A stretch of DNA of 64,000 nt from a bacterium (GTDB taxonomy: Bacteria > Bacillota > Sulfobacillia > UBA995). The translations under genes were made by a program, and so were the position numbers. The stretch lies in NCBI GenBank assembly GCA_031082145.1, contig JAVHLP010000004.1:62001-126000 (forward strand), read 5' to 3'. Shown one piece after another: positions 1 through 64,000 of this stretch. How positions within the stretch are numbered: the first letter of the stretch is position 1; the number at the start of each line of letters is the position of its first letter. Under the pieces are notes generated by a model. It was given only the letters and a program-made list of their open reading frames with translations, searched no databases and was not told the DNA's origin.

Positions 1-1
1 C

Positions 2-1570
2 TACCGTCGTGCCGCCCGTCTCATCCAGGGGCTGGATGAGCCGGTGGGCCGGTTGGTGGACGAGGGCCGGCTGCGGGCCTTGCCGGGGATCGGCCAGGCC
101 CTGGAGGCCAAGATCACCGAGCTGGTCCGCACCGGTACTTGCCGGTACCTGGAGGACCTGCGGCAGCAGATCCCGCCCGGTCTGCGGCAGGTCATGGCCG
201 TGTCCGGGGTCGGTCCCCGCACTGCCATCCTGCTCCACCGCGAACTGGGGGTGGCCGACCTGGAGGGACTGGAGGCGGCCGCCCGGGCCGGGCGGCTGCG
301 GGAGCTGCCCCGGCTGGGTCCCCGGCGGGAGGAGGCCATTCTGGACGGAGTGGCCCGGGTCCGCGCCCGAGGTGGCCTTATCCCCCTGGCCGTGGCCCGC
401 CCCTTGGCCCTAGGCGTGGCCCGGGTGCTCGGGGAAGATCCGGCGGTCGCCCGGGTGGAGGCGGTGGGCGGAGTCCGGCGCTGGTGCGAGGTTGTGGAAC
501 GGGTGGTGCTGCTGGCTACCGGACCCGATCCCGGGCGAGTCGGTGAAGTTTTCAGGGCCCTTGGTGCCCCGCGGACGGTCGAACTCGAGGTCGTGGACGA
601 GCGGGAGTTCCCCCTGGCCCTGGTCCGGTTGACGGGCAGTGACGGCCACTGGCGGCGTCTCCAGGAGCGGGCCCGGGGCCTGGGGCTCGACCTGGACGGC
701 CGGGGTCTGTGCCGGGGCGGGCAACGGGTGGAGATCGCCGGCGAGGACGATCTCTACCGGCAGCTCGGCCTCCCCGCCGTCCCGCCCGAACTGCGCGAGG
801 ATGACGGGGAAGTGGAGGCGGCCCTGGCCGGCACCCTGCCCCGCCTGGTGGAAGCAGGCGATATCCGGGGCGACCTGCATGCCCACACCGACTGGAGCGA
901 TGGGCAGGCGTCGCTGGAGCGGATGGCGGCTGTCGCCCGGGACCGGGGCTACGGTTACCTGGCGGTGACCGATCACAGCCGGTCCCTGGCCATGGCCCGC
1001 GGCCTGGACGAGAACCGGCTGCGGCAGCAGGTCGAGGCCATCGCCGTCCTGAACCGCGAACTCGCTCCTTTCCGCCTGCTCACCGGGATCGAGGTCGACA
1101 TCCTGGCCGATGGGAGCCTGGACCTGCCCGATTCGGTGCTGGCCGAACTGGACGTGGTGGTAGCCAGCGTACACTCGCGGTTCCGGCTGGACCGGCAGGC
1201 CATGACGGCCCGTTTCCTGCGGGCCATGGAGAACCCGCGGGTAGACTGCATCGGCCACCTCACCGGTCGCCTGATCGGAGAGCGGGATCCTTACGAACTG
1301 GACCTGGACGCCGTGCTCGAGGCCTGCGCCCGAACCGGCACCTGGCTGGAGATCAACGCCTCGCCCCACCGCCTGGACGTGGGCGGGCAACTGGCCCGAG
1401 AAGCCCGGGAGCGGGGAGTCGGGCTGGCCCTGGGCACCGACGCCCACGCCCCGGTCTGCCTGGAGGACATGGCCTGGGGCGTGGCCACCGCCCGGCGGGC
1501 CTGGCTACGGCCGGAGGACATCGTCAACAGCCGTCCCTGGCAGGATCTTGTGGACCGGCGGGGGAGGTGA
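2..1570 (+). CDS. polX: PolX-family protein with PHP domain, 5' end outside the window, polymerase site degenerate
   Basis: The frame is open from base 2 and the first codons already read as the N-terminal helix-hairpin-helix part of PolX, so the true start lies upstream. Order: HhH repeats, a nucleotidyltransferase-like middle, and a C-terminal PHP phosphoesterase domain. PHP metal ligands look intact (DLHAHTDWSDG, VTDHS, GIEVDI, VASVHS, IGHLTGR, GTDAHAP). In the polymerase part the usual GSxRRxxETxGDxD reads GGVRRWCEVVERVV, so both catalytic aspartates are replaced, and the third, normally in a VDLR-type strand, reads VELEVV. I infer a protein that keeps nuclease/phosphatase activity but not DNA synthesis. 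The next gene overlaps its stop by 4 bp. Confidence 0.88.
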   Translation, partial: YRRAARLIQGLDEPVGRLVDEGRLRALPGIGQALEAKITELVRTGTCRYLEDLRQQIPPGLRQVMAVSGVGPRTAILLHRELGVADLEGLEAAARAGRLRELPRLGPRREEAILDGVARVRARGGLIPLAVARPLALGVARVLGEDPAVARVEAVGGVRRWCEVVERVVLLATGPDPGRVGEVFRALGAPRTVELEVVDEREFPLALVRLTGSDGHWRRLQERARGLGLDLDGRGLCRGGQRVEIAGEDDLYRQLGLPAVPPELREDDGEVEAALAGTLPRLVEAGDIRGDLHAHTDWSDGQASLERMAAVARDRGYGYLAVTDHSRSLAMARGLDENRLRQQVEAIAVLNRELAPFRLLTGIEVDILADGSLDLPDSVLAELDVVVASVHSRFRLDRQAMTARFLRAMENPRVDCIGHLTGRLIGERDPYELDLDAVLEACARTGTWLEINASPHRLDVGGQLAREARERGVGLALGTDAHAPVCLEDMAWGVATARRAWLRPEDIVNSRPWQDLVDRRGR

Positions 1571-2517
1571 GCCCGCTGCCTGCCGTCTTCTTCCTGTTCG
1601 TTGACGGGCTGGGCCTGGGCCGGCCCGACCCGGCCGTCAACCCCCTGGTGGGTGGCGGCCTGCCGTGGCTGACCGCCATCGCCGGCCGGTCGCTGGCGGC
1701 GGGTCCCTGGATGCCGGGGATCTCCTACCGGGCCGAGTTGCCCGGGGGACTCCGGCCGGCCGCGCTGGTGGCCTGCGACGCCGGGCTGGGGGTGGAGGGC
1801 CTGCCCCAGAGCGCCACCGGGCAGGCCGCCCTCTTCACCGGGGTCAACGCCGCAGCCCTGGTGGGCCGGCATGTCAACGCCTATCCCACCGGCCGCCTGA
1901 AGGATCTCATCGACTCCCGGAGCTTGTTCCGGCGGGCCGCCGAGGCCGGCCGGCGGGTGACGTTCGCCAACGCCTTCAGCCCGGAGTACTTTGAACTGGT
2001 GGCGACAAGACGGCTCCGGCACTCGGCCAGCACACTGGCCGTGCTGGCGGCCGGCCTGGTCTTGCGGGATCTCGAGCAGTTGCGGGCGGGGCAGGCTGTC
2101 TACCAGGACATCACCAACCGGGCCCTCATCGCCCGGGGTCACCAGGTGCCCCTGGTGGAGCCTGCCCAGGCCGGGCGGAACGCGGCGGCGGTGGCGGGAG
2201 GTCATGACCTCACCGTCTTTGAGTACTTCCAGACCGACCTGGCGGGCCACCGGGCCGACCCGGCCGCGGCCCGCCGGGTGTTGGAGGTGCTGGACGGCTT
2301 CCTGGGGGGGCTCCTGGAGGGTCTGGACTCCTCGCGGCACTTGCTGGCGCTGGCGGCGGACCATGGTAACATTGAGGACCTGGCCGTCGCCACCCATACC
2401 ATGAATCCCGTTCCCGCCCTCTTCCTCGGCGAGGGGGCGGAGGCGGCCGCCGCCGGGGTATCCTCGATCACCGATCTGGCTCCCGCCATCCTGGGTCACC
2501 TGGGGGTGCCGGCGTGA
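1567..2517 (+). CDS. Alkaline phosphatase/phosphoglycerate mutase-superfamily metalloenzyme
   Basis: This 316-residue protein has the core motifs of the metalloenzyme superfamily that includes phosphopentomutase and cofactor-independent phosphoglycerate mutase. FVDGLGLG near the N-terminus is the first metal site, SATGQAALFTG carries the candidate Ser/Thr nucleophile, and DLAGH and ADHGNIED are late metal ligands. The substrate cannot be read from the sequence. GTG start within the stop of the PolX-like gene; its own stop overlaps the mutS2 start by 4 bp, so the three genes are probably translationally coupled. Confidence 0.8.
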   Translation: MSPLPAVFFLFVDGLGLGRPDPAVNPLVGGGLPWLTAIAGRSLAAGPWMPGISYRAELPGGLRPAALVACDAGLGVEGLPQSATGQAALFTGVNAAALVGRHVNAYPTGRLKDLIDSRSLFRRAAEAGRRVTFANAFSPEYFELVATRRLRHSASTLAVLAAGLVLRDLEQLRAGQAVYQDITNRALIARGHQVPLVEPAQAGRNAAAVAGGHDLTVFEYFQTDLAGHRADPAAARRVLEVLDGFLGGLLEGLDSSRHLLALAADHGNIEDLAVATHTMNPVPALFLGEGAEAAAAGVSSITDLAPAILGHLGVPA

Positions 2518-4892
2518 ACCCGCGAACCCTGGAGACCCTGGAGTTTGACCGGGTGCGGGACCTGCTGGCCGAGCGGGCGTCCTTCTCATTGGGAGTCGAG
2601 TTGGGCCGGGACCTGGTCCCGTGCGCTGAGGCGGAAGAGGTGGCCGTCCGCCAGGAGGAGACGGCCGAGGCCAGGGAGATCCTGGACCGGGGGGCAGCCC
2701 CGCCGCTGGGGGGATTGCATGACGTCCGCGAAGCGGCGGGCCGGGCCGGGCGGGGAGGCCGCCTGAACCCTGCCGAACTGCTGGCCATCGCCGACACGGT
2801 GCAGGGCGGCAGCCGGCTGAAGCGGTTCCTGCAGGGCCGGCGGGAGACCGTACCCCGCCTGGCCGGCCGGGCCGGTTTCGAACCTCCCCTAACGCTGGCG
2901 CAGACCATCAACCGCTGCATCGATGAACAGGGTGGGGTGGCCGACGCGGCGAGCCCGGAACTGGCCCGGGTGCGCCGGCGGCTGCGGGTCGTCCAGGACC
3001 GGGTTCGCTCGGCCTTGGAGAGCCTGGTGCGGTCATCCGAGATGCAGCGGTACCTGCAGGAACCGATTATAACCATGCGGCAGAACCGCTTTGTGATCCC
3101 CGTCCGCCAGGAATACCGCAGCCGGGTGCCGGGGGTTGTGCACGACCAGTCGGCCAGCGGCGCCACCGTGTTCGTGGAGCCCCTGCGGGTGCTGGAGCTG
3201 AACAACGAGCTGAGGAGCTTGGAGGCCGAGGAACGGGAGGAAGTGGACCGCATCCTGGCCGCCCTCAGCGCGGCGGTAGGCGAGGTGGCGGGGGAACTCG
3301 AGCGCCTGGTGGCGGCGGCCGGTCACCTCGACCACGTTTTCGCCCGGGCCCGGCTCGCCCGGGACCTGGAGGCGGTCCGACCGGAGGCCGATAACGCCGG
3401 ATACCTGGAGTTGATAGCGGCCCGCCACCCCCTGTTGCGACCGGAAGGGGGGGAAGTAGTGCCCATTGACATCCGGCTGGGCCGGGACTTCCAGACCATG
3501 GTGATCACCGGGCCCAACACCGGGGGTAAGACGGTCACCCTGAAGACGGTGGGCCTGCTCGCCTTGATGTACCAGTCCGGACTGCAGCTTCCGGCCGGGG
3601 CCGGCAGCCGGATGCCGGTCTACCGGGGCATCTACTGCGATATCGGTGACGAGCAGAGTATCGAGCAAAACCTCTCCACCTTCTCCGGGCATCTCACCAA
3701 CATCCTGGGCATCCTGCCCGGGGCCGGCCCCGGTTCGCTGGTCCTCTTGGACGAGGTGGGGGCCGGCACCGACCCGCGAGAGGGATCGGTCCTGGCCATG
3801 GCCCTGCTCGAGCGGCTGCAGGCGGCGGGCGCCCATACCGTGGCCACCACCCACTACGGCGAACTGAAGCTGTTCGCCCACGCCTCCCCCGGCATGGTCA
3901 ACGCCTCGGTGGAGTTCGACCCCGAGACCCTGCGGCCGACCTTCCGCCTGCTGACCGGGGTGCCCGGCCGCTCCAACGCATTGGACATAGCCGTGCGGCT
4001 GGGACTCGGGCCGGACCTGGCCGCCCGGGCCCGCCGGTTCTTGTCCCGCGACGAGGTGGCGGTGGACGATCTGCTGCGGGACGTGGAGCGCGAGCGGGCG
4101 GCCCTGGTGGAGGAACGGCGGCGGCTGGAGGTGGCGGCCCGGGATGCCGAGGAGATGAGGCGCCGGCTGGAGGAGCTGCTGGCGACGGCCCGGGCCCGGG
4201 ATCGCGAGGCCGTGGAGAAAAACCGCCGGGAACTGCGGGAGATCCTGGCCCGGGCCCGGCGGCAGGTGGAGGCGGCGGTCAGGGAGCTCAAGGAAACCCG
4301 GCAGGAGGCTGCCCGGAGCGACCGGGGGACGGCGGAGGCGGTGCGGCGGGCGCGCCGGTCCCTGGAGGGACTGGAGGCCGAGGCGGCGGGCGGGATCGAG
4401 GAGCTCCTGGCCGCCCCGGCCCCGACGGGCGAACCACTGGAGCCAGGTGAGCTGAAGCCAGGGCTGGAGGTGTTGGTCCAGAGCCTGGGCCTGGCAGGAG
4501 TGGTGTTGGAGGCCGGCGAGCCGGTTCAGGTGCAAATAGGAGCAGTCCGGGTCGTTGTCCCCCGGTCCGACCTGGCCCGGGCCGCGGCTCCGGCGCCGGC
4601 TCGGCGGGAGCGGGTCGCCGGCCCGGAACTGGAGAAGGCCACCTCGGTCGCGCCCGAGCTACACCTACGCGGGCTGACCGTCGAGGAAGCCCTGGAGCGC
4701 CTGGACAAGTACCTGGACGACGCCTGCCTGGCCGGGTTGGCCCGGGTGCGGGTGGTGCACGGCAAGGGCACCGGCACCTTGCGGGGGGCGGTTCGGGCCT
4801 GTCTGGAAGCTCACCCCCGCGTCACCGGCGTCCGGCCGGGTGAGCCCGGGGAAGGCGGCGACGGCGTCACCGTGGCCGAGCTTGCTACCTAG
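2514..4892 (+). CDS. mutS2: MutS2 endonuclease/ribosome-rescue ATPase
   Basis: At 792 residues this is full length for MutS2. It has the clamp/lever region, an ABC ATPase with Walker A GPNTGGKT (about residue 334) and Walker B LVLLDEVGAGTD, a long charged coiled coil (about 520-640), and a C-terminal Smr nuclease domain from LHLRGLTVEEA to VVHGKGTGTLR. MutS2 family members suppress recombination and, in Bacillus, act on collided ribosomes; which role applies here is not visible. GTG start. Its 3' end overlaps the convergent penicillin-binding protein gene by 8 bp. Confidence 0.95.
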   Translation: MNPRTLETLEFDRVRDLLAERASFSLGVELGRDLVPCAEAEEVAVRQEETAEAREILDRGAAPPLGGLHDVREAAGRAGRGGRLNPAELLAIADTVQGGSRLKRFLQGRRETVPRLAGRAGFEPPLTLAQTINRCIDEQGGVADAASPELARVRRRLRVVQDRVRSALESLVRSSEMQRYLQEPIITMRQNRFVIPVRQEYRSRVPGVVHDQSASGATVFVEPLRVLELNNELRSLEAEEREEVDRILAALSAAVGEVAGELERLVAAAGHLDHVFARARLARDLEAVRPEADNAGYLELIAARHPLLRPEGGEVVPIDIRLGRDFQTMVITGPNTGGKTVTLKTVGLLALMYQSGLQLPAGAGSRMPVYRGIYCDIGDEQSIEQNLSTFSGHLTNILGILPGAGPGSLVLLDEVGAGTDPREGSVLAMALLERLQAAGAHTVATTHYGELKLFAHASPGMVNASVEFDPETLRPTFRLLTGVPGRSNALDIAVRLGLGPDLAARARRFLSRDEVAVDDLLRDVERERAALVEERRRLEVAARDAEEMRRRLEELLATARARDREAVEKNRRELREILARARRQVEAAVRELKETRQEAARSDRGTAEAVRRARRSLEGLEAEAAGGIEELLAAPAPTGEPLEPGELKPGLEVLVQSLGLAGVVLEAGEPVQVQIGAVRVVVPRSDLARAAAPAPARRERVAGPELEKATSVAPELHLRGLTVEEALERLDKYLDDACLAGLARVRVVHGKGTGTLRGAVRACLEAHPRVTGVRPGEPGEGGDGVTVAELAT

Positions 4893-7482
4893 TAGGGCCG
4901 GTGTAGGGCCGGATAATGAGGTTGCCGGTCATGCGATCCCAGTTGGGCCCCGAGAACACTGCCGAGTAGAACTCGAAAGTACCTTCCTCCTCGGCGATGA
5001 ATTCCACGATGACCGGCTTTTGGGCCAGCACCAGGGCGTGGATGCCAAAGGCGGGCAGGGCGAAACCATGGTTGACGTCGGTGGACTCCAGGTGCAGCCG
5101 AACCTTGTCGCCGAGGTCGACCACTATCTCCCGGGGGCTGAACTCGTAACGCCATGCGTATACCTTGATGTTCCTGACCGGTCCGGGGTAGGGCGGTCCC
5201 GTCTCCCGGGGGGAGTGGAAGGGGCAGAACTCCCGGGGCGCTTCCACCGAGGCGTCGGCGGGAACGTAGGTGACCATCCGCTCCGTCCTCTCATGCAGGG
5301 TTGTGAAGGGGACCCAGGGCCTGCTCCGCTGGATCGCCAGCCGGGTCACGGGATTGGGGCACCAGTGGCTAGCCAGATAGCTGGGATGGTCGCCGCAGAC
5401 GGTGGCCAGGACGTGAACATCGCAGGTGTCTGCCGGCTCGGTTCCCTTCACGAAGTACTCCACCCGGCGCTCGTGAGGCGGGCAGAGCGATCCCGGCAGC
5501 TTGCCGGAGCGGGTGCAGACCTCCACCTCCACGATGTTCCGGGGCCGTTCGAAGGCTGCCGGCGGGGTATCCTTGAGGGCCACCATGGCCACGTCCCTCC
5601 AGATGGGGGCGCCGTAAGTGCCGCCCCACACTCCGCCCATGTTCTTGGGCTGGTCGTAGCCCATCCACACCGCCCCGACGAAGTCGGGTGTGTAGCCGAC
5701 CCACCAGGCGTCATGGTTCTCGCTGGTGGTCCCCGTCTTGCCGGCCGCCGGGCGGCCGCCGGGCAGTCGGGCGGTGGTGCCCGTGCCCCACTCGATGGTG
5801 GACTGGAGCATGCTGTTCATCAGAAAGGCGGTTTCCTCGCGGATGGCGACCTCCCGCCGCGGTCGGTTCTCCTCCAGCACGTTGCCATGGCGATCCTCCA
5901 CCCGCAGGATGGCGATGGGGTCGACCCGGTAGCCGCCGTTGGCGAAGGCGGAGAAGCCCCGCGCCATCTCCAGGCTGGTCGTACCCCGGGTCAGCGCTCC
6001 CAACGCCAGCGACAAGGTGTAGTCGGTGTTGCCCTGGGCATCCCGCTCCACCAGGCTGTCGATGCCGAGGCGGCGGGCATACGCGAAGCCGGTGCGGATG
6101 CCCACCTTCTCCAGCACCTTGACCGCCATGGTGTTGATGGAGAGGGCCAGGCCCTCGCGGTAGGGGGTCAGCCCTCGGTACAACTGGTTGAAGTTCTCAA
6201 AGGTCCACTCCGTGCCGTCGGTCAGGGCATACGTGGTCGGCCAGTCGTCCACGATGGTGGCCGGGCTGTAGCCCATCTCCAGGGCCGCCGCGTAGATGAA
6301 CGGCTTGAAAGCCGAGCCGGTCTGGCGGTAAGCCTGCCAGGACCGGTTCAGCTTGAGCGCCTCGCCGTGCTGGCGACCTCCGACCAGGGCCAGGATGTAG
6401 CCGGTGCGAGGATCCAGGAAACTGGCTCCTACCTCGGGCTGCACCATGGGCTTGCCGGTGGCGGGATCGATCTCGCCCAGGGGGAACGGCGTGTCGAGAC
6501 GGCGGCGGACGGCTTCCTCGGCCGCGTCCTGGACGGCCGGCACCAGCGTGGTGTACACTCGCAAGCCCTCACGGTAGACCTGGGCCGGCCCGTACTTCTC
6601 CAGGAGATGATGCAGGACATAATCCACGAACCAGGGGTGCGGGTAGTCCACCGGTCGCCGCAGCCCGGCCAGTACCACCGGCTCCTCCTTGGCCTGCTGG
6701 ACTTCGGCGGCGGTCAGGTGACCGTACGTTCCCATGGCCTCCAGAACCAGGTTGCGGCGCCGCAGACCGGCCTCGAAGCTGGTGTAAGGGGAATAGAACT
6801 GAGCCGAGCGGGCCACCGCCGCCAGCATGGCTCCCTCGGCCACGGTCAGATCGGCCACGTCCTTGCCGAAGTAGACCTGGGCGGCCGCCTGGATGCCGTA
6901 AGCCTGGTGGCCGAAGAAGATCGTGTTCAGGTACATGGCCAGGATCTCTTCCTTGTGGTAGAACCGCTCCAGTTGCAGGGCCAGGAAGATCTCCTGGATC
7001 TTCCGCTTGTACGTCCGGTCCAGCGTGAGCCAGGCGTTGCGAGCCAGCTGCTGGGTGATGGTACTGGCACCCTCCTTGATGGTCCCCCCGGTGAGGTTGG
7101 CGTAGGCCGCCCGGATGATGCCCTTCGGGTCGATGCCCCGGTGGTCGAAGAACCGGTGGTCTTCCACGGCCACGAAGGCGTTGACCACGTGCCGGGGGAC
7201 CTCGTCGAGGGTCACCGGCACCCGGTGCTCGGGGCCGTGCAACTGGGTGATGAGCTGGCCATGGGCGTCGTACAGGAATGAACTCTCGCTGTTGCGCGGT
7301 TCCAGGCTGGCCAGGGCCGGCAAGTCGCGGTAAGCCTGCAACACAAAGTTACCGGCGATGCCGCCGGCGGCGAGGCAGCCGGTGATGAAGAGCACGAGAA
7401 GAAGCTTCAGGTATGACAGGCGGAACCGCCGGTGCCGGGTCCGGCCCTTGCCGGCGGCCGCGGCTTGAGACCTGCGCGCCAA
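4885..7482 (-). CDS. Class A penicillin-binding protein (PBP1A type) with C-terminal cupredoxin domain
   Basis: An 865-residue bifunctional peptidoglycan synthase. One N-terminal membrane helix (about 24-48) precedes a GT51 glycosyltransferase domain (EDHRFFDH with catalytic Glu107; TITQQLARN) and a transpeptidase domain with SAFK (Ser390), SIN (448-450) and KTGT (582-585). The Cys-rich tail to about 760 resembles other clostridial PBP1A proteins. Unusually, residues about 769-861 continue in frame as a cytochrome c oxidase subunit II-like cupredoxin domain: the strand after YEFSPREI, DVNHGFALP with His805, and a final DRMTGNLII. The CuA loop reads FYSAVFSGPNWDRM, so both CuA cysteines and the second histidine are missing. 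TTG start after GGGGGAGGA. Confidence 0.93.
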   Translation of the reverse strand: MARRSQAAAAGKGRTRHRRFRLSYLKLLLVLFITGCLAAGGIAGNFVLQAYRDLPALASLEPRNSESSFLYDAHGQLITQLHGPEHRVPVTLDEVPRHVVNAFVAVEDHRFFDHRGIDPKGIIRAAYANLTGGTIKEGASTITQQLARNAWLTLDRTYKRKIQEIFLALQLERFYHKEEILAMYLNTIFFGHQAYGIQAAAQVYFGKDVADLTVAEGAMLAAVARSAQFYSPYTSFEAGLRRRNLVLEAMGTYGHLTAAEVQQAKEEPVVLAGLRRPVDYPHPWFVDYVLHHLLEKYGPAQVYREGLRVYTTLVPAVQDAAEEAVRRRLDTPFPLGEIDPATGKPMVQPEVGASFLDPRTGYILALVGGRQHGEALKLNRSWQAYRQTGSAFKPFIYAAALEMGYSPATIVDDWPTTYALTDGTEWTFENFNQLYRGLTPYREGLALSINTMAVKVLEKVGIRTGFAYARRLGIDSLVERDAQGNTDYTLSLALGALTRGTTSLEMARGFSAFANGGYRVDPIAILRVEDRHGNVLEENRPRREVAIREETAFLMNSMLQSTIEWGTGTTARLPGGRPAAGKTGTTSENHDAWWVGYTPDFVGAVWMGYDQPKNMGGVWGGTYGAPIWRDVAMVALKDTPPAAFERPRNIVEVEVCTRSGKLPGSLCPPHERRVEYFVKGTEPADTCDVHVLATVCGDHPSYLASHWCPNPVTRLAIQRSRPWVPFTTLHERTERMVTYVPADASVEAPREFCPFHSPRETGPPYPGPVRNIKVYAWRYEFSPREIVVDLGDKVRLHLESTDVNHGFALPAFGIHALVLAQKPVIVEFIAEEEGTFEFYSAVFSGPNWDRMTGNLIIRPYTGPTR

Positions 7483-7517
7483 GTCCGAGTTCCTCCCCCG
7501 GCAGCGTAAGCTGTTTC

Positions 7518-7547
7518 ATTCTACTCGAAACGGCCGGTCACTGTCAA
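7518..7547 (-). promoter_or_regulatory. Sigma-A promoter of the penicillin-binding protein gene
   Basis: On the minus strand TTGACA (-35) and TAGAAT (-10) are separated by 18 bp, about 35 bp upstream of the TTG start and its SD. It is an almost consensus housekeeping promoter. Confidence 0.75.
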
Positions 7548-7590
7548 ACCGCGGGCTGGCCCGGCCATAGCTGAACCGCAGCTACATGGC

Positions 7591-8136
7591 CTATTGCTGC
7601 CGAGTGGCACGCCGGGGCAGCAACATGCCGACCCGGCGCCGGTACTCCCGGTGCCCCTCGCCGAACTCCCGTCTGAGGATCAGCGCTTCCTCCACCCAGG
7701 CCTGGAAGACGATGACGCCGAGGATAGGGAGCAAGGCCGCCAGGCTGGACGGGCCGCCCCAGAGCACAAACCAGCCGCCCACGAAGACAATGCCGCCGGC
7801 GTATTGAGGGTGCCGCACCACGCCGTAGGGGCCGGTGGTGACCAGCCGGCCGGGGGCGCCCAGCCCGGACGGGACCCTCTGGCGGGCGAGGTAGGAGAGG
7901 GCGTATGCCCTCAGGGCAAGACCCGCCGCGGCCAGGGGTAGTCCCAGTCCGATGCGGAGCAGGGGCGGGAACCTGGGTTGGGGGAGGAGGGGGAGAGCCA
8001 GCATGGCTAGGGCGTAGATGACGCCGGCCAAGTTGAACAGCCACCGGCCGCGCCCCGGCGCGCGGGCCGTGTACCACGAGGCCAGGGCCAGCGCGGCGGA
8101 TGGCAGCCATCCGGACAAGGCTATCAAGAGCGGCAT
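7591..8136 (-). CDS. Isoprenylcysteine carboxyl methyltransferase-like membrane protein
   Basis: About 181 residues with several hydrophobic helices and the signature of the ICMT/phospholipid methyltransferase family: LVTTGPYGVVRHPQYAG in the SAM-binding turn and EEALILRREFGEGHREY near the end. Bacterial members methylate small lipophilic or thiol substrates at the membrane; the substrate is unknown here. The ATG at 8136 is preferred over a longer upstream reading because GGAGGGAT precedes it and hydrophobic sequence starts at once. Divergent from the iron-sulfur protein gene. Confidence 0.8.
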   Translation of the reverse strand: MPLLIALSGWLPSAALALASWYTARAPGRGRWLFNLAGVIYALAMLALPLLPQPRFPPLLRIGLGLPLAAAGLALRAYALSYLARQRVPSGLGAPGRLVTTGPYGVVRHPQYAGGIVFVGGWFVLWGGPSSLAALLPILGVIVFQAWVEEALILRREFGEGHREYRRRVGMLLPRRATRQQ

Positions 8137-8227
8137 GGCAAGATCCCTCCGTCCAAGTATAGCATGCGGCCTCGATTGGAGGAAAACCCGCTGGCAGGGG
8201 GAACTCCAGCGGGAAGGGGGAGTGCTG

Positions 8228-9319
8228 GTGAAAGGGCTGGGGATGGGCAAGCGGGCCGAGCGAGTGGACGAACGGGACACCATCTTCTCCCGGATGGCGC
8301 TCGTCCCCGGCAGCCGGGTCTCGGACGACTACTACGCCCGCCATCCCGGGCGGTGGCAAGCGGACGACGCCCTGCGGGCCTTGCCGGAACTCTGCGGCCA
8401 GGGATCCCGGACTTACCACCCTGAGAACTCCCTCTACGCCCCCGCCATCTTCAGGCTGCTGGCCCGATGGCGTCCGCTGGTCGAGACGGCGGCCGCAGGA
8501 GGGGCCGGGCTCCAGGACCCCCACGCCACCAGCGAGAGACTCAAGGGATTGGCCCGCTACTACGGGGCCCATGCTGCCGGCATCACTGCTCTGGCCCCGG
8601 AGTTCACCTACAGCCACGCCGGCCGCGGGGACGACTACGGGCGGGAGATCGCACCGTCCCACCGGTACGCCCTGGTGTTCACGGTGGCCATGGACTACCG
8701 GCACCTGCTGGCCGCTCCCGGCCTGCCGGTAGTGGCCGAGTCGGCCCGCCAGTACCTGGAGGCGGCCAAGGTGGCCCTGGCCGTGGCGGCCAACGTGAGC
8801 GCGCTGGGCGGGGCAGCCCGCGCCCACCTGGACGGGAGCTACCTGGCGGTGCTGCCCCCGCTGGCCGTCCTGGCCGGCCTGGGGGAGATCGGACGGCCGG
8901 GCATCCTGGTCACGCCGGATCTCGGGCCGCGGGTCCGGCTGGGCATGGTCACCACCGACCTGCCCCTCAACGCCGACCGGCCCCGTCCGCTCGGCCTGCA
9001 GGAGTTCTGCCGGACCTGCGGCAAGTGTGCCCGGAACTGCCCCGCCCAGGCCATCAGCCGGGAACCGGCGGCGCCGGCGGCCGGCTGGCAGGTGCAAGCC
9101 GATCGGTGTTACCGCTTCTGGCGTCAGACCGGCACCGATTGTGCCATCTGCCTGATCTCCTGTCCCTACTCGCGGCCCCTCTCGCCCCTGCAGCGGCTGC
9201 TCCGGGCGGCCGCCGGCCGATCCGCCCCCGCCCGCCGGATCGCACCACGGCTGGATGACATCGTATACGGGCGCCGGCCCTTCCGGAGGTGGGCGCCGGA
9301 GTGGTTCGCCGATCCCTGA
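8228..9319 (+). CDS. Reductive dehalogenase-like double 4Fe-4S protein, cytosolic
   Basis: About 363 residues. The C-terminal part has FCRTCGKCARNCPAQAIS and, further on, CYRFWRQTGTDCAICLISCP, a pair of 4Fe-4S motifs arranged as in RdhA and QueG. The preceding part also follows RdhA: YYGAHAAGITAL, LGEIGRPGILVTP and RVRLGMVTTDLPLN. There is no twin-arginine signal peptide and no small RdhB-like membrane anchor next door. A corrinoid-dependent, non-respiratory dehalogenase or another reductase is plausible but unproven. GTG at 8228 is chosen because GGAAGGGGGAG lies at good distance; GTG at 8222 is possible. Confidence 0.7.
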   Translation: MKGLGMGKRAERVDERDTIFSRMALVPGSRVSDDYYARHPGRWQADDALRALPELCGQGSRTYHPENSLYAPAIFRLLARWRPLVETAAAGGAGLQDPHATSERLKGLARYYGAHAAGITALAPEFTYSHAGRGDDYGREIAPSHRYALVFTVAMDYRHLLAAPGLPVVAESARQYLEAAKVALAVAANVSALGGAARAHLDGSYLAVLPPLAVLAGLGEIGRPGILVTPDLGPRVRLGMVTTDLPLNADRPRPLGLQEFCRTCGKCARNCPAQAISREPAAPAAGWQVQADRCYRFWRQTGTDCAICLISCPYSRPLSPLQRLLRAAAGRSAPARRIAPRLDDIVYGRRPFRRWAPEWFADP

Positions 9320-9338
9320 GCCTTGAGGAGGCCGGACC

Positions 9339-10385
9339 GTGCAGTCTGAATACCTGCGGGTGCCAAAGGCGGAACTGGCGGACCTGGTGGCGGGGATTCT
9401 GGCCGGCTCGGGGTTGCCGCCGGAGGATGCCGGCGTGGCGGCCGACGTCCTGGTCCGGGCGGACATGCGGGGCATCGAATCGCACGGCGTCTCCCGGCTC
9501 CGGGCCTACTACCTGGACGCGTTGCGGGCGGGCCACATCAACCCCCGGCCGGTGATCCGGCCCACCCGGCGGTCGGGCGCTGTCGCGGTGGTCGACGGCG
9601 ACAACGGCCTGGGGCCGGTGGTGGCCTGGCGCTCCATGCGGCTCTGCCTTGAACTGGCCGGGGAGTCGGGCCTGGGGTTAGTGCTGACCCGGCGCTCCAA
9701 TCACTTCGGCATCGCCGCCTACTATGCCCTCATGGCCACCGCCGAGAACATGGCCGGGTTCACGCTGACCAACTCCCAGCCCTTGACCATTCCCACGCAC
9801 GGCCGCCGGCGGCTGGTGGGGACCAACCCCATTTGCGTGGCCGTGCCGGCCCGGCGGTGCCGTCCCTTCGTCCTGGACATGGCCACCAGCGTCGTGCCCA
9901 TTGGCCGCATCCAGCTTCACTCCCGGCTGGGCCGGGACGTCCCGCCCGGCTGGGGAGCCGACGGCGAGGGCCGGCCCACTACCGACCCGGGGTGCATCCT
10001 CCAGGAGGGCGGGCTCTTCCCCTTGGGGGGGCCGGCCGCGACCGCCGGCTACAAGGGTTACGGCCTGGCGGCGGCGGTGGACGTGCTGGCCGGGGTGCTC
10101 TCCGGGGCCGCTTTTCTGGACGGGGTGCTGCCCCCGGGCCACGCCGACCCCTCCGACGTGGGTCACGCCTTCGCCGCCGTCAGGCTTGACCTGCTCGGGG
10201 ATCCCGACGACCTGAAGGACCGCATGGACCGCTTCATCCTCCGGCTGAAGGCATGCCCCCCGGGCGCCGGCGGGGAAGCCGTGCTGGTGCCGGGAGAGAA
10301 GGAGTACTGGGAGGAGGAGATCGCCCGGGCGGAAGGCGTCCGCGTCCGGCGGGAGGTCCTGGCCGGGCTGCGGGCGGAGGGGTAG
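9339..10385 (+). CDS. Ldh2/malate-lactate dehydrogenase-family NAD(P)-dependent oxidoreductase
   Basis: A 348-residue member of the Ldh2 family (malate, L-lactate, ureidoglycolate, 2,3-diketogulonate dehydrogenases), whose fold is unrelated to classic lactate dehydrogenase. The conserved RADMRGIESHGVSRL with the likely catalytic His, RRSNHFGIAAYYA, and GTNPICVAVPA are all present. The substrate cannot be assigned. GTG start with TTGAGGAGG upstream, 19 bp after the iron-sulfur gene, so the two probably share a transcript. Confidence 0.85.
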   Translation: MQSEYLRVPKAELADLVAGILAGSGLPPEDAGVAADVLVRADMRGIESHGVSRLRAYYLDALRAGHINPRPVIRPTRRSGAVAVVDGDNGLGPVVAWRSMRLCLELAGESGLGLVLTRRSNHFGIAAYYALMATAENMAGFTLTNSQPLTIPTHGRRRLVGTNPICVAVPARRCRPFVLDMATSVVPIGRIQLHSRLGRDVPPGWGADGEGRPTTDPGCILQEGGLFPLGGPAATAGYKGYGLAAAVDVLAGVLSGAAFLDGVLPPGHADPSDVGHAFAAVRLDLLGDPDDLKDRMDRFILRLKACPPGAGGEAVLVPGEKEYWEEEIARAEGVRVRREVLAGLRAEG

Positions 10386-10411
10386 CCACGTCGGCACCGG
10401 CGTTGGTGCGG

Positions 10412-11143
10412 TCAGGGTCCGACCCCGGCCTCGGCGATGGCTTCCTCCAGCGACTGGTTGAAGATCTGGCCGGCAAGGTGCATCAGGGTGTCGATCTTCC
10501 CGCCCCGATTCTCCAGGGCCATCGAAGCCAGGCACGGATAGTGCAGGCAGATCAACCCGGCCCGGGGCACCGCCTCCGCCAGTGGCAGCCCGCGGATGCG
10601 GGCAGCGGCATAGTGAGTGGAGCCGCAGGGCGAGCCGGTCAAGACCTCCACGGCGGCGATCTGGAGGCCACCGGCGTCCGCGGTCACCCGCAGCCGGGGC
10701 CGGCCGAAACGGCGGGCGAAGGCGCCGATGACCGGATGGGCATGGGGTTGGCGAGCCGGGAAGCCGCTGTCATGTTCACCAAGCGAGCAGAAGGGCTCGG
10801 GGAAGGCTATAGCGCGGCCGGCGGCCGCCAGTTCCCGGACGAGTTGGCGGCGGAGCCCGGGTGGAAGCCAGTGACTGTGGTCCACGGGGGCTATCACCGC
10901 GGCCACGCCGGCGGCAGTTGCTATGGCGGTCACCAACTGGCCCGCCGGGGGACCCTGGCCGAGGTGCAGGAGGAGATCGGCGCCGGGCAGGGCGGGGGGG
11001 AGGAACTGCTCCGGATCGTCAACCACCGGCAGGTTCAGGACGGGAAGCTCCACCGCCTTGATCTCCCAGCCGGGCTCGTGACGCCGCAGGTGATCGACGA
11101 TGCGGCGGCCGTACTCGCCCTGAATGGTGATCAACAAGCGCAC
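10412..11143 (-). CDS. DUF166 family protein
   Basis: A 243-residue protein matching DUF166, found in methanogens and some Clostridia and sometimes annotated as thymidylate synthase-like without proof. Conserved cysteine blocks are clear: FPEPFCSL, TGSPCGSTHYAA and HYPCLASMA. ITIQGEYGRRIV and VIAPVDHSHWLPPGL also fit. The cysteine spacing suggests a metal or iron-sulfur site (inference). It converges with the Ldh2-type gene. Confidence 0.75.
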   Translation of the reverse strand: MRLLITIQGEYGRRIVDHLRRHEPGWEIKAVELPVLNLPVVDDPEQFLPPALPGADLLLHLGQGPPAGQLVTAIATAAGVAAVIAPVDHSHWLPPGLRRQLVRELAAAGRAIAFPEPFCSLGEHDSGFPARQPHAHPVIGAFARRFGRPRLRVTADAGGLQIAAVEVLTGSPCGSTHYAAARIRGLPLAEAVPRAGLICLHYPCLASMALENRGGKIDTLMHLAGQIFNQSLEEAIAEAGVGP

Positions 11144-11174
11144 GGGCGTATCCCTCTTCCTGGTATGGCCGTCC

Positions 11175-11627
11175 TCAGTCCACGATCCGGCAGGACTCCC
11201 AGAAGTCCTGGAAGCTCTCCAACGCGTCTCGGAAGGCCGCTTCCCTCCGGTCCAGTTCCTCCCCGGGAACCTCGCCCCCGGCGTGTCGGCGGTCGGCCAG
11301 TTCGAGCTCGAGTCGCCTGATCTCCAACTCCTGTCTCCGGACCGTCCCTTCGACCGCGAGCAGCCAGTTGGCGAGGGCCATTTCGGGCTCGCCGGTCAAC
11401 CCCAGTTGATCGCCGAGTTCACCGATCTGCCCCAGTCGCTGGACGGCGTTCTCCGCTGAGAACCTCACGCCGAGGGTATACTCCAGCGGCTCGTCGGGGT
11501 GGAGGGGGGCGAGGAGATCTTCCAGCGAGGGGATCTCCAGCAGACTCCCGCCCGGTCCCGAGGAGAGACACCCGGCCAGGAAGACCAGGCCGGTTAGGAT
11601 CGTCACCCGGGCTACTGCTCTCTGCAT
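11175..11627 (-). CDS. Small lipoprotein of unknown function
   Basis: A 150-residue protein with a type II signal peptide: basic start, hydrophobic stretch and lipobox LAGC, giving a lipidated Cys at about residue 20. The mature part is acidic with a helical, heptad-like C-terminal half (about 80-140). I do not recognise a family. It lies 105 bp downstream of the histidine kinase and upstream of the DUF166 gene on the same strand, so it may be the last gene of the signalling operon or independent. Confidence 0.6.
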   Translation of the reverse strand: MQRAVARVTILTGLVFLAGCLSSGPGGSLLEIPSLEDLLAPLHPDEPLEYTLGVRFSAENAVQRLGQIGELGDQLGLTGEPEMALANWLLAVEGTVRRQELEIRRLELELADRRHAGGEVPGEELDRREAAFRDALESFQDFWESCRIVD

Positions 11628-11731
11628 GGCTTTCCTCCCTCCTCGAAGCCGGTCACCCCGGCGGCAGATTCCCCGTTAGGGAGCCGTTTTCCTCTTGACC
11701 GGGCGGCGGTGATGTCAGAGAGGAGCCTGGG

Positions 11732-13258
11732 CTAGACAGAATGGGGCAGTTCCACGAAGAAGCTGCTCCCCCCACCGGGCCGGCTGTCCACCCAGATCCG
11801 ACCCCCGTGGGCTTCCACAATGCGCCTGCAGATCGCCAGCCCCAGTCCCGAACCACCTTGCTGCTCGCGAATGCCGCTCGCCTGCCAGAAAGGCTCGAAG
11901 ATCAGGTGCTGCTCGGCAAAGGGGATTCCCGGGCCGTCGTCGGCGACTTCCAGGCAGGCCCAGCCGTCGCAGCCGGAAAGGGCCACCCGGATCTCGCCTC
12001 CCTCGGGGCTGAACTTGAGGGCATTGGTCATCAGGTTCATGACCACCTGGGCTATGCGCTTGCTGTCCCAGCGGGCCGGGTCCAGCGGGGAGAGGTGAGC
12101 CCGGATGGTGACCCGCCGCGTTGCGGCCAGTATCGCCATCTCGGCCAGACCATCCCGGACCAGGCCGGCCGGGTCCAGGTCCTCCGGTCTCAGGTCGAGC
12201 TGTCGCCGGTCCATCCGGGTGATGTCCAGGAGGTCGTCGACCAGTGCCAGCAGGCGCCGCACATTCGTCTGGATGGCGCCCAGGGCACCCGTGATGGCGG
12301 GAGGGAACCGGTCGACGTCCCCCAGCTTCCCCGCCATGAGCAGGGACAGATAGCCGTGGATGGCGGTAACCGGAGTGCGGATGTCATGGGCGGCCATCGA
12401 AAGGAAGGCGGCCTTGAGCTCGGCGATCTTCTCCCGGTGGGTGACGTCCCGCAGCAACACGACATGCTCCGTGAGCCCCTCGGGCGTGGTAACCGGCGTG
12501 CGGACCGCATCATAGGCTCGTTCGCTTCCCACCGGGGCCAGGTGAACAAAGGTGCCCGGCAGCTCGCCGACCAGAAGCGAGTACAAGGAGGCCAGGCTGG
12601 CACACCGGGTCTCGTGCTGGGAACCCTTCAGGAGGAGCGGGCGCGCGAAGCGGCAGCCTTCCCGCAGGCCCAGGAAGGCACGGGCGGAGGCGTTCAGTTG
12701 CAGCACCTGACCGTCGCCGCCGAAGAGGATCATCCCGTCGGCCATGTGTTCCAGGATCATCCGGTAGCGGGAGTCAACGTGCTGGTGAGCCTGGAACCAA
12801 TGCCGTCGATGCTCGGCGAGGGCCTGGTGCATCAGGGCGTTGGTGATGGCGATGGCCGCCTGGTCGGCCAGGATGGACAGGAGTTCGGCGTCGGCTTCGG
12901 TGAACGGGCGGTCGGGGGTTCCGAACAGGCCGAGCACGCCGATGACCTCTTGGTCGGCTACCATGGGCGTCCCCAGGAACGCCGTCTGGCCGTTGGAGCG
13001 GGCCGACTCCCGCAGGCGCTCCTGGAGAAGCTCGAACGTCTCCTCTTGCAGCCCGGAGACCGAGCCGGCGAACCCGCTGGCATACTCCACTCGATAGCCC
13101 CCGGCCGACCGGACGATTATTGCGCAGGCCGAAGCCGGGATAAGATCGAGTGTCCTCTGGACCACGAGTTCCAGGAGTGGCTGCGACTCCCTGAGCACCG
13201 TAATGGCCCGCAGGACTTCCGCTATCTCGTTCAGTCCGGCCCCTTCATGGTCCGGCAT
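11732..13258 (-). CDS. Soluble GAF-PAS sensor histidine kinase
   Basis: About 508 residues with no membrane segment. Order: GAF domain (about 10-155), PAS domain (about 165-290), HisKA dimerisation domain with the phospho-acceptor in AAHDIRTPVTAIHGY, and a HATPase_c domain with N box NLMTNALKFSP, G1 DDGPGIP, F box FEPFW and G2 GGSGLGLAI. All kinase motifs look intact. The start overlaps the KaiC-like gene; ATG at 13258 gives a 14-bp overlap, while GTG at 13291 is also possible. Likely partners are the two receiver proteins encoded upstream in the same operon. Confidence 0.88.
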   Translation of the reverse strand: MPDHEGAGLNEIAEVLRAITVLRESQPLLELVVQRTLDLIPASACAIIVRSAGGYRVEYASGFAGSVSGLQEETFELLQERLRESARSNGQTAFLGTPMVADQEVIGVLGLFGTPDRPFTEADAELLSILADQAAIAITNALMHQALAEHRRHWFQAHQHVDSRYRMILEHMADGMILFGGDGQVLQLNASARAFLGLREGCRFARPLLLKGSQHETRCASLASLYSLLVGELPGTFVHLAPVGSERAYDAVRTPVTTPEGLTEHVVLLRDVTHREKIAELKAAFLSMAAHDIRTPVTAIHGYLSLLMAGKLGDVDRFPPAITGALGAIQTNVRRLLALVDDLLDITRMDRRQLDLRPEDLDPAGLVRDGLAEMAILAATRRVTIRAHLSPLDPARWDSKRIAQVVMNLMTNALKFSPEGGEIRVALSGCDGWACLEVADDGPGIPFAEQHLIFEPFWQASGIREQQGGSGLGLAICRRIVEAHGGRIWVDSRPGGGSSFFVELPHSV

Positions 13259-14627
13259 CGGGTGCCCCGATCCCTGAGAGCCCGCCGACACCGATGCTGA
13301 AGGGCACCTGGCGCGTGGAGTGAACCGTGGCCCGGGCCTTCACCACCCGGAGGCCCCGTCCCAGGGTCGCGCCTGGGGTGTAAACCAGGGTTATCACGTT
13401 GTCGGCTATGTTGGAGATGCAATCCTGGGAGAGCCGGTCCGTCCGGAACTGCTCCGCCAGCTCGTAGTTGACGACGGCCGTCACCCCGCGAGCTTTCAGG
13501 GCCTGGTTGAGTGAGTAGATGAACCCGGTGTAGCGGGATCTATCCCAGCTTGCCGGGGCCAGTTCTCCCAGGGCGTCGACGACCGCGTGGCTGGCGGCGG
13601 TCTGATCGACGGCCTCCAGCAACCGGAAGACCACCTCGTCGATGAGCGTCTCCACGGGAGACATGTACAAGATGCGGACCTGGCCACCACCCTCCGGCTC
13701 CAGGCGCAGGCCGAGGGCCCCCGCCGTCCGCCGCAGGTGGCCGGGATGCTCCTGCAGCGAGAGGTAGACCGCGTTCTCCCCCCGCCGGGCCGCCTCGGCG
13801 ACGAACTGGAGTCCCAGGACGGTCTTGCCCACCCCCGACGGACCCATCACCATGGTGTTGCTGCCCCGGTAGAAGCCTCCCGAGAGCAAGGCGTCCAGCG
13901 GGGTCATGCCGGTGGGAACCAGTTCTTCTCCGCAGTCCAGCGGCGCCGTTGCCCCAAGACAAGAGCGGGGGAAGACCTCCAGACCGTCCGGGCCAATCCG
14001 GAAGGAGTGCTCGCCGGGAAGGAAGGGGGATCCCCGCAGTTTCACCACCCTGAGATAACGTTCATCGCGGGTGCCCCGTTTCTGGTTCACCAGTTCCAGT
14101 ATGCCGTCGGCGATGGCGAACTCGGGACGGCCGCTGTCGACCTCGGAGTACTCGCCTACCCAGAAGCTGGTGCAGGAGTAGGCGCTGAGCAGCCGGGCCA
14201 GTTCGAAGAGGCTGCTCCGGTAGTTCGCGGAACGGCCTGTCAGATCGCCGATGGCCTTGAAGGAATCGATGACCAGCAGGCGGGGCCGCTCCTCCTTGAC
14301 CAGGCCCACGACGGTGGCGAGCAGTCCCTCCAGGCCGGCCGCAGTGAGACCATCGGCCAGGTCGCGGTAGAGGATGCTCTCCAGCAGGAGATCCTCGCTG
14401 TAGAAGCTTATGCCTTGCAGGTAGCGAAGGGTCTTCTCGAAAGGTTCGGAGAGCGTGGTCAGGTAAGCGGCGCGGCGGCCGGGCCCCGCGTTGGCGAACA
14501 CCATCTGCTGGGCGAGAATGCTCTTACCGGTGCCGGGGCGGCCGCATATCATGGTGATGGAGTTCTCCGGGAAGCCACCACCCAGGACCTTGTCCAGTGC
14601 CGGCAGCCCGGTGCTCACCCGCTCCAA
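13245..14627 (-). CDS. KaiC-like two-domain RecA ATPase
   Basis: A 460-residue protein with two KaiC-type domains. Domain 1 has Walker A GRPGTGKS (about 28-35) and LLVIDSFKAI; domain 2 has GPSGVGKT (about 263) and VVDALGELA. Acidic residues at the usual catalytic positions appear in TTLSEP and SLQEHP. The region matching the KaiC autophosphorylation pair (cyanobacterial Ser431/Thr432 in ISTITD) reads ISNIAD, keeping Ser405 but with Asn406 for Thr. No kaiA or kaiB is nearby. Flanked by a histidine kinase and receivers, it most likely works as a signalling ATPase, not a clock. Confidence 0.87.
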   Translation of the reverse strand: MERVSTGLPALDKVLGGGFPENSITMICGRPGTGKSILAQQMVFANAGPGRRAAYLTTLSEPFEKTLRYLQGISFYSEDLLLESILYRDLADGLTAAGLEGLLATVVGLVKEERPRLLVIDSFKAIGDLTGRSANYRSSLFELARLLSAYSCTSFWVGEYSEVDSGRPEFAIADGILELVNQKRGTRDERYLRVVKLRGSPFLPGEHSFRIGPDGLEVFPRSCLGATAPLDCGEELVPTGMTPLDALLSGGFYRGSNTMVMGPSGVGKTVLGLQFVAEAARRGENAVYLSLQEHPGHLRRTAGALGLRLEPEGGGQVRILYMSPVETLIDEVVFRLLEAVDQTAASHAVVDALGELAPASWDRSRYTGFIYSLNQALKARGVTAVVNYELAEQFRTDRLSQDCISNIADNVITLVYTPGATLGRGLRVVKARATVHSTRQVPFSIGVGGLSGIGAPDAGP

Positions 14628-14646
14628 TCGGCATCCCTCCTTGCGC

Positions 14647-15021
14647 CTATCCGTCGATCGCCAACAACTGCTGCACCGTCTCCAACAGGCGATCTTCCTG
14701 CACGGGTTTTAGCAGGAAGGCGTCGGCCCCCGCGGCCAGCGCCCGCTCCCGAGCGTGCAGGACGCTGAACACGACCACCTTGATCGCCCGGGTGAGTTCG
14801 TGCGCCTTGAGCTGCCGGCAGACGGCCAGGCCGTCCATGCGGGGTACCAGGATTTCGGTGATCAGCACGTCCGGCCGCAACTCGACGGCCATGCTCAGGG
14901 CCGCCAGCCCGTCCTCGGCAAAGGCGGTCCGGAAGCCATAGCGTTCCAGGAAGTGCCGGGCCAGGTCGATCACGGCCGGGTTGCGTTCGACCATCAGCAC
15001 GAGAAGGGCGTGTCCGGTCAC
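14647..15021 (-). CDS. Atypical stand-alone receiver protein without phospho-acceptor Asp
   Basis: A 124-residue CheY-like receiver. The Lys in LLKPV and the Ser in VVVFSVL are kept. The phosphorylation strand reads DVLITEILVPRMDG, with Glu where the aspartate should be, and the acidic pair after strand 1 reads MVERN instead of VDDN. It should therefore not accept phosphate normally and may mimic the phosphorylated state (Asp to Glu substitutions do so in some receivers). It overlaps the preceding receiver gene by 4 bp and lies 19 bp before the KaiC-like gene. Confidence 0.85.
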   Translation of the reverse strand: MTGHALLVLMVERNPAVIDLARHFLERYGFRTAFAEDGLAALSMAVELRPDVLITEILVPRMDGLAVCRQLKAHELTRAIKVVVFSVLHARERALAAGADAFLLKPVQEDRLLETVQQLLAIDG

Positions 15022-15413
15022 GCCGAGCCGGCCTCTTTCCAGATGGCGGGCCCGAGAAGAGCCCGGATCCTCTCGACCAGGTCATGAATGTCAAACGGCT
15101 TGCTTATGAACAGGTCGGGCCGGGCGACGTTCCAGCCTTGCCGCTCCGCATCCTCAGGAGTCAGGGCGGAGATGTAGGCGATTTTGACGTGCCGGGTACA
15201 CGCGCTCTGCCGCAGGCGTCGGGCGATCTCACCGCCGGAGAGGCCCGGCAGCATGAGATCCAGGATGGCCAGGTCGGGAACGAGGGTGCGAGCGAGCCGT
15301 TCGGCGTCGGCGCCGTCGCCTGTGCCGATAACCTCGAAACCCTCGCCCTCCAGCAAGACGGTGAGGATGTCCAGGATGGCCGGGTTGTCCTCCACGACCA
15401 GAACTCGGGCCAG
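15018..15413 (-). CDS. Stand-alone response regulator receiver protein, probable CTG start
   Basis: A single receiver domain: VLVVEDNPAIL, phospho-acceptor Asp in LAILDLMLPGLSG, Ser in AYISALT and Lys in FISKPFD, all canonical. GGAGGG sits 6-7 bases before a CTG at 15413 that would give the standard receiver start M-ARVLVVEDN. The nearest in-frame ATG (15446) has no SD and adds 11 atypical residues. I therefore favour CTG, with ATG as the alternative. It is the first gene of the receiver-receiver-KaiC-kinase operon. The 200 bp upstream show no convincing promoter. Confidence 0.8.
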   Translation of the reverse strand: MARVLVVEDNPAILDILTVLLEGEGFEVIGTGDGADAERLARTLVPDLAILDLMLPGLSGGEIARRLRQSACTRHVKIAYISALTPEDAERQGWNVARPDLFISKPFDIHDLVERIRALLGPAIWKEAGSA

Positions 15414-15648
15414 ATTCGTCCCTCCAACCTCGAGGCGGAGACCCATTCGTCGGCGGCGAAAGTCAATCCTCCCGGATAGCCGGAGAAAGACGGCGTTCGG
15501 CAGACATGGATCGACAGGTTTCGGCCTGAGGGGCTTACAGCGGGCGAGAAGGCTGATAATGGCGCGACCGCTGCAAGGAGGGCTTTGACTACTGTGACGA
15601 GTTGCGGTAGACTCAGCATTGAGGTGGGGGTGAGTCTTCACCTCCTCG

Positions 15649-15690
15649 GAACCCCCGGGGGTGGCTGTCGCGCCTTGGCCCCGGGGGTTC
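15649..15690. terminator. Strong GC hairpin upstream of the signalling operon
   Basis: GAACCCCCGGGG pairs perfectly with CCCCGGGGGTTC across an 18-base loop. A pyrimidine-rich TCTTCTCTCC stretch follows on the plus side, but there is no T run. On the minus side an SD-like GAGGAGGTGAAG follows. It could be a terminator or a structured leader of the response-regulator operon. The rest of 15447-15820 shows nothing I can name. Confidence 0.45.
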
Positions 15691-15820
15691 GTCTTCTCTC
15701 CCCAACAACAAGAAAGCCGACGTCCTAAGATACCGGTTCTCTCTCCTCTGCCAGCTCTCCTACCCGGTCACTGAATCAGAGCAAGACGTCCCTCCCCTCG
15801 GCCAGAGAATCTGCCTGTCC

Positions 15821-17112
15821 GCACCAAGCGACCCAACGGGAAGGCCCAGCCTGCGCTGAATGGAAGTCTCATCCTCTTCGACCTGGCCCACCTGGGTGTA
15901 CTGGAGCGGTCCGAGCCGATCCTGCGGGACGGCTTGCTCATGACGGAGGTGGGATTCACCCTGAAGGAACTCAAGCAGGCGGCGGGTCGGGACCGGGGGG
16001 TGGTCCACCGTGACACGTTGCGCAACCACCTGCAGCGGATCGAGCCGGGAGAGTCAAGGTGCACCCTGTACCGGTGTGTGAAGCTCATGCGGTCCAAGAA
16101 GCTGATCCGGGGCAAGGTATTCGCCGCCGACGGCCTCAAGATCAGGGTCTACGGCAAGACCTACGAGGGCTCGGGTCAGGTCTGGGACCGGGAGCAGAGG
16201 GAGATGGTGAGGGGTTACAAGCTGGTCATCTTGATGAACCTGACTCCCGGGCGGGAGTATGTGGTTGGCTGCGCCCTGGGACCCATCCAGGCGGACGAGC
16301 GGGCGCTGTTGAGGGAGATACTGACCGGGCTGGAGGAGCACGGCATCGCACCTGAAGAGCTCATCGACCTGCTCGTGCTGGACCGGGGCTACTGGGGGGC
16401 GGACTTTCTGAGCGAACTCAGATCCCGCTACCATATCCACTACCTCACGCTGGTACCCGGCAACGTCGCCCTGCACGAGGACGTTGTCCTGCGGGCCCGC
16501 GAGGGGGATCTGCCCACTGGCGAGGTGCACCTGGACAAGAACGGGGAGGGCGTGGCTTTGACCGTGGGCTACCTCCCGGACTTTGCCGTGCAGAACGAGC
16601 GTGGCAAGCAGGTGCTACGGTGCAACGTCATCTACGGCCGTACCTGCCGGCAGGACAAGCCGCTCGATCTGGTGCTTGTCACTTCGCACGGCGAGTACAA
16701 GCCTCAAAAGTACATCCAGCTGTACTGGCGGCGGTGGGCCATGGAGAACGAGGGGGTCCGCCACCTGAACCAGGTGTGGGGGATCAAGCGGCCGGTGGGA
16801 AGAAAGCTCAACGCCATCTTCGCCCATATCGTCATGCTGCTTTGTCTCTCCAACGCGGTCAGGGCCTTTGAGGCCAGGTACCCACAAGAACAGGAGGCCA
16901 CCCGGGAGAAGATGCGCAGGCGGGGGCAGAGAAGCTACCTGCTCGATCGGGGTTGCGTGGTCTTCCTCCCTGACCGGAGAATCTACGCGGTGATGAGTTC
17001 GGCCAGGTTCGCCGACCTGGTCAAGGAAAGGACGCTGGACAAACTCCAACGTCTGGTGCAATCCGGGGTCAGCCTCGAAGACGCCATTGCCGAGGTGAAA
17101 CGCGAGCTGTAG
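15821..17112 (+). pseudogene. IS4-like DDE transposase, N-terminally truncated
   Basis: Residues from TKRPNGKAQ onward equal those of the full-length transposase downstream; the first 53 or so residues are missing and replaced by unrelated bases. DDE elements remain: AADGLKIRVYG, LLVLDRGYWGADF and YWRRWAMENEGVRHL with the YRW-EN arrangement of IS4-like enzymes. The frame is open, so an internal ATG or a fused start might give a shortened protein, but it is unlikely to be active. Confidence 0.8.
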
Positions 17113-17299
17113 CCTGCAAGCTCGCCTGCCCGGCCCGGTTCGAGGACCCCGGGCATGGCTCTCCCTGTCGGTCTCGGGCCCCGCCCCCGGGCTCTCTTCC
17201 CCGACCCGATCTCCCTGGTGTCGGCCGGTCTGCGCCTGCAGCGACGGTCCGCGATGTCCTTCGCTTGCCTGTTCCTGGTAGCACTTTCGAGAACTCAAG
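15821..17299 (+). mobile_element. Insertion sequence copy 1, 5'-truncated
   Basis: From 15821 to 17299 the sequence matches 28280-29758 with no difference I could find, a 1,479-bp direct repeat. The left side starts inside the transposase frame, at about codon 53 of the full copy, so this copy lacks its left end. The common right end includes about 187 bp of non-coding sequence after the transposase stop and ends at GAACTCAAG. Confidence 0.9.
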
Positions 17300-17313
17300 G
17301 CGATAGGGAAGCA

Positions 17314-17342
17314 TTGACAGCAACCCCATACTCTGCTACGAT
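17314..17342 (+). promoter_or_regulatory. Sigma-A promoter for the exported-protein gene
   Basis: TTGACA and TACGAT lie 17 bp apart, 14 bp beyond the insertion sequence end and 54 bp before the ATG of the next gene. It is close to consensus and drives the two unknown genes that follow. Confidence 0.75.
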
Positions 17343-17395
17343 GGGCGCGCAGCCAACACCGGTTGGCAGTATCAACCATGGGGGGTGCGAGAAGG

Positions 17396-18292
17396 ATGCG
17401 GCGGGCTGCGGGTCTGGCGACGGTGCTCCTGATTTGCCTGATGGTGGCAACACCCGTTGTGGCCGAATCCAGGTCCTGTTCCATGGCCAAGGTCGGAGCC
17501 CTCATGCGCAATGACCTGGCGCTTCTCGGAGGCTGCCTGTCGGTACGCGAGTCCATCTTCAGAAGAATGTCTCCGTACGAAGAGCAAGCTGGACGAGCTT
17601 TCATATCTCTCCTCAATTCCAGCCCGCACTGCTACATGCTAACCGATGACGGAAGGCTGGTGATCGACGAGCAGGCAGTGAGTGGCTCTGACCTCGACGG
17701 GATCTGGGGGGAGCCAGACTTGGCAGACCTGCTTGTCATTGCCAGGCATGTACAGAACTCGAAGGTCAGACTCGACGCGTCCGGTCCTTCGATCACAGCC
17801 GTCTGGTATGAGCACCAGCTTATCTACTCATCTGACTACCACAGCCAGCAGAGCTCCCAGGCTACCGCGTACTCGCGGCATCCGCTACCGGTGTCCTTCT
17901 CAACATCCGTCACCCATGGCATTACCATCAGCGGCGGGGTGACCGTTCCCATACAGACGCTCCTTGGCTGGCTCAAACTCGAGTACCTCTACAGGACGAC
18001 CGAGACCTCCACGTTCGGACCTTACACTCCCCTGGGTCCCAACAACCCCTCGTGCCCCTTCTATCCGCGCGGAGAGGAGGCGGCCATCTGGTACACGGAC
18101 ACGCACTTCCACTCGTCGGCAACCTATTACCAGTGGTACTGCACCGACGAGGACGTCAAGGGGCAAGTAACCCGCTGGTACCAGGGAACGTACACTGCCA
18201 CCGGCTTCAGGTTCCGCTTGCGCGATGATCGGATCTACATGGCGGTGCGCCGGCCCTGCTACTGCGCTGAATGCAATGCCGCAGCCCAGTAG
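17396..18292 (+). CDS. Exported protein of unknown function
   Basis: A 298-residue protein with a clear signal peptide (MRRAAG, then a hydrophobic run ending near VVAES, about residue 23). The mature part is rich in Tyr, Ser, Thr and His and has about nine cysteines, several near the C-terminus (RRPCYCAEC). No family recognised. Codon use is less GC-biased than neighbouring housekeeping genes, which together with the adjacent insertion sequence suggests acquired DNA. ATG at 17396 is favoured because the signal peptide starts there and GGGGGGTG lies upstream. Confidence 0.65.
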   Translation: MRRAAGLATVLLICLMVATPVVAESRSCSMAKVGALMRNDLALLGGCLSVRESIFRRMSPYEEQAGRAFISLLNSSPHCYMLTDDGRLVIDEQAVSGSDLDGIWGEPDLADLLVIARHVQNSKVRLDASGPSITAVWYEHQLIYSSDYHSQQSSQATAYSRHPLPVSFSTSVTHGITISGGVTVPIQTLLGWLKLEYLYRTTETSTFGPYTPLGPNNPSCPFYPRGEEAAIWYTDTHFHSSATYYQWYCTDEDVKGQVTRWYQGTYTATGFRFRLRDDRIYMAVRRPCYCAECNAAAQ

Positions 18293-18317
18293 CTGACCGC
18301 GAAGGAGGAGATGCGAG

Positions 18318-19208
18318 CTGAGCGCCGGGGAATCCCCGGACATTCAGGTTCGCCAGGAGGAGTCCCCCGCCGGCCGCAGGTCGAAGGCGGTTATCGGGGT
18401 GGCTCTCGCCCTGATCGCCCTGGTCCTGTTGATGCCGTTCGCCTTCCGGGGCCTCTATTTCATTGAGCCCGCCCATGCGGGCTACGTTGCCTGCCACGTG
18501 GGCGAGAGCACGAGGGTCTCGATCCTCTTCAACGACTACGGCAGGTGGCCCTGGGTCGATGCGTCGGGGGCCATCCGGTCGATCGTGACCGACAATCCTG
18601 ACTTGGAGGTAACCTCCTTTGTCGTAGCCCCGACACGCCTGGATATCCCCTGCCAGCGGATGGAACTCCGGATGGAGGTTACCCCTCGTTCCCCCGGGGA
18701 GCACTACCTGACGGCGCTCACGATCGTCCGCGGCGGCCAGACGCGGACCCTGCCCATCGGCAGCGTGCTGTTTGACGCCAGGCTCCCCGGCCAGGACGGG
18801 AAACAGCTCCTTGAGACCGTGAGCAACTTCACCGTGCTCGAGACGAATCGTGTTGATGAGAGCGACGAGATAAGCGTCCAGTTCCATCTCTGCACGCGTT
18901 CAATCGGCCCCCTGGATGTCTCCGTGCTCTGTTCCAGGTTGCCGGAGGGGGTGCTGCTCACCGCCGGACCGGTCGAGTTCGGTTGGCCAGGGGCCTTCCG
19001 ACGGCTCCATCTCTCGCGGGAGGCCGACGGTCATCCCCCGGGCTATGGCCTCGTTATAGACTACTTCGTACGGCTCCATCTCTCGCGGGAGGCCGACGGC
19101 GAGCAGCCGAGGAGGCGCGTCGTGCTGGTGCGGCCGTGGCTTGTGGTGTCGTCGGACCAGGGAGAGACCCTGGAGCTGGGCCCGCTCTTCGTGCTGGACT
19201 GGCCCTAG
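18318..19208 (+). CDS. Membrane-anchored protein of unknown function, probable CTG start
   Basis: About 296 residues: a short hydrophilic N-terminus, one membrane helix (about 30-50), and a long, probably extracytoplasmic, beta-rich domain. There is no ATG, GTG or TTG in frame before 18399 (GTG), which would begin inside the helix. GAAGGAGGAG lies 7 bases before an in-frame CTG at 18318, which restores the cytoplasmic segment. The C-terminal part carries an in-frame duplication of RLHLSREADG. It follows the exported-protein gene by 25 bp and is probably co-transcribed. No family recognised. Confidence 0.6.
   Translation: MSAGESPDIQVRQEESPAGRRSKAVIGVALALIALVLLMPFAFRGLYFIEPAHAGYVACHVGESTRVSILFNDYGRWPWVDASGAIRSIVTDNPDLEVTSFVVAPTRLDIPCQRMELRMEVTPRSPGEHYLTALTIVRGGQTRTLPIGSVLFDARLPGQDGKQLLETVSNFTVLETNRVDESDEISVQFHLCTRSIGPLDVSVLCSRLPEGVLLTAGPVEFGWPGAFRRLHLSREADGHPPGYGLVIDYFVRLHLSREADGEQPRRRVVLVRPWLVVSSDQGETLELGPLFVLDWP
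19001..19099 (+). repeat. Two 30-bp direct repeats inside a coding region
   Basis: A 30-base unit at 19001-19030 recurs exactly at 19070-19099. The 69-base offset is a multiple of three, so the peptide RLHLSREADG appears twice in frame. The unit contains the near-palindrome CTCGCGGGAG. Confidence 0.8.
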
Positions 19209-19210
19209 CC

Positions 19211-19939
19211 CTACCCCACCCTCCGGTCGAACCGCCGCCACAGCCAGCCCAGGATGAGGGCGTGCACCAACGCCCCGCCCCCCAGGTACAGCCAGAACCG
19301 CCCGTTGCTGTGGTATCCGGCCAGGTAGGCCTGGGTCACCCAGAAAGGGGGCAGCAGGCCCCCCGCCCAGTGCCAGGGAGGCGGGGCCAGGTAGCCGGCC
19401 AGCGGCCCGATCATGACCCCCCCGGCCAGCTTGCTCAGGGCCAGGCCTTCAACCTCGTTGTCCGCGAACGCCCCCATGAACAGCGCCATCTGGGTCGCCT
19501 CGACGGCGGCCAGCAGGGCGACGGGGATGAGGACGGACGGCCGGGGCTGGGGCAGGCCGGCCAGGGGCACCACGATCAGCGAGAAGAGGAAGCTCAGGGC
19601 GATCGGCGCCAGCGTCCGGTGAAGCAGAGAGCCGGACTTGGCGAGGGGGGTGACGGCGAAGTAGCCGAGCACGTTCTCATCCCGCTCGTCGAGCATGACG
19701 AACCCGGCCAGGGTCCCCAGGGTCAGCGGCGAGGAGAGCAGCAGCATGGCGGCCAGGAAGGGGTGGTGGGGGCGGAGGTCGGCGCCGAGCCACCGGGCCG
19801 CCAGTTCGCCGGCTGCCGGGAGGCCGAGGCGGAAGGCGAGGGCCAGGATGAAGGGCAGGGCCAGCGACACCAGGAGCAGGGGGTCGCGCAGGGCGTTGCG
19901 GAGATCGGCCCTGACCAGGGCCAGTACCCTCCTCATCAT
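19211..19939 (-). CDS. ABC transporter permease (fluoroquinolone/antibiotic export type)
   Basis: About 242 residues with six predicted membrane helices, starting MMRRVLALVRADLRNALRDP, typical of ABC-2 exporter permeases. FVMLDERDENVLGYFAVTPL is characteristic of the cytoplasmic loop in this group. ATG overlaps the stop of the partner permease (ATGATGA). The adjoining ATPase gene is frameshifted as read, so the transporter may be inactive. Confidence 0.8.
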   Translation of the reverse strand: MMRRVLALVRADLRNALRDPLLLVSLALPFILALAFRLGLPAAGELAARWLGADLRPHHPFLAAMLLLSSPLTLGTLAGFVMLDERDENVLGYFAVTPLAKSGSLLHRTLAPIALSFLFSLIVVPLAGLPQPRPSVLIPVALLAAVEATQMALFMGAFADNEVEGLALSKLAGGVMIGPLAGYLAPPPWHWAGGLLPPFWVTQAYLAGYHSNGRFWLYLGGGALVHALILGWLWRRFDRRVG

Positions 19940-20643
19940 CGCCCGGCCTCCCGGAGGACGACGAACCGCGTAAACCGGCGGTGGGCCCAGAGGTAGGCCA
20001 GGGCGGTCCAGGCGCCCAGGCTGAGCAGGGATGCGAGCCACTCGCGGGTCCCGAGGCCGGTGAGGGCCCCCCCGAGCAGGGCCAGGGAAGCCCTCCCGGG
20101 CAGGAGCCCGAGCAGTGGGCTAGCGGGCACCACGTCCAGGTGCTCGAGCACCGGCAGCAGGAAGACGCCCGCCGGCCAGGGGCCGAGGATGAGGAAGTCG
20201 GTGAGGGAACGGGCGCGGCAGGAGAGGGCGAGGCCGAACAGGGTGAAGAACGCGGCCGTGAGGGCCGCCCCGGCGAGGAGCGGGAGGGGGCGGAAGGCCA
20301 ATCCGAAAGTCAGCAGGACGATGGCCACACTGCTGGCGGTGGCAAGGAGGGCGATCGAGACGACCTTGGCCAGGAGGTATTCGTGCAGTCGGAGGGGCGT
20401 GACGAAGATGACGTCCAGGACGCCCTGGCCCCGCTCCAGCAGGATCATGGCGGCCACCAGGAAAAAGCCGATGATGCCGGGATCGGAGAAGATCACCGGG
20501 GGCGCCAGGAGGGCCCGCAGGTCCGGCGGCAGGGCCCGCAGCACGACCGCGTAGCCGATGGACACCAGGGCGTAGACGTGGTAGAAGCCATGGCGGAACT
20601 GGAAGGCGGTATCCTGGCGGATCGCCCGGCCAAGTCGCCTCAT
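19936..20643 (-). CDS. ABC transporter permease, second subunit
   Basis: About 235 residues beginning MRRLGRAIRQDTAFQFRHGFYH, with six hydrophobic helices and LERGQGVLDVIFVTPLRLHEYLLAK, matching the equivalent loop in its partner. Its ATG overlaps the expected stop of the upstream ATPase (ATGA), which marks the true gene boundary even though the raw ATPase frame now runs straight into it. Confidence 0.8.
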   Translation of the reverse strand: MRRLGRAIRQDTAFQFRHGFYHVYALVSIGYAVVLRALPPDLRALLAPPVIFSDPGIIGFFLVAAMILLERGQGVLDVIFVTPLRLHEYLLAKVVSIALLATASSVAIVLLTFGLAFRPLPLLAGAALTAAFFTLFGLALSCRARSLTDFLILGPWPAGVFLLPVLEHLDVVPASPLLGLLPGRASLALLGGALTGLGTREWLASLLSLGAWTALAYLWAHRRFTRFVVLREAGR

Positions 20644-21498
20644 CCCAGGCCCCTCCCGGTGACCTCCACGAAGATGTCCTCCAGGGTCGCCTCCTGGGTG
20701 CGGATGGTCTCGATCTCCTCCCGGCGGAGGACTTCGAGGAACCGCCTGCCCGTCGGCGCCGATGCCCCGGAGCGGGAACTCCTCTCGGACCGTGCCGTCC
20801 CCGGTCCGGTACTCCACCCGCACCAGCCGCCGGCCGCGTTCCAGCTTCAGGCGGCGGGGGGAGTCCACCAGGCAGATCCGCCCGTCCACGATGAAGGCGA
20901 CCCGGTCGCAGGCCTTCTGGGCGACCAGCATGTCGTGGGTGGCCACCAGGAAGGTCCTACCCGCCGCCCGTTCGGCGAGCAGGATCTCCCTGACCTTCCG
21001 GGCATTCAGCGGGTCGAGGCCCGCGGTGGGTTCGTCCAGGAAGACCAGTTCGGGCCGGTTGAGTAGGGCCCGGCACAGGTTCAGGCGGACCCGCATTCCC
21101 CGGGAAAAGCGGCCCACCCGCGTATCGGCGTCGTCTTCCAGGTCCACCCGGGCCAGGAGGCGGCGGGGATCCTCGGTCGGGCCGGAGTACAGCCAGGCGA
21201 AGAACTCGAGGTTCTCGCGGGCGGTGAAGTTGCTGTAGAAGCTCGGGACCTCGAAGGCGACGCCGATGCGCTCGAAGTGGTCGCGGCCGAGCCGGCGGAG
21301 ATCCACCCCCAGCACCGACGCCCGGCCGGCGAAGCCCTTGAGCAGCCCGAGCAGGATGTTCTGGGTGGTCGTCTTGCCCGCGCCCGACGGCCCCAGCAGC
21401 CCGAAGATCTCCCCCCGGCCGACCTCGAAGTCGATCCCCCGGATCACCTCGTGCTCGACCCCGGGGTACCGGAACCGGAGTTGCCGGACCTCGATCAC
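20640..21498 (-). pseudogene. ABC transporter ATP-binding protein, single-base frameshift near the 3' end
   Basis: Walker A GPSGAGKT, signature FSRGMRVRLNL, Walker B LVFLDEPTAGLDP and the switch His in ATHDM are all present. After FPLRGIGADG the reading frame leaves the family pattern. Dropping one base in the three-C run at 20749-20751 restores RRFLEVLRREEIETIRTQ, the TLEDIFVEVTG tail of exporter ATPases, and a TGA overlapping the permease ATG. The 859-bp span is one base more than a multiple of three. It is a true frameshift or a sequencing error. GTG start after GGGAGGGG. Confidence 0.8.
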
Positions 21499-21521
21499 GC
21501 TCCCGCCCCTCCCACCAACCG

Positions 21522-22022
21522 CTAGCCGAGGTGCTGCTTGACCATCACCATCTGGCCGTAATGGTCCGGTGTGTGGAAGGTGATCTGGGCCAGCAGCCAG
21601 CGCAGGGTGAGCTCGTGGCCCCGCAAGGTGATCACCCGGTCCAGGGAGTCGCCCCTGACCGATGCCAGGGCCGACCGGAGGATGCCGTTGGCCTTGTCCC
21701 ACTTGGCCTCGAGGCCGGCGGCCGTCTCGTCCGGGGGCTGGTAGAGCGGGGTATGCGGCTTGTCCAGGTGGAACTCGGCCTTGAGGTCGGCCGGCACCGG
21801 TTCCCCGGTGATCCACGCCGCGAAGTTGACGCAGGCCCCCGCGCAATGGAGCATCAGGCTGCTGAGCGAGTTGCTGAAGCCCGCCGGCCGTGCCGCCAGC
21901 TGCTCGGGCGAGAGGCCCCGGATCAGGGCCAACACCTGAGGCCGGGCGAACTCGACGGCGTGCCAGACCACTGCCGCGGCCGGATCCAGGTCCCCGGCCG
22001 CCGGGACGTCAAGCTGGCTCAA
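21522..22022 (-). CDS. DinB-family four-helix metalloprotein
   Basis: A 166-residue protein of the DinB/YfiT fold. The three histidines expected to bind a metal are visible: LMLHCAGA in helix 2 and TFHTPDHYGQM in helix 4. Family members are mostly uncharacterised or thiol-dependent transferases. TTG start after GGGGGAGGGA. It lies just upstream of the ABC exporter operon on the same strand. Confidence 0.8.
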   Translation of the reverse strand: MSQLDVPAAGDLDPAAAVVWHAVEFARPQVLALIRGLSPEQLAARPAGFSNSLSSLMLHCAGACVNFAAWITGEPVPADLKAEFHLDKPHTPLYQPPDETAAGLEAKWDKANGILRSALASVRGDSLDRVITLRGHELTLRWLLAQITFHTPDHYGQMVMVKQHLG

Positions 22023-22072
22023 GGCAATCCCTCCCCCGGGTCTTCGGTCCCCCCGGCAAGCCGCTCACCGCG

Positions 22073-22290
22073 TCACTTGCCCGGGTCCGGCTCGTAGCGG
22101 GCCCGCTCGCCGCCGATGAGGCGCGGCCGGGTGCGGGCCATGGTCAGGTGGGCGGACCCGATCTGCCTGATCTCCGGGCGCACGGGCACCGCCACCCGCT
22201 TCAGGTGCATGCCGATCAGGGTGTCGCCGATGTCCATGCCGGCGTGGGCCGGGCTAGTCTGCCACGGGGTGACCGCAGGGCGGCGTCAAG
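22073..22290 (-). pseudogene. DUF436 (YwlG-like) protein, C-terminal fragment
   Basis: Reading the minus strand to a TGA at 22073 gives [20 protein letters not shown], then [10 protein letters not shown] and [13 protein letters not shown], the conserved C-terminal block of DUF436 proteins. Similarity stops where the insertion element begins, and I could not find the N-terminal half on the other side of the element. The gene is therefore truncated, with about 70 of about 180 residues left. Confidence 0.65.
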
Positions 22291-24186
22291 ATGTGAACAA
22301 GGGCAGCATTGATGCGGGTTAGTGAGGGGTCTGGCTTTTTTGCCGCGGATGTGGTATAGGTTGATCATGGAGCGCACAGTCGTGCTCGATGGCAAGCGGT
22401 ATGCTGTGTCCGATGTGGTTCGCCAGGTGGTGGTACGGCCGGTCAGGCCAGAGGAGGTTGGGCGGTGGAAGGCGCTGATCCGGGAGCATCACTATCTTGG
22501 GCTGCACCACCTGGTGGGGGAGACGATGCTGCACGTGGCAGAGGTAGATGGTCACTGGGTAGCGCTTGTGGGCTGGTGTTCGGCTGCGCTGAAAGTGGGG
22601 GTGCGGGACCGCTTCATCGGCTGGACGGCGCAACAAAAGCAGAGGCGGCTGAAGTTCATTGCTCAGAACGGGCGGTTTCTGATGCTGCCGGACCCTCAGG
22701 AGGTGCCGAATCTGGCCTCGCGCGTGCTGGCGCTGAGCGTGCGGCGCCTGGCAGAGGACTGGCGGGCAGTATACGGTCACCCGGTGGTGCTGGCGGAAAC
22801 CTTCGTAGACCCGCGTCGCTTCCCGGGCACCTGCTACCGTGCGGCGGGGTGGCAGTGTCTTGGCGAGACGGAGGGATACGGCAAGCACGCGATGGTGTAC
22901 GTGGAGCACGGTCGGCCCAAGCAGTATTTGGTGCGGCCGCTGTTCCGGGGGGCAGAGAGGTGGCTCCAGCAGCCCTTCGACGTGCCGGCCCTGTCCGAAC
23001 AAGGTAGTCGGGTGGACCTGAATCGCATTCCGCTGAGTGGGAGCAAGGGGCTGTTGGCCGCGCTGGCCAAGGTACCGGACCGGAGGAACCGGCGGGGAAG
23101 GCGGCACAGTCAGGTCAGCATCCTGGCGGTCGCGGTTTGCGGGGTACTGGCCGGCAGCCGTAGCTTTCGAGCCATCGCCGACTTCGCGGCCGGTCTTGAG
23201 GGGGAGGTGCTCTTGCACCTGGGCTGTCACCGGTCGCTCAACACCGGGGAACTCCGACCGCCCAGTGAGCCGACGATCCGGCGTATGCTGACGCACATCG
23301 ACGCGGAGGCACTGGACCGGGTGGTGGGAGAGTTCCTGAGCCGAGCAGGGCTATGGGAAGCGGTTGCGATCGACGGCAAGACGCTGCGAGGTTCGGGCCA
23401 GGACGAGCAAGATCCCATACAGTTGATGGCGGCGGTGACCCACAAGACCCCGGTGACCTTGGCCCAACGGCCTGTCGGTGACAAGAGCAACGAGATCCCT
23501 GAGGCAACCGGGTTGTTGGCGCCGCTGGACCTGCGGGGCAAAGTGGTCACCGCGGACGCGATGCACACCCAGGTTGACCTGGCGCGGTTTCTGGTCGAGA
23601 AGAAGGGTGCGGACTACGTGTTCACGGCCAAGGACAACCAGCCATTCTTGCACAAGGCACTCGCCGCCCAGGATTGGGAGCTTTCCCCCCCCGGTACACG
23701 GAGAACGAAAAAGGCCACGGGCGGATTGAACGGCGTACAATCCAGCTCACTGCCAGGGTGCGCGACAGCTGGTTCCCGTACGCGGCCCAAGGCTTCCGCC
23801 TCGAGCGCACCACCTGGGACCGCAAGGGCCGTCAGCGGCACGAAGTCACATACGGAGTGCTCAGCCTGCCGCCGGACCGTGCGGACGAGGCCCCGGGTAC
23901 TCGAACTGGTCCGCGGCCACCGGACGATCGAGGCCCTGCACCACATGCGTGACGTCACCTACGACGAGGACCGATCGCGCATCCGCACCGGCAATGCGCC
24001 ACGGACAATGGCCACCCTGCGCAACCTGGCCATTGGTCTCTTGCGAATATACCAGCCCGGCGCCATAGCTCGCCAAAACCGCTTGCTGGCGCTGAACCCC
24101 CAGCGACTGCTCACGCTGATCGGCGCCTGACGACCGGTGTGACCGGGCTTGCGTGGCGGGTTCGCCCGGGCTTGTTCAACGTCGGC
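22290..24186 (+). mobile_element. ISAs1-type insertion sequence with DUF4338 (DruA-like) domain
   Basis: The element surrounds one long transposase frame. Its probable ends carry TGTGAACAAGGGC on the left (about 22294) and, inverted, GTTGAACAAGCCC on the right (about 24185), which share TGAACAAG. Exact boundaries are estimates. It interrupts a DUF436 gene on the left side. Confidence 0.65.
22367..24130 (+). pseudogene. ISAs1-family transposase fused to DUF4338, internally frameshifted
   Basis: The N-terminal 215 or so residues match DUF4338, the domain of DruA in Druantia defence systems ([50 protein letters not shown]). The rest is an ISAs1 DDE transposase ([35 protein letters not shown]). 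Between about 23695 and 23890 the family sequence is found in another frame ([38 protein letters not shown]). An apparent one-base loss at the eight-C run near 23695 is followed by a compensating base gain near 23890, leaving about 65 wrong residues. Probably inactive, unless these are sequencing errors. Confidence 0.75.
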
Positions 24187-24398
24187 AGCTCGAGCTCCGC
24201 AGGACCCTGCTCGCGCTCACGGGCGCCATCCACCCCGCGCAAGACAGCTGAGCCTACCCCGGCACACCCCCCATACCCCATTGCCAACCCCTGGCCCCCC
24301 AACACAATGACGCGACCGTGGGGTGACCGGTAGGCTGGAGGTGGGCCCGGTCCGGTGGCGAAGACTTGGGGGAATGCCCCCCCGGGAGGCTGGACACC

Positions 24399-25493
24399 AT
24401 GCTCCTGACCGTGACCCCGGCCGACGGCATCGACACCCCCGCCCTGATCGTTGACCTCGGGGCCCTGGTGGCCAACATCAAGCGGATGGCGGACTTCTTT
24501 GCCGGCCGCCCGGCCGGGCTCCGGCCCCACTTCAAGACCCACAAGACCCCGGCCATCGCCCACTTGCCACTTGCAACTGGAACACGGGGCGATCGGCATC
24601 ACCTGCGCCAAGCTGGGCGAGGCCGAGGTCCTGGTCCATGCCGGGGTCCATGACGTGCTGATCGCCAACCAGGTGGTCGCTCCGCCCAGGCTGGCCCGGC
24701 TGGCCAGCCTCTGTCACCTGGCCGAGGTGAAGGTGTGCGTCGACGGCGAGGAGAACCTGCGGGATCTCTCGCGGGCGGCGGTGGCCGCCGGCAGCAAGAT
24801 CGGTGTGCTGGTGGAGGCCGATGTGGGCATGGGGCGCTCGGGCACGCGGTCGGCGGCGGCCACCGCAGAGCTGGCCTCCCTCGCCGCCTCGCTGGCGGGC
24901 ATTGAGTTCCGGGGCATCATGGGCTACGAGGGCCACGCCGTCTTCAGGGTGTCCCGGGAAGAACGGACGACTGCCTGCCGGGCGGCCAACGCCCTCCTCC
25001 TGGAACACGCGGCGGCGGTGCGGCACCGGGGCCTCCCCTGCCCCATAGTCGGGGCCGGGGGGACCGGCACCTACGACATCTCCGGCAGTTGCCCGGGGAT
25101 AACCGAGATCCAGGCGGGCAGCTACGTGTTCATGGACGCCACCTACCGCAGGCTCCTGCCCGAGTTCGTGCCCGCCCTGACCGTGCTGACCAGCGTCGTC
25201 AGCCGGCCGGAACCGTCGCGGGCCGTCGTTGACCTCGGCATGAAGTCCTAACCGGGGAGTTCGGCCTGCCCCAGCCGGAAGGCCTGCCCGGGGCCACCAC
25301 CCTGGCCCTGTCGGAGGAACACGGGGTGCTGGGGCTGGAGGGTCCTGCCCGGCAGCTCCGGGTGGGGGACCAGGTGGAACTCGTGCCCACCCACTGCTGC
25401 ACGACGGTCAACCTTCACGATCGGCTGTACGTGACCCGCGGCGGCCGGCTCCAGGACGTCTGGGCGATCGCCGCCCGGGGCGCCTTCCGGTGA
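24399..25493 (+). pseudogene. D-threonine aldolase/alanine racemase-like PLP enzyme, two frameshifts
   Basis: Fold type III PLP enzyme. DTPALIVDLGAL and PHFKTHKTP carry the PLP lysine; the middle has GITCAKLGEAEVL and EADVGMGRSGTR; the C-terminal part has LSEEHGVLGLEG, PTHCCTTVNLHD and the metal-binding His-x-Cys typical of D-threonine aldolases. Two lesions break it. A 7-bp tandem duplication (CACTTGC twice, 24562-24575) shifts the frame after KTPAIAHL. A one-base loss near 25248 then creates TAA after DLGMKS, beyond which GEFGLPQPEGLPG continues in another frame. As read it makes no full protein. Confidence 0.8.
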
Positions 25494-25628
25494 GCCGGGG
25501 GATGATAGGGGGAAGGCAACGGGAGACCGGGCGGCGAATCCCCAAGAGTCCGGAGCGAGCCGGGAGGGAAACCGGCGACGTCTGACCTGGGCGCCCTGCT
25601 GGCGCGGACACCGATCCTGGCTTACCTG

Positions 25629-26198
25629 TTGGCCTGGGCCATGCTCTTCCTGGAGGGCGCGGGCGTCCCCGGCATGCCCTGCATCGCCCTGTTCCTCGCC
25701 ACCGGCATGCTGATCGCCAGGGGCCGGCTGCCCCTGGCCGGGGTGGTGGCGGTGGGGGCGGCCGCCATCCTCGCCGGCAACCTGGCCGGATACCTCGTGG
25801 GGCGGAGAGTGGGGGTCCGCGCCCTCGCCTGGCTGGCCCGGCGCGCCGGCTACCGCAGGGATCAGGCAGAGCGCGCCACCAGGCTGTTCCGGCGGTACGG
25901 CGGGCTGGCCATCCTCGCCGGCCGCTGGTTCCTCCCCCTCCGGGCCCCCACCCTGGTGCTGGCAGGCCAGGCGGGCTTCCCTCTGCCCCTCTTCCTGCTG
26001 TTCTCACTACCGTCGGCCGTCGGCTGGGTGCTTGCCTGGCAGTACGGCGCCTTCGCCCTGGCCCGCGGCACCTTCCGCTGGGCTGGCCTGGCCGACGACG
26101 TTGAGCTGCTCGCCGGGCTGCTGGGTCTGGCCGCCATCCTGGTGGCGGCAGGCTGGCTGGCCTGGACGCTGGTGCGGCATACCCCGGAGCGGGGTTAG
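25629..26198 (+). CDS. DedA-family membrane protein
   Basis: About 190 residues with four to five hydrophobic segments. FLEGAGVPGMPCI near the start and AGRWFLPLRAPTLVLAGQAG match DedA/SNARE-associated proteins, which include polyprenyl-phosphate and lipid flippases. TTG at 25629 is the first usual start codon, but it lies inside the first hydrophobic segment. GGGAGGG followed by ACG at 25578 would give a normal N-terminus (SDLGALLARTPILAYL), so the original ATG may have mutated. Part of a decaying region, hence expression is uncertain. Confidence 0.65.
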   Translation: MAWAMLFLEGAGVPGMPCIALFLATGMLIARGRLPLAGVVAVGAAAILAGNLAGYLVGRRVGVRALAWLARRAGYRRDQAERATRLFRRYGGLAILAGRWFLPLRAPTLVLAGQAGFPLPLFLLFSLPSAVGWVLAWQYGAFALARGTFRWAGLADDVELLAGLLGLAAILVAAGWLAWTLVRHTPERG

Positions 26199-26209
26199 GA
26201 GGTGTCTCC

Positions 26210-26965
26210 GTGTCTCTGATCGAGATCGGGCCGGGCATATCATTCTGGCGGGGCGATCGGGTAAACGCAGGCCTGGTGGAGACTTCCCGGGGGCTGGTAG
26301 CCATCGACGCTCTGACCTCGGCCGAAGCGGCAACGGCCATGCTGGCCGCGGCCGGCCGGCCGGAGTTCCTCATCTACACGCATGGCCATTCCGACCACGT
26401 CTTCGGCAGCGGAGCATTCCCGCCGGAGGTCCACGTCCTGGCCACCCAGGCCACCGCCGGCGAGATAACGCTACACCGCGAGCGTTACTGGGGCCCCGAC
26501 CTGGACCAGGGCGTCCGGGTGCTGGAACCAGATCTCGTGTTCACCGGCCAGGCCCAACTCGGGCGGGGCGACCGGCAGCTGGTGATCCGGCACCTCGGCG
26601 GCCACACCCCGGGCTCGGCGGTGGTCTGGCTGCCGGGACCTGCCGTGCTGTTCTGCGGCGACCTGGCGGTGAACGGAGTCACTCCCTTCATGCTGGAGGC
26701 CGATTTCGACCGCTGGCTGACCGCGCTGGCGGAACTGGCATCCTGGCGACCGGCGGTGGTGTTGCCGGGCCACGGCGACCCTGCCGGCCCGGAGCTTCTG
26801 TCACGGGTCGCCACCTGGCTGGATTCGTTCCGTCGGCAGGTGCGGGAGGAGGGACCGGGCACGGAGCTGTCCGCTCTGGTCGACAGGATGATGGCCCGGC
26901 ACGGCTTTCCCGAACGCCACCGCTTCATGGTCGAGGGCACGGTGCGGGCCCTGCTAGGCGATTAG
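26210..26965 (+). CDS. Metallo-beta-lactamase-fold hydrolase
   Basis: A 251-residue MBL-fold protein with all metal ligands: THGHSDH (about 66-72), GGHTPGS, CGDLAVNG and LPGHGDP. The family covers glyoxalase II-like, quinone-responsive and other hydrolases; the substrate is not evident. GTG start with TTAGGAGGTG upstream, 11 bp after DedA. Its end overlaps the convergent HAD remnant by 12 bp. Confidence 0.82.
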   Translation: MSLIEIGPGISFWRGDRVNAGLVETSRGLVAIDALTSAEAATAMLAAAGRPEFLIYTHGHSDHVFGSGAFPPEVHVLATQATAGEITLHRERYWGPDLDQGVRVLEPDLVFTGQAQLGRGDRQLVIRHLGGHTPGSAVVWLPGPAVLFCGDLAVNGVTPFMLEADFDRWLTALAELASWRPAVVLPGHGDPAGPELLSRVATWLDSFRRQVREEGPGTELSALVDRMMARHGFPERHRFMVEGTVRALLGD

Positions 26966-27570
26966 CCCCGAGTCAAGGAGCGAGATCAGGTCCCCGAGGC
27001 GATCCACGACCGCCGCCGGCCCGTGCTCCAGGAGCCTGGCCCGGGACGTGACGCCGGTGAGCACTCCCACGAAGGGCACTCCGGCGGCCCAGGCGGCCAT
27101 GCCGTCGGGCTCGCTGTCGCCCACGTAGACGGCTTCCTGTGGCCGGGCCCGGAGCGTTTCCAGCACCCGCAGGATGCATTCCGGGTCGGGCTTGTGCCGG
27201 CTCACGTCGTCGCCGCCGACAATGGCCTCGAACCGGTCCAGCAGCCCCTCGCCCTGAGGATGGCCTCGATGCGGTAGCGGAACTTGGTCGAGGCGATGCC
27301 CAGCCGGCAACCGCGGGCGGCCAGAGTCTCAACCGTCAGGACGGTGTCGTCATAGACCCGGGTGAGCCTCTCCACCACCTCGTCGGCCTTGCCGACGAAC
27401 AGGCGGACCAGGCGGTCGGGGGGTGTCCCCGGGGCCAGCCGCTCGAAGATTGCCGGCAGAGGGAGGCCGATGGTGGCCAGGATCTCCTCCCGGGCCGGCA
27501 CCGGCAGGCCGGCGGTGCCCAGGGCATGGGTCACGCACTCGACCACGGCCCGGGACGAGTCGGCCAGAGT
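26954..27570 (-). pseudogene. HAD-superfamily phosphatase, N-terminus lost and one frameshift
   Basis: Matches phosphoglycolate phosphatase-like HAD enzymes: TLADSSRAVVECVTHALG (usually preceded by FDLDG), GIASTKFRYRIEAIL, then in another frame GLLDRFEAIVGGDDVSRHKP and VYVGDSEPDGMAAW. A base is missing near 27255 between these blocks. The catalytic FDLDG motif is gone: homology ends at 27570, where transposon-end sequence starts. The protein cannot be functional as read. Confidence 0.8.
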
Positions 27571-27920
27571 ATAGTTGTGCCGTCTCACATTATCCTGACC
27601 CGTTTGTCTCACATTGGCGTGTCCCTTCCGGTGTAAGGGTGTTTGGAGGGTTGGCAGCTCCCACCGGGTAACGGACCTCCTCTCACCATCCATGCGGTAG
27701 TCATCCTCCGTTGAGGTCAGCGATCACCCGCAGGACCAGGCGCTGGTCCACGAGGTCTTTTTGTTCCAGGCTGGCGGCCAGTAGGGAACCCGTGCAGACC
27801 CGGTTGATCTGGCGGGGCAGCCCGCGGGCATACTGGAAGATCTCCTCGACCGCCTCGGGGGTAAAGAGAGGCGCGGTGCGTCCCGCCACCTGCAAGTGGT
27901 GGCGGATGTACTCCGAGCAG
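27571..27920 (-). mobile_element. Remnant of an ExeA-type transposon (one end plus ATPase fragment)
   Basis: The end abutting the HAD gene carries two copies of GTCTCACATT 23 bp apart (27581-27613), like transposase-binding repeats at an element terminus. A fragment of an ExeA/AAA ATPase gene follows. The element cut into the HAD gene and was later itself interrupted on its other side by the second insertion sequence. Confidence 0.55.
27701..27920 (-). pseudogene. ExeA-family AAA ATPase, C-terminal fragment
   Basis: Reads SEYIRHHLQVAGRTAPLFT, then EAVEEIFQYARGLPRQINRV and VDQRLVLRVIADLNGG, the lid/C-terminal region of ExeA-like ATPases that accompany many DDE transposases. The Walker motifs that would precede it are absent, because unrelated sequence begins near 27921. 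Confidence 0.7.
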
Positions 27921-27949
27921 GCGTCGCTTCGCTCCGACGGCTGTCCGTT

Positions 27950-28126
27950 TTGCCCGGACAGACTGTCCGCGAATTATCGGAACGCCTGTACGGATTCAAC
28001 CCGGACTGCCTGTCCGCTTTCGCCGGAATGCGCAAGATACGGGAGCTCAACGCTTCTATTGAGGCGGTCCTGGAAGACATCAGGGCGGTCCAGGAACGGG
28101 AGCTTGAGGAGGTGCAGGGAAGATGA
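27950..28126 (+). CDS. Possible small protein of the insertion sequence
   Basis: An open frame of about 58 residues ends in TGA overlapping the transposase ATG (ATGA), as in translationally coupled pairs. It is charged and helical at the C-terminus (ELNASIEAVLEDI, then QERELEEVQ). There is no clear SD and no recognised family. It may be an accessory protein or a chance frame. Confidence 0.35.
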   Translation: MPGQTVRELSERLYGFNPDCLSAFAGMRKIRELNASIEAVLEDIRAVQERELEEVQGR

Positions 28127-29571
28127 GGGCTGTGTTCGTGCACGACCAGGAGGCGGCCGTCGAGGGCATAAGGTCGGGGGACAGGCTGGAGGCCATGGAC
28201 TCGGAGTACGGGCGGAACGAGCTGCTGATGGATTTCCTACGGGAGCTCGGGGTGTGGGATCTCCTGACGTCGATGAAGAGCACCAAGCGACCCAACGGGA
28301 AGGCCCAGCCTGCGCTGAATGGAAGTCTCATCCTCTTCGACCTGGCCCACCTGGGTGTACTGGAGCGGTCCGAGCCGATCCTGCGGGACGGCTTGCTCAT
28401 GACGGAGGTGGGATTCACCCTGAAGGAACTCAAGCAGGCGGCGGGTCGGGACCGGGGGGTGGTCCACCGTGACACGTTGCGCAACCACCTGCAGCGGATC
28501 GAGCCGGGAGAGTCAAGGTGCACCCTGTACCGGTGTGTGAAGCTCATGCGGTCCAAGAAGCTGATCCGGGGCAAGGTATTCGCCGCCGACGGCCTCAAGA
28601 TCAGGGTCTACGGCAAGACCTACGAGGGCTCGGGTCAGGTCTGGGACCGGGAGCAGAGGGAGATGGTGAGGGGTTACAAGCTGGTCATCTTGATGAACCT
28701 GACTCCCGGGCGGGAGTATGTGGTTGGCTGCGCCCTGGGACCCATCCAGGCGGACGAGCGGGCGCTGTTGAGGGAGATACTGACCGGGCTGGAGGAGCAC
28801 GGCATCGCACCTGAAGAGCTCATCGACCTGCTCGTGCTGGACCGGGGCTACTGGGGGGCGGACTTTCTGAGCGAACTCAGATCCCGCTACCATATCCACT
28901 ACCTCACGCTGGTACCCGGCAACGTCGCCCTGCACGAGGACGTTGTCCTGCGGGCCCGCGAGGGGGATCTGCCCACTGGCGAGGTGCACCTGGACAAGAA
29001 CGGGGAGGGCGTGGCTTTGACCGTGGGCTACCTCCCGGACTTTGCCGTGCAGAACGAGCGTGGCAAGCAGGTGCTACGGTGCAACGTCATCTACGGCCGT
29101 ACCTGCCGGCAGGACAAGCCGCTCGATCTGGTGCTTGTCACTTCGCACGGCGAGTACAAGCCTCAAAAGTACATCCAGCTGTACTGGCGGCGGTGGGCCA
29201 TGGAGAACGAGGGGGTCCGCCACCTGAACCAGGTGTGGGGGATCAAGCGGCCGGTGGGAAGAAAGCTCAACGCCATCTTCGCCCATATCGTCATGCTGCT
29301 TTGTCTCTCCAACGCGGTCAGGGCCTTTGAGGCCAGGTACCCACAAGAACAGGAGGCCACCCGGGAGAAGATGCGCAGGCGGGGGCAGAGAAGCTACCTG
29401 CTCGATCGGGGTTGCGTGGTCTTCCTCCCTGACCGGAGAATCTACGCGGTGATGAGTTCGGCCAGGTTCGCCGACCTGGTCAAGGAAAGGACGCTGGACA
29501 AACTCCAACGTCTGGTGCAATCCGGGGTCAGCCTCGAAGACGCCATTGCCGAGGTGAAACGCGAGCTGTAG
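28123..29571 (+). CDS. IS4-like DDE transposase, full length
   Basis: A 482-residue transposase. DDE elements: AADGLKIRVYG for the first Asp, LLVLDRGYWGADF for the second, and YWRRWAMENEGVRHLNQVWG with the Glu and YRW-EN spacing of the IS4 superfamily, followed by KRPVGRKLNAIFAHIV. The frame is intact and preceded by GGAGGTGCAGGGAAG. I cannot assign a named IS family safely. With a second copy identical over the shared length, recent transposition is likely. Confidence 0.85.
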   Translation: MRAVFVHDQEAAVEGIRSGDRLEAMDSEYGRNELLMDFLRELGVWDLLTSMKSTKRPNGKAQPALNGSLILFDLAHLGVLERSEPILRDGLLMTEVGFTLKELKQAAGRDRGVVHRDTLRNHLQRIEPGESRCTLYRCVKLMRSKKLIRGKVFAADGLKIRVYGKTYEGSGQVWDREQREMVRGYKLVILMNLTPGREYVVGCALGPIQADERALLREILTGLEEHGIAPEELIDLLVLDRGYWGADFLSELRSRYHIHYLTLVPGNVALHEDVVLRAREGDLPTGEVHLDKNGEGVALTVGYLPDFAVQNERGKQVLRCNVIYGRTCRQDKPLDLVLVTSHGEYKPQKYIQLYWRRWAMENEGVRHLNQVWGIKRPVGRKLNAIFAHIVMLLCLSNAVRAFEARYPQEQEATREKMRRRGQRSYLLDRGCVVFLPDRRIYAVMSSARFADLVKERTLDKLQRLVQSGVSLEDAIAEVKREL

Positions 29572-29772
29572 CCTGCAAGCTCGCCTGCCCGGCCCGGTTC
29601 GAGGACCCCGGGCATGGCTCTCCCTGTCGGTCTCGGGCCCCGCCCCCGGGCTCTCTTCCCCGACCCGATCTCCCTGGTGTCGGCCGGTCTGCGCCTGCAG
29701 CGACGGTCCGCGATGTCCTTCGCTTGCCTGTTCCTGGTAGCACTTTCGAGAACTCAAGACAACCGAATCGGG

Positions 29773-29802
29773 TTGTCGCTCCGCCGCGACCCGTGCTATA
29801 AT
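29773..29802 (+). promoter_or_regulatory. Promoter of the tyrS T-box leader
   Basis: TTGTCG and TATAAT are 18 bp apart, starting 15 bp beyond the insertion sequence end. The element stopped just short of destroying it. Expected transcript start about 29809. Confidence 0.75.
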
Positions 29803-29808
29803 AATCGT

Positions 29809-30078
29809 CAAGCCGGCCCCCGGGGCCGGCCGGCGATGACGGAGCCGGACGGGGATCCCCCGCCCCCAGAGAGGCCGTTACGGTGCGAGCGGCCGGCGGG
29901 TTCGGCCGTCTTACCCTCCCGAGCCTCGCCGGCCAAAAGGGTGCGCCGCGGGCGCCGCCTCCAAGTAGGCCGCGACGGTTCGCCCCGTTAGAGGCCAGCG
30001 AGAGGACCCGCCGGGAGTGGGTCAACCAGGGTGGTACCGCGAGAGGAAACCCTTCGTCCCTGGAGACGGAGGGTTTTT
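29809..30078 (+). ncRNA. T-box leader (tyrosine-specific) of tyrS
   Basis: Contains the near-invariant T-box sequence AGGGTGGTACCGCG at 30028-30041, where uncharged tRNA acceptor ends pair, followed by a terminator. A UAC in GTTACGGTG (29879-29881) is a good candidate for the specifier codon in the stem I bulge and fits the downstream tyrosyl-tRNA synthetase. T-box leaders antiterminate when the cognate tRNA is uncharged. Confidence 0.88.
30047..30078 (+). terminator. T-box-controlled intrinsic terminator
   Basis: CCCTTCGTC pairs with GACGGAGGG, followed by TTTTT. It is mutually exclusive with the T-box antiterminator and lies about 20 bp before the tyrS ATG. Confidence 0.85.
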
Positions 30079-30098
30079 GTCGTGAGGGGGGACGGGTC

Positions 30099-31352
30099 AT
30101 GACCGAGGGGCTGAGCCCCAGCCGCCAGGTGGAGATCTTGCGGGAGGGCGCGGTGCAGCTGATCGAGGAGGGGGAACTGCTGGATCGCCTGGAACGGGCG
30201 TCCCGGGAGGGCCGGCCACTCCGGGTGAAGCTGGGGGCCGATCCCACCGCCCCCGACATCCACCTGGGCCATGCCGTGGTGTTACGCAAGCTCCGCCAGT
30301 TCCAGGATCTTGGCCACCAGGTCTACTTCGTGGTGGGCGACTTCACCGGCCGGATCGGCGATCCCAGCGGCCGCTCTGATACCCGGCCGCTGCTCACCGA
30401 GGAGCAGGTCCGGGCCAACGCCCGGACCTACGAGCGGCAGATCCACAAGATCCTGGACCCCGAACGGACCCGGGTGGTGTTCAATCACGACTGGCTCGGC
30501 CGGCTCAGCTTTGCCGGCGTGGTCCAGCTGGCGGCCAAGTACACCGTGGCCCGGATGCTGGAGCGGGACGATTACTCCCGCCGCTTCAAGGCGGGCGTGC
30601 CCGTGTACATCCACGAGTTCCTGTACCCTCTGGCCCAGGCCTACGACTCGGTGCACCTGCGAGTGGACGTGGAGATCGGGGGCTCCGACCAGACCTTCAA
30701 CTTCCTGGCCACCCGGGAGATCATGCGCGACTACGGGCTCGAGCCCCAGATCGTGCTGACCCTGCCCCTGCTCGAGGGATTGGACGGCGTGGAGAAGATG
30801 TCCAAGAGCCTGGGTAACCATGTAGGCATCGCCGACCGGCCGCAGGAGGTTTACGGACGCCTGATGTCGATCCCCGATCCCCTTATCCCGCGTTACTTCG
30901 AGCTCTGTACAGGAGCCGGCCCGGACCAGGTCGCGGCCATGGTCCAGGCCATGGCCCGGGGCGACCTTAACCCCCGGGACGCCAAGGCCCGGCTGGCGGC
31001 CGAGGTCGTACGGCTCTACCACGGCGACGAGGCGGCCCGGGAGGCGGCGGAAGAGTTCGACGCCGTGTTCCGCCGCGGCGACCTCCCCAGCGAGGTGCCC
31101 GACTACCGGCTTGACCCGGCCGAGCTGGAGGGTGGCCGGGTGGGCCTGGCTCGCCTCTTGGCGCTGACCGGCCTGGCCGCCAGCGCCTCGGAGGCCCGGC
31201 GCCTGCTGGCCCAGGGCGGCGTGCGGGTGGACGGTGGGGTGGTGGCGGGCGAGGGGACGAAGGTCAGGCCCCGGGACGGGATGCTGCTCCGGGTGGGGAA
31301 GCGCAAGGCCGTACGGTTGCGATTGGGGACATGCACCATCCGGGACGATTGA
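30099..31352 (+). CDS. tyrS: Tyrosyl-tRNA synthetase
   Basis: A 417-residue class I synthetase. The HIGH motif appears as IHLGHA, the KMSKS loop as EKMSKSLGNH, and the tyrosine pocket region as GGSDQTFN. A C-terminal S4 RNA-binding domain starts at GLARLLALTGLA and includes RRLLAQGGVRVDG. Length and LGADPTAPDIHLGH place it with the TyrZ/second bacterial TyrRS type. ATG at 30099 follows GAGGGGGG, and the T-box leader ends just before it. Charges tRNA-Tyr. Confidence 0.95.
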   Translation: MTEGLSPSRQVEILREGAVQLIEEGELLDRLERASREGRPLRVKLGADPTAPDIHLGHAVVLRKLRQFQDLGHQVYFVVGDFTGRIGDPSGRSDTRPLLTEEQVRANARTYERQIHKILDPERTRVVFNHDWLGRLSFAGVVQLAAKYTVARMLERDDYSRRFKAGVPVYIHEFLYPLAQAYDSVHLRVDVEIGGSDQTFNFLATREIMRDYGLEPQIVLTLPLLEGLDGVEKMSKSLGNHVGIADRPQEVYGRLMSIPDPLIPRYFELCTGAGPDQVAAMVQAMARGDLNPRDAKARLAAEVVRLYHGDEAAREAAEEFDAVFRRGDLPSEVPDYRLDPAELEGGRVGLARLLALTGLAASASEARRLLAQGGVRVDGGVVAGEGTKVRPRDGMLLRVGKRKAVRLRLGTCTIRDD

Positions 31353-31379
31353 CCCATAGGATGGGGCGGAGGTGCGGCC

Positions 31380-32075
31380 ATGCTCCGTTTCCGGCGCTGG
31401 CTGGCCCGGCGGCGCCAGGCGGCGCGCTGGCGCCGGTCTGCCCCCCCACTCCCGCCCCGGGGTTCCCTGGGGCCAGCGGTACTGGCCCTTCTGGTGCTCG
31501 TCACGGCTTCTCTCCTACTCCTGGAATGGAGCATCCGGCCGACCCTGGTCCTCCTGGCGGAGGCCCGGATCACCAACATCGCCATGGAGGGCATGTACCG
31601 CGTGGTGCAGAAGCGGGCAGCCACCCTCTCCTACCGTGAACTCATCCACCTGGAGAAGGACGACCGCGGGCGCATCACCATGATGCAGCCCAACACGACC
31701 GCCATCAACGAACTGGCGGCCTCCACCACCCTGGCCATCCAGCAGGAACTGGCGGAACTCAGCGAGTCCAGCGTCGGCATTCCGCTGGGCCAGGTCATGG
31801 GGAGTAAGATCTTCGCCAACTACGGCCCCCGAATTCCCGTGCAACTCACCCCCACCGCCGTCCCCGTGGTCCAGGTGCGCGACGCCATGGAGGCCGCCGG
31901 CATCAACCAGACCAAGCACACCCTGTATGTGGAGGTCGCCGTGACCATGAAGGTGGTCATGCCGCTCCTCTGCACCTCGGTGGAACTGCACAACAGCTTC
32001 CCCGTGGCCCAGACGGTGCTCCTGGGCGAGGTACCCCAGACCTACCTGAACCTGGACCTCTCCGGCTTCCGGTAG
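31380..32075 (+). CDS. yunB: Sporulation protein YunB
   Basis: A 231-residue protein with a basic N-terminus, one membrane helix (about 35-55) and the conserved YunB body: RITNIAMEGMYRVV, MQPNTTAINELAAST, GIPLGQVMGSKIFANYGP and VEVAVTMKVVMPL. YunB is made in the mother cell in Bacillus and is needed for efficient spore formation. ATG after GGGGCGGAGG. Its 3' end overlaps the convergent P-type ATPase gene by 34 bp. Confidence 0.9.
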   Translation: MLRFRRWLARRRQAARWRRSAPPLPPRGSLGPAVLALLVLVTASLLLLEWSIRPTLVLLAEARITNIAMEGMYRVVQKRAATLSYRELIHLEKDDRGRITMMQPNTTAINELAASTTLAIQQELAELSESSVGIPLGQVMGSKIFANYGPRIPVQLTPTAVPVVQVRDAMEAAGINQTKHTLYVEVAVTMKVVMPLLCTSVELHNSFPVAQTVLLGEVPQTYLNLDLSGFR

Positions 32076-34732
32076 CGGGACCGGCCTCCGTACAGGAGGG
32101 CCCGCCTCAGCCCCACCAGGATCTGGCCGAGGGCCGCCGCCACCAGTACCACCGGCCACTCCTCGATTCCCAGGGGGTGGGTGCGGAAGACCGGTTGCAG
32201 GGCTGGCAGGTAGATCACGGCCGCCAGCATCAGACCGGAGCAGAGGACCGCCCCTACCAGGTAGGGGTTGGCCAGGAGGCCCATCTCAAAGACCGAGCGG
32301 CGCTCTGAGCGGCAGTCGAACGCGTGGAAGAGCTGGGCCAGAACCAGGGTGGCAAGGCACAGTGTGCGGGCCAGCGGCAGGTTCTCGGGATGGGCCCACC
32401 GTCCCCACAGGAACACGCCCAGTGAGGAGAGACCGATCAGGAGACCCCGGCCGGCGATCTTGATCCCCAGGCGGTTCGCGAACACGCTCTCGCCCGGAGG
32501 ACGGGGGGGCCGTCCGGTCACGTCCTCCCCCGGGGCTCCCAGTCCCAGGGCGATGGCCGGCAAGCCGTCGGTGGCCAGGTTGACCCAGAGGATCTGAACC
32601 GGCAGGAGGGGAAGGGGCTGGCGGAGGACGGCTCCCAGCAACATCACCAGGATCTCACCGATGTTACAGGATAGCAGGTAGCGGACAAACTTGCGGATGT
32701 TGTCGTAGATGCCCCGCCCCTCCACGATCGCCGCCACGATGCTGGCAAAGTTGTCGTCCCCCAACACCATGTCGGCCGCTTCCCGGGTCACGTCGGTCCC
32801 CGTCTGCCCCATGGCGACGCCGATGTCCGCTTCCCGGAGGGCGGGCGCGTCGTTCACGCCGTCACCGGTCATGGCCACCACCTGGCTGCGGGAGCGCAGG
32901 GCGCGGACGATCTGGAGCTTGTGGGCGGGCGACACCCGGGCGAAGATGGAAGTCCGGCGCACCGCCCGGACCAGTTCCCGTTCGTCCATCCGGTCCAGTT
33001 GATCACCGGTCAGCACCGGGTCCTCCTCGCCCAGGAGGCCCAGTTCCCGGCCAATGGCCCGCGCGGTGGCCGGGTGATCGCCGGTCACCATGATGGGCCG
33101 GATGCCGGCCCGGCGGCAAACCCGGAGGGCGGCGAAGACCTCCTTCCGGGGAGGGTCGGACAGCCCGGCCAGGGCGAGGAAGCACAATTCCCGTTCCAGC
33201 CGGCCGGGGTCACCGGTCGGCGGAGGGAGGACCGGCAAGGGGCGATAGGCCAGGGCCAGCACCCTGAGCCCACGGCCCGCCAGTTCTTCGTTGTGGCCGA
33301 GGATCTGCTCCCGGGCACCCTCGCCCAGCGGGATCCGCCGATCCCCTCGCTGGTAGCTGGAGCAGAGGTGTAACACGGTGTCGGCAGCCCCCTTGGTCAG
33401 GAGCAGGCCCCCGCCCGGCCGCCCGACCAGCGAGGCCAGGACGCCCAGATCTTCGACACTGTGCAGGGTAGACATACGGCGGCGCTCAGGCTCGAAAGGG
33501 AACTCGGCCCGCCGGGGATATGCCCGCTCGAGCCGCTCCCGGGTGAGACCCTCGGCGGCGGCCGCTACCACCAGGGCCGCCTCGGTGGGGTCCCCCTCGG
33601 CCCGCCGGAGATCGGAATCCAGGCGGGCGTTTGAGCACAGCAACCCCACCGCCAGGGTCACCGGCCCCCAGGGGTGGAGTTCACGTAAGGCCATCTCGTT
33701 CTCGGTGAGGGTACCCGTCTTGTCGGCGCAGATCACGGTGGCGCAACCCAGGGTTTCCACCGCCGGCAGGCGGCGGACGATGGCCTGGCGGCGGGCCATC
33801 CGTTGCACCCCCACCGCCAGGGCAATGGTGACCACGGCCGGCAGGCCTTCGGGGATGGCCGCTACCGCCAGGCTGACCCCGGCCAGGAACATCTCGGCGA
33901 ACGGCTCACCCCGACTGAGCCCGGCCAGGACCACCAGCACGCACACCAGCAGGCAGGCTGCCACCAGCAGGCGGCCCAGTTCATGCAAGCGGCGTTCCAG
34001 GGGAGTGGCCTCGGGGGGGCGGGTGCCCAGCATCCCGGCGATTTGGCCCAGTTCGGTGTCCATGCCGGTGGCCACCACCACGCCCCGCCCCGTCCCCCGG
34101 GTTACGGTGGTGGACGTGAAGAGAAGGTTGGACCGGTCGCCGAGGGGAATCGTGGGGCCCAGGGCGACATCCGCCCGTTTCTCGACCGGCAGCGATTCAC
34201 CGGTCAGCGGCGACTCGTCGGCTTCCAGGGCCGAGGCTTTCACCAGCCGGAGATCGGCGGGCACGCGATCGCCGGCTTCCAGCAGGACGATGTCGCCGGG
34301 CACCAGATCGCCGGCCGGCACCCGTTCCACCCGGCCGGCCCGTACGACCCGGGCGGTGGGAGCGGTCAGATCCTTCAGGGCTTGAAGGGCCCGCTCGGCG
34401 CGGTAGTTCTGGAACGTCCCCAGAACTGCATTGAGGACCACAATGGCCAGGATGGTCAGGCAGTCGGCCAGTTCGCCGAGGGCCAGCGAGATGAACGCCG
34501 CCGCCACCAGTATCAGTACCATAAAGTTGGCGAACTGGGCGGCGAAGGCCGCCAGCAGCCCGGGGGGGCGGTCCCCGTCCAGACTGTTGGGCCCGTGGTG
34601 GAGCGCTCGTTCGCCGGCCGCCTTGGGGGAGAGTCCCCGCCCGGGGTCGGAGCCAAGCCGGGCCAGGGTCTCCTCGGTCGACAGGGCGTGCCAGGGTTGG
34701 CGAAGGGGAGGACCCTGGGAGGGCAACGGCAC
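32042..34732 (-). CDS. Calcium-type cation-transporting P-type ATPase
   Basis: An 896-residue P2A-like pump. It has an N-terminal cation ATPase domain (STEETLARLG), the actuator motif LTGES, M4 sequence IPEGLPAVV typical of Ca2+ pumps, phosphorylation motif CADKTGTLT, the nucleotide-binding domain, and the hinge MTGDGVNDAPAL, with about ten membrane helices. Likely exports Ca2+ or Mn2+; ion choice is inferred from M4. GTG start after CGAGGAGG. Divergent from the CadC-like gene. Confidence 0.9.
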   Translation of the reverse strand: MPLPSQGPPLRQPWHALSTEETLARLGSDPGRGLSPKAAGERALHHGPNSLDGDRPPGLLAAFAAQFANFMVLILVAAAFISLALGELADCLTILAIVVLNAVLGTFQNYRAERALQALKDLTAPTARVVRAGRVERVPAGDLVPGDIVLLEAGDRVPADLRLVKASALEADESPLTGESLPVEKRADVALGPTIPLGDRSNLLFTSTTVTRGTGRGVVVATGMDTELGQIAGMLGTRPPEATPLERRLHELGRLLVAACLLVCVLVVLAGLSRGEPFAEMFLAGVSLAVAAIPEGLPAVVTIALAVGVQRMARRQAIVRRLPAVETLGCATVICADKTGTLTENEMALRELHPWGPVTLAVGLLCSNARLDSDLRRAEGDPTEAALVVAAAAEGLTRERLERAYPRRAEFPFEPERRRMSTLHSVEDLGVLASLVGRPGGGLLLTKGAADTVLHLCSSYQRGDRRIPLGEGAREQILGHNEELAGRGLRVLALAYRPLPVLPPPTGDPGRLERELCFLALAGLSDPPRKEVFAALRVCRRAGIRPIMVTGDHPATARAIGRELGLLGEEDPVLTGDQLDRMDERELVRAVRRTSIFARVSPAHKLQIVRALRSRSQVVAMTGDGVNDAPALREADIGVAMGQTGTDVTREAADMVLGDDNFASIVAAIVEGRGIYDNIRKFVRYLLSCNIGEILVMLLGAVLRQPLPLLPVQILWVNLATDGLPAIALGLGAPGEDVTGRPPRPPGESVFANRLGIKIAGRGLLIGLSSLGVFLWGRWAHPENLPLARTLCLATLVLAQLFHAFDCRSERRSVFEMGLLANPYLVGAVLCSGLMLAAVIYLPALQPVFRTHPLGIEEWPVVLVAAALGQILVGLRRALLYGGRSRYRKPERSRFR

Positions 34733-34790
34733 CCGACCTCCTCGCGACCGGTAAACTCTATGCCGACCGCCGCGCGACCATTCAAGCAGC

Positions 34791-34844
34791 TTGACGGGGG
34801 GGGTGCCGGGTGGGTTATGTTACATTTGAACAAATGTGCAAATG
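34791..34844 (+). promoter_or_regulatory. Promoter and ArsR/CadC-type operator
   Basis: TTGACG (34791) and TATGTT (34816) form a promoter with a rather long 19-bp spacer. Directly downstream is the perfect palindrome CATTTG-AA-CAAATG (34823-34836) and a third CAAATG half-site (34839-34844). The arrangement fits repression by the ArsR/SmtB-family protein encoded next, released on metal binding. Confidence 0.75.
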
Positions 34845-34855
34845 AGGGGATGCCG

Positions 34856-35215
34856 GTGAGCGCGCATTGTGACGAGTTCGCCTTCGACCCCGAGCGGGTC
34901 GCCCGCGTAAGATCGAAGACGCTTGGCCTGCCACGCGAGGTTGCCGACCTCTTCAAGGCCCTCGGCGACTACACCCGCGCTCACCTGGCCTACGCCCTTG
35001 CTCACGAGGAACTCTGCGTGTGCGACCTGGCGGTCCTGGTGGGCCTGAGCGTGTCCTGTGTCTCGCACCATCTTCGATTACTGCGCGCCATGGGACTTGT
35101 CAAGCACCGGCGGTCCGGCCGGCAGGTTTTCTACCGCCTGGACGACGAGCACGTCCACGGCATCCTGCGGGAAGGCCTGGAGCATGTCCGCCACCGGCGG
35201 GAGGGAGGCCGGTGA
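34856..35215 (+). CDS. CadC-like ArsR/SmtB-family metal-responsive repressor
   Basis: A 119-residue winged-helix repressor. ELCVCDLAVLVG carries the alpha-3 Cys-x-Cys-Asp metal site of CadC, and an N-terminal Cys (SAHCDEF) may be the third thiolate, pointing to Cd, Pb or Zn. The recognition helix region reads SVSCVSHHLRLLR, then GLVKHRRSGRQVFY. GTG at 34856 is chosen because GAGGGG lies six bases upstream; ATG at 34850 would leave no spacing. The stop overlaps the GTG of the metal pump gene. Confidence 0.87.
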   Translation: MSAHCDEFAFDPERVARVRSKTLGLPREVADLFKALGDYTRAHLAYALAHEELCVCDLAVLVGLSVSCVSHHLRLLRAMGLVKHRRSGRQVFYRLDDEHVHGILREGLEHVRHRREGGR

Positions 35216-37161
35216 ACACCTGCCCCGGGTGCTCCGGCGCCAGGAACGCCCACCACGTCACCGTCCTCGCCGCCCTGTTGCTGGCGGCCGGTCTGATCAC
35301 ACCCTGGCTGGGTTTCGGCGTGGTCTCCGCCGAGGTCTGGTATGCGCTCTCCATGCTGGTGGCGGGAAGCCGCGTGTTCCCCCGCGGCCTGGCCGCGGCT
35401 TGGCGGCGGCGGCTGGACATCAACACCCTGGTGACGTCGGCGACGGTCGGGGCGGTGGCCATCGGGCAGTGGCAGGAGGGCGCCGTCGTGGTCCTGCTGT
35501 TCTGCCTGGGCGAGACCCTGGAGGCGGCCAGCCTGGAACGGACGCGCCGCTCGCTGCGGGGCCTGCTTGACCTGGCCCCCCGCCAGGCCACGGCCTGGCG
35601 GCAGGGATGTTTCGGGCCGGTTCCGGTGGACCAGGTGGAGGTGGGGGACCGGATCCTGGTGCGACCGGGTGAACGGGTGCCCGTGGACGGCCAGGTGGTG
35701 ACCGGTCACTCGTGGCTCGACGCGTCGCCTATCACCGGCGAGCCGCTGCCGTTGGCGGCCGGCCCGGGCACGCAGGTCCACGCCGGGACGCTGAACCAGG
35801 ACGGGGCCCTGGAGGTGGTGGCCACTTCGGCCGCCCGCGAGACCACCCTGGCCCGCATCATCCACCTGGTGGAGCGGGCACAGAGCGAGAAGGCTCCCGT
35901 GCAGCGGCTGGTTGATCGCTTCGCCGCCTGGTATACCCCTTTGGTGCTGGGTCTGGCGGCGGCGGCGGCCCTCTTGCCGCCGCTGCTGTTGGGCGCCCCG
36001 GTCGGCCCCTGGCTCTACCGCGCCCTGGCTTTCCTGCTCCTGGCCTGCCCTTGCGCCCTGGTGATCGCCACCCCGGTGGCAGTGGTTACCGCCATCGGCC
36101 AGGCCGCCCGTCACGGGGTGCTGATCAAGGGCGGCCGGTCGCTTGAAGCCCTGGGCAGCCTGCGAGCGGTTGTCCTGGACAAGACGGGCACCATCACCGA
36201 AGGGAGGCCTGTCGTGGCGGATGTGATCCCCGCCCCCGGCTGGAACCGGCGCCAGGTTCTCGAACTGGCGGCGGCAGTCGAGGCCGGCTCCGAGCATCCG
36301 CTGGGGGCGGCCATCCGGCGGGCGGCAGTTGACGAAGGCATCACGACACCGGTTGCCGCGGACTTCCTGACCCTGCCGGGACGGGGGATTCGAGCCTCTG
36401 TGGGCGGGCGGGACGTCTGGGTGGGCCGGCCCCGGCCGGCGGCGGGAGCGGGCTCTTGGCCGGAGGCCGCCGGCGGGCTGACCGCCGTTGTGGTCGAGGC
36501 GGACGGGCGGCCGGCGGGCCGGGTGACCTTCCGGGATCGGGTACGGGCGGAGGCCCGGGAGGCGGTGGCAGCCTTGCGCGGGCAGGGGATCCGCCGGGTG
36601 GAGGTTCTCTCCGGCGACGCGCCGGCGGCGACGGCGGAGGCGGCCGCGGCAGCCGGCGCCGACACTTTCCAGGGCGGGCTGCTGCCCGAAGACAAGGCCG
36701 GCCGCGTGAGCGAACTGGCCGCCCTGTCCGGCGGCGTGGCCATGGTGGGGGATGGCATCAACGACGCCCCGGCCCTGGCGGCGGCCACGGTGGGCATCGC
36801 CATGGGCGGGGGCGGGACCGACGTGGCCCTGGAGACGGCGGGCGTTGCCCTCATCCGGCCCGACCTGGGGCGGGTGGCCTATGCCGTCGAGCTCGGCCGG
36901 CGGGCCCGCCGGGTGATAGCCGAGAACGTGGTACTGGCCGTCGGGATCAAGCTCGCCCTGCTCTTGCTGGCCATTCCCGGCCGCTTGACCTTGTGGCTGG
37001 CCGTGTTGGGCGACTCCGGTACGGCCTTGCTGGTCATCATGAACTCCCTGCGGCTGCGGCAGGAGGCCGTGAGCCCGGTGCGGAAGTCTGCGGCCGGCCT
37101 GGACCGGTCAGGCTGCTGCTCCCACGGCCGGGAAGCGGGGCGGGCGGCCGGGCTCACGTAG
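35212..37161 (+). CDS. CadA/ZntA-type heavy-metal P-type ATPase
   Basis: A 649-residue P1B pump: SPITGEPLP actuator motif, membrane metal site CPCALVIATP, phosphorylation motif LDKTGTITEG, HP motif GSEHPLGAA and hinge MVGDGINDAPAL. It lacks an N-terminal heavy-metal-associated domain; only a short CPGC precedes the helices. The C-terminus has a SGCCSHGRE tail that might bind metal. Coupled to the CadC-like repressor by a GTGA overlap, so the pair is a metal-induced efflux unit for Cd/Zn/Pb. Confidence 0.9.
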   Translation: MNTCPGCSGARNAHHVTVLAALLLAAGLITPWLGFGVVSAEVWYALSMLVAGSRVFPRGLAAAWRRRLDINTLVTSATVGAVAIGQWQEGAVVVLLFCLGETLEAASLERTRRSLRGLLDLAPRQATAWRQGCFGPVPVDQVEVGDRILVRPGERVPVDGQVVTGHSWLDASPITGEPLPLAAGPGTQVHAGTLNQDGALEVVATSAARETTLARIIHLVERAQSEKAPVQRLVDRFAAWYTPLVLGLAAAAALLPPLLLGAPVGPWLYRALAFLLLACPCALVIATPVAVVTAIGQAARHGVLIKGGRSLEALGSLRAVVLDKTGTITEGRPVVADVIPAPGWNRRQVLELAAAVEAGSEHPLGAAIRRAAVDEGITTPVAADFLTLPGRGIRASVGGRDVWVGRPRPAAGAGSWPEAAGGLTAVVVEADGRPAGRVTFRDRVRAEAREAVAALRGQGIRRVEVLSGDAPAATAEAAAAAGADTFQGGLLPEDKAGRVSELAALSGGVAMVGDGINDAPALAAATVGIAMGGGGTDVALETAGVALIRPDLGRVAYAVELGRRARRVIAENVVLAVGIKLALLLLAIPGRLTLWLAVLGDSGTALLVIMNSLRLRQEAVSPVRKSAAGLDRSGCCSHGREAGRAAGLT

Positions 37162-37181
37162 GGGCGGGAGGAGTGATTGAC

Positions 37182-37919
37182 GTGGCCGAGGGGTTTGACG
37201 CCGCCCGGGCGGCGATCCGGTTGGCCGGGTGGATGCGGCGGCGGGTGCGGGCAGCAGGGGCTAGGGGCTTGGTCTTCGGGATCAGCGGCGGGGTGGATTC
37301 AGCGGTGGTGGCAGCTCTGGCCCGCCGAGCTTGCCCGGGAAACCTGCTCGGACTGTTCTTGCCTTGTGACAGCGACCCGATCGACGAGCGGATGGCCGGA
37401 CTGGTGGCCCGGAGCCTGGACATCCCGATGCGTACGGTGGACCTCAGTCCCGCCTACCGGGCCCTTCTGGCGGGCGCCGAAGTCGTGGCCGGCGACGGCG
37501 ACCCGCCGCTGGCCCGGGCCAACCTGAAAGCGAGGCTCCGGATGGCCACCTGGTATTACTACGCCAACCGCCTGGATTACCTGGTGGCGGGTGGCGGCAA
37601 CCGCAGCGAGCTGGAGGTGGGCTACTTCACCAAGTACGGCGACGGCGGCGTGGATCTCTTGCCCCTCGCCGGGCTGGTCAAAGGCCAGGTCTACGAGCTG
37701 GCAGCCCACCTTGGAGTGCCGGCGGACGTCCTCCGGCGACCGCCCACCGCCGGCCTCTGGCCGGGCCAGACCGATGAAGCGGAGCTAGGCCTGACCTACG
37801 CCGACCTCGACACTTACCTGCTCACGGGTCGGGGCCCGGCCGGCGTCGCCGGGCGGGTGGAGGCCATGCGGCACCGGTCTCGGCACAAGCGGCGGGCCCC
37901 GGCCCGCCCCCGGCCCTGA
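37182..37919 (+). CDS. nadE: NAD+ synthase (ammonia-type)
   Basis: About 245 residues with the ATP pyrophosphatase P-loop GISGGVDSAVVAAL (about 28-41) and the NadE blocks ARANLKARLRM, GGGNRSELEVGYFTKYGDGG and PTAGLWPGQTDEAELG. It makes NAD+ from nicotinate adenine dinucleotide and NH3; no glutaminase domain is fused. GTG at 37182 is best placed relative to GGGAGGAG; GTG at 37173 is an alternative. Confidence 0.92.
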   Translation: MAEGFDAARAAIRLAGWMRRRVRAAGARGLVFGISGGVDSAVVAALARRACPGNLLGLFLPCDSDPIDERMAGLVARSLDIPMRTVDLSPAYRALLAGAEVVAGDGDPPLARANLKARLRMATWYYYANRLDYLVAGGGNRSELEVGYFTKYGDGGVDLLPLAGLVKGQVYELAAHLGVPADVLRRPPTAGLWPGQTDEAELGLTYADLDTYLLTGRGPAGVAGRVEAMRHRSRHKRRAPARPRP

Positions 37920-37998
37920 AGGCGGGGAAGGAGAGGGTCGCCGGCCGGGGAAAATAGAGGAAAGATCTACGTGCTCTCGCCGGGGAGGCCACGAAGTC

Positions 37999-39756
37999 AT
38001 GCTGACACGGCTGGTAGTCCGCAACTTCAAACGTTTCCGAGAACTGGACGTGGAACTGGGAAACCCAGTGGTCTTTGTTGGCCCGAACAACTCCGGTAAG
38101 ACTACAGTCCTCCAGGCTTTGGCCCTATGGGACATCGGGGTAAAGCGCTGGGTGGAGAAGCGGGGCGAAAAGCCGCCAGAGAAGCGGCCTGGAGTGACCA
38201 TCAACCGGCGTGACCTGATCGCGCTGCCCGTTCCCGAGAACAACCTTCTGTGGCGCGATCTCCACGTGCGGGCCGCCCACCGAGCTGCCGGGGGGCTGCG
38301 GACCGAGAACGTGCGGATGGACATTCTGGTGGAAGGAGTATCGGCGCAGCAGCCATGGGAGTGCGGCCTGGAGTTTGACTACGCGAACGAAGAATCCCTC
38401 TACTGCCGACCTCTACGGACGGGAGCAGGCGCTGCTCGCATGACCGTTCCCGCCCCAGCTCCGGCAGTCCGAATCGCATATCTTACTCCCATGTCCGGCT
38501 TGGCGGCCCAGGAAGATCGCCTTGACCCAGGGGCCGTCAGCGTACGCATCGGCGAGGGCAGAACGGCGGAGGTGCTCCGCAACCTGTGCTATCGCCTCCT
38601 CGAGAAGGATGGGGGGATCGCTTGGGGCAAGGTCAGGGATAAGATAGCTGCCCTGTTCTTCGGAGTTCAACTGGAGGAACCGACCTACGTGCCTGAACGC
38701 GGTCAGATAACCATGGCGTATCGTGAGAGAAAGCCGGACGGGCGCGACATACGGATGGACCTGTCTTCGGCGGGGCGGGGCATGCAGCAGACCCTCCTCC
38801 TGCTCGCCTTCTTGTACAGCAACAGGGGGGCTGTCCTGCTGGTTGATGAGCCCGATGCCCACCTGGAATTCCTTCGCCAGCAGCAGATATACCAGGTCTT
38901 AACGGACGTCGGGCGCGAACAAGACAACCAGATCATCATCGCCAGTCACTCTGAGGTGGTTCTGCGCGAGGCAATGGATCGCGATGTGGTGATCTCGTTG
39001 GTGGGACGGCGACCCCATCGGATCGACAACCGAGCGAGCAGCCAACTGGCCAAGGCGCTGAAAGAGATCGCCGGCGAGGACTACTTCCGAGCTGAGCAGA
39101 GAGGTTGGGGTCTCTACCTCGAGGGACCAACTGACCTGGCAATCCTCCGCGCGTTGGCCCGCAGGCTTGAGCACCCAGCAATGACGCACTTGGAGTCGCC
39201 GTTCGTCCACTACTCAGGCAACGACGTCCAGAAGGCCCGAGCCCACTTCTTTGGCCTTCGGGAGGCCAAGGAAGACCTTGTCGGTATCGCTGTCTTTGAC
39301 CGGAACCCGGGATTTGTAGCTCACCCTGAAACGCCACTTCGGGAGATCACCTGGCAACGGCGTGAGATCGAGAACTACCTCTGCCACCGGGGAGTTCTGC
39401 TGTCCTACGCTCGGAGCGCAGTGCCTAGGAACGACGGGCCTTTGTTTGACGTGTCGGAAGAACTACGCCGGCAGGAGATAATGGAGAAATGCATAGAAGA
39501 GATCGAGGGAGCCTTGGCCACCTTGGGCAAGCCTTCTCCCTGGGGTCCTGATATCAAGGCGAGTGACGAGTTCTTGGCCCCGGTGTTCGACAAGTTCTAC
39601 GAGCGTCTCGGCCTACCCAATCTCATGCGCAAGACGAATTACCACACCTTGGCTGAGCACCTCCCGAGGGAAGCGATTGACCCGGAAGTCATGATGGTGC
39701 TCGATGCTATCGCCCAAGTCGGGGCGTCATCAATTCCCGCTCAGGACACTATCTGA
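37999..39756 (+). CDS. AAA15/OLD-like ATPase with C-terminal TOPRIM-like region
   Basis: A 585-residue protein. Its N-terminal ABC/SMC-like ATPase starts MLTRLVVRNFKRF and has Walker A GPNNSGKTT, signature-like LSSAGRGMQQTLLLLAF, Walker B VLLVDEPDAHLEF and IIIASHSEVVL. After residue 360, LYLEGPTDLAILRALARRL, GIAVFDRN and QRREIENYL resemble a TOPRIM/DUF4435-type nuclease region, although the usual DxD reads DRN. Such ATPase-TOPRIM proteins include OLD nucleases and PARIS (AriA/AriB) anti-phage proteins. It stands alone between nadE and yebC, with lower GC than neighbours, suggesting a transferred gene. Function inferred. Confidence 0.8.
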   Translation: MLTRLVVRNFKRFRELDVELGNPVVFVGPNNSGKTTVLQALALWDIGVKRWVEKRGEKPPEKRPGVTINRRDLIALPVPENNLLWRDLHVRAAHRAAGGLRTENVRMDILVEGVSAQQPWECGLEFDYANEESLYCRPLRTGAGAARMTVPAPAPAVRIAYLTPMSGLAAQEDRLDPGAVSVRIGEGRTAEVLRNLCYRLLEKDGGIAWGKVRDKIAALFFGVQLEEPTYVPERGQITMAYRERKPDGRDIRMDLSSAGRGMQQTLLLLAFLYSNRGAVLLVDEPDAHLEFLRQQQIYQVLTDVGREQDNQIIIASHSEVVLREAMDRDVVISLVGRRPHRIDNRASSQLAKALKEIAGEDYFRAEQRGWGLYLEGPTDLAILRALARRLEHPAMTHLESPFVHYSGNDVQKARAHFFGLREAKEDLVGIAVFDRNPGFVAHPETPLREITWQRREIENYLCHRGVLLSYARSAVPRNDGPLFDVSEELRRQEIMEKCIEEIEGALATLGKPSPWGPDIKASDEFLAPVFDKFYERLGLPNLMRKTNYHTLAEHLPREAIDPEVMMVLDAIAQVGASSIPAQDTI

Positions 39757-39776
39757 TCTGCTTAGGGTGGGAGAGC

Positions 39777-40520
39777 GTGGCCGGTCACTCCAAGTGGGCT
39801 AACATCAAACGGCGCAAGGCGCAGGTGGACGACCAGAAGGGTCGGGTCTTCTCGCGGATCTCCCGCGAGTTGAGCGTCGCCGCCCGTCAGGGCGGCTGCA
39901 ATCCCGAGGCCAACCCCCGGCTGCGGGAGGCCATGCGGAAGGCCCGAGAGGCCAACCTGCCGGCTGAGAACGTGCAGCGGGCCATCCTCAAGGGAGCCGG
40001 CGAGCTTGAGGGAATGGAGTTCGAGGAGATCCTGTACGAGGGATACGGCCCCGGGGGAGTCGCCATCCTGGTCGAGATCGTCACCGACAACCGCCGTCGC
40101 ACGGCCGCGGCCATCCGGCATCTTTTCGCCAAGTACGGGGGGAGTCTGGGCGAGGCCGGCTGCGTGGCCTGGATGTTTGAGAAGAAGGGGGTCGTACTGG
40201 TGGCTCCTGAAGCGGACGAGGACGAGGTGCTGGCCACTGCCCTGGAGGCGGGAGCGGAGGACTTCTCCCGGGAGGCCGGCGCCGCCTACGAGATAACGTC
40301 CGACGCCCAGGGCCACGAGGCGGTGCGTTCGGCCCTGGAAGCGGCCGGCCTTCCGGTGGCCGAGGCCGAACTCACCATGGTGCCCCGCTCTACCATCAGG
40401 GTGGAAGAGCCGGACGCTTCCCGTGCCCTGGAGTTGCTGCTGGCCCTGGACGACCACGAGGACGTGCAACGGGTGCACGCCAACCTGGGTACGGATGACC
40501 GGCGGGCGGGGACCGGCTAG
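39777..40520 (+). CDS. yebC: YebC/PmpR-family protein
   Basis: A 247-residue YebC/TACO1 protein beginning AGHSKWANIKRRKAQVD. The hallmark RISRELSVAARQGG and EGYGPGGVAILVE blocks are present. Members act as DNA-binding regulators or as factors that relieve ribosome stalling at proline runs. GTG start after GGGTGGGAGAG. In many Firmicutes yebC precedes ruvC; here folT, an unknown gene and bofC lie between. Confidence 0.95.
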   Translation: MAGHSKWANIKRRKAQVDDQKGRVFSRISRELSVAARQGGCNPEANPRLREAMRKAREANLPAENVQRAILKGAGELEGMEFEEILYEGYGPGGVAILVEIVTDNRRRTAAAIRHLFAKYGGSLGEAGCVAWMFEKKGVVLVAPEADEDEVLATALEAGAEDFSREAGAAYEITSDAQGHEAVRSALEAAGLPVAEAELTMVPRSTIRVEEPDASRALELLLALDDHEDVQRVHANLGTDDRRAGTG

Positions 40521-40537
40521 GGCCGGCCCCCGCCCGG
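40504..40537. terminator. Bidirectional hairpin between yebC and folT
   Basis: GGGCGGGGACCGGC around the yebC stop pairs with GCCGGCCCCCGCCC, with one mismatch. No T run follows on either side. It lies between two converging genes and probably serves both. Confidence 0.5.
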
Positions 40538-40544
40538 CAACGGT

Positions 40545-41111
40545 TCAAGGACTCCCGCGATGACGGGAAGCCGTGGTCGCCCAAGCTACCCGGTTTGCTT
40601 CCAGGGTGTAGAACGACGCGGTAGCCAGGTGCAGCAGAGTCGTATAGACTGGGACCAACAGGCAACGGGCTGCCACCCGCATGGGGAGCAGGACCAGGGC
40701 CGCCTGGTTGAGCAGGATGGACAGGAAGAAGGTCTGTAGGACCATGGCGGTGATCACGTCGTTGACGAGCACGGCCCCGAAGAGCTGCTGCCAGCGGTAC
40801 GGAGGCCGGGCATAGAGCCGCAAGATCAGTGGCGGCAAGACTCCGTGCAGGGCCGAGGTCAGGGTCAGCAGCGGGAAGTAGGGCCCGCCATAGGGGTTGA
40901 GGGGGAACCCGATGATGTCGGCCAGGGCGCCCACGGTTCCGCCGGCTACCGGGCCGAACAACAGCCCGGCCAGGGCGATGGGCACCTCGCCAAAAGACAG
41001 CCGCAGGGCTCCAACCCCGGCGATGGGCAGCATCGCCCCGAAGAAGCGGGTAAGGATCACACTGGTGGCGGTGAGCAGGCTAAGGTGGGCCAAAACCCTC
41101 ACCCGGGACAA
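40545..41111 (-). CDS. folT: Folate-specific ECF transporter S component
   Basis: About 188 residues with five to six helices and the FolT pattern LRLSFGEVPIALAGLLFGP, GALADIIGFPLNPYGG and YFPLLTLTSALHGV. It binds folate at the membrane and uses shared EcfA/EcfT modules encoded elsewhere. The assignment is reinforced by the THF riboswitch upstream. TTG at 41111 is favoured: GGGAGG lies seven bases upstream, whereas GTG at 41120 overlaps the SD. Confidence 0.88.
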   Translation of the reverse strand: MSRVRVLAHLSLLTATSVILTRFFGAMLPIAGVGALRLSFGEVPIALAGLLFGPVAGGTVGALADIIGFPLNPYGGPYFPLLTLTSALHGVLPPLILRLYARPPYRWQQLFGAVLVNDVITAMVLQTFFLSILLNQAALVLLPMRVAARCLLVPVYTTLLHLATASFYTLEANRVAWATTASRHRGSP

Positions 41112-41119
41112 ATAGTTCA

Positions 41120-41166
41120 CCTCCCTTCTCTCCGGCTAGCAGTCGCCGCACCGAAGAGAAGAGAGG
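41120..41166 (-). promoter_or_regulatory. Shine-Dalgarno-sequestering helix (folT expression platform)
   Basis: In the RNA, CCTCTCTTCTC can pair over 11 bases with GAGAAGGGAGG, which contains the folT ribosome site. It follows the riboswitch aptamer directly, so folate-dependent control is most likely at translation initiation. Confidence 0.7.
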
Positions 41167-41190
41167 CGGAAAGCCCCGGTTCCCTTGAGG

Positions 41191-41287
41191 GGCAGCGGAC
41201 GCGGCACTCGTACCGCAGGCAGTTGACCTTTCGTTCAGGGGCGACTTCCCATCCCCTGACACTTGACGCACGAGTGCCTACTCTGCC
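41191..41287 (-). ncRNA. Tetrahydrofolate (THF) riboswitch, folT type
   Basis: The minus-strand RNA has the aptamer landmarks in order: GGCAGAGUAG at the 5' side, GUCAAGUG, GGGAUGGGAAGUCG and, before the closing strand, CGCGUCCGCUGCC. The closing helix GGCAG/CUGCC is intact. THF riboswitches of this class sit upstream of folT genes in Firmicutes and lower expression when reduced folates are plentiful. Confidence 0.87.
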
Positions 41288-41297
41288 TTCCTGAGCC

Positions 41298-41326
41298 AGT
41301 ATAGCAGACTCCAACCCGGTCAACAA
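41298..41326 (-). promoter_or_regulatory. Promoter of the folT riboswitch transcript
   Basis: TTGTTG and TATACT are spaced 17 bp apart on the minus strand, placing the transcript start a few bases before the aptamer. Confidence 0.65.
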
Positions 41327-41349
41327 GACTAACCTGGGAGGCGGTCAAC

Positions 41350-41925
41350 ATGACGCGCAGTCGCCGTTCGGCGCCCGCCCGGCGCTACTACCTGCCGATC
41401 CTGGCAGCGGCTTTTCTGGCCCTGTGGCTCGCGCTGCTCGCGGCCACCGGCCCCGGGGTGTGGACGCTGCGCCCCGTTGAGACGATCAGGGCCCGGGGAG
41501 TCGTGTACGTGGCCCCCGTGCCCGGCGAGTTACAGACGGAGGGCGCGGATCCGATTACCCTGGAGGCCGAGCTCACCCCCAACCCCTACCTGCGCCCGAT
41601 CACCGACGAGCCCGGCCACTGGCTGACCAACCGGCCGCTGGCCGGCGAGGCGGAGATCGAGCAAGCCGGGGTCAGGGCCAGGGCTCACCTGGGAGCCAGC
41701 CAACTGGTGGCCGTGGTCAACCTCGGCTACTGGGTGCTGCTGCCTTTCGTGGGGGTCCTCTTCTTGCTGGGCACCTACTGGGCGAGTGTTCCCGAGGAGG
41801 CCCGGCGGCCGCTGGCCGTGGCCCGCGCCGGCTTCGCGGTGCTGGTGCTGCTGTCCCTGTTGCCAGGCCTACCGGGCCTGCTATGGGCGTTGACCCGCTT
41901 CACCCGGGGGCTGCCCACGCCCTGA
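41350..41925 (+). CDS. Membrane protein of unknown function
   Basis: A 191-residue protein: basic start, helix at about 13-33, a hydrophilic segment of about 85 residues (probably extracytoplasmic), then two helices (about 120-140 and 156-180). No cysteine and no recognised family. ATG after CTGGGAGGCGG. It lies 64 bp before the bofC-like gene and may share its transcript, which makes an envelope or sporulation role possible but unproven. Confidence 0.55.
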   Translation: MTRSRRSAPARRYYLPILAAAFLALWLALLAATGPGVWTLRPVETIRARGVVYVAPVPGELQTEGADPITLEAELTPNPYLRPITDEPGHWLTNRPLAGEAEIEQAGVRARAHLGASQLVAVVNLGYWVLLPFVGVLFLLGTYWASVPEEARRPLAVARAGFAVLVLLSLLPGLPGLLWALTRFTRGLPTP

Positions 41926-41989
41926 CTCCGCATAGCTCCTCCCGGCGGGGGCGACAATAAGACCGAGTCCCGGGTGGGAGGAGACGTAC

Positions 41990-42526
41990 ATGATCCCGCG
42001 CCGCCGCTTGGCGGTGATCCTGGTCGTGGTGGCCGCGACGGCGGTCACCCTGGGGGGGGTCCGCTTCCTGCGGCGGAGCGGCCGGACGATCCCCGCACCG
42101 CCGGTGAAGCCGGCGGTGGAGGAGATTCTCCGCGAGGACGCCGTCATCATCTGGCGCATTGAGTACCAGGGCTGCGGGACGATCGAGGAGTTCCCGTCCC
42201 CGGCGGCCGGCATGGCCGGCTGGAGCCGGGATCGCCTTGCCGCCGCGATGCCCGCGTGGCGGCTGGAAGACTTCAGCCCCACCGGCGCCCTGTTCACCCG
42301 TAACACGCCCGGCCTCTGCCCCGACATGCAGCTGTACCGGACGGTGGGCCTCCACGAAGGGCGGGTGGCCGTCTACTACGGCCGGCCGCCACACCTGATG
42401 CTGAAGGAAGTCACCGCTATCCACGCGACGTCGCTGTCCGAGAAGGACCGCCGGCAGTTGGAGGACGGCATCGTGGTGCGAGGCGACGAGGCGGTCCTGC
42501 GGCTGCTGGAAGGGCTGGACAACTAA
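41990..42526 (+). CDS. bofC: BofC-like protein
   Basis: A 178-residue protein with one N-terminal membrane helix or signal (about 5-24). The C-terminal half matches the BofC C-terminal domain: GRVAVYYGRPPHLMLKEVTA, LSEKDRRQLEDGI and LRLLEGLDN. In Bacillus BofC is a forespore protein restraining SpoIVB signalling during sigma-K activation. It lies directly upstream of ruvC, a neighbourhood common in Clostridia. The N-terminal domain is less conserved, so confidence is moderate. Confidence 0.75.
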   Translation: MIPRRRLAVILVVVAATAVTLGGVRFLRRSGRTIPAPPVKPAVEEILREDAVIIWRIEYQGCGTIEEFPSPAAGMAGWSRDRLAAAMPAWRLEDFSPTGALFTRNTPGLCPDMQLYRTVGLHEGRVAVYYGRPPHLMLKEVTAIHATSLSEKDRRQLEDGIVVRGDEAVLRLLEGLDN

Positions 42527-42561
42527 CCGCAGCGCGGTCTGTCCGCAAGGATTAGCCACCG

Positions 42562-42583
42562 CCCCCGTTGAAGTTAACGGGGG
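42562..42583 (+). promoter_or_regulatory. Hairpin covering the ruvC ribosome site
   Basis: CCCCCGTT pairs perfectly with AACGGGGG around a six-base loop, and the 3' arm runs into the ruvC SD (GGGGGGAGG). Without a T tract it is less likely a terminator than a structure limiting ruvC translation. Confidence 0.45.
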
Positions 42584-42594
42584 GAGGCCTGGTC

Positions 42595-43080
42595 ATGCTG
42601 GTCATGGGAGTCGACCCGGGGACCGCCCGCACCGGCTATGGCCTGGTCCGTCCCGCCGGCGGCCGCCTGCAGGCGATTGCCCACGGGACCATTGAGACCT
42701 CCTCCAAACTGCCTCCCGCCGAGCGCCTGGCCGTCATCCACCGGCGGTTGGCGGGCCTCGTGGAACAGCACCGCCCGGCGGTGGTGGCGGTGGAGGAGGT
42801 GTTCTTCGGCGCTAACGCCCGCAGCGCCATGGCCGTTGGCCAGGCCCGGGGGGCGGCCCTGTTGGCCGCCGTCCTCGGCGGGGCGGCGGTAGCCGAGTAC
42901 ACTCCCTTCCAGGTAAAGCAGGCGGTGACCGGCTACGGCAGGGCGGACAAGGGTCAGGTCCGCTTCATGGTCAAGTCCCTGCTCGGGCTCAAGGAGATTC
43001 CCTTCCATGATGACGTCACCGACGCTCTGGCCACGGCCATTTGCTGCCTGCACCGCTGGCGGGGGGAGGCCTGGGCGTGA
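42595..43080 (+). CDS. ruvC: Holliday junction resolvase RuvC
   Basis: About 161 residues with the RNase H-like catalytic acids: VMGVDPGTARTGYG (Asp), VAVEEVFFGANARSA (Glu) and FHDDVTDALATAICC (Asp pair). It cuts four-way junctions delivered by RuvAB. ATG at 42595 lies after GGGGAGG. The stop overlaps the ruvA GTG. Confidence 0.95.
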   Translation: MLVMGVDPGTARTGYGLVRPAGGRLQAIAHGTIETSSKLPPAERLAVIHRRLAGLVEQHRPAVVAVEEVFFGANARSAMAVGQARGAALLAAVLGGAAVAEYTPFQVKQAVTGYGRADKGQVRFMVKSLLGLKEIPFHDDVTDALATAICCLHRWRGEAWA

Positions 43081-43676
43081 TCAGTTTCTTGCGGGGCACG
43101 GTGGCGGCCCTCGACGCCTCGATGGTCGTGCTGGACGTGGGAGGTGTGGGTTACCGGGTCACCGTCCCCGCCACCACTCGGGCCCGGCTGCCGGCGGTGG
43201 GTGAAGCGGCAACCATCCATACCTACCTGCACCTCCGGGAGGATGGCCTGGAGTTATTTGGATTCGGGCAGCCCGAGGAGGTTCGCCTCTTTGAGACGCT
43301 CCTCAAGGTGACCGGCATCGGACCCCGCCTGGCCCTCAACGTGCTGTCGGCTCTGAGCCCCCGCGACTTCCTGGAGGCCCTGCTCTTCGAGGATCTGGCC
43401 GCCCTGACCCGGGTGCCCGGGATTGGCCGGAAGACCGCCCAGCGCCTGGTGCTCGAGTTGAAGGAGAGACTGGCCGGCATGGGCCCGGCTGACCTGCAGG
43501 CGCCGGTCCGTACGGGGAGCCCGGCCCGGGATGCCGCCGCCGAGGCCATGGAGGCCCTGGTGGCCCTGGGCTATAGCCGCCTCGAAGCTGGCCGGGCACT
43601 GGACCGGGCGGTGCGGGACCTCGGGGATGGGGCGGGCGCTCCGGCCCTTCTAAAGGCGAGCCTCAAACACTTGTAG
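43077..43676 (+). CDS. ruvA: Holliday junction DNA helicase subunit RuvA
   Basis: A 199-residue protein: N-terminal OB fold (MISFLRGTVAAL, VGGVGYRV), tandem HhH motifs (LKVTGIGPRLALNVLSAL and LTRVPGIGRKTAQRL) and a C-terminal RuvB-contacting domain (EAMEALVALGYSRLEA). GTG start overlapping ruvC by 4 bp. Confidence 0.96.
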   Translation: MISFLRGTVAALDASMVVLDVGGVGYRVTVPATTRARLPAVGEAATIHTYLHLREDGLELFGFGQPEEVRLFETLLKVTGIGPRLALNVLSALSPRDFLEALLFEDLAALTRVPGIGRKTAQRLVLELKERLAGMGPADLQAPVRTGSPARDAAAEAMEALVALGYSRLEAGRALDRAVRDLGDGAGAPALLKASLKHL

Positions 43677-43685
43677 GAGGCGGCG

Positions 43686-44732
43686 ATGGCCGAGCAGCAA
43701 GAGCCCAGACTGGTCTCCGGGCGGGCTGCCGACGAGGACGGCCGGCTGGACCTGACCCTGCGCCCTCGAACCCTGGCCGGCTACGTGGGACAGGCCAGGG
43801 TGGTGGAGAGCCTGGCCATCTTCATCCAGGCCGCTCGCGAGCGCGGCGAACCGCTGGATCACGTGCTGCTGTACGGGCCTCCGGGGCTGGGTAAGACCAC
43901 CTTGGCCCATATCATAGCCCATGAGCTGGCGGTGGCCGTGCGGGCCACCTCCGGCCCGGCGGTGGAGCGGGCGGGCGACCTGGCCGCCATCCTGACCAAC
44001 CTGGGCGACCGCGATGTCCTCTTCATCGACGAGATCCACCGGCTCAACCGTACCGTCGAGGAGATCCTGTACCCCGCCATGGAAGACTACGCTCTCGACA
44101 TCATCATCGGCAAAGGGCCCGGTGCCCGTTCCATTCGCCTGGAACTGCCCCGGTTCACCCTGATCGGCGCCACCACCAGGGCCGGCCAGTTGACCTCGCC
44201 GCTCAGAGATCGTTTCGGGGTGATCAGCCGGCTGGAGTACTACCGCCCGGCCGAACTGGAGGAGATCGTGCGCCGCTCGGCGGCCATCCTGGAGATCCGG
44301 CTGGACCGGCAAGCGGGCGCGGAGATCGCCCGCCGGGCCCGGGGAACCCCCCGCGTGGCCAACCGCCTTCTGAAACGGGTGCGGGACTTCGCGCAGGTGC
44401 GGGCGTGCGGCGAGATCACCCTGGAGGTGGCCCGGGAAGCCCTTGAACTGCTGGAAGTTGACCGCCTGGGCCTCGACCGGGTTGATCACAAGCTCTTGCG
44501 GGCGGTAGCCACCATGTTCGGGGGCGGCCCGGTGGGAGTGGACACGCTGGCCGCCGCCATCAGCGAGGAATCGGAGACCATCGAGGATGTCTACGAACCC
44601 TTCCTTATGCAGCTAGGGTTCCTGAAGCGCACTCCCCGGGGTAGGGTGCTCACCCCGCGGGCCTTCCGCCACCTTGGCCTGCCCGGGCCGGAGCCTCCGG
44701 CCCCCCTCTTTGAGACCGGAGAAGGGGAGTGA
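43686..44732 (+). CDS. ruvB: Holliday junction branch-migration ATPase RuvB
   Basis: A 348-residue AAA+ motor: [12 protein letters not shown], Walker [10 protein letters not shown], Walker [13 protein letters not shown], sensor 1 LIGATTRAG, arginine finger region [14 protein letters not shown], and a winged-helix C-terminus ([16 protein letters not shown]). ATG after TAGGAGG. The stop overlaps queH. Confidence 0.97.
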
Positions 44733-45253
44733 ACCGGGTCCTCCTGCACGTGTGCTGCGGTCCCTGCGCCATCGGCCCGCTGGCCACCCTGCGGGCGGAG
44801 GGCCTGACGGTCACCGGCTTCTTCGCCAACGCCAACCTGTACCCCCCGGCGGAGCATGGCCGGCGCCTGGCGGCGGCCCGCCGGCTGGCGGAGGCGGAAG
44901 GACTGGAACTGGGGGTCGAGCGGCCCGATGCCACGGGCTACGCCCGGGCGGTGTCCGGCGATCCGCCAGACCGTTGCCTGGCCTGTTACCGGTTCCGCCT
45001 GGATCGAGTGGCGGCCGAGACCGCCCGGCGCGATCTGGACGGGTTTACCACCAGCCTGCTGGCGAGTCCCCACCAGGGCCACGAACTGGTGGCCGCGGCG
45101 GCGCTGGAGACCGCCCGCCGCCACGGGGTAGCCTTCCTGTACCGGGACTTCCGGCCGGGTTGGGCCGGGTCGGTCGCCCGCAGCAAGGAACTCGGGCTCT
45201 ACCGGCAGCGTTATTGCGGTTGCCATTGGAGCCTCGCCGATAGGGAGGAGTGA
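44729..45253 (+). CDS. queH: Epoxyqueuosine reductase QueH
   Basis: A 174-residue DUF208 protein. Cysteine pairs in [23 protein letters not shown] and YCGCHWS are those that bind the 4Fe-4S cluster and a second metal in QueH. It catalyses the last step of queuosine synthesis, replacing cobalamin-dependent QueG. queA and tgt lie about 3 kb downstream. Confidence 0.93.
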
Positions 45254-45255
45254 CG

Positions 45256-45453
45256 ATGAGCGGCCTGGGACGGGCGCTCATCCTGGCCGGGCTTGTCCTG
45301 GCAGGCCTCGGAGTCCTGCTGACCCTGGGCTTGGGCCGCCTGCCAGGAGATATGGTCCTGCGCCGGGGGAACCTCACGGTGTATTTCCCGCTGGTAACCA
45401 GCATCTTGCTCAGCCTGGTGCTGACGCTGCTCTTGACTCTCTTCCGCCGCTGA
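45256..45453 (+). CDS. DUF2905 small membrane protein
   Basis: A 65-residue protein with two helices flanking LGRLPGDMVLRRGN, the conserved centre of DUF2905. Members often sit in ruv/queuosine clusters. Function unknown. ATG after GGGAGGAG, 2 bp past queH. Confidence 0.85.
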   Translation: MSGLGRALILAGLVLAGLGVLLTLGLGRLPGDMVLRRGNLTVYFPLVTSILLSLVLTLLLTLFRR

Positions 45454-45505
45454 CCCCCCGGAAAACCGGGCCGGACCCGAATGACTTTGGCAGACGGGGT
45501 GGACG

Positions 45506-46252
45506 ATGGCTTTCTCGACAGCAGACAGGGGGAGCCGGTCGACACGCGGGGAGCACTCGCGGGTCCTGTTGGCCCGTGCCCGGGAAGGAGATCCGGAGGC
45601 CCGTAACACCCTGATTAGCTGGTACCAGCCTTTCGTACTGCGGGTGGCGGGAGCCGTCTGCCGGCGCTACCTGGCACCGGGGCGGGATGACGAGTTCAGC
45701 GTAGGTCTGGCGGCCTTCAACGAGGCCATCGACGGCTATGACGAGAGCCGGGGAGTCAGTTTTCTAGCCTTCGCGGAGACGGTGATCCGGCGCCGGGTCA
45801 TCGACCACTACCGGAAGGACCGGGCGGGCAAGCGGGAGATACCGCTCAGCGCCCTCGCTCCCGAGGGAACGGCGGTGACCGACCGGGCGGGTACCGGCGA
45901 AGCTATCCAGGCCCACCGGGCTGAGGCCGAGACCTGGGAGCGGCGGGAGGAAGTCATGTTCTACCGGGAGCTCTTGCGCGAGTACGGGCTGAGCCTGGCC
46001 GAGCTGGCGCGGGTGTGCCCGCGGCACGAGGACGCGCGCCGGCGCTCTCTCGCGGCGGCGCGGATCCTGGCCGAAGACCCCGCCCTGGCCGCCTTCGTGC
46101 GAACCCGAAGGGCCCTCCCGTTGCGGGCGCTGACGGCCCGTTCGGGTCTCAGCCGCAAGACTCTCGAGCGGCAGCGCAAGTACATCCTGGGTCTCGCCCT
46201 GGTTCTGATGGAAGAACTGCCTTACCTCAAGAGTTACCTGACCCGGGAGTGA
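45506..46252 (+). CDS. sigI: RNA polymerase sigma factor SigI
   Basis: A 248-residue SigI-type sigma-70 protein: region 2 from DPEARNTLISWYQPFVLRVA through DDEFSVGLAAFNEAIDGYD, then SFLAFAETVIRRRVIDHYRK, and a C-terminal SigI domain in place of region 4 (LPLRALTARSGLSRKTLERQ). SigI factors are held by membrane RsgI and released by envelope or polysaccharide signals. The leader has CCCCCC (45454) and CGAA (45478), faintly like sigma-I promoters, but the spacing is uncertain. Coupled to rsgI by TGATG. Confidence 0.92.
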   Translation: MAFSTADRGSRSTRGEHSRVLLARAREGDPEARNTLISWYQPFVLRVAGAVCRRYLAPGRDDEFSVGLAAFNEAIDGYDESRGVSFLAFAETVIRRRVIDHYRKDRAGKREIPLSALAPEGTAVTDRAGTGEAIQAHRAEAETWERREEVMFYRELLREYGLSLAELARVCPRHEDARRRSLAAARILAEDPALAAFVRTRRALPLRALTARSGLSRKTLERQRKYILGLALVLMEELPYLKSYLTRE

Positions 46253-46257
46253 TGGGG

Positions 46258-47589
46258 ATGAAGACCGGACGCGGTGTGGTGCTGGAGGTCGAGGGAGATC
46301 TGGCCCTGGTGCTGACCCCCGGCGGCGAGTTCCGCTGGGTGCCGTTGGGCGGCCGGTCGCAGGTGGTCGGACGGGAGCTGGCCTTCCCCGAGCCCGAGGC
46401 CCGGGTCAGGCCTCTCCGCTCCCCGCTGCTGGTCCCCGGGTTGGCGGCCGCCTGCGTTGCCGTACTCCTGCTGGTGCTGGTCCCCGCTCTGATCAGCCCG
46501 GGGCCGGTGGCGGCCTATGTCTCGGTCGACATAAACCCCAGCCTGGAACTGGCGTTGGACGGCCGGGGACGGGTGGTGAACGGCGAGGGGCTGGACGGCG
46601 CCGGGGATGCCTTGCTCCGGGCGGCGGGATCGCTTCGGGGGCTCTCCCTCGACGAGGCTCTCCTCCGCCTGCTCGGACGGGCCTGGGAGCAAGGATTCCT
46701 GAGCCCCGAAGGGCACAATATGGTCGTGCTGGCGGCTACGCCCGCCGGCCGGGCGGGGGATGCCATCCCCGCATGGCTCGACCCGGCCGCCTGGCGGGTC
46801 GAGGAACGCTTGCGGGAAGAGACCGGCCTGCCGGAGGGTGTTGTGGTGGCCGTCCGCATCGAGGCAGCCGTCCGCGAGGAAGCCCGGGCGGTGGGTCTCA
46901 CTGCCGGCCGCTTCGCCGTCCTCCTCCAGGCCCAGGAAGAGGGGCTGGCGCTGGAAGTGGAAGACGTGCAGGGCAGGCCGCTCGGCCAGGCGATCACCGC
47001 CGCCGGTGGGTCGCCCGCCGGGCTAGCGGCCGATGCGGCCAGGGAAACCGCGATGACGGCGTTAGTGGAGAAGTTCAAGGAGCGTAACCGGCCGCTCCCT
47101 CCCGGCCGGGAGAGAGAGCCCGATGAGGGCGGCGACGCCGGTGACGGTCCCCCCGCCGGGATCCCCGGCGAGGCTGGAGATAACGGTGGCCCGCCAGCGC
47201 CGCCGCCGGGCCAGGTCAAGGATCCTGGTCCTCCCGAGCTACCGCCGGGCCAGATCAAAGACCCCGGTCCTCCCGAGCTACCGCCGGGCCAGGTCAAAGA
47301 CCCCGGTCCTCCCGAGCTACCGCCGGGCCAGGCCAAGGACCCCGGTCCTCCCGAGCTACCGCCGGGCCAGGCCAAGGACGCTGGTCCTCCCGAGCTACCG
47401 CCGGGCCAGTCCAGGGCGCCCGGCACCCCCTCGCCGCCGGCATGGGCCGAGGGGGGAGACGCGAGTGATGGACAGGACGGTAACGGGGAGCCTGACCCTG
47501 ACGAGCGCTCGAGCAGGGGAAAGGGCAGGAACGGGGGAGAGGACTGGGTTCCGCCGGGACAGGCCAAGAAGGACTCCCGGGTTCGCTAG
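46258..47589 (+). CDS. rsgI: Anti-sigma factor RsgI with proline-rich repeat tail
   Basis: About 443 residues. The cytoplasmic RsgI_N domain (TGRGVVLEVEGDLALVLTP, EFRWVPL) binds SigI. One membrane helix (about 60-82) leads to the conserved periplasmic AYVSVDINPSLELALD region. The tail (from about 315) is Pro/Gly-rich with five 13-residue repeats PPGQxKDPGPPEL and a charged end. Clostridial RsgI tails usually carry carbohydrate-binding or protease modules; this one has none that I see. ATG at 46258 has better SD spacing than ATG at 46252. Confidence 0.9.
   Translation: MKTGRGVVLEVEGDLALVLTPGGEFRWVPLGGRSQVVGRELAFPEPEARVRPLRSPLLVPGLAAACVAVLLLVLVPALISPGPVAAYVSVDINPSLELALDGRGRVVNGEGLDGAGDALLRAAGSLRGLSLDEALLRLLGRAWEQGFLSPEGHNMVVLAATPAGRAGDAIPAWLDPAAWRVEERLREETGLPEGVVVAVRIEAAVREEARAVGLTAGRFAVLLQAQEEGLALEVEDVQGRPLGQAITAAGGSPAGLAADAARETAMTALVEKFKERNRPLPPGREREPDEGGDAGDGPPAGIPGEAGDNGGPPAPPPGQVKDPGPPELPPGQIKDPGPPELPPGQVKDPGPPELPPGQAKDPGPPELPPGQAKDAGPPELPPGQSRAPGTPSPPAWAEGGDASDGQDGNGEPDPDERSSRGKGRNGGEDWVPPGQAKKDSRVR
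47203..47397 (+). repeat. Five tandem 39-bp repeats in rsgI
   Basis: Each unit encodes PPGQ(V/I/A)KD(P/A)GPPEL. Copies differ by only a few bases, and a sixth partial unit follows. High identity suggests recent expansion and likely length variation between strains. Confidence 0.9.
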
Positions 47590-47643
47590 CTGGCAGAGGA
47601 ATGGGCCGGGGAGGGGGCGAAGGACCGCCCGGGGGTCGGTTGC

Positions 47644-48684
47644 TTGACCGGATTGAGGCTGGAGGACTTCGATTACCGGCTGCCGCCGGAGCTGATCGCC
47701 CAGTCACCCGCCGAGCCGCGGGATTCCTCGCGGCTCTTAGTCCTGCGGCGGGCCGCTGAGCGGATGGAGCACGCTCTTTTTGCGGACCTCGCCAGCTATC
47801 TCGGCCCGGCCGACTGCCTGGTGCTGAATGACTCCCGGGTCATCCCCGCCCGGCTCACCGCTCGCCGGATGCCTGGCGGAGGGGCCCTGGATGTCCTGCT
47901 GGTGAACCGTGTCGGTCCGGGCCGCTGGGAAGCCCTGGTCCGGCCGGGCCGCAAGGCTCTCCCGGGAATGGTTGTGGTCTTCGACGGAGCGGGGGAGAAT
48001 CTCGAGGCCAGGGTCGTGGAGCGCACCCCCGCCGGTGGCCGGGTGCTCCAGTTCGCCACCGACGACGTGGTTCTTCCTTGGCTGGAGCGCTACGGGCGCC
48101 TGCCGCTGCCTCCCTACATCCGGCAGTACCCCGACGACCCCGGCCGTTACCAGACGGTGTACGCACGCGAGGACGGGGCGGTGGCCGCTCCCACCGCCGG
48201 GTTACACTTCACCCCGGAACTGCTGCATCGGATCCGGTCGGCGGGAGTCATCGTGGCCGCCATCACCTTGCACGTGGGGCCGGCCACCTTCCTTCCCGTG
48301 CGGGCGGCCGATCCGGTCGAGCACCGGCCGCCACCCGAGGCCTATGCCGTCCCGGCGGCGGTGGCCCGGGAGGTGAACGCCGCCCGCGAGCGGGGCGGGC
48401 GGGTGGTGGCCGTGGGCACCACCGTCGTGCGGGCCCTGGAGACGGCAGGAGCGTCGGGGCTGGTCCAGGCAGGCCGGGGTTGGACCGACCTCTTCCTGTA
48501 CCCTGGGTACCGCTTCCGGGTGGTGGACGCCCTGATCACCAACTTCCACCTGCCCCGGACCAGCCTGATGATGCTGGTCGCCGCTTTCCTGGGCGACGCC
48601 GGGCGGCTGCGGGAAGCCTACGAGCAGGCGGTGACCGCCCGTTATCGTTTCTACAGCTTCGGCGATGCCATGCTGATACTGTGA
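47644..48684 (+). CDS. queA: tRNA preQ1(34) S-adenosylmethionine ribosyltransferase-isomerase QueA
   Basis: A 346-residue QueA: LRLEDFDYRLPPELIAQ, CLVLNDSRVIPARL, APTAGLHFT, LHVGPATFLPV and LITNFHLPRTSLMMLV. It transfers the ribosyl group of SAM to preQ1 in tRNA, the step before QueH. TTG start with GGGGGTCGG upstream, weaker than most here. The stop overlaps tgt. Confidence 0.95.
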   Translation: MTGLRLEDFDYRLPPELIAQSPAEPRDSSRLLVLRRAAERMEHALFADLASYLGPADCLVLNDSRVIPARLTARRMPGGGALDVLLVNRVGPGRWEALVRPGRKALPGMVVVFDGAGENLEARVVERTPAGGRVLQFATDDVVLPWLERYGRLPLPPYIRQYPDDPGRYQTVYAREDGAVAAPTAGLHFTPELLHRIRSAGVIVAAITLHVGPATFLPVRAADPVEHRPPPEAYAVPAAVAREVNAARERGGRVVAVGTTVVRALETAGASGLVQAGRGWTDLFLYPGYRFRVVDALITNFHLPRTSLMMLVAAFLGDAGRLREAYEQAVTARYRFYSFGDAMLIL

Positions 48685-49826
48685 TGGGTGAGGGGGTCCG
48701 GCCGGTGCGGTTTGACCTGGAGTCGGGCGCCGGCGACGGTCCCCGCCTGGGCCGGCTCGCCACCGCCCGGGGTGAAGTGGCCACCCCGGTGTTCATGCCG
48801 GTGGGAACCCGGGCGTCGGTCAAGACGCTGACGCCGGGGGAGGTCCGGGCCCTCGGGGCGCGCATCATCCTGGTCAACGCCTACCACCTGTACCTGCGTC
48901 CCGGTAGGGACGTGATCCGGGAGGCGGGGGGCGTTCACTCCTTCATGGCCTGGGAGGGGCCGGTTCTCAGCGACAGCGGGGGGTTCCAGGTGTTCAGCCT
49001 GTCCCGCCTGTGCTCGGTGGGGCAGAGCGGCGTCACCTTCCGCTCCCACCTCGACGGCTCCGAGCACTTCCTGTCGCCCGAGGACGTGATGCGGATCCAG
49101 GCCGACCTGGGGACGGACATTGCCATGCCTCTGGACGTATGCGTTCCTTACCCCTGCGGCCGGGCGGAGTCCGCCCGGGCGGTGGAGCTGACGGCTGAGT
49201 GGGCCCGGCGCTCGCTGGCGGCCGCCCGCCCGGAGCAGACCCTCTTCGGCATTGTGCAGGGTGGCGCCTGTCCCGATCTGCGCCGGGAGGCGGCTCGCGG
49301 GCTGGTAGACCTGGGGTTTCCCGGTTACGCGCTCGGGGGACTGTCCGTGGGCGAGCCCAAGTCCTTGCTCTACAGCCTGTTGGAGGAGACCGTGGCCCAC
49401 CTCCCGGCTGACCGGCCTCGCTACCTCATGGGGGTTGGCGCTCCCGACGATCTGGTGCAGGCGGTAGCCCGGGGGATCGACATGTTCGACTCCGTCTTCC
49501 CCACCCGCCTAGCCCGCCACGGCACCGTCCTCACCCGGGACGGTCCCCTGCGCCTCCGGGCGGCTCGCTTCCGCCGCGATCGGGGGCCGATTGACGAAAA
49601 CTGCCGCTGTTACACTTGCCGGACCTTCAGCCGCGCCTACCTGCAGCACTTGCTGGCGGCCGGCGAGTTGCTGGGCATGCGCCTGACCACCCTGCACAAC
49701 CTCCACTTCACGCTGGAGTTGGTGGAGGAGATGAGGGGGGCGATCGCCGGGGGGCGGTTTGCCTCCTGGCGAATTAGTACTCTGGAGCGCTATCAGGAAG
49801 GGAAAGCAGCCCGGACGGAAGAATGA
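48684..49826 (+). CDS. tgt: Queuine/preQ1 tRNA-guanine transglycosylase
   Basis: About 380 residues. Substrate pocket and nucleophile motifs: TPVFMPVGTRASVKTL, LSDSGGFQVFSLS, GIVQGGACPDLR, YALGGLSVGEP and FDSVFPTRLARHG. The zinc site CRCYTCRTF with a later His is intact. It exchanges guanine 34 for preQ1. ATG at 48684 overlaps the queA stop; GTG at 48705 has better SD spacing (GAGGGGG). Confidence 0.95.
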   Translation: MGEGVRPVRFDLESGAGDGPRLGRLATARGEVATPVFMPVGTRASVKTLTPGEVRALGARIILVNAYHLYLRPGRDVIREAGGVHSFMAWEGPVLSDSGGFQVFSLSRLCSVGQSGVTFRSHLDGSEHFLSPEDVMRIQADLGTDIAMPLDVCVPYPCGRAESARAVELTAEWARRSLAAARPEQTLFGIVQGGACPDLRREAARGLVDLGFPGYALGGLSVGEPKSLLYSLLEETVAHLPADRPRYLMGVGAPDDLVQAVARGIDMFDSVFPTRLARHGTVLTRDGPLRLRAARFRRDRGPIDENCRCYTCRTFSRAYLQHLLAAGELLGMRLTTLHNLHFTLELVEEMRGAIAGGRFASWRISTLERYQEGKAARTEE

Positions 49827-49853
49827 TGTCAAGACGCAGGGAGGTGTCTGTCG

Positions 49854-50132
49854 GTGCCGGAGCAAACTGGGTCAAGCCTGGTCTTTTTCCTTCCCCTGGC
49901 CGCGATGTTCGCGGCTATGTACTTCCTGGTCTGGCGCCCCCAATCCCGCCAGCAGAAACAGCGCCGGGAGATGCTGGAGAGCCTGAGAAAGGGAGACAAG
50001 GTGGTGACCATTGGCGGCATCCGGGGGGTAGTGACCGGGCTCAAGGAAGACGCGGTGACGGTGAGAGTGGCGGATAAGCTGGAGCTGGAGCTGGATCGCT
50101 CGGGCATCGGCTACGTTCGCGGTAAAGGATAG
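49854..50132 (+). CDS. yajC: Preprotein translocase subunit YajC
   Basis: A 92-residue protein with one membrane helix (about 8-27), then VWRPQSRQQKQRREMLESL and GDKVVTIGGIRGVVTGL, the YajC signature. Accessory to SecDF. Position after tgt is standard in bacteria. GTG start after GGGAGGTG. Confidence 0.93.
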   Translation: MPEQTGSSLVFFLPLAAMFAAMYFLVWRPQSRQQKQRREMLESLRKGDKVVTIGGIRGVVTGLKEDAVTVRVADKLELELDRSGIGYVRGKG

Positions 50133-50167
50133 GGGAACCCGATACCTGGCACTGGAGGCGACAACTC

Positions 50168-50455
50168 TTGAGAGCTGCGGTGAACCAGACGCCCCATCGG
50201 GAACCGGCGCCCGACCCGGTCTCGATCCGGGGCGCCTGGTGCAAGCGATGCGACATCTGCGTGCACTTCTGCCCACAGGGGGTGCTGGGCCGGGATGAGC
50301 AGGGCCCGGTCCGGGTGGTTGCCCCCGAGGCCTGTAATGCCTGCCGGCTATGCGAGTTGCTGTGCCCGGATTTCGCCATAACCGTCAAGGAGGGTGGAAG
50401 GGTTGCCCGTAAAGCCAGGGGCAAGACTGATGCAGGGGAACGAAGCATGCGCTGA
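50168..50455 (+). CDS. korD: 2-oxoacid:ferredoxin oxidoreductase delta (ferredoxin) subunit
   Basis: A 95-residue protein with two 4Fe-4S motifs: WCKRCDICVHFCP and ACNACRLCELLCP. It passes electrons from the catalytic subunits to ferredoxin. The TTG start is tentative, and GTG at 50180 is possible. Its end overlaps korA by about 50 bp. Confidence 0.88.
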   Translation: MRAAVNQTPHREPAPDPVSIRGAWCKRCDICVHFCPQGVLGRDEQGPVRVVAPEACNACRLCELLCPDFAITVKEGGRVARKARGKTDAGERSMR

Positions 50456-51545
50456 AGGAGCCCTGGCGGCGGGCCTCAGCTTCTTCGCCGGTTACCCCAT
50501 AACCCCATCTACCGAGATCGCCGAGTACCTGGCCGAGCATCTTCCGGCCAGGGGCGGCGTCTACATCCAGATGGAGGACGAGATCGCCAGCATGGCCGCC
50601 GTGGTTGGGGCGTCCCTGGCCGGGGCGAAGGCCATGACTGCCACCAGCGGTCCCGGTTTCTCGCTCAAGCAGGAGAACCTGGGTTTCGCCGCCATCACCG
50701 AGGCTCCTTGCGTGGTGGTGAACGTGCAACGCCAGGGGCCCAGCACCGGGCTTCCCACCTCGCCTTCCCACGGCGACCTCATGCAGGCCCGCTGGGGCAC
50801 CCACGGCGACCACCCGGTGGTGGTACTGGTCCCGTGGTCCGTGCGCGAGTGCTTCGATCTCACGCTGCACGCGTTCAACGTTGCCGAACGCCTGCGCATC
50901 CCCGTGGTCATCCTGACTGACGAGGTAATCGCCCACATGCGGGAGAAGGTGGTCCTCCCCGAAGCCGGCAGCCTGGTGGTGGAAGACCGGGCGCGGCCGG
51001 ATCGGGCCGCTGGCCCGGCTCTTCCGTACGACGACCGGCAGGGCGACGTTCCTCCCATGACCGTCTTCGGCGATGGTCACCGGGCCCACGTGACAGGGCT
51101 TATCCACGACCGCCGGGGATACCCCGCCGGGCCGGGCCCCGCGACGGAAGCTCTGCTAAAGCGGCTCCAGGGCAAGGTCGACTCCCGGCCGGAGCTGGTG
51201 ATAGCCGAGGAGGAGGAGACGGCCGATGCCGAGGTGCTGGTGGTGGCCATCGGCTGCGTGGCCCGCTCGGCCGCCCGGGCGATCCGGCTGGCCCGGGCCG
51301 AGGGGATCGCCGCCGGGCTTCTCCGCCCGGTGACCCTCTGGCCTTTCCCCGGGGAACGGGTGAGGGCGATCGCCGGTCGAGTCCGGGGGATCGTCGTCCC
51401 CGAGATGAACCTCGGGCAGATGGTGCTGGAAGTCGAGCGAGTGGCCGGGGGTAGAGCGCCTGTCCACCTTTATCCACGGGTGGACGGCAACTTGATAACC
51501 CCCGAGGAGGTTCTGGGGAGCATAAGGGAGGTGGCCCGCGGATGA
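50403..51545 (+). CDS. korA: 2-oxoacid:ferredoxin oxidoreductase alpha subunit
   Basis: About 380 residues: MQGNEACAEGALAAG, FFAGYPITPSTEIAEYL, MEDEIASMAAVVGASLAG, TATSGPGFSLKQENLGFA and RQGPSTGLPT are the pyrimidine-binding domain motifs; the C-terminal half is transketolase-C-like. With glutamate dehydrogenase nearby, 2-oxoglutarate is the likeliest substrate, but branched-chain 2-oxoacids cannot be excluded. TTG at 50403 fits the SD GGAGG; GTG at 50394 is directly adjacent to it. Confidence 0.9.
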   Translation: MPVKPGARLMQGNEACAEGALAAGLSFFAGYPITPSTEIAEYLAEHLPARGGVYIQMEDEIASMAAVVGASLAGAKAMTATSGPGFSLKQENLGFAAITEAPCVVVNVQRQGPSTGLPTSPSHGDLMQARWGTHGDHPVVVLVPWSVRECFDLTLHAFNVAERLRIPVVILTDEVIAHMREKVVLPEAGSLVVEDRARPDRAAGPALPYDDRQGDVPPMTVFGDGHRAHVTGLIHDRRGYPAGPGPATEALLKRLQGKVDSRPELVIAEEEETADAEVLVVAIGCVARSAARAIRLARAEGIAAGLLRPVTLWPFPGERVRAIAGRVRGIVVPEMNLGQMVLEVERVAGGRAPVHLYPRVDGNLITPEEVLGSIREVARG

Positions 51546-52369
51546 GCACCGCCCTCGCCGAGAAGTACCTGCGGGTGGAGCGGCTCCCCCATATCTGGTG
51601 CCGGGGCTGCGGACATGGCATCGTCCTCGGAGCACTGGTCCGGGCCATGGACGAGGTGGGCCTGGATCTGGACCGCACGGTAGTGGTGTCCGGGATCGGC
51701 TGCGCCTCGAGGGCGGCCGGTTACCTGAACTGCGACGGGTTGCACACCACCCACGGCCGGGCCCTGGCCTTCGCGACAGGCGTCAAGCTGGCGCGGCCGG
51801 AACTCCGGGTTATCGTCATCGCCGGCGACGGCGACCTGGCCGCCATCGGCGGCAATCATTTCATCCACGCCGCCCGGCGTAACCTGGACCTCACCTGTAT
51901 CTGCTTTAACAACCAGGTCTACGGGATGACCAGCGGCCAGCACTCACCCACCAGCCCCCGCCTGAGCCTGGCCCCGACCGCCCCTTATGGGCACCTGGAG
52001 CGCGAGTTCGATCTCTGTGAGCTGGCCCGGGCGGTGGGTGCCGGCTACGTCGCCAGGGCCGCTGCCTACAACCCCCGCGCCATGACCCGCTTGCTAGTTC
52101 GGGCCCTGGACCTCCGGGGCTTTTCCTTCGTCGAGGTCTTGAGCCAGTGTCCGACCTACTTCGGGCGCCGCAACCGGCTGGGTGGGGCCGTGGACATGCT
52201 GAAGTGGCAGAAGGAACACACCGTGGACGTGGCCCGGGCCCGGGAGATGGATCCGGCCGAGCTCGAGGGGAAGGTCGTCACCGGCGAACTGCACCGGGCC
52301 GAGTACCCGGAGTACACCGCGGCCTACGCCGAACTGGTTAGCCGGGTGAAGGGGGAGACGGGACGATGA
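51542..52369 (+). CDS. korB: 2-oxoacid:ferredoxin oxidoreductase beta (TPP) subunit
   Basis: A 275-residue TPP subunit: HIWCRGCGHG and GIGCASRAAGY with iron-sulfur cysteines, TPP/Mg motif GDGDLAAIGGNHFIHAARRN, and FNNQVYGMTSGQHSPTSP. A further conserved cysteine is in LSQCPTYFGRRN. ATG overlaps the korA stop by 4 bp. Confidence 0.93.
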   Translation: MSTALAEKYLRVERLPHIWCRGCGHGIVLGALVRAMDEVGLDLDRTVVVSGIGCASRAAGYLNCDGLHTTHGRALAFATGVKLARPELRVIVIAGDGDLAAIGGNHFIHAARRNLDLTCICFNNQVYGMTSGQHSPTSPRLSLAPTAPYGHLEREFDLCELARAVGAGYVARAAAYNPRAMTRLLVRALDLRGFSFVEVLSQCPTYFGRRNRLGGAVDMLKWQKEHTVDVARAREMDPAELEGKVVTGELHRAEYPEYTAAYAELVSRVKGETGR

Positions 52370-52923
52370 GCCGCCGGGAGATCAGGCTGAGCGGCGAAGG
52401 CGGCCAGGGCATCATCCTGGGCGGCATCATCCTGGCCGAGGCGGCGGCCGTCCACGGCGGCCTGAACGCCGTGCAGACGCAATCCTACGGTCCCGAGTCA
52501 CGGGGCGGGGCCAGCCGCTGCGAAGTGGTGCTCAGCCGCGAGGCGATCGACTATCCCAAGGTGATCCGCCCCGACGTGGTGCTGGTGATGAACCGGGAGG
52601 CGGCAGACCGCTATGCCGGGGACGTCAGCCCCGGCGGCACCGTCATCGTGGACTCCACCTTCGTCGAAGAAGTGCCGGACACCGTGGGACGGGTCTGCCG
52701 GGTCCCCATTACCCGGCTGGCCCGGGAGCACTTTGGGCGAGAGATCGTGGCCAACATCATCGCCCTGGGCATCGTGGCCGGGCTGACCGATCTCGTGCGG
52801 CGAGACGCCTTGGAGCGGGCCGTGGCCGACCGGGTGCCGCCGGCTACCCGGGACTTGAACCTCAAGGCGCTGGACGTGGGTTACCGGGCCGCCGCCGAGA
52901 TTCCAGGCCCGGCTACGCCATGA
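52366..52923 (+). CDS. korC: 2-oxoacid:ferredoxin oxidoreductase gamma subunit
   Basis: A 185-residue subunit: IRLSGEGGQGIILGGIILAE, TQSYGPESRGGASRCEVVLS and NIIALGIVAGLTDLV. It completes the four-subunit complex that oxidises 2-oxoacids to acyl-CoA with ferredoxin, or runs in reverse as a carboxylating enzyme. Overlaps korB by 4 bp. Confidence 0.93.
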   Translation: MSRREIRLSGEGGQGIILGGIILAEAAAVHGGLNAVQTQSYGPESRGGASRCEVVLSREAIDYPKVIRPDVVLVMNREAADRYAGDVSPGGTVIVDSTFVEEVPDTVGRVCRVPITRLAREHFGREIVANIIALGIVAGLTDLVRRDALERAVADRVPPATRDLNLKALDVGYRAAAEIPGPATP

Positions 52924-53014
52924 GGATTGCGGGCTCTCACCGGAGAACTGGCGATGATGCCCAGGTGGCTCAAGACGCCGGTCCGGCATAACCGACAGGG
53001 AGGTAACGGGCTTC

Positions 53015-54289
53015 ATGAAGACCGAGGGGCCACAGGTTGTCGAGCAAACCCTGAATCCCTTCCACATCTGCCAGCGGCAGGTGCTGGGAGCGTGCCAGGC
53101 TCTGGGGTTGGAGCCGGCCGTCTACGAGATCCTCAAACAACCCCTGCGGGTGATGGAGATCGCCGTCCCCGTCGCCATGGACGACGGCCGGGTGGAAACC
53201 TTCATCGGGTGGCGCTCCCAGCACAATGACGCCCTGGGACCCTACAAGGGAGGACTAAGATTCCACCCCGAGGTCACCATGGACGAGGTCAAGGCCCTCT
53301 CCATGTGGATGACCTTCAAGTGCGCGGTTCTGGCCTTGCCCTACGGCGGCGGCAAGGGCGCGGTTCGCTGCGACCCCCGGCGCCTCTCGCGCGGGGAGTT
53401 GGAACGGCTCAGCCGGGGGTTTATCCAGCGGGTCTCCCCGATCGTCGGGCCGGACAAGGATATTCCCGCTCCCGACGTTTACACCAATCCCCAGATCATG
53501 GCCTGGATGGTGGATGAGTTCAGCCGCATCCGGGAGTACAACACCTTCGGTCTGATGACCGGCAAGCCGCTGATCCTGGGTGGCTCGGCCGGCCGCAGCG
53601 AGGCCACCGGCCGGGGCTGTGTCTACACCTGCCTGGAAGCGATGAAGCGCCTGGGCATCCCCGTTGAGGGAGCCCGGGTGGTCGTGCAGGGATTCGGAAA
53701 CGCCGGCAGCGTGGCCGCCCGGCTCATGCACGAGCGCGGGGCCCGGGTCATCGCCGTCAACGACTCCCGGGGCTCCATATTCAACGGCCAGGGCCTGGAG
53801 CCGGCGGCCGTGCTGGAGTACAAGGCCCAGACCGGCTCCGTGGTGGGCTTCCCGGGGGCGGCCGCCATCAGCAACGACGAACTGCTGCAGTTGGAGTGCG
53901 AGGTGCTGATCCCGGCGGCCATGGAGAATCAGATCACCGCCCGCATCGCCGGAGGCGTTCAGGCCCGCATCATCGGCGAGGCGGCCAATGGCCCGACCAC
54001 TCCGGAGGCCGACCAGATCCTCTTCGACCGCGGCCGGCTGGTCCTTCCCGACATCCTGGCCAGCGCCGGCGGCGTGACCGTGTCCTACTTCGAGTGGGTG
54101 CAGAACCAGTCCGGCTACTACTGGCCGGAAGAGGAGATCAACCAGAAGCTGGAGATCTGGATGGTGCGGGCTTTCAACCACGTCTTCCAGATGTTCCAGG
54201 AGCAGAAGGTACCCATGCGTCACGCGGCCTTCATGCAGGCGGTGAAGCGGGTCGCCGATGGGATGCGGGTGCGTGGCTGGCTGGGATGA
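53015..54289 (+). CDS. gdhA: Glutamate dehydrogenase (Glu/Leu/Phe/Val family)
   Basis: A 424-residue dehydrogenase. GPYKGGLRFHPEV and LPYGGGKGAVRCDPRRLS hold the substrate-binding lysines, DIPAPDVYT the catalytic Asp, GRGCVYTCLEAM and VVQGFGNAGSVAA the NAD(P) fold. Interconverts glutamate and 2-oxoglutarate, linking to korDABC just upstream. A palindromic terminator follows. Confidence 0.94.
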   Translation: MKTEGPQVVEQTLNPFHICQRQVLGACQALGLEPAVYEILKQPLRVMEIAVPVAMDDGRVETFIGWRSQHNDALGPYKGGLRFHPEVTMDEVKALSMWMTFKCAVLALPYGGGKGAVRCDPRRLSRGELERLSRGFIQRVSPIVGPDKDIPAPDVYTNPQIMAWMVDEFSRIREYNTFGLMTGKPLILGGSAGRSEATGRGCVYTCLEAMKRLGIPVEGARVVVQGFGNAGSVAARLMHERGARVIAVNDSRGSIFNGQGLEPAAVLEYKAQTGSVVGFPGAAAISNDELLQLECEVLIPAAMENQITARIAGGVQARIIGEAANGPTTPEADQILFDRGRLVLPDILASAGGVTVSYFEWVQNQSGYYWPEEEINQKLEIWMVRAFNHVFQMFQEQKVPMRHAAFMQAVKRVADGMRVRGWLG

Positions 54290-54297
54290 GATCGTCA

Positions 54298-54325
54298 GGG
54301 GGCGGGTCCGGCCGGACCCGCCCCC
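54298..54325. terminator. Perfect 28-bp palindrome between gdhA and a convergent gene
   Basis: GGGGGCGGGTCCGG is followed immediately by its own complement CCGGACCCGCCCCC. It sits between two converging stop codons. There is no T run, but stem strength and position suggest a bidirectional terminator. Confidence 0.6.
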
Positions 54326-54330
54326 CTCGC

Positions 54331-55236
54331 TCAGGAGTTGAGCCGTTCAACCCGGGGCTTGAGCCCTGCCCGCTCAAATAGGTCCAGGTAGTCCGCCTCG
54401 GTCAGTTCCCCCGGCGGCTTTCCCGACAAGGCAACCAGCATCGCCTCGATAACGTTGGTGGCGAAAGAGCGCCCTTCCATCTCCGGGCTGGTGGTGATCA
54501 GCCAGCTGACCCCCTTGGCGGTGAGCTCCTCAACGTCCCGGGCGGTGACCGTGTTGGTGAACACTATCTTGCCGTCCAGCCGTTCCGGCATGAAGCGGTG
54601 GATGAAGTGGTAGTCACCGGTCACGAACTCGGCCCAGTCATAGGCGTCGCGGAACTTGGGCCGGGACTTCTTTTGAGCCTCGCCGGTGGGGTAGAGCACG
54701 GAGATCGGCAGCCGGCAGGCGACGGGGGCGATGGTGCGGGCCACCCGGTCGATGCCGGCCATGGACCAGATCTTGATGGGGAGTTCGAGTACGAACATCA
54801 AGTCGCCGAACAGGCACTTCGCTCCCGCCTGGACGAAGGCCTCGGCCATGGCGAACCGGGCCACGGCCGACGTCACCAGGACACGCCGGCCGCGCACGGG
54901 GATGCCGTAGACGCGTTCCAGGTCATGGACGATCTTGCGCTCCAGGGTGTCCTTGACCCCCCCGCCGTCCACGATAGGGGTTAGCCGTGGGGTCCGGGCG
55001 ATACGCAGGGCGTCCCGCAACATCCACTTGCGCCGGCCGGATCGCACCGAGAAGTCGATGCCGCCCATGCCGAAGACGGCCACCTTGCCATCGAGTTCCC
55101 GCAAGAGCTCAACCGCCCTGGTGATGTTGCCGTCGGTGCCCACCCGCTCCACCGAGAACCTCTCGCCGAGCAGGTCCACCTCGACCTTCTTGTCCCGCTC
55201 GGAGGAACCCAGGCTGATGCTGACAATGCGCTTCAA
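54331..55236 (-). CDS. Conserved protein often labelled quinate 5-dehydrogenase
   Basis: A 301-residue protein starting KRIVSISLGSSERDKKVEV. Blocks: RVGTDGNITRAVELLRELDG, VFGMGGIDFSVRSG, PIVDGGGVKDTLERKIV and TNTVTARDVEELTAKGVSWL. Homologues in anaerobic Firmicutes carry the quinate dehydrogenase label, as far as I recall, but I see no shikimate/quinate dehydrogenase catalytic motif, and no shikimate genes are nearby. TTG at 55236 after GGTGGGAGG matches the family start better than the upstream ATG. Confidence 0.65.
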   Translation of the reverse strand: MKRIVSISLGSSERDKKVEVDLLGERFSVERVGTDGNITRAVELLRELDGKVAVFGMGGIDFSVRSGRRKWMLRDALRIARTPRLTPIVDGGGVKDTLERKIVHDLERVYGIPVRGRRVLVTSAVARFAMAEAFVQAGAKCLFGDLMFVLELPIKIWSMAGIDRVARTIAPVACRLPISVLYPTGEAQKKSRPKFRDAYDWAEFVTGDYHFIHRFMPERLDGKIVFTNTVTARDVEELTAKGVSWLITTSPEMEGRSFATNVIEAMLVALSGKPPGELTEADYLDLFERAGLKPRVERLNS

Positions 55237-55359
55237 GGCCGAGTCGCCTCCCACCGATCTGAGATCATCCATGTGCACTATTCTGTGCAAGCCCTGACCG
55301 ATTCCTGCCGGAGGAGGCGAAAACGCCCGGTGAAGGGTCTAGTGGGTGGGGGGAAGGGA

Positions 55360-56451
55360 CTAGCCGGTCGCCGAGAAGATGTCGGCGGTAGAGCCTATGG
55401 TCGCGAAAGCGTCGACCACCTCGGGATGGTAGAGGACGCCGCGGAACTGCCGTATCTCCTGCAGGGCCTGGTCCTGTGAAAGGCGAGGGCGGTAGACCCG
55501 GTCGGTGGTCATGGCGCAGTAGGAGTCGGCGACGCTCACGATCTGGGCTTCCAGGGGGATCCTGTCCCCCCGCCAGCCGTGCGGGTAGCCGCTTCCATCC
55601 CAGCGCTCGTGATGGGCTTCCAGGATCGGCCCGGCGGCGGCCACGATCGTGTTCTCGACCATCTCCCGGCCCCAGATGGTGTGCATCTTCATGATCGCCC
55701 ACTCCTCTTCGGTCAGGGCGCCGGGCTTGGTCAGGATATTGTCGGGAACCCGCACCTTCCCCAGGTCGTGCAGGAAGGCGCCATGGTTCAGAACCGCCAG
55801 GGCATCCGGGGAGAGGCGCATCTCCTCGCCGATGCGCGTGGAGAGATTGGCCACATGGTGGCAGTGGTGGACGGTGTAACCGTCCTTGACTTCTACCGCC
55901 ACCGCCATTGCCCGCATCTCTTCCGCCTGCTGGCTGTAAAGGCTGAACACGGGCCGGGAGCAGAAATAGAGGAGGTGGACACTGGTCTTGGCCTGGAAGC
56001 TCAGTTCTTCCCGGACCGGGTGGGCCACCAGCGAGTCGCCGGGCCTCAGGAGTACCGTCTCGTCTTGCCGGTACCAGGCCAGGGTTCCCGATACGATGGC
56101 CACCATCTCCAGGGCACCCGATCCGGGGTCGGGGTAGAGGCCCCAACGGGTGCCGGGGGAGAGCTCCTGCCGGATGACCTCCATACCGTCTCCCTGGGCC
56201 AGCAGCATGATCCGCATGCGCTCGAACTCCAGGGTCTCCGTCCCGGTTCCCCGGCGCAATACCTGCACAGCCGCACCGGCGGGCGCCGGGCAGGTACAGG
56301 TACCGCCGTCTGCGCTCGCCGGGGCGTCCTCAATGCCGGGCCCCCCGGCGAGCGGCCTTTTGTCTCTGCTGAAGCTGCTCAACTCAGTCCACTCCACCTC
56401 CTGGCCGGCCTCCCCGGCCGGACGCTCAGTAATAGAGGCGAGGCGGGTCAA
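55360..56451 (-). CDS. Cupin/HD-GYP-domain phosphodiesterase
   Basis: A 363-residue protein. After a poorly conserved N-terminus (first about 65 residues), a cupin-like barrel (TETLEFERMRI, RWGLYPDPG, LLRPGDSLVAHPVREEL) precedes an HD-GYP domain: VHHCHHVANLSTRIG, AFLHDLGKVRVPDNIL, MHTIWG, HHERWDGSGYP and VSVADSYCAMTTDRVYR. All HD-GYP metal and signature residues are present, so c-di-GMP hydrolysis is plausible. The start is uncertain: it overlaps the upstream small gene by 26 bp, and GTG at 56397 is an alternative. Paralogue of the gene at 56718. Confidence 0.85.
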   Translation of the reverse strand: MTRLASITERPAGEAGQEVEWTELSSFSRDKRPLAGGPGIEDAPASADGGTCTCPAPAGAAVQVLRRGTGTETLEFERMRIMLLAQGDGMEVIRQELSPGTRWGLYPDPGSGALEMVAIVSGTLAWYRQDETVLLRPGDSLVAHPVREELSFQAKTSVHLLYFCSRPVFSLYSQQAEEMRAMAVAVEVKDGYTVHHCHHVANLSTRIGEEMRLSPDALAVLNHGAFLHDLGKVRVPDNILTKPGALTEEEWAIMKMHTIWGREMVENTIVAAAGPILEAHHERWDGSGYPHGWRGDRIPLEAQIVSVADSYCAMTTDRVYRPRLSQDQALQEIRQFRGVLYHPEVVDAFATIGSTADIFSATG

Positions 56452-56704
56452 CAGTCAGCCAGTCCTCTCCGTTAACCTGGATGTAGATGTAGGTCAGCTG
56501 CACGTCCTTGTTCGCCTTGCTCATGGCCGTGGGGACGGCGTAGGCCGTACCGAACAGCATGTTCCCCGTGGTCGCGGGATCGGGCCTGTTCGCCGCGGAC
56601 TTCTCGGGAACGGTCACCGACACCACCTTGGCCATGGCCGGTGCACCCAACAACGCCACCACGAGGGCTGCGATTATCAGACACACCGAAACTCGCTGTT
56701 TCAT
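56426..56704 (-). CDS. Small exported protein
   Basis: About 92 residues with a signal peptide ending near GAPAMA (about residue 25). The mature part, about 67 residues (VVSVTVPEKSAANRPDP, NMLFGTAYAVPTAM, VNGEDWLTVDPPRLYY), has no cysteine and no recognised family. AAGGAGGTG precedes ATG at 56704. It lies 13 bp after the upstream cupin/HD-GYP gene and overlaps the other, so the three form one operon. Confidence 0.65.
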   Translation of the reverse strand: MKQRVSVCLIIAALVVALLGAPAMAKVVSVTVPEKSAANRPDPATTGNMLFGTAYAVPTAMSKANKDVQLTYIYIQVNGEDWLTVDPPRLYY

Positions 56705-56717
56705 CGAGTTCACCTCC

Positions 56718-57647
56718 TTATCTCCCGGCGGATCCGTTCATGGCCGAGATAACCTCGGTGAACGCATCCACCACGTCCGGATGGTAGACGGTGCCGCGCC
56801 TGTCCCTGATCTCCTTGACCGCGTGGTCGGCCGGGAAGGCCCGCCGGTACACCCGGTCGGAGGTCATCGCGCTGTAGGAGTCAGCCACGGCCACGATCTG
56901 GGCTCCGACGGCGATCTCCTCCCCCCGGCGGCCCTCCGGATACCCGCTGCCGTCAAAACGTTCGTGGTGTTGCTCCAAGATGTGACCGGCGGGAGCCAGT
57001 GCCGTATCCGCCAGCATCCCGCTTCCCCACACGGTGTGCATCTTCAGGGTGTCCCACTCGCGCACCGTCAGGGAACCGGCCTTCGTCAGGATCGAGTCAG
57101 GCACTCTAGTCATGCCGAGGTCGTGCAGGAACGCGCCGTGGTTAAGGGCGGCCATGGACGCGGGCGACAGCCGGAGCCGTTCGCCGATCCGGAGGGCCAG
57201 GTTCTCGACGCAGTGACAGTGGTTACCGTCATGCCCCACCTTGGCCTCCGCCGAGACCGCCATGTTGGCCATCTCGCCCATCTTCTGAGCCTGCTGCCGG
57301 TAGAACTGGAAGACCGGCTCGGAACAGGCGTACAGGAGATGAACCCGGGTCTGAGCCTCGAAAGCGAGTTCCTCCCGGAGCGGGTGGGCCACGATGCAGT
57401 CACCTCCCCGCAACACCTTCCTGCCGGCGGGATGGTACCACGCCAGGTTACCTGACATTACGATCACGGTCTCGAGGGCTTTCCAATCCGGATCCGGGTA
57501 CAGGCCCCAACGCGCCCCGGGCTCCATCTCGTGCCGGATGATCTCCATCCCGTCACCCGAAGCCACCAGGGTGATGCGCATGGGGCCGAACTCAAGGGTC
57601 TCCATCCCTCCCCTCTGCTTGTACAGCTGCGTGCTCCCCTCTGACAC
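56718..57647 (-). CDS. Cupin/HD-GYP-domain protein, altered HD motif
   Basis: A 309-residue paralogue of the downstream cupin/HD-GYP protein. Cupin part: METLEFGPMRI, RWGLYPDPDW, LRGGDCIVAHPLREEL. HD-GYP part: CHCVENLALRIGERL, AFLHDLGMTRVPDSIL, HHERFDGSGYP, VAVADSYSAMTSDRVYR. The usual HDxGK lysine is methionine, so activity may differ from its partner. GTG at 57647 has GAGGGGGG about nine bases upstream. First gene of the three-gene group. Confidence 0.83.
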   Translation of the reverse strand: MSEGSTQLYKQRGGMETLEFGPMRITLVASGDGMEIIRHEMEPGARWGLYPDPDWKALETVIVMSGNLAWYHPAGRKVLRGGDCIVAHPLREELAFEAQTRVHLLYACSEPVFQFYRQQAQKMGEMANMAVSAEAKVGHDGNHCHCVENLALRIGERLRLSPASMAALNHGAFLHDLGMTRVPDSILTKAGSLTVREWDTLKMHTVWGSGMLADTALAPAGHILEQHHERFDGSGYPEGRRGEEIAVGAQIVAVADSYSAMTSDRVYRRAFPADHAVKEIRDRRGTVYHPDVVDAFTEVISAMNGSAGR

Positions 57648-58004
57648 CGGCCTATCCCCCCCTCACGGGGCTGCTTGGGCACCGGAACGCCGTGTGAACA
57701 CTTCCCCTTCTCGGCTCTGTCGACTGTCTCGACCGCATTCGGGCTAAACCAACATGCAATTCGCAGAAGAGCCGGCCTCTCCTGCTAAGAAATACTAAAT
57801 AGCACTATTTTTCTGCCCAAGTCCCGGTGAAGTGCCAGTCGGGATGGGTGGAGGTCGCCGGCCGCGGACCGGAGCCCGGCCTGGCCACCCTATCCTGGTG
57901 GGGAAGGATATGGCGGGGGGGCCGTTGAAACATCGAGGCGAGTATTGGCGGCACGGCGCTGGGCGCCGGGCTTTTTGCTGATGCCCCGCTCCTGATGAGG
58001 AGGG
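57648..58004. other. Divergent intergenic region with a 14-bp palindrome
   Basis: This 357-bp gap separates the HD-GYP operon from the methylmalonyl-CoA operon. It is locally AT-rich at 57780-57815 and has the perfect palindrome AAATAG-CA-CTATTT (57797-57810), a possible operator. GGCGCTGGGCGCC followed by GGGCTTTTT (57955-57976) could be a weak attenuator. I see no convincing -35/-10 pair and no cobalamin riboswitch. Confidence 0.4.
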
Positions 58005-59684
58005 ATGAGCGTGGACGATGCGCTCTGCCAGGCGAAGCGGGCCTGGGAAGAAGGTGAGCTGGCCAAGACCCTGGCCCGGGCCGGGGAGGGCAAGGAGCAG
58101 TATCAAACTGCCTCCGGGCTGACCCTGGAGCGTCTTTGCACCCCCCTGGACTTGCCGGGATTTTCCTACGTCGATGAACTGGGGTTCCCGGGCCAGTTCC
58201 CTTTCACCCGGGGGATCCAGCCCACGATGTACCGTGGCCGGACTTGGACCATGCGGCAGTATGCCGGATTCGGGTCGGCCGAGGAGACCAACCGCCGCTT
58301 CCGCTACCTCCTGGAGCAGGGCCAGACGGGGTTGAGCGTAGCCTTCGACCTCCCCACGCAGGTGGGCTATGACTCCGACCACTCCCTGGCCGAGGGAGAG
58401 GTGGGCAAGGTCGGGGTGGCCATCGACTCCGTGGACGATATGGCCGCCCTGTTCGAGGGTATACCGCTGGACAAGGTGTCCACCTCCATGACCATCAATG
58501 CCCCGGCCCTGGTGGTGCTGGCCATGTACGTGGCCGTGGCCGAGCGGCAGGGGGTGCCGGCGGCCAAGCTGTCGGGCACGGTGCAGAACGACATCCTCAA
58601 GGAGTACGTGGCCCGGGGAACCTACATCTTCCCCCCGCGGCCCTCCATGCGGCTGGTCACCGACGTCTTCCACTACTGCTCAGAGAACCTGCCGGAGTGG
58701 AACACGATCTCCATCTCCGGCTATCACATGCGGGAGGCGGGATCCACGGCGGTCCAGGAAGTCGCCTTCACCCTGGCCAACGGCATCGCCTACGTGGACG
58801 CGGCCCGCCAAGCAGGGCTGGATGTGGACAGCTTTGGACCTCGGCTGTCCTTCTTCTTCAACGCCCACTCCGACTTCTTCGAGGAAGTGGCCAAGTTCCG
58901 GGCCGCCCGGCGGCTCTGGGCCAAGATCATGCGCGACCGCTTTGGCGCCCGAAACCCCCGATCGTGGATGCTCCGCTTCCACACCCAGACGGCGGGTTCC
59001 ACCCTTACCGCCCAGCAGCCGGACAACAACGTGGTGCGGGTCACTCTGCAGGCCTTGGCCGCTGTGCTGGGGGGCACTCAGTCCCTGCACACCAACTCCC
59101 GGGACGAGGCCCTGGCCTTGCCCACGGAGGACTCGGTCCGCATCGCGCTGCGCACCCAGCAGATCCTGGCCCTGGAGAGCGGGGTCGCCGACAGCATTGA
59201 CCCTCTCGGGGGATCCTACCTGGTGGAGAGCCTCACCCGAAAAGTGGAGCAGGAGGCTCTTGCTTACCTGGAACGCATTGACGCCCTGGGCGGTGCGGTG
59301 GCCGCCATCGAGCGCGGCTTCCCGCAGGACGAGATCCACCGCAGCGCCTACCGGGCCCAGATTGAGTTGGAGCGGGGCGAGCGCAAGGTGGTGGGGGTCA
59401 ACTGCTTCCGTACCGCCGGCGACGAAGGGGGCGGCGAAGACCTCCTGCGGGTAGATCCGGCGGTGGAGCGGCGGCAGCGGGAGCGCCTGGCCGCCCTGCG
59501 GCGGGAGCGGGACGGTCAGGCGGTGGCCGAAGCCCTGGCCGTGCTTGGACGGGTGGCCCGCGACCCCGGGGCCGGGCTGTTCGGCCCGGTCCTGGCGGCG
59601 GTCCGTCACCGCGCCACCCTGGGCGAGGTCTGCGGCGTGCTCAGGGATGTGTTCGGCGAGTTCGAACCGCCGTCCGATGTCTAG
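58005..59684 (+). CDS. Methylmalonyl-CoA mutase large (catalytic) subunit
   Basis: A 559-residue acyl-CoA mutase chain without a B12 domain. Motifs: [56 protein letters not shown]-type [46 protein letters not shown] and [17 protein letters not shown]. It rearranges succinyl-CoA and (R)-methylmalonyl-CoA with the small subunit. ATG after GAGGAGGG. Confidence 0.94.
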
Positions 59685-59697
59685 GGGGGTGACCGCC

Positions 59698-60111
59698 GTG
59701 GGAGGCAAACGGCCCATCCGGGTGCTCATAGCCAAGCCGGGCCTGGACGGACACGACCGGGGAGCCCGGGTAGTGGCGCGAGGCTTGCGAGACGCGGGGA
59801 TGGAGGTCATCTACACAGGGATCCGGCAGACGCCGGACCGCATCGCCCAAGCCGCCCTGCAGGAGGATGTGGACGTGGTCGGTCTCTCCAGCCTCTCCGG
59901 CGCTCACGGGCACCTGTTCACCCGGGTGGTCACCGCCTTGCGGGAGCGCGGGCTGGACCGGGTACTGGTGGTGGCCGGCGGCATCATCCCCGGGGAGGAT
60001 CACGGGTCTTTGCGAGAGGCGGGGATCGAGGCCGTCTTCACCCCGGGCGCCACCATCCGGGAGATCGTGGCCTTCATTGCGGAGCGGGTCGGGAGGGAGT
60101 CCGGTGAGTAA
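59698..60111 (+). CDS. Methylmalonyl-CoA mutase small (cobalamin-binding) subunit
   Basis: A 137-residue B12-binding domain: [20 protein letters not shown] contains the DxHxxG base-off motif; [18 protein letters not shown] and [11 protein letters not shown] follow. GTG at 59698 is chosen because GGGGGG lies eight bases upstream. The stop overlaps the epimerase gene by 8 bp. Confidence 0.95.
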
Positions 60112-60523
60112 CGTCCGGTCAGTTGACCATATCGGGGTAGCCGTCGGTGACCTCGAAGCGGCCATTCGGACCTACCGCGCCCTGGGCCTGGAGGGCGGCG
60201 AGATCGAGGAACTGCCCGATCAAGGCTTGCGGCTGGCCTTCTTCAAGGTGGGCGAGAGCAGGGTTGAACTCCTGGCGTCCACCGACCCCGCGAGCGCCAT
60301 CGGCAGGTTTCTGGCCAGCCGGGGAGAAGGGATTCATCATCTGGCTCTTCGCGTTCCCGATGCGGCGGCCGCCCTGGCCCGGGCCGTTGACGCCGGCTTG
60401 AGGGCGATCGACCAGCGGCCCCGGGCGGGAGCGGGAGGAGCCCGGGTCGCTTTTCTGCACCCCAAGGGGCTGCATGGCGTCCTGGTGGAGTTTGTCGAGC
60501 GGGCGGAGGGGGAGGGGCATTGA
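60104..60523 (+). CDS. mce: Methylmalonyl-CoA epimerase
   Basis: A 139-residue vicinal oxygen chelate protein: [38 protein letters not shown] and [16 protein letters not shown], with the metal ligands His, Glu and His visible. It interconverts (R)- and (S)-methylmalonyl-CoA between mutase and decarboxylase. Confidence 0.93.
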
Positions 60524-62064
60524 CCGACCGGCTTGAAGACTTACGGGCCCGGCTCCGTGACATCCGGATCGGCGGCGGCCCGGACAAGGTGGCCAAACAG
60601 CACAAGGCAGGGAAGCTTACGGCCAGGGAACGGCTGGACCGGTTGTTCGATCCGGGGACCTTCTCGGAGCTTGACGCTTTCGTCCGTCACCGCTGCGTCG
60701 ACTTCGGAATGGCGGAGGTGCAGGCTCCCGGGGACGGCGTCGTGACCGGGTACGGCCTGGTCGGCGGCCGCCAGGTCATGGCCTTCGCCCAGGACTTCAC
60801 GGTCATCGGGGGTTCCCTGGGCCAGGCCCACGCGGCCAAGATAGCGAAGCTCATGGACCTCGCCCTCAAGACCGGTTGCCCCCTGGTCGGCCTCAACGAC
60901 TCGGCCGGGGCTCGCATCCAGGAGGGCGTGGACGCCCTGGACGGCTACGGCCAGATCTTCTTCCGCAACACCATCGCCTCCGGCGTCATCCCCCAGCTCG
61001 CGGTTATCATGGGGCCGTGCGCCGGGGGAGCGGTCTACTCCCCGGCCCTGACCGACTTCGTCTTCATGGTGGCCAACACGGCCCAGATGTTCATCACCGG
61101 GCCCCAGGTCATCAAGGCGGTGACCGGCGAGGAGGTCGCCCTGGAGCAACTGGGCGGGGCGGCGACCCACAACCAGGTGAGCGGCGTCGCTCACTTCTAC
61201 GCCGCCGATGAGGAGGACTGCCTGGCCGAGGTCAGGCGCCTGCTGGGGTACCTGCCGGCCAACAACCTGGAGGATCCCCCCTCCCGGCCCACCCAGGACC
61301 CCCCCGGCCGGACGGAGGAGGGCCTGCGGGAGACGGTGCCGGCCGACCCCAACCGCCCCTACGATGTCCGCGAGGTCATCCGGGCCGTGGTCGACGACGG
61401 CGACCTGCTGGAGGTCCACGCTCACTGGGCGGCCAACATGGTCACCGGCTTCGCCGCCCTGGGCGGCCGGCCGGTCGGGATCGTGGCCAACCAGGCCCGC
61501 GAGCTCGCCGGCTGCATAGACATCAACGCTTCCGACAAGGCGGCCCGCTTCGTGCGCTTCTGTGACGCCTTCAACTTCCCGCTGGTGACGCTGGTGGACA
61601 CGCCGGGCTACCTTCCCGGTACGGCCCAGGAGTACGGCGGCATCATCCGCCACGGCGCCAAGCTCCTCTATGCCTACTCGGAGGCCACCGTGCCCAAGAT
61701 CCAGTTGATCCTCCGCAAGGCCTACGGGGGCGCCTACATAGCCATGAGTTCGCGGTCGCTAGGGGCCGACCTGGCCCTGGCCTGGCCCACGGCCGAGATC
61801 GCGGTGCTTGGTCCCGAGGGGGCGGCCAACATCATCTTCCGGGACGACATCGCCGGGTCGGATGATCCCGCCGCCGTCCGGCGCCAGCGAGTTGATGAGT
61901 ACCGGCAGCGGTTCGCCAATCCGTACTTCGCCGCCGGGCGGGGCTACCTGGACGGGGTCATCGACCCCGGCGAGACCCGGCCGGCCCTGATCGGCGGGCT
62001 CAACTCCCTGCTGGCCAAGCGGGAGTCGCGGCCGGACAAGAAGCACGGTAACTTGCCCTTGTAG
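60520..62064 (+). CDS. mmdA: Methylmalonyl-CoA decarboxylase alpha (carboxyltransferase) subunit
   Basis: A 514-residue biotin-dependent carboxyltransferase: KLTARERLDRLFDPGTF, FTVIGGSLGQAHAAKIAK, NDSAGARIQEGVDAL, MGPCAGGAVYSPAL, FITGPQVIKAVTGE, LVDTPGYLPGTAQEYGG and RKAYGGAYIAMSSR. Could also serve propionyl-CoA carboxylation, but the beta membrane subunit downstream points to the Na+-pumping decarboxylase. TTG start overlapping mce by 4 bp. Confidence 0.93.
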   Translation: MTDRLEDLRARLRDIRIGGGPDKVAKQHKAGKLTARERLDRLFDPGTFSELDAFVRHRCVDFGMAEVQAPGDGVVTGYGLVGGRQVMAFAQDFTVIGGSLGQAHAAKIAKLMDLALKTGCPLVGLNDSAGARIQEGVDALDGYGQIFFRNTIASGVIPQLAVIMGPCAGGAVYSPALTDFVFMVANTAQMFITGPQVIKAVTGEEVALEQLGGAATHNQVSGVAHFYAADEEDCLAEVRRLLGYLPANNLEDPPSRPTQDPPGRTEEGLRETVPADPNRPYDVREVIRAVVDDGDLLEVHAHWAANMVTGFAALGGRPVGIVANQARELAGCIDINASDKAARFVRFCDAFNFPLVTLVDTPGYLPGTAQEYGGIIRHGAKLLYAYSEATVPKIQLILRKAYGGAYIAMSSRSLGADLALAWPTAEIAVLGPEGAANIIFRDDIAGSDDPAAVRRQRVDEYRQRFANPYFAAGRGYLDGVIDPGETRPALIGGLNSLLAKRESRPDKKHGNLPL

Positions 62065-62078
62065 ACGAGGAGGCGGCC

Positions 62079-62438
62079 ATGGTTCGGGGACTCGAACTCA
62101 CTCTGGCCGGCATGGGGGTTGTCCTGGGCGGCCTGGCCCTACTGGCCCTGGTGGTCCGGGGGCTCGCACGCCTGCTGGCCGGCCGGCAAGTCCGGGAGGA
62201 AGCGGGCGCGGAGACCCCCGCCCCGCGGGTGGAGGACAACCCCGCTCCCGCCGTCGTGGCGGCGATAGCCGGGGCGGTGGCGGTCGCCCTCGGGAGCGAT
62301 CCCGGCCAGCTCCGGTTGCTCTCGGTGCAGGAGGCCAGGCCGGTCGGCGGGGGACCCGCGAGTTGGGCCCTGGCCGGCCGGATGGATCAGATGCGGTCCC
62401 GGCGGGGCCGGGATCGGGGAGGCGGGAGGAAGAGTTGA
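62079..62438 (+). CDS. Sodium-pump decarboxylase OadG-like (delta) subunit
   Basis: A 119-residue protein with one N-terminal membrane helix (about 5-28), a Pro/Ala-rich linker, AVVAAIAGAVAVALG and a basic tail, as in OadG/MmdD subunits that hold the complex together. ATG after CGAGGAGG. Confidence 0.85.
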   Translation: MVRGLELTLAGMGVVLGGLALLALVVRGLARLLAGRQVREEAGAETPAPRVEDNPAPAVVAAIAGAVAVALGSDPGQLRLLSVQEARPVGGGPASWALAGRMDQMRSRRGRDRGGGRKS

Positions 62439-62830
62439 GGAGATTCAGGGTCACCGTCGACGGAAAGGCATACGAGGTAGAGGTGGAAGAACTGGGTGTG
62501 CCGAGGCCTGCCGCCCCCGGACCGCCGCCATCCCTCCCACCCCCGGCGCGGGCTCCCGAGCCGGTCCGACCGGCCCCGGCCCGCGCCGAAGGCCCGCAAC
62601 AAGCAGCCCCGGCGGGGATGGAGGCCATTCGCGCGCCGCTGCCCGGGGTGGTCACCGCCATCCGGGTCAAGCCTGGCGACGGTGTAGCCGCCGGCCAGGT
62701 CGTGGTGGTGCTGGAAGCCATGAAGATGGAGAACGAGATCGCTTCCCCGGCGGCCGGCACCGTGGCCGAGGTCCGGGTCCAGAAGGGCGCGAACGTGAGC
62801 CTGGGTGACATCCTGGTCCTGATCCAGTAG
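62435..62830 (+). CDS. Biotin carboxyl carrier (gamma) subunit
   Basis: A 131-residue protein: N-terminal RRFRVTVDGKAYEVEVEEL, a Pro/Ala-rich flexible linker (about 28-68) and a biotinyl domain with EAMKMENEI, the Lys of which is biotinylated. It shuttles CO2 from the alpha to the beta subunit. TTG start within the stop of the preceding gene. Confidence 0.94.
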   Translation: MRRFRVTVDGKAYEVEVEELGVPRPAAPGPPPSLPPPARAPEPVRPAPARAEGPQQAAPAGMEAIRAPLPGVVTAIRVKPGDGVAAGQVVVVLEAMKMENEIASPAAGTVAEVRVQKGANVSLGDILVLIQ

Positions 62831-62842
62831 GGGGAGGCGGCC

Positions 62843-63961
62843 GTGGCGGACTTTCTGCAGGCTACCGGGGTGGGCGAGTTCACCCTGGGCCACCTGGCCA
62901 TGTTGGGGATCGGGCTGGTGCTCATCTACCTCGCCATCAAGCGGGGCTACGAGCCTTTCTTGCTTATTCCCATCGGCTTCGGGATCATCCTCGGCAACGT
63001 CCCCGCCGCCGGGTTGATGAACCCACCCCTGGACGGCGCGCCCGGCGGCGTCCTCTGGTACCTGTTCCAGGGAGTCAAGTTGGCCATCTACCCGCCGCTC
63101 ATCTTCCTGGGCATCGGCGCCCTCACCGATTTCGGCCCCCTGATCGCCAGCCCCGTCAACATGCTGCTGGGGGCGGCGGCCCAGTTCGGCATCTTTGGCG
63201 CCCTGCTGGGCTCCATCGCCTTGGGCTTTACCCTCCCCGAGGCCGCGTCCATCGGCATCATCGGCGGGGCCGACGGCCCCACCGCCATCTTCCTGACCAC
63301 CAAGCTGGCCCCTCACCTCTTGGGGCCGATCGCCGTGGCCGCCTACTCCTACATCGCCCTGGTCCCCATCATCCAGCCCCCGGTCATCCGGGCCCTCACC
63401 ACCCCCCGTGAACGCGCCGTCGTCATGAAGCAACTGCGGCCGGTCGGCAGGACCGAGCGCGTTCTCTTCCCGATCGTGGTGACGCTCATGGTCGGCTTGC
63501 TCGTCCCCAGCGCACTGCCCCTGGTCGGCATGTTGATGCTCGGGAATCTCTTCCGGGAGGCGGGCGTGGTCGAGCGGCTCAGCCGGACGACCCAGAACCA
63601 GTTCATCGACGTGGTCACCATCTTCCTGGCCCTGACCATCGGGGCCAGCGCTGGCGCCGAGACCTTCTTCACCTGGCAGTTCATAGGTATCCTGATCCTC
63701 GGGCTGATCGCCTTTGCCGTCAGCACCGCCGCCGGGGTCCTGGCCGGGAAACTCGCCTGCTGGCTCACCGGCGGCCGGGTCAACCCCCTCATCGGGGCTG
63801 CCGGCGTCTCGGCCGTCCCCGCCGCCGCCCGGGTCGCCCAGAAGCTGGGAGCCGAGGCCAACCCCGGCAATTTCCTGCTCATGCACGCCATGGGGCCGAA
63901 CGTGGCCGGGGTCATCGGCTCCGCCGTGGCCGCCGGGGTCCTGTGGGCCCTGCTCGGCTGA
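62843..63961 (+). CDS. mmdB: Na+-translocating decarboxylase beta subunit
   Basis: A 372-residue membrane protein with about nine helices. Conserved blocks: FLGIGALTDFGPLIASP, LGFTLPEAASIGIIGGADGP (with the functionally important Asp), TIGASAGAETFF and GAAGVSAVPAAARVAQK, ending GPNVAGVIGSAVAAG. It decarboxylates carboxybiotin and exports Na+. GTG start after GGGGGAGG. The operon may continue beyond the window. Confidence 0.95.
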   Translation: MADFLQATGVGEFTLGHLAMLGIGLVLIYLAIKRGYEPFLLIPIGFGIILGNVPAAGLMNPPLDGAPGGVLWYLFQGVKLAIYPPLIFLGIGALTDFGPLIASPVNMLLGAAAQFGIFGALLGSIALGFTLPEAASIGIIGGADGPTAIFLTTKLAPHLLGPIAVAAYSYIALVPIIQPPVIRALTTPRERAVVMKQLRPVGRTERVLFPIVVTLMVGLLVPSALPLVGMLMLGNLFREAGVVERLSRTTQNQFIDVVTIFLALTIGASAGAETFFTWQFIGILILGLIAFAVSTAAGVLAGKLACWLTGGRVNPLIGAAGVSAVPAAARVAQKLGAEANPGNFLLMHAMGPNVAGVIGSAVAAGVLWALLG

Positions 63962-64000
63962 GCTTCCTCCCCGCTTCCAGCCGCCTTCACGGCCGCCCCA

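Follow-up and report, generated by a model that had tools for sequence, protein, structure and literature searches.

The window analysed here, a stretch of 64,000 nucleotides in its full length, contains an intact open reading frame between nadE and a yebC-type gene (Table 1). As read from the window sequence, this frame starts with an ATG, preceded by a plausible candidate ribosome-binding site (GGGGAGG). It begins 79 bases after the nadE stop codon and ends 20 bases before the GTG of yebC, and the three genes share one direction. The homologue of nadE in a second genome of the same family, G001, matches Pfam NAD_synthase (4.5e-71). As an earlier note on this DNA had pointed out, the frame has a lower GC content than its surroundings (0.605 versus 0.687 for the window), and its GC3 is 0.715 versus 0.855 for yebC. 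This low GC is common to both genomes that carry the gene at the nadE-yebC site, that of the window and G001. On the other side of nadE, a gene of about 270 aa resembling an adenine-nucleotide alpha hydrolase (LarE-like by eye) lies immediately 5′ in G001–G003; it is absent from the window, where a metal-ATPase gene is directly followed by nadE (37161-37180). Beside the nadE operon, region 32042-37161 carries a pair of oppositely oriented P-type ATPase genes and, between them, an ArsR-type regulator frame, as judged by eye from the translations.

Table 1. Features of the nadE-yebC region and of the protein encoded between the two genes (positions in the window)
Feature	Position	Strand	Evidence or remark
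nadE (NAD synthase), upstream neighbour	37180..37919, start approximate	+	67.5% identity to G001 homologue
Whole gene: ABC/OLD-type ATPase and C-terminal TOPRIM (predicted), 585 aa	37999..39756	+	Pfam, AlphaFold2, Foldseek
ATPase domain, residues 1-357	37999..39069	+	Pfam AAA_21/AAA_15 in 77/77 members; fold matches
Walker A GPNNSGKTT, residues 28-36	38080..38106	+	G28, N30, G33, K34 in 80/80
ABC-signature-like SSAGRG, residues 256-261	38764..38781	+	G259, G261 in 80/80; S256 in 77/80
Walker B and D-loop LLVDEPDAHLE, residues 280-290	38836..38868	+	D283, E284, H288 in 80/80
H-loop histidine H317	38947..38949	+	80/80
TOPRIM domain (predicted), residues 358-585	39070..39753	+	AlphaFold2 and structure comparison
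TOPRIM E-x3-D motif EGPTD (E375, D379)	39121..39135	+	E375 in 80/80, D379 in 78/80
DRN (D434-R435-N436), degenerate DxD	39298..39306	+	D434 in 80/80; residue 436 acidic in 0/80
EIENYL	39364..39381	+	E456 in 79/80, E458 in 78/80, N459 in 77/80, Y460 in 80/80
yebC-type gene, downstream neighbour	39777..40520	+	Directly after nadE in seven related genomes without the frame

Presence and absence of the gene were compared at the level of the family and above, the genus of the window being represented by one genome. Two of the four genomes of the family carry it, both in the order nadE-X-yebC, and the protein of G001 is 69% identical to that of the window. In the other two (G002 and G003, from a third genus), nadE is directly followed by yebC, as it is outside the family in G150, G152, G004, G005 and G010. 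Since the two genes are adjacent in all these genomes, the frame was gained by insertion, the simplest scenario being a single event ahead of the split between the two genera. Loss instead of gain was ruled out by the five outgroup genomes. A housekeeping stretch is thus interrupted here, as proposed earlier, and conservation throughout the group, which had been raised as a possible objection, is not what we found: carriers amount to 7 of the 154 genomes of the class, and the site is empty in relatives. Between the window and G001, the identity of the encoded protein is comparable to that of NadE (67.5%) and lower than that of YebC (75.5%), and the differences within the gene are concentrated at third codon positions. 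From these comparisons, the gene has been kept by selection since its insertion, with a divergence like that of its neighbours. The C-terminus diverges faster than the rest of the protein (56% versus 78% identity).

Scanning each species through a single genome recovered relatives at 241 loci. The best 80 of the 241 share 53–69% identity with the window protein along practically the full length, measure 562–602 aa with the exception of one shortened copy of 262 aa, and come from about 17 named phyla; all were found in metagenome-assembled genomes, several on multi-megabase contigs. Identity was not tied to relatedness: apart from the genus of the same family, other members of the class stand at 55–61%, like those of other phyla. 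On the family tree the phylum label changes 35 times; the lowest possible number is 17, and shuffled labels gave 53 on average. We read this pattern as repeated transfer with some local inheritance, the count being merely indicative because bins can mislabel contigs. Shortened members (an open frame of just 262 aa at L048, 10001-10789, and L121 in G140, which matches residues 1-222 alone) indicate that the gene can decay. A deeper sister group is represented by L122 in G072 (G072:C137:13619-15343), a protein of 575 aa with 34–37% identity over the full length. G072 carries one gene from each group.

The Pfam scan of the window protein retrieved AAA_21 (2.3e-19) and AAA_15 (5.9e-18), with 66–71 bits for cut-offs of 32.1 and 27, and no match in the C-terminal third. 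The AAA15/OLD-like ATPase recognized in the earlier note is therefore well founded: the set of ABC ATPase motifs (Walker A, Walker B, D-loop and H-loop) is complete, with K34, D283, E284, H288 and H317 present in all 80 relatives, and the fold of residues 1-358 matches the heads of SMC, Rad50 and PtuA (Z 18–21). The whole protein, modelled by AlphaFold2 with 77 family members, reached a pLDDT of 91 and a pTM of 0.81. Foldseek with this full-length model gave TsOLD, PtuA and GajA as top matches, TsOLD being the best.

Modelled alone, the C-terminal 228 residues gave a pLDDT of 96.2 and a pTM of 0.91, and the TOPRIM fold previously suspected for this region was indeed predicted. The best match among solved structures was AriB of PARIS (8ux9_A, Z 10.1 over 192 residues, rmsd 5.0), and the second was again PARIS AriB (8v46_D, Z 9.4). 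TOPRIM domains of Class 2 OLD came next (BpOLD, Z 8.3; XccOLD, Z 7.7–7.9), followed by retron Eco8 (Z 7.2), TsOLD and retron Eco2 (both 6.8) and GajA (6.4), in a background where unrelated folds mostly scored Z 4–5. Foldseek alone also placed AriB first (E 0.004). According to these models, the C-terminus is a TOPRIM domain with AriB as its nearest relative, by a modest margin. Fold comparison alone was informative here: the C-terminal profile found no match among the sequences of solved structures, and a fold search of the viral library returned none either.

The three motifs noticed earlier in this region, LYLEGPTD (372-379), VFDRN (432-436) and REIENYL (455-461), are present, with their key residues kept in 77–80 of the 80 relatives. 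The conservation of E375, D434, D379, E456, E458, N459 and Y460 is far beyond chance. OLD nucleases coordinate metal A through E400/D455/D457 (Bp) or E377/D431/D433 (Ts), and the ligands of metal B are E404/T506/E508 (Bp) or D381/S478/E480 (Ts) (PMC6755086, PMC7049728). By analogy, E375 would be the metal A glutamate and D379 a metal B acid, and the acids of EIENYL are probably metal B acids as well; these correspondences follow the order of motifs and not superposed coordinates. E458 matches the glutamate of the OLD T/S-x-E motif. If E456-I-E458 is aligned in this way, S478 corresponds to E456, a position occupied by E in nearly all members versus T or S in OLD; its counterpart in the DUF4435 proteins examined is C, T or D.

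The metal A triad (the catalytic E and D-x-D) is incomplete in the family, where E375 and D434 are invariant and the second D is found in none of the 80 relatives. Position 436 is occupied by L in 60/80 and I in 9/80, never by an acid, and by N in the window protein. Of the unusual DRN previously put forward as a replacement of DxD, the absence of the second aspartate thus holds throughout, while the asparagine is not a family feature; as a special motif, DRN was ruled out, being private to the window protein among the 80 relatives. With regard to the Class 1 OLD ligand set of Ts (E377/D431/D433 and D381/S478/E480), which every Class 1 homologue conserves, the family has no equivalent of D433 and carries E456 in place of S478. 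The sister protein L122 (34% identity) keeps D-R-D together with W-G-R-Y-E-I-E-N-Y-L-L, and two AriAB-like proteins display D-R-D with W-P-R-Y-C-I-E-N-Y-L-L (L124) and D-K-D with W-D-R-R-C-L-E-N-Y-L-L (L144). The L122 group is thus a full-length homologue with E-I-E-N-Y-L in which the canonical DRD is retained. On the simplest reading, the ancestor of the family would have been AriAB-like and its site canonical, and one metal A acid would since have been lost. As the second DxD aspartate of BpOLD merely holds metal-bound waters and single ligand mutants stay active (PMC6755086, PMC7049728), nuclease activity is plausible by analogy. Nevertheless, none of the members has this acid, which could leave the site with weak catalysis or none.

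PADLOC gave weak matches of the window protein to many ABC-ATPase defence proteins, and the fused AriAB model (274-465, E 2.7e-17) was the only one, among the matches listed, to span the C-terminal TOPRIM motifs. In hhalign comparisons, the family aligned to one fused AriAB with an E value of 1.8e-6 and a probability of 89.7 over 241 columns (columns 211-463), through IENYL. The alignment to P2 Old (E 1.1e-3) ended after E-G-x-T, and that to YbjD covered the Walker A region only. BLASTP of L122 against fused AriAB gave an E value of 3e-9, and L122 appears to bridge the family and fused AriAB. These alignments speak for the fused AriAB-like protein envisaged in the earlier note, but the DUF4435 cut-off was not reached: Pfam DUF4435 (PF14491) was absent from the window protein (E up to 1) and from the 25 families listed for 77 members; a control AriAB matched it with 31 bits. 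PARIS being defined by DUF4435 above 27 bits (PMC9122126), formal membership was ruled out although the ATPase agrees with the definition, and the family is PARIS-like, not a PARIS member by current definitions. The C-terminal profile matched four DUF4435 proteins with a probability of 3%, which is not significant, so that sequence alone is no proof of AriB kinship. Single-gene AriAB fusions have already been reported (PMC9122126), and a review asks if they form their own class (PMC10568477). Eleven clades of the OLD tree were uncharacterised before a recent study (PMC12796447), and the family may lie inside one of them.

Fused AriAB (Class 4 OLD; AriA ABC ATPase and AriB DUF4435/TOPRIM) presents the same two domains in the same order on one chain, and it shares with the family the motifs E-G-x-x-D, D-(R/K) and W-x-R-x-x-(I/L)-E-N-Y-L, the last as seen in L124 and L144. 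Unlike fused AriAB, the family lacks the second DxD acid and has gained a glutamate two residues before that of ENY; it is also shorter (about 580 aa versus 694 positions in the PADLOC AriAB model). GajA of Gabija (Class 2) and the retron Eco8 OLD (Class 3) share the domain architecture and overall fold, but their TOPRIM domains are less similar than that of AriB. Gabija itself was ruled out, the neighbours being nadE and yebC with no GajB, and no helicase partner recurring in relatives. A retron Class 3 OLD was ruled out likewise, as no reverse transcriptase or retron adjoins the frame and none occurs among the listed neighbour families of relatives.

In relatives, a fixed partner gene was sought among the neighbours and the commonest cluster occurred at 6 of about 76 loci, which agrees with the absence of a partner gene claimed earlier. 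In the window genome the gene lies within a housekeeping operon and has no defence neighbour. Elsewhere, type I/III restriction and methylase genes flank or directly adjoin some members. ResIII was found in 11 of 79 adjacent same-strand genes, compared to at most 1 of 79 genes located more than 6.5 kb away on the same contigs (Fisher p about 0.005, taking the distant count as 1, since distant ResIII was not among the families found at least twice). The other families among these 79 genes include N6_N4_Mtase (5), SNF2 (4), DUF1156 (4), Methylase_S (3) and NOV_C (3), so that ResIII is present in about one seventh of the adjacent same-strand genes, and restriction-like genes of all sorts make up about one third at most. 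The gene may be placed between a DNA methylase and a ResIII helicase (L074), have a ResIII helicase directly downstream and a DNA methylase upstream (L024), or precede a type I HsdR by two genes (L019); in other cases the neighbour is a ResIII enzyme with an endonuclease domain (L059) or an SNF2/NOV_C helicase of the Hma/DISARM sort (L010). PADLOC run on the neighbourhoods of relatives returned restriction, Hma and DISARM-like matches. Members L010, L021, L035, L041 and L057 have large helicases and another recurring large protein in their vicinity, the family gene sitting between the two in L021 and L041; some of these large proteins match PADLOC Hma (helicase-methylase-ATPase), a candidate system.

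Relatives were also found on two IMG/VR phage contigs, one at 59% identity beside portal, head-tail joining and methylase genes (L093), the other at 52% identity near tail proteins and a methylase (L094). Both phages encode a DNA methyltransferase within a few kb of the family gene. Searches of phage records gave no match and those of plasmid records only ATPase-level matches, and no relatives were recovered from viral contigs with fused AriAB or AriB as queries.

Taken together, these results lead us to infer a defence function. We consider it fairly probable that the gene moves horizontally and by itself encodes an OLD/PARIS-type protein directed against phages or mobile elements, which would act by abortive infection through its TOPRIM nuclease. 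In PARIS, AriB is set free when the ATPase binds acidic anti-restriction proteins, and it then cuts tRNA-Lys (PMC11455837, PMC12409363). In the present protein, infection would be sensed by an ABC-type ATPase head that is probably a dimer or oligomer and that, in the untriggered state, would keep the C-terminal TOPRIM nuclease inactive in cis. Upon triggering, the nuclease would become free to cut nucleic acid and the infected cell would be stopped. In contrast to AriB, whose nuclease is described as being freed, the two domains are covalently joined here, which makes release impossible without proteolysis; activation would therefore probably take place by a change of shape or oligomeric state. 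By analogy, tRNA would be the favoured substrate and DNA the alternative, since AriB cuts tRNA and P2 Old has been reported to do so (cited in PMC13261556). As to the trigger, our favoured guess is that phages counter restriction or that the restriction machinery is damaged. The proximity to restriction genes, a feature shared with PARIS like the nearest TOPRIM fold, suggests a possible guard role. In a survey of BREX, OLD-ABC/TOPRIM modules figure as suicidal effectors that serve as a backup and are recruited next to restriction-like systems (PMC12839542).

The same domains could also belong to a plain Class 1 OLD nuclease, like P2 Old, V. cholerae OLD or YbjD, which would act on DNA or tRNA with RecBCD-type sensing and no special link to PARIS. 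A single gene without partner, an N-terminal ABC ATPase followed by a C-terminal TOPRIM in a chain of similar length, carriage by phages as for P2 old, and TsOLD as best full-length Foldseek match are all shared with this class (P2 Old, Thermus scotoductus OLD, E. coli YbjD). However, the C-terminus is closer to AriB than to OLD TOPRIM domains (Z 10.1 versus 8.3), and the profile match to fused AriAB is longer and better than that to P2 Old. In addition, Class 1 enzymes retain S-x-E and the two acids of DxD, whereas the family shows a metal A triad changed from E/D/D to E/D/L (N in the window protein) and a metal B motif changed from S-x-E to E-x-E. Finally, members often adjoin restriction genes while Class 1 OLD are described as not being near defence genes (PMC10568477), and we regard this assignment as unlikely. 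Somewhat harder to credit is a dead or regulatory TOPRIM, with the ATPase as the toxic or sensing part and a C-terminus merely binding nucleic acid or a partner. It would explain the universal absence of the second DxD acid and the faster C-terminal divergence between the two genera, and the TOPRIM domain of YbjD is dispensable for its defence (PMC13261556). The seven residues of the site are nevertheless maintained across about 17 phyla with an extra acid fixed at position 456, and the behaviour of BpOLD ligand mutants argues in the same direction.

A housekeeping role, whether in DNA repair, in the cell cycle or NAD-related, for a gene that resembles OLD by chance appears very improbable. 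The stable nadE-yebC position in two genera and the purifying selection would fit such a role; the gene having stayed within a housekeeping operon since the ancestor of these genera also weighs against defence, and the archaeal OLD relative Cran1 functions in the cell cycle instead of defence (PMC12796447). But the gene was not found in 147 of 154 genomes of the class, nor in sister-genus genomes whose nadE-yebC is intact, its neighbours differ almost everywhere, phage genomes carry it, and shortened copies exist (L048, L121). The housekeeping explanation is thus already largely refuted.

More tentatively, and with considerable doubt, the anti-phage reading may be extended to a pan-bacterial one-gene 'restriction guard', an AriAB-like sensor that would move about as a single gene, settle next to type I and III restriction systems and abort infection when phages disable restriction. 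Its TOPRIM site would be a rebuilt one, with the second D of DxD lost and a glutamate of the metal B site (E-x-E-N-Y) taking over, and activation would occur in place, the nuclease not being released. The family is not a new kind of system; what sets it apart is a uniform, unusual change of the active site together with a wide distribution. PARIS and OLD searches by DUF4435 or by a canonical DxD would miss or mislabel it, though it is intact across about 17 phyla. If defensive, it would be unusual for its compactness and would allow two questions to be put to the test, the switching of an AriB-like nuclease unable to leave its own ATPase and the number of acids that a TOPRIM nuclease needs. 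Its location beside or between restriction genes would also provide a genomic argument for PARIS-like proteins watching restriction systems. Outside the metal site, H416, W452, W515 and K545 are invariant or nearly so, and are candidates for substrate contacts or a catalytic lysine.
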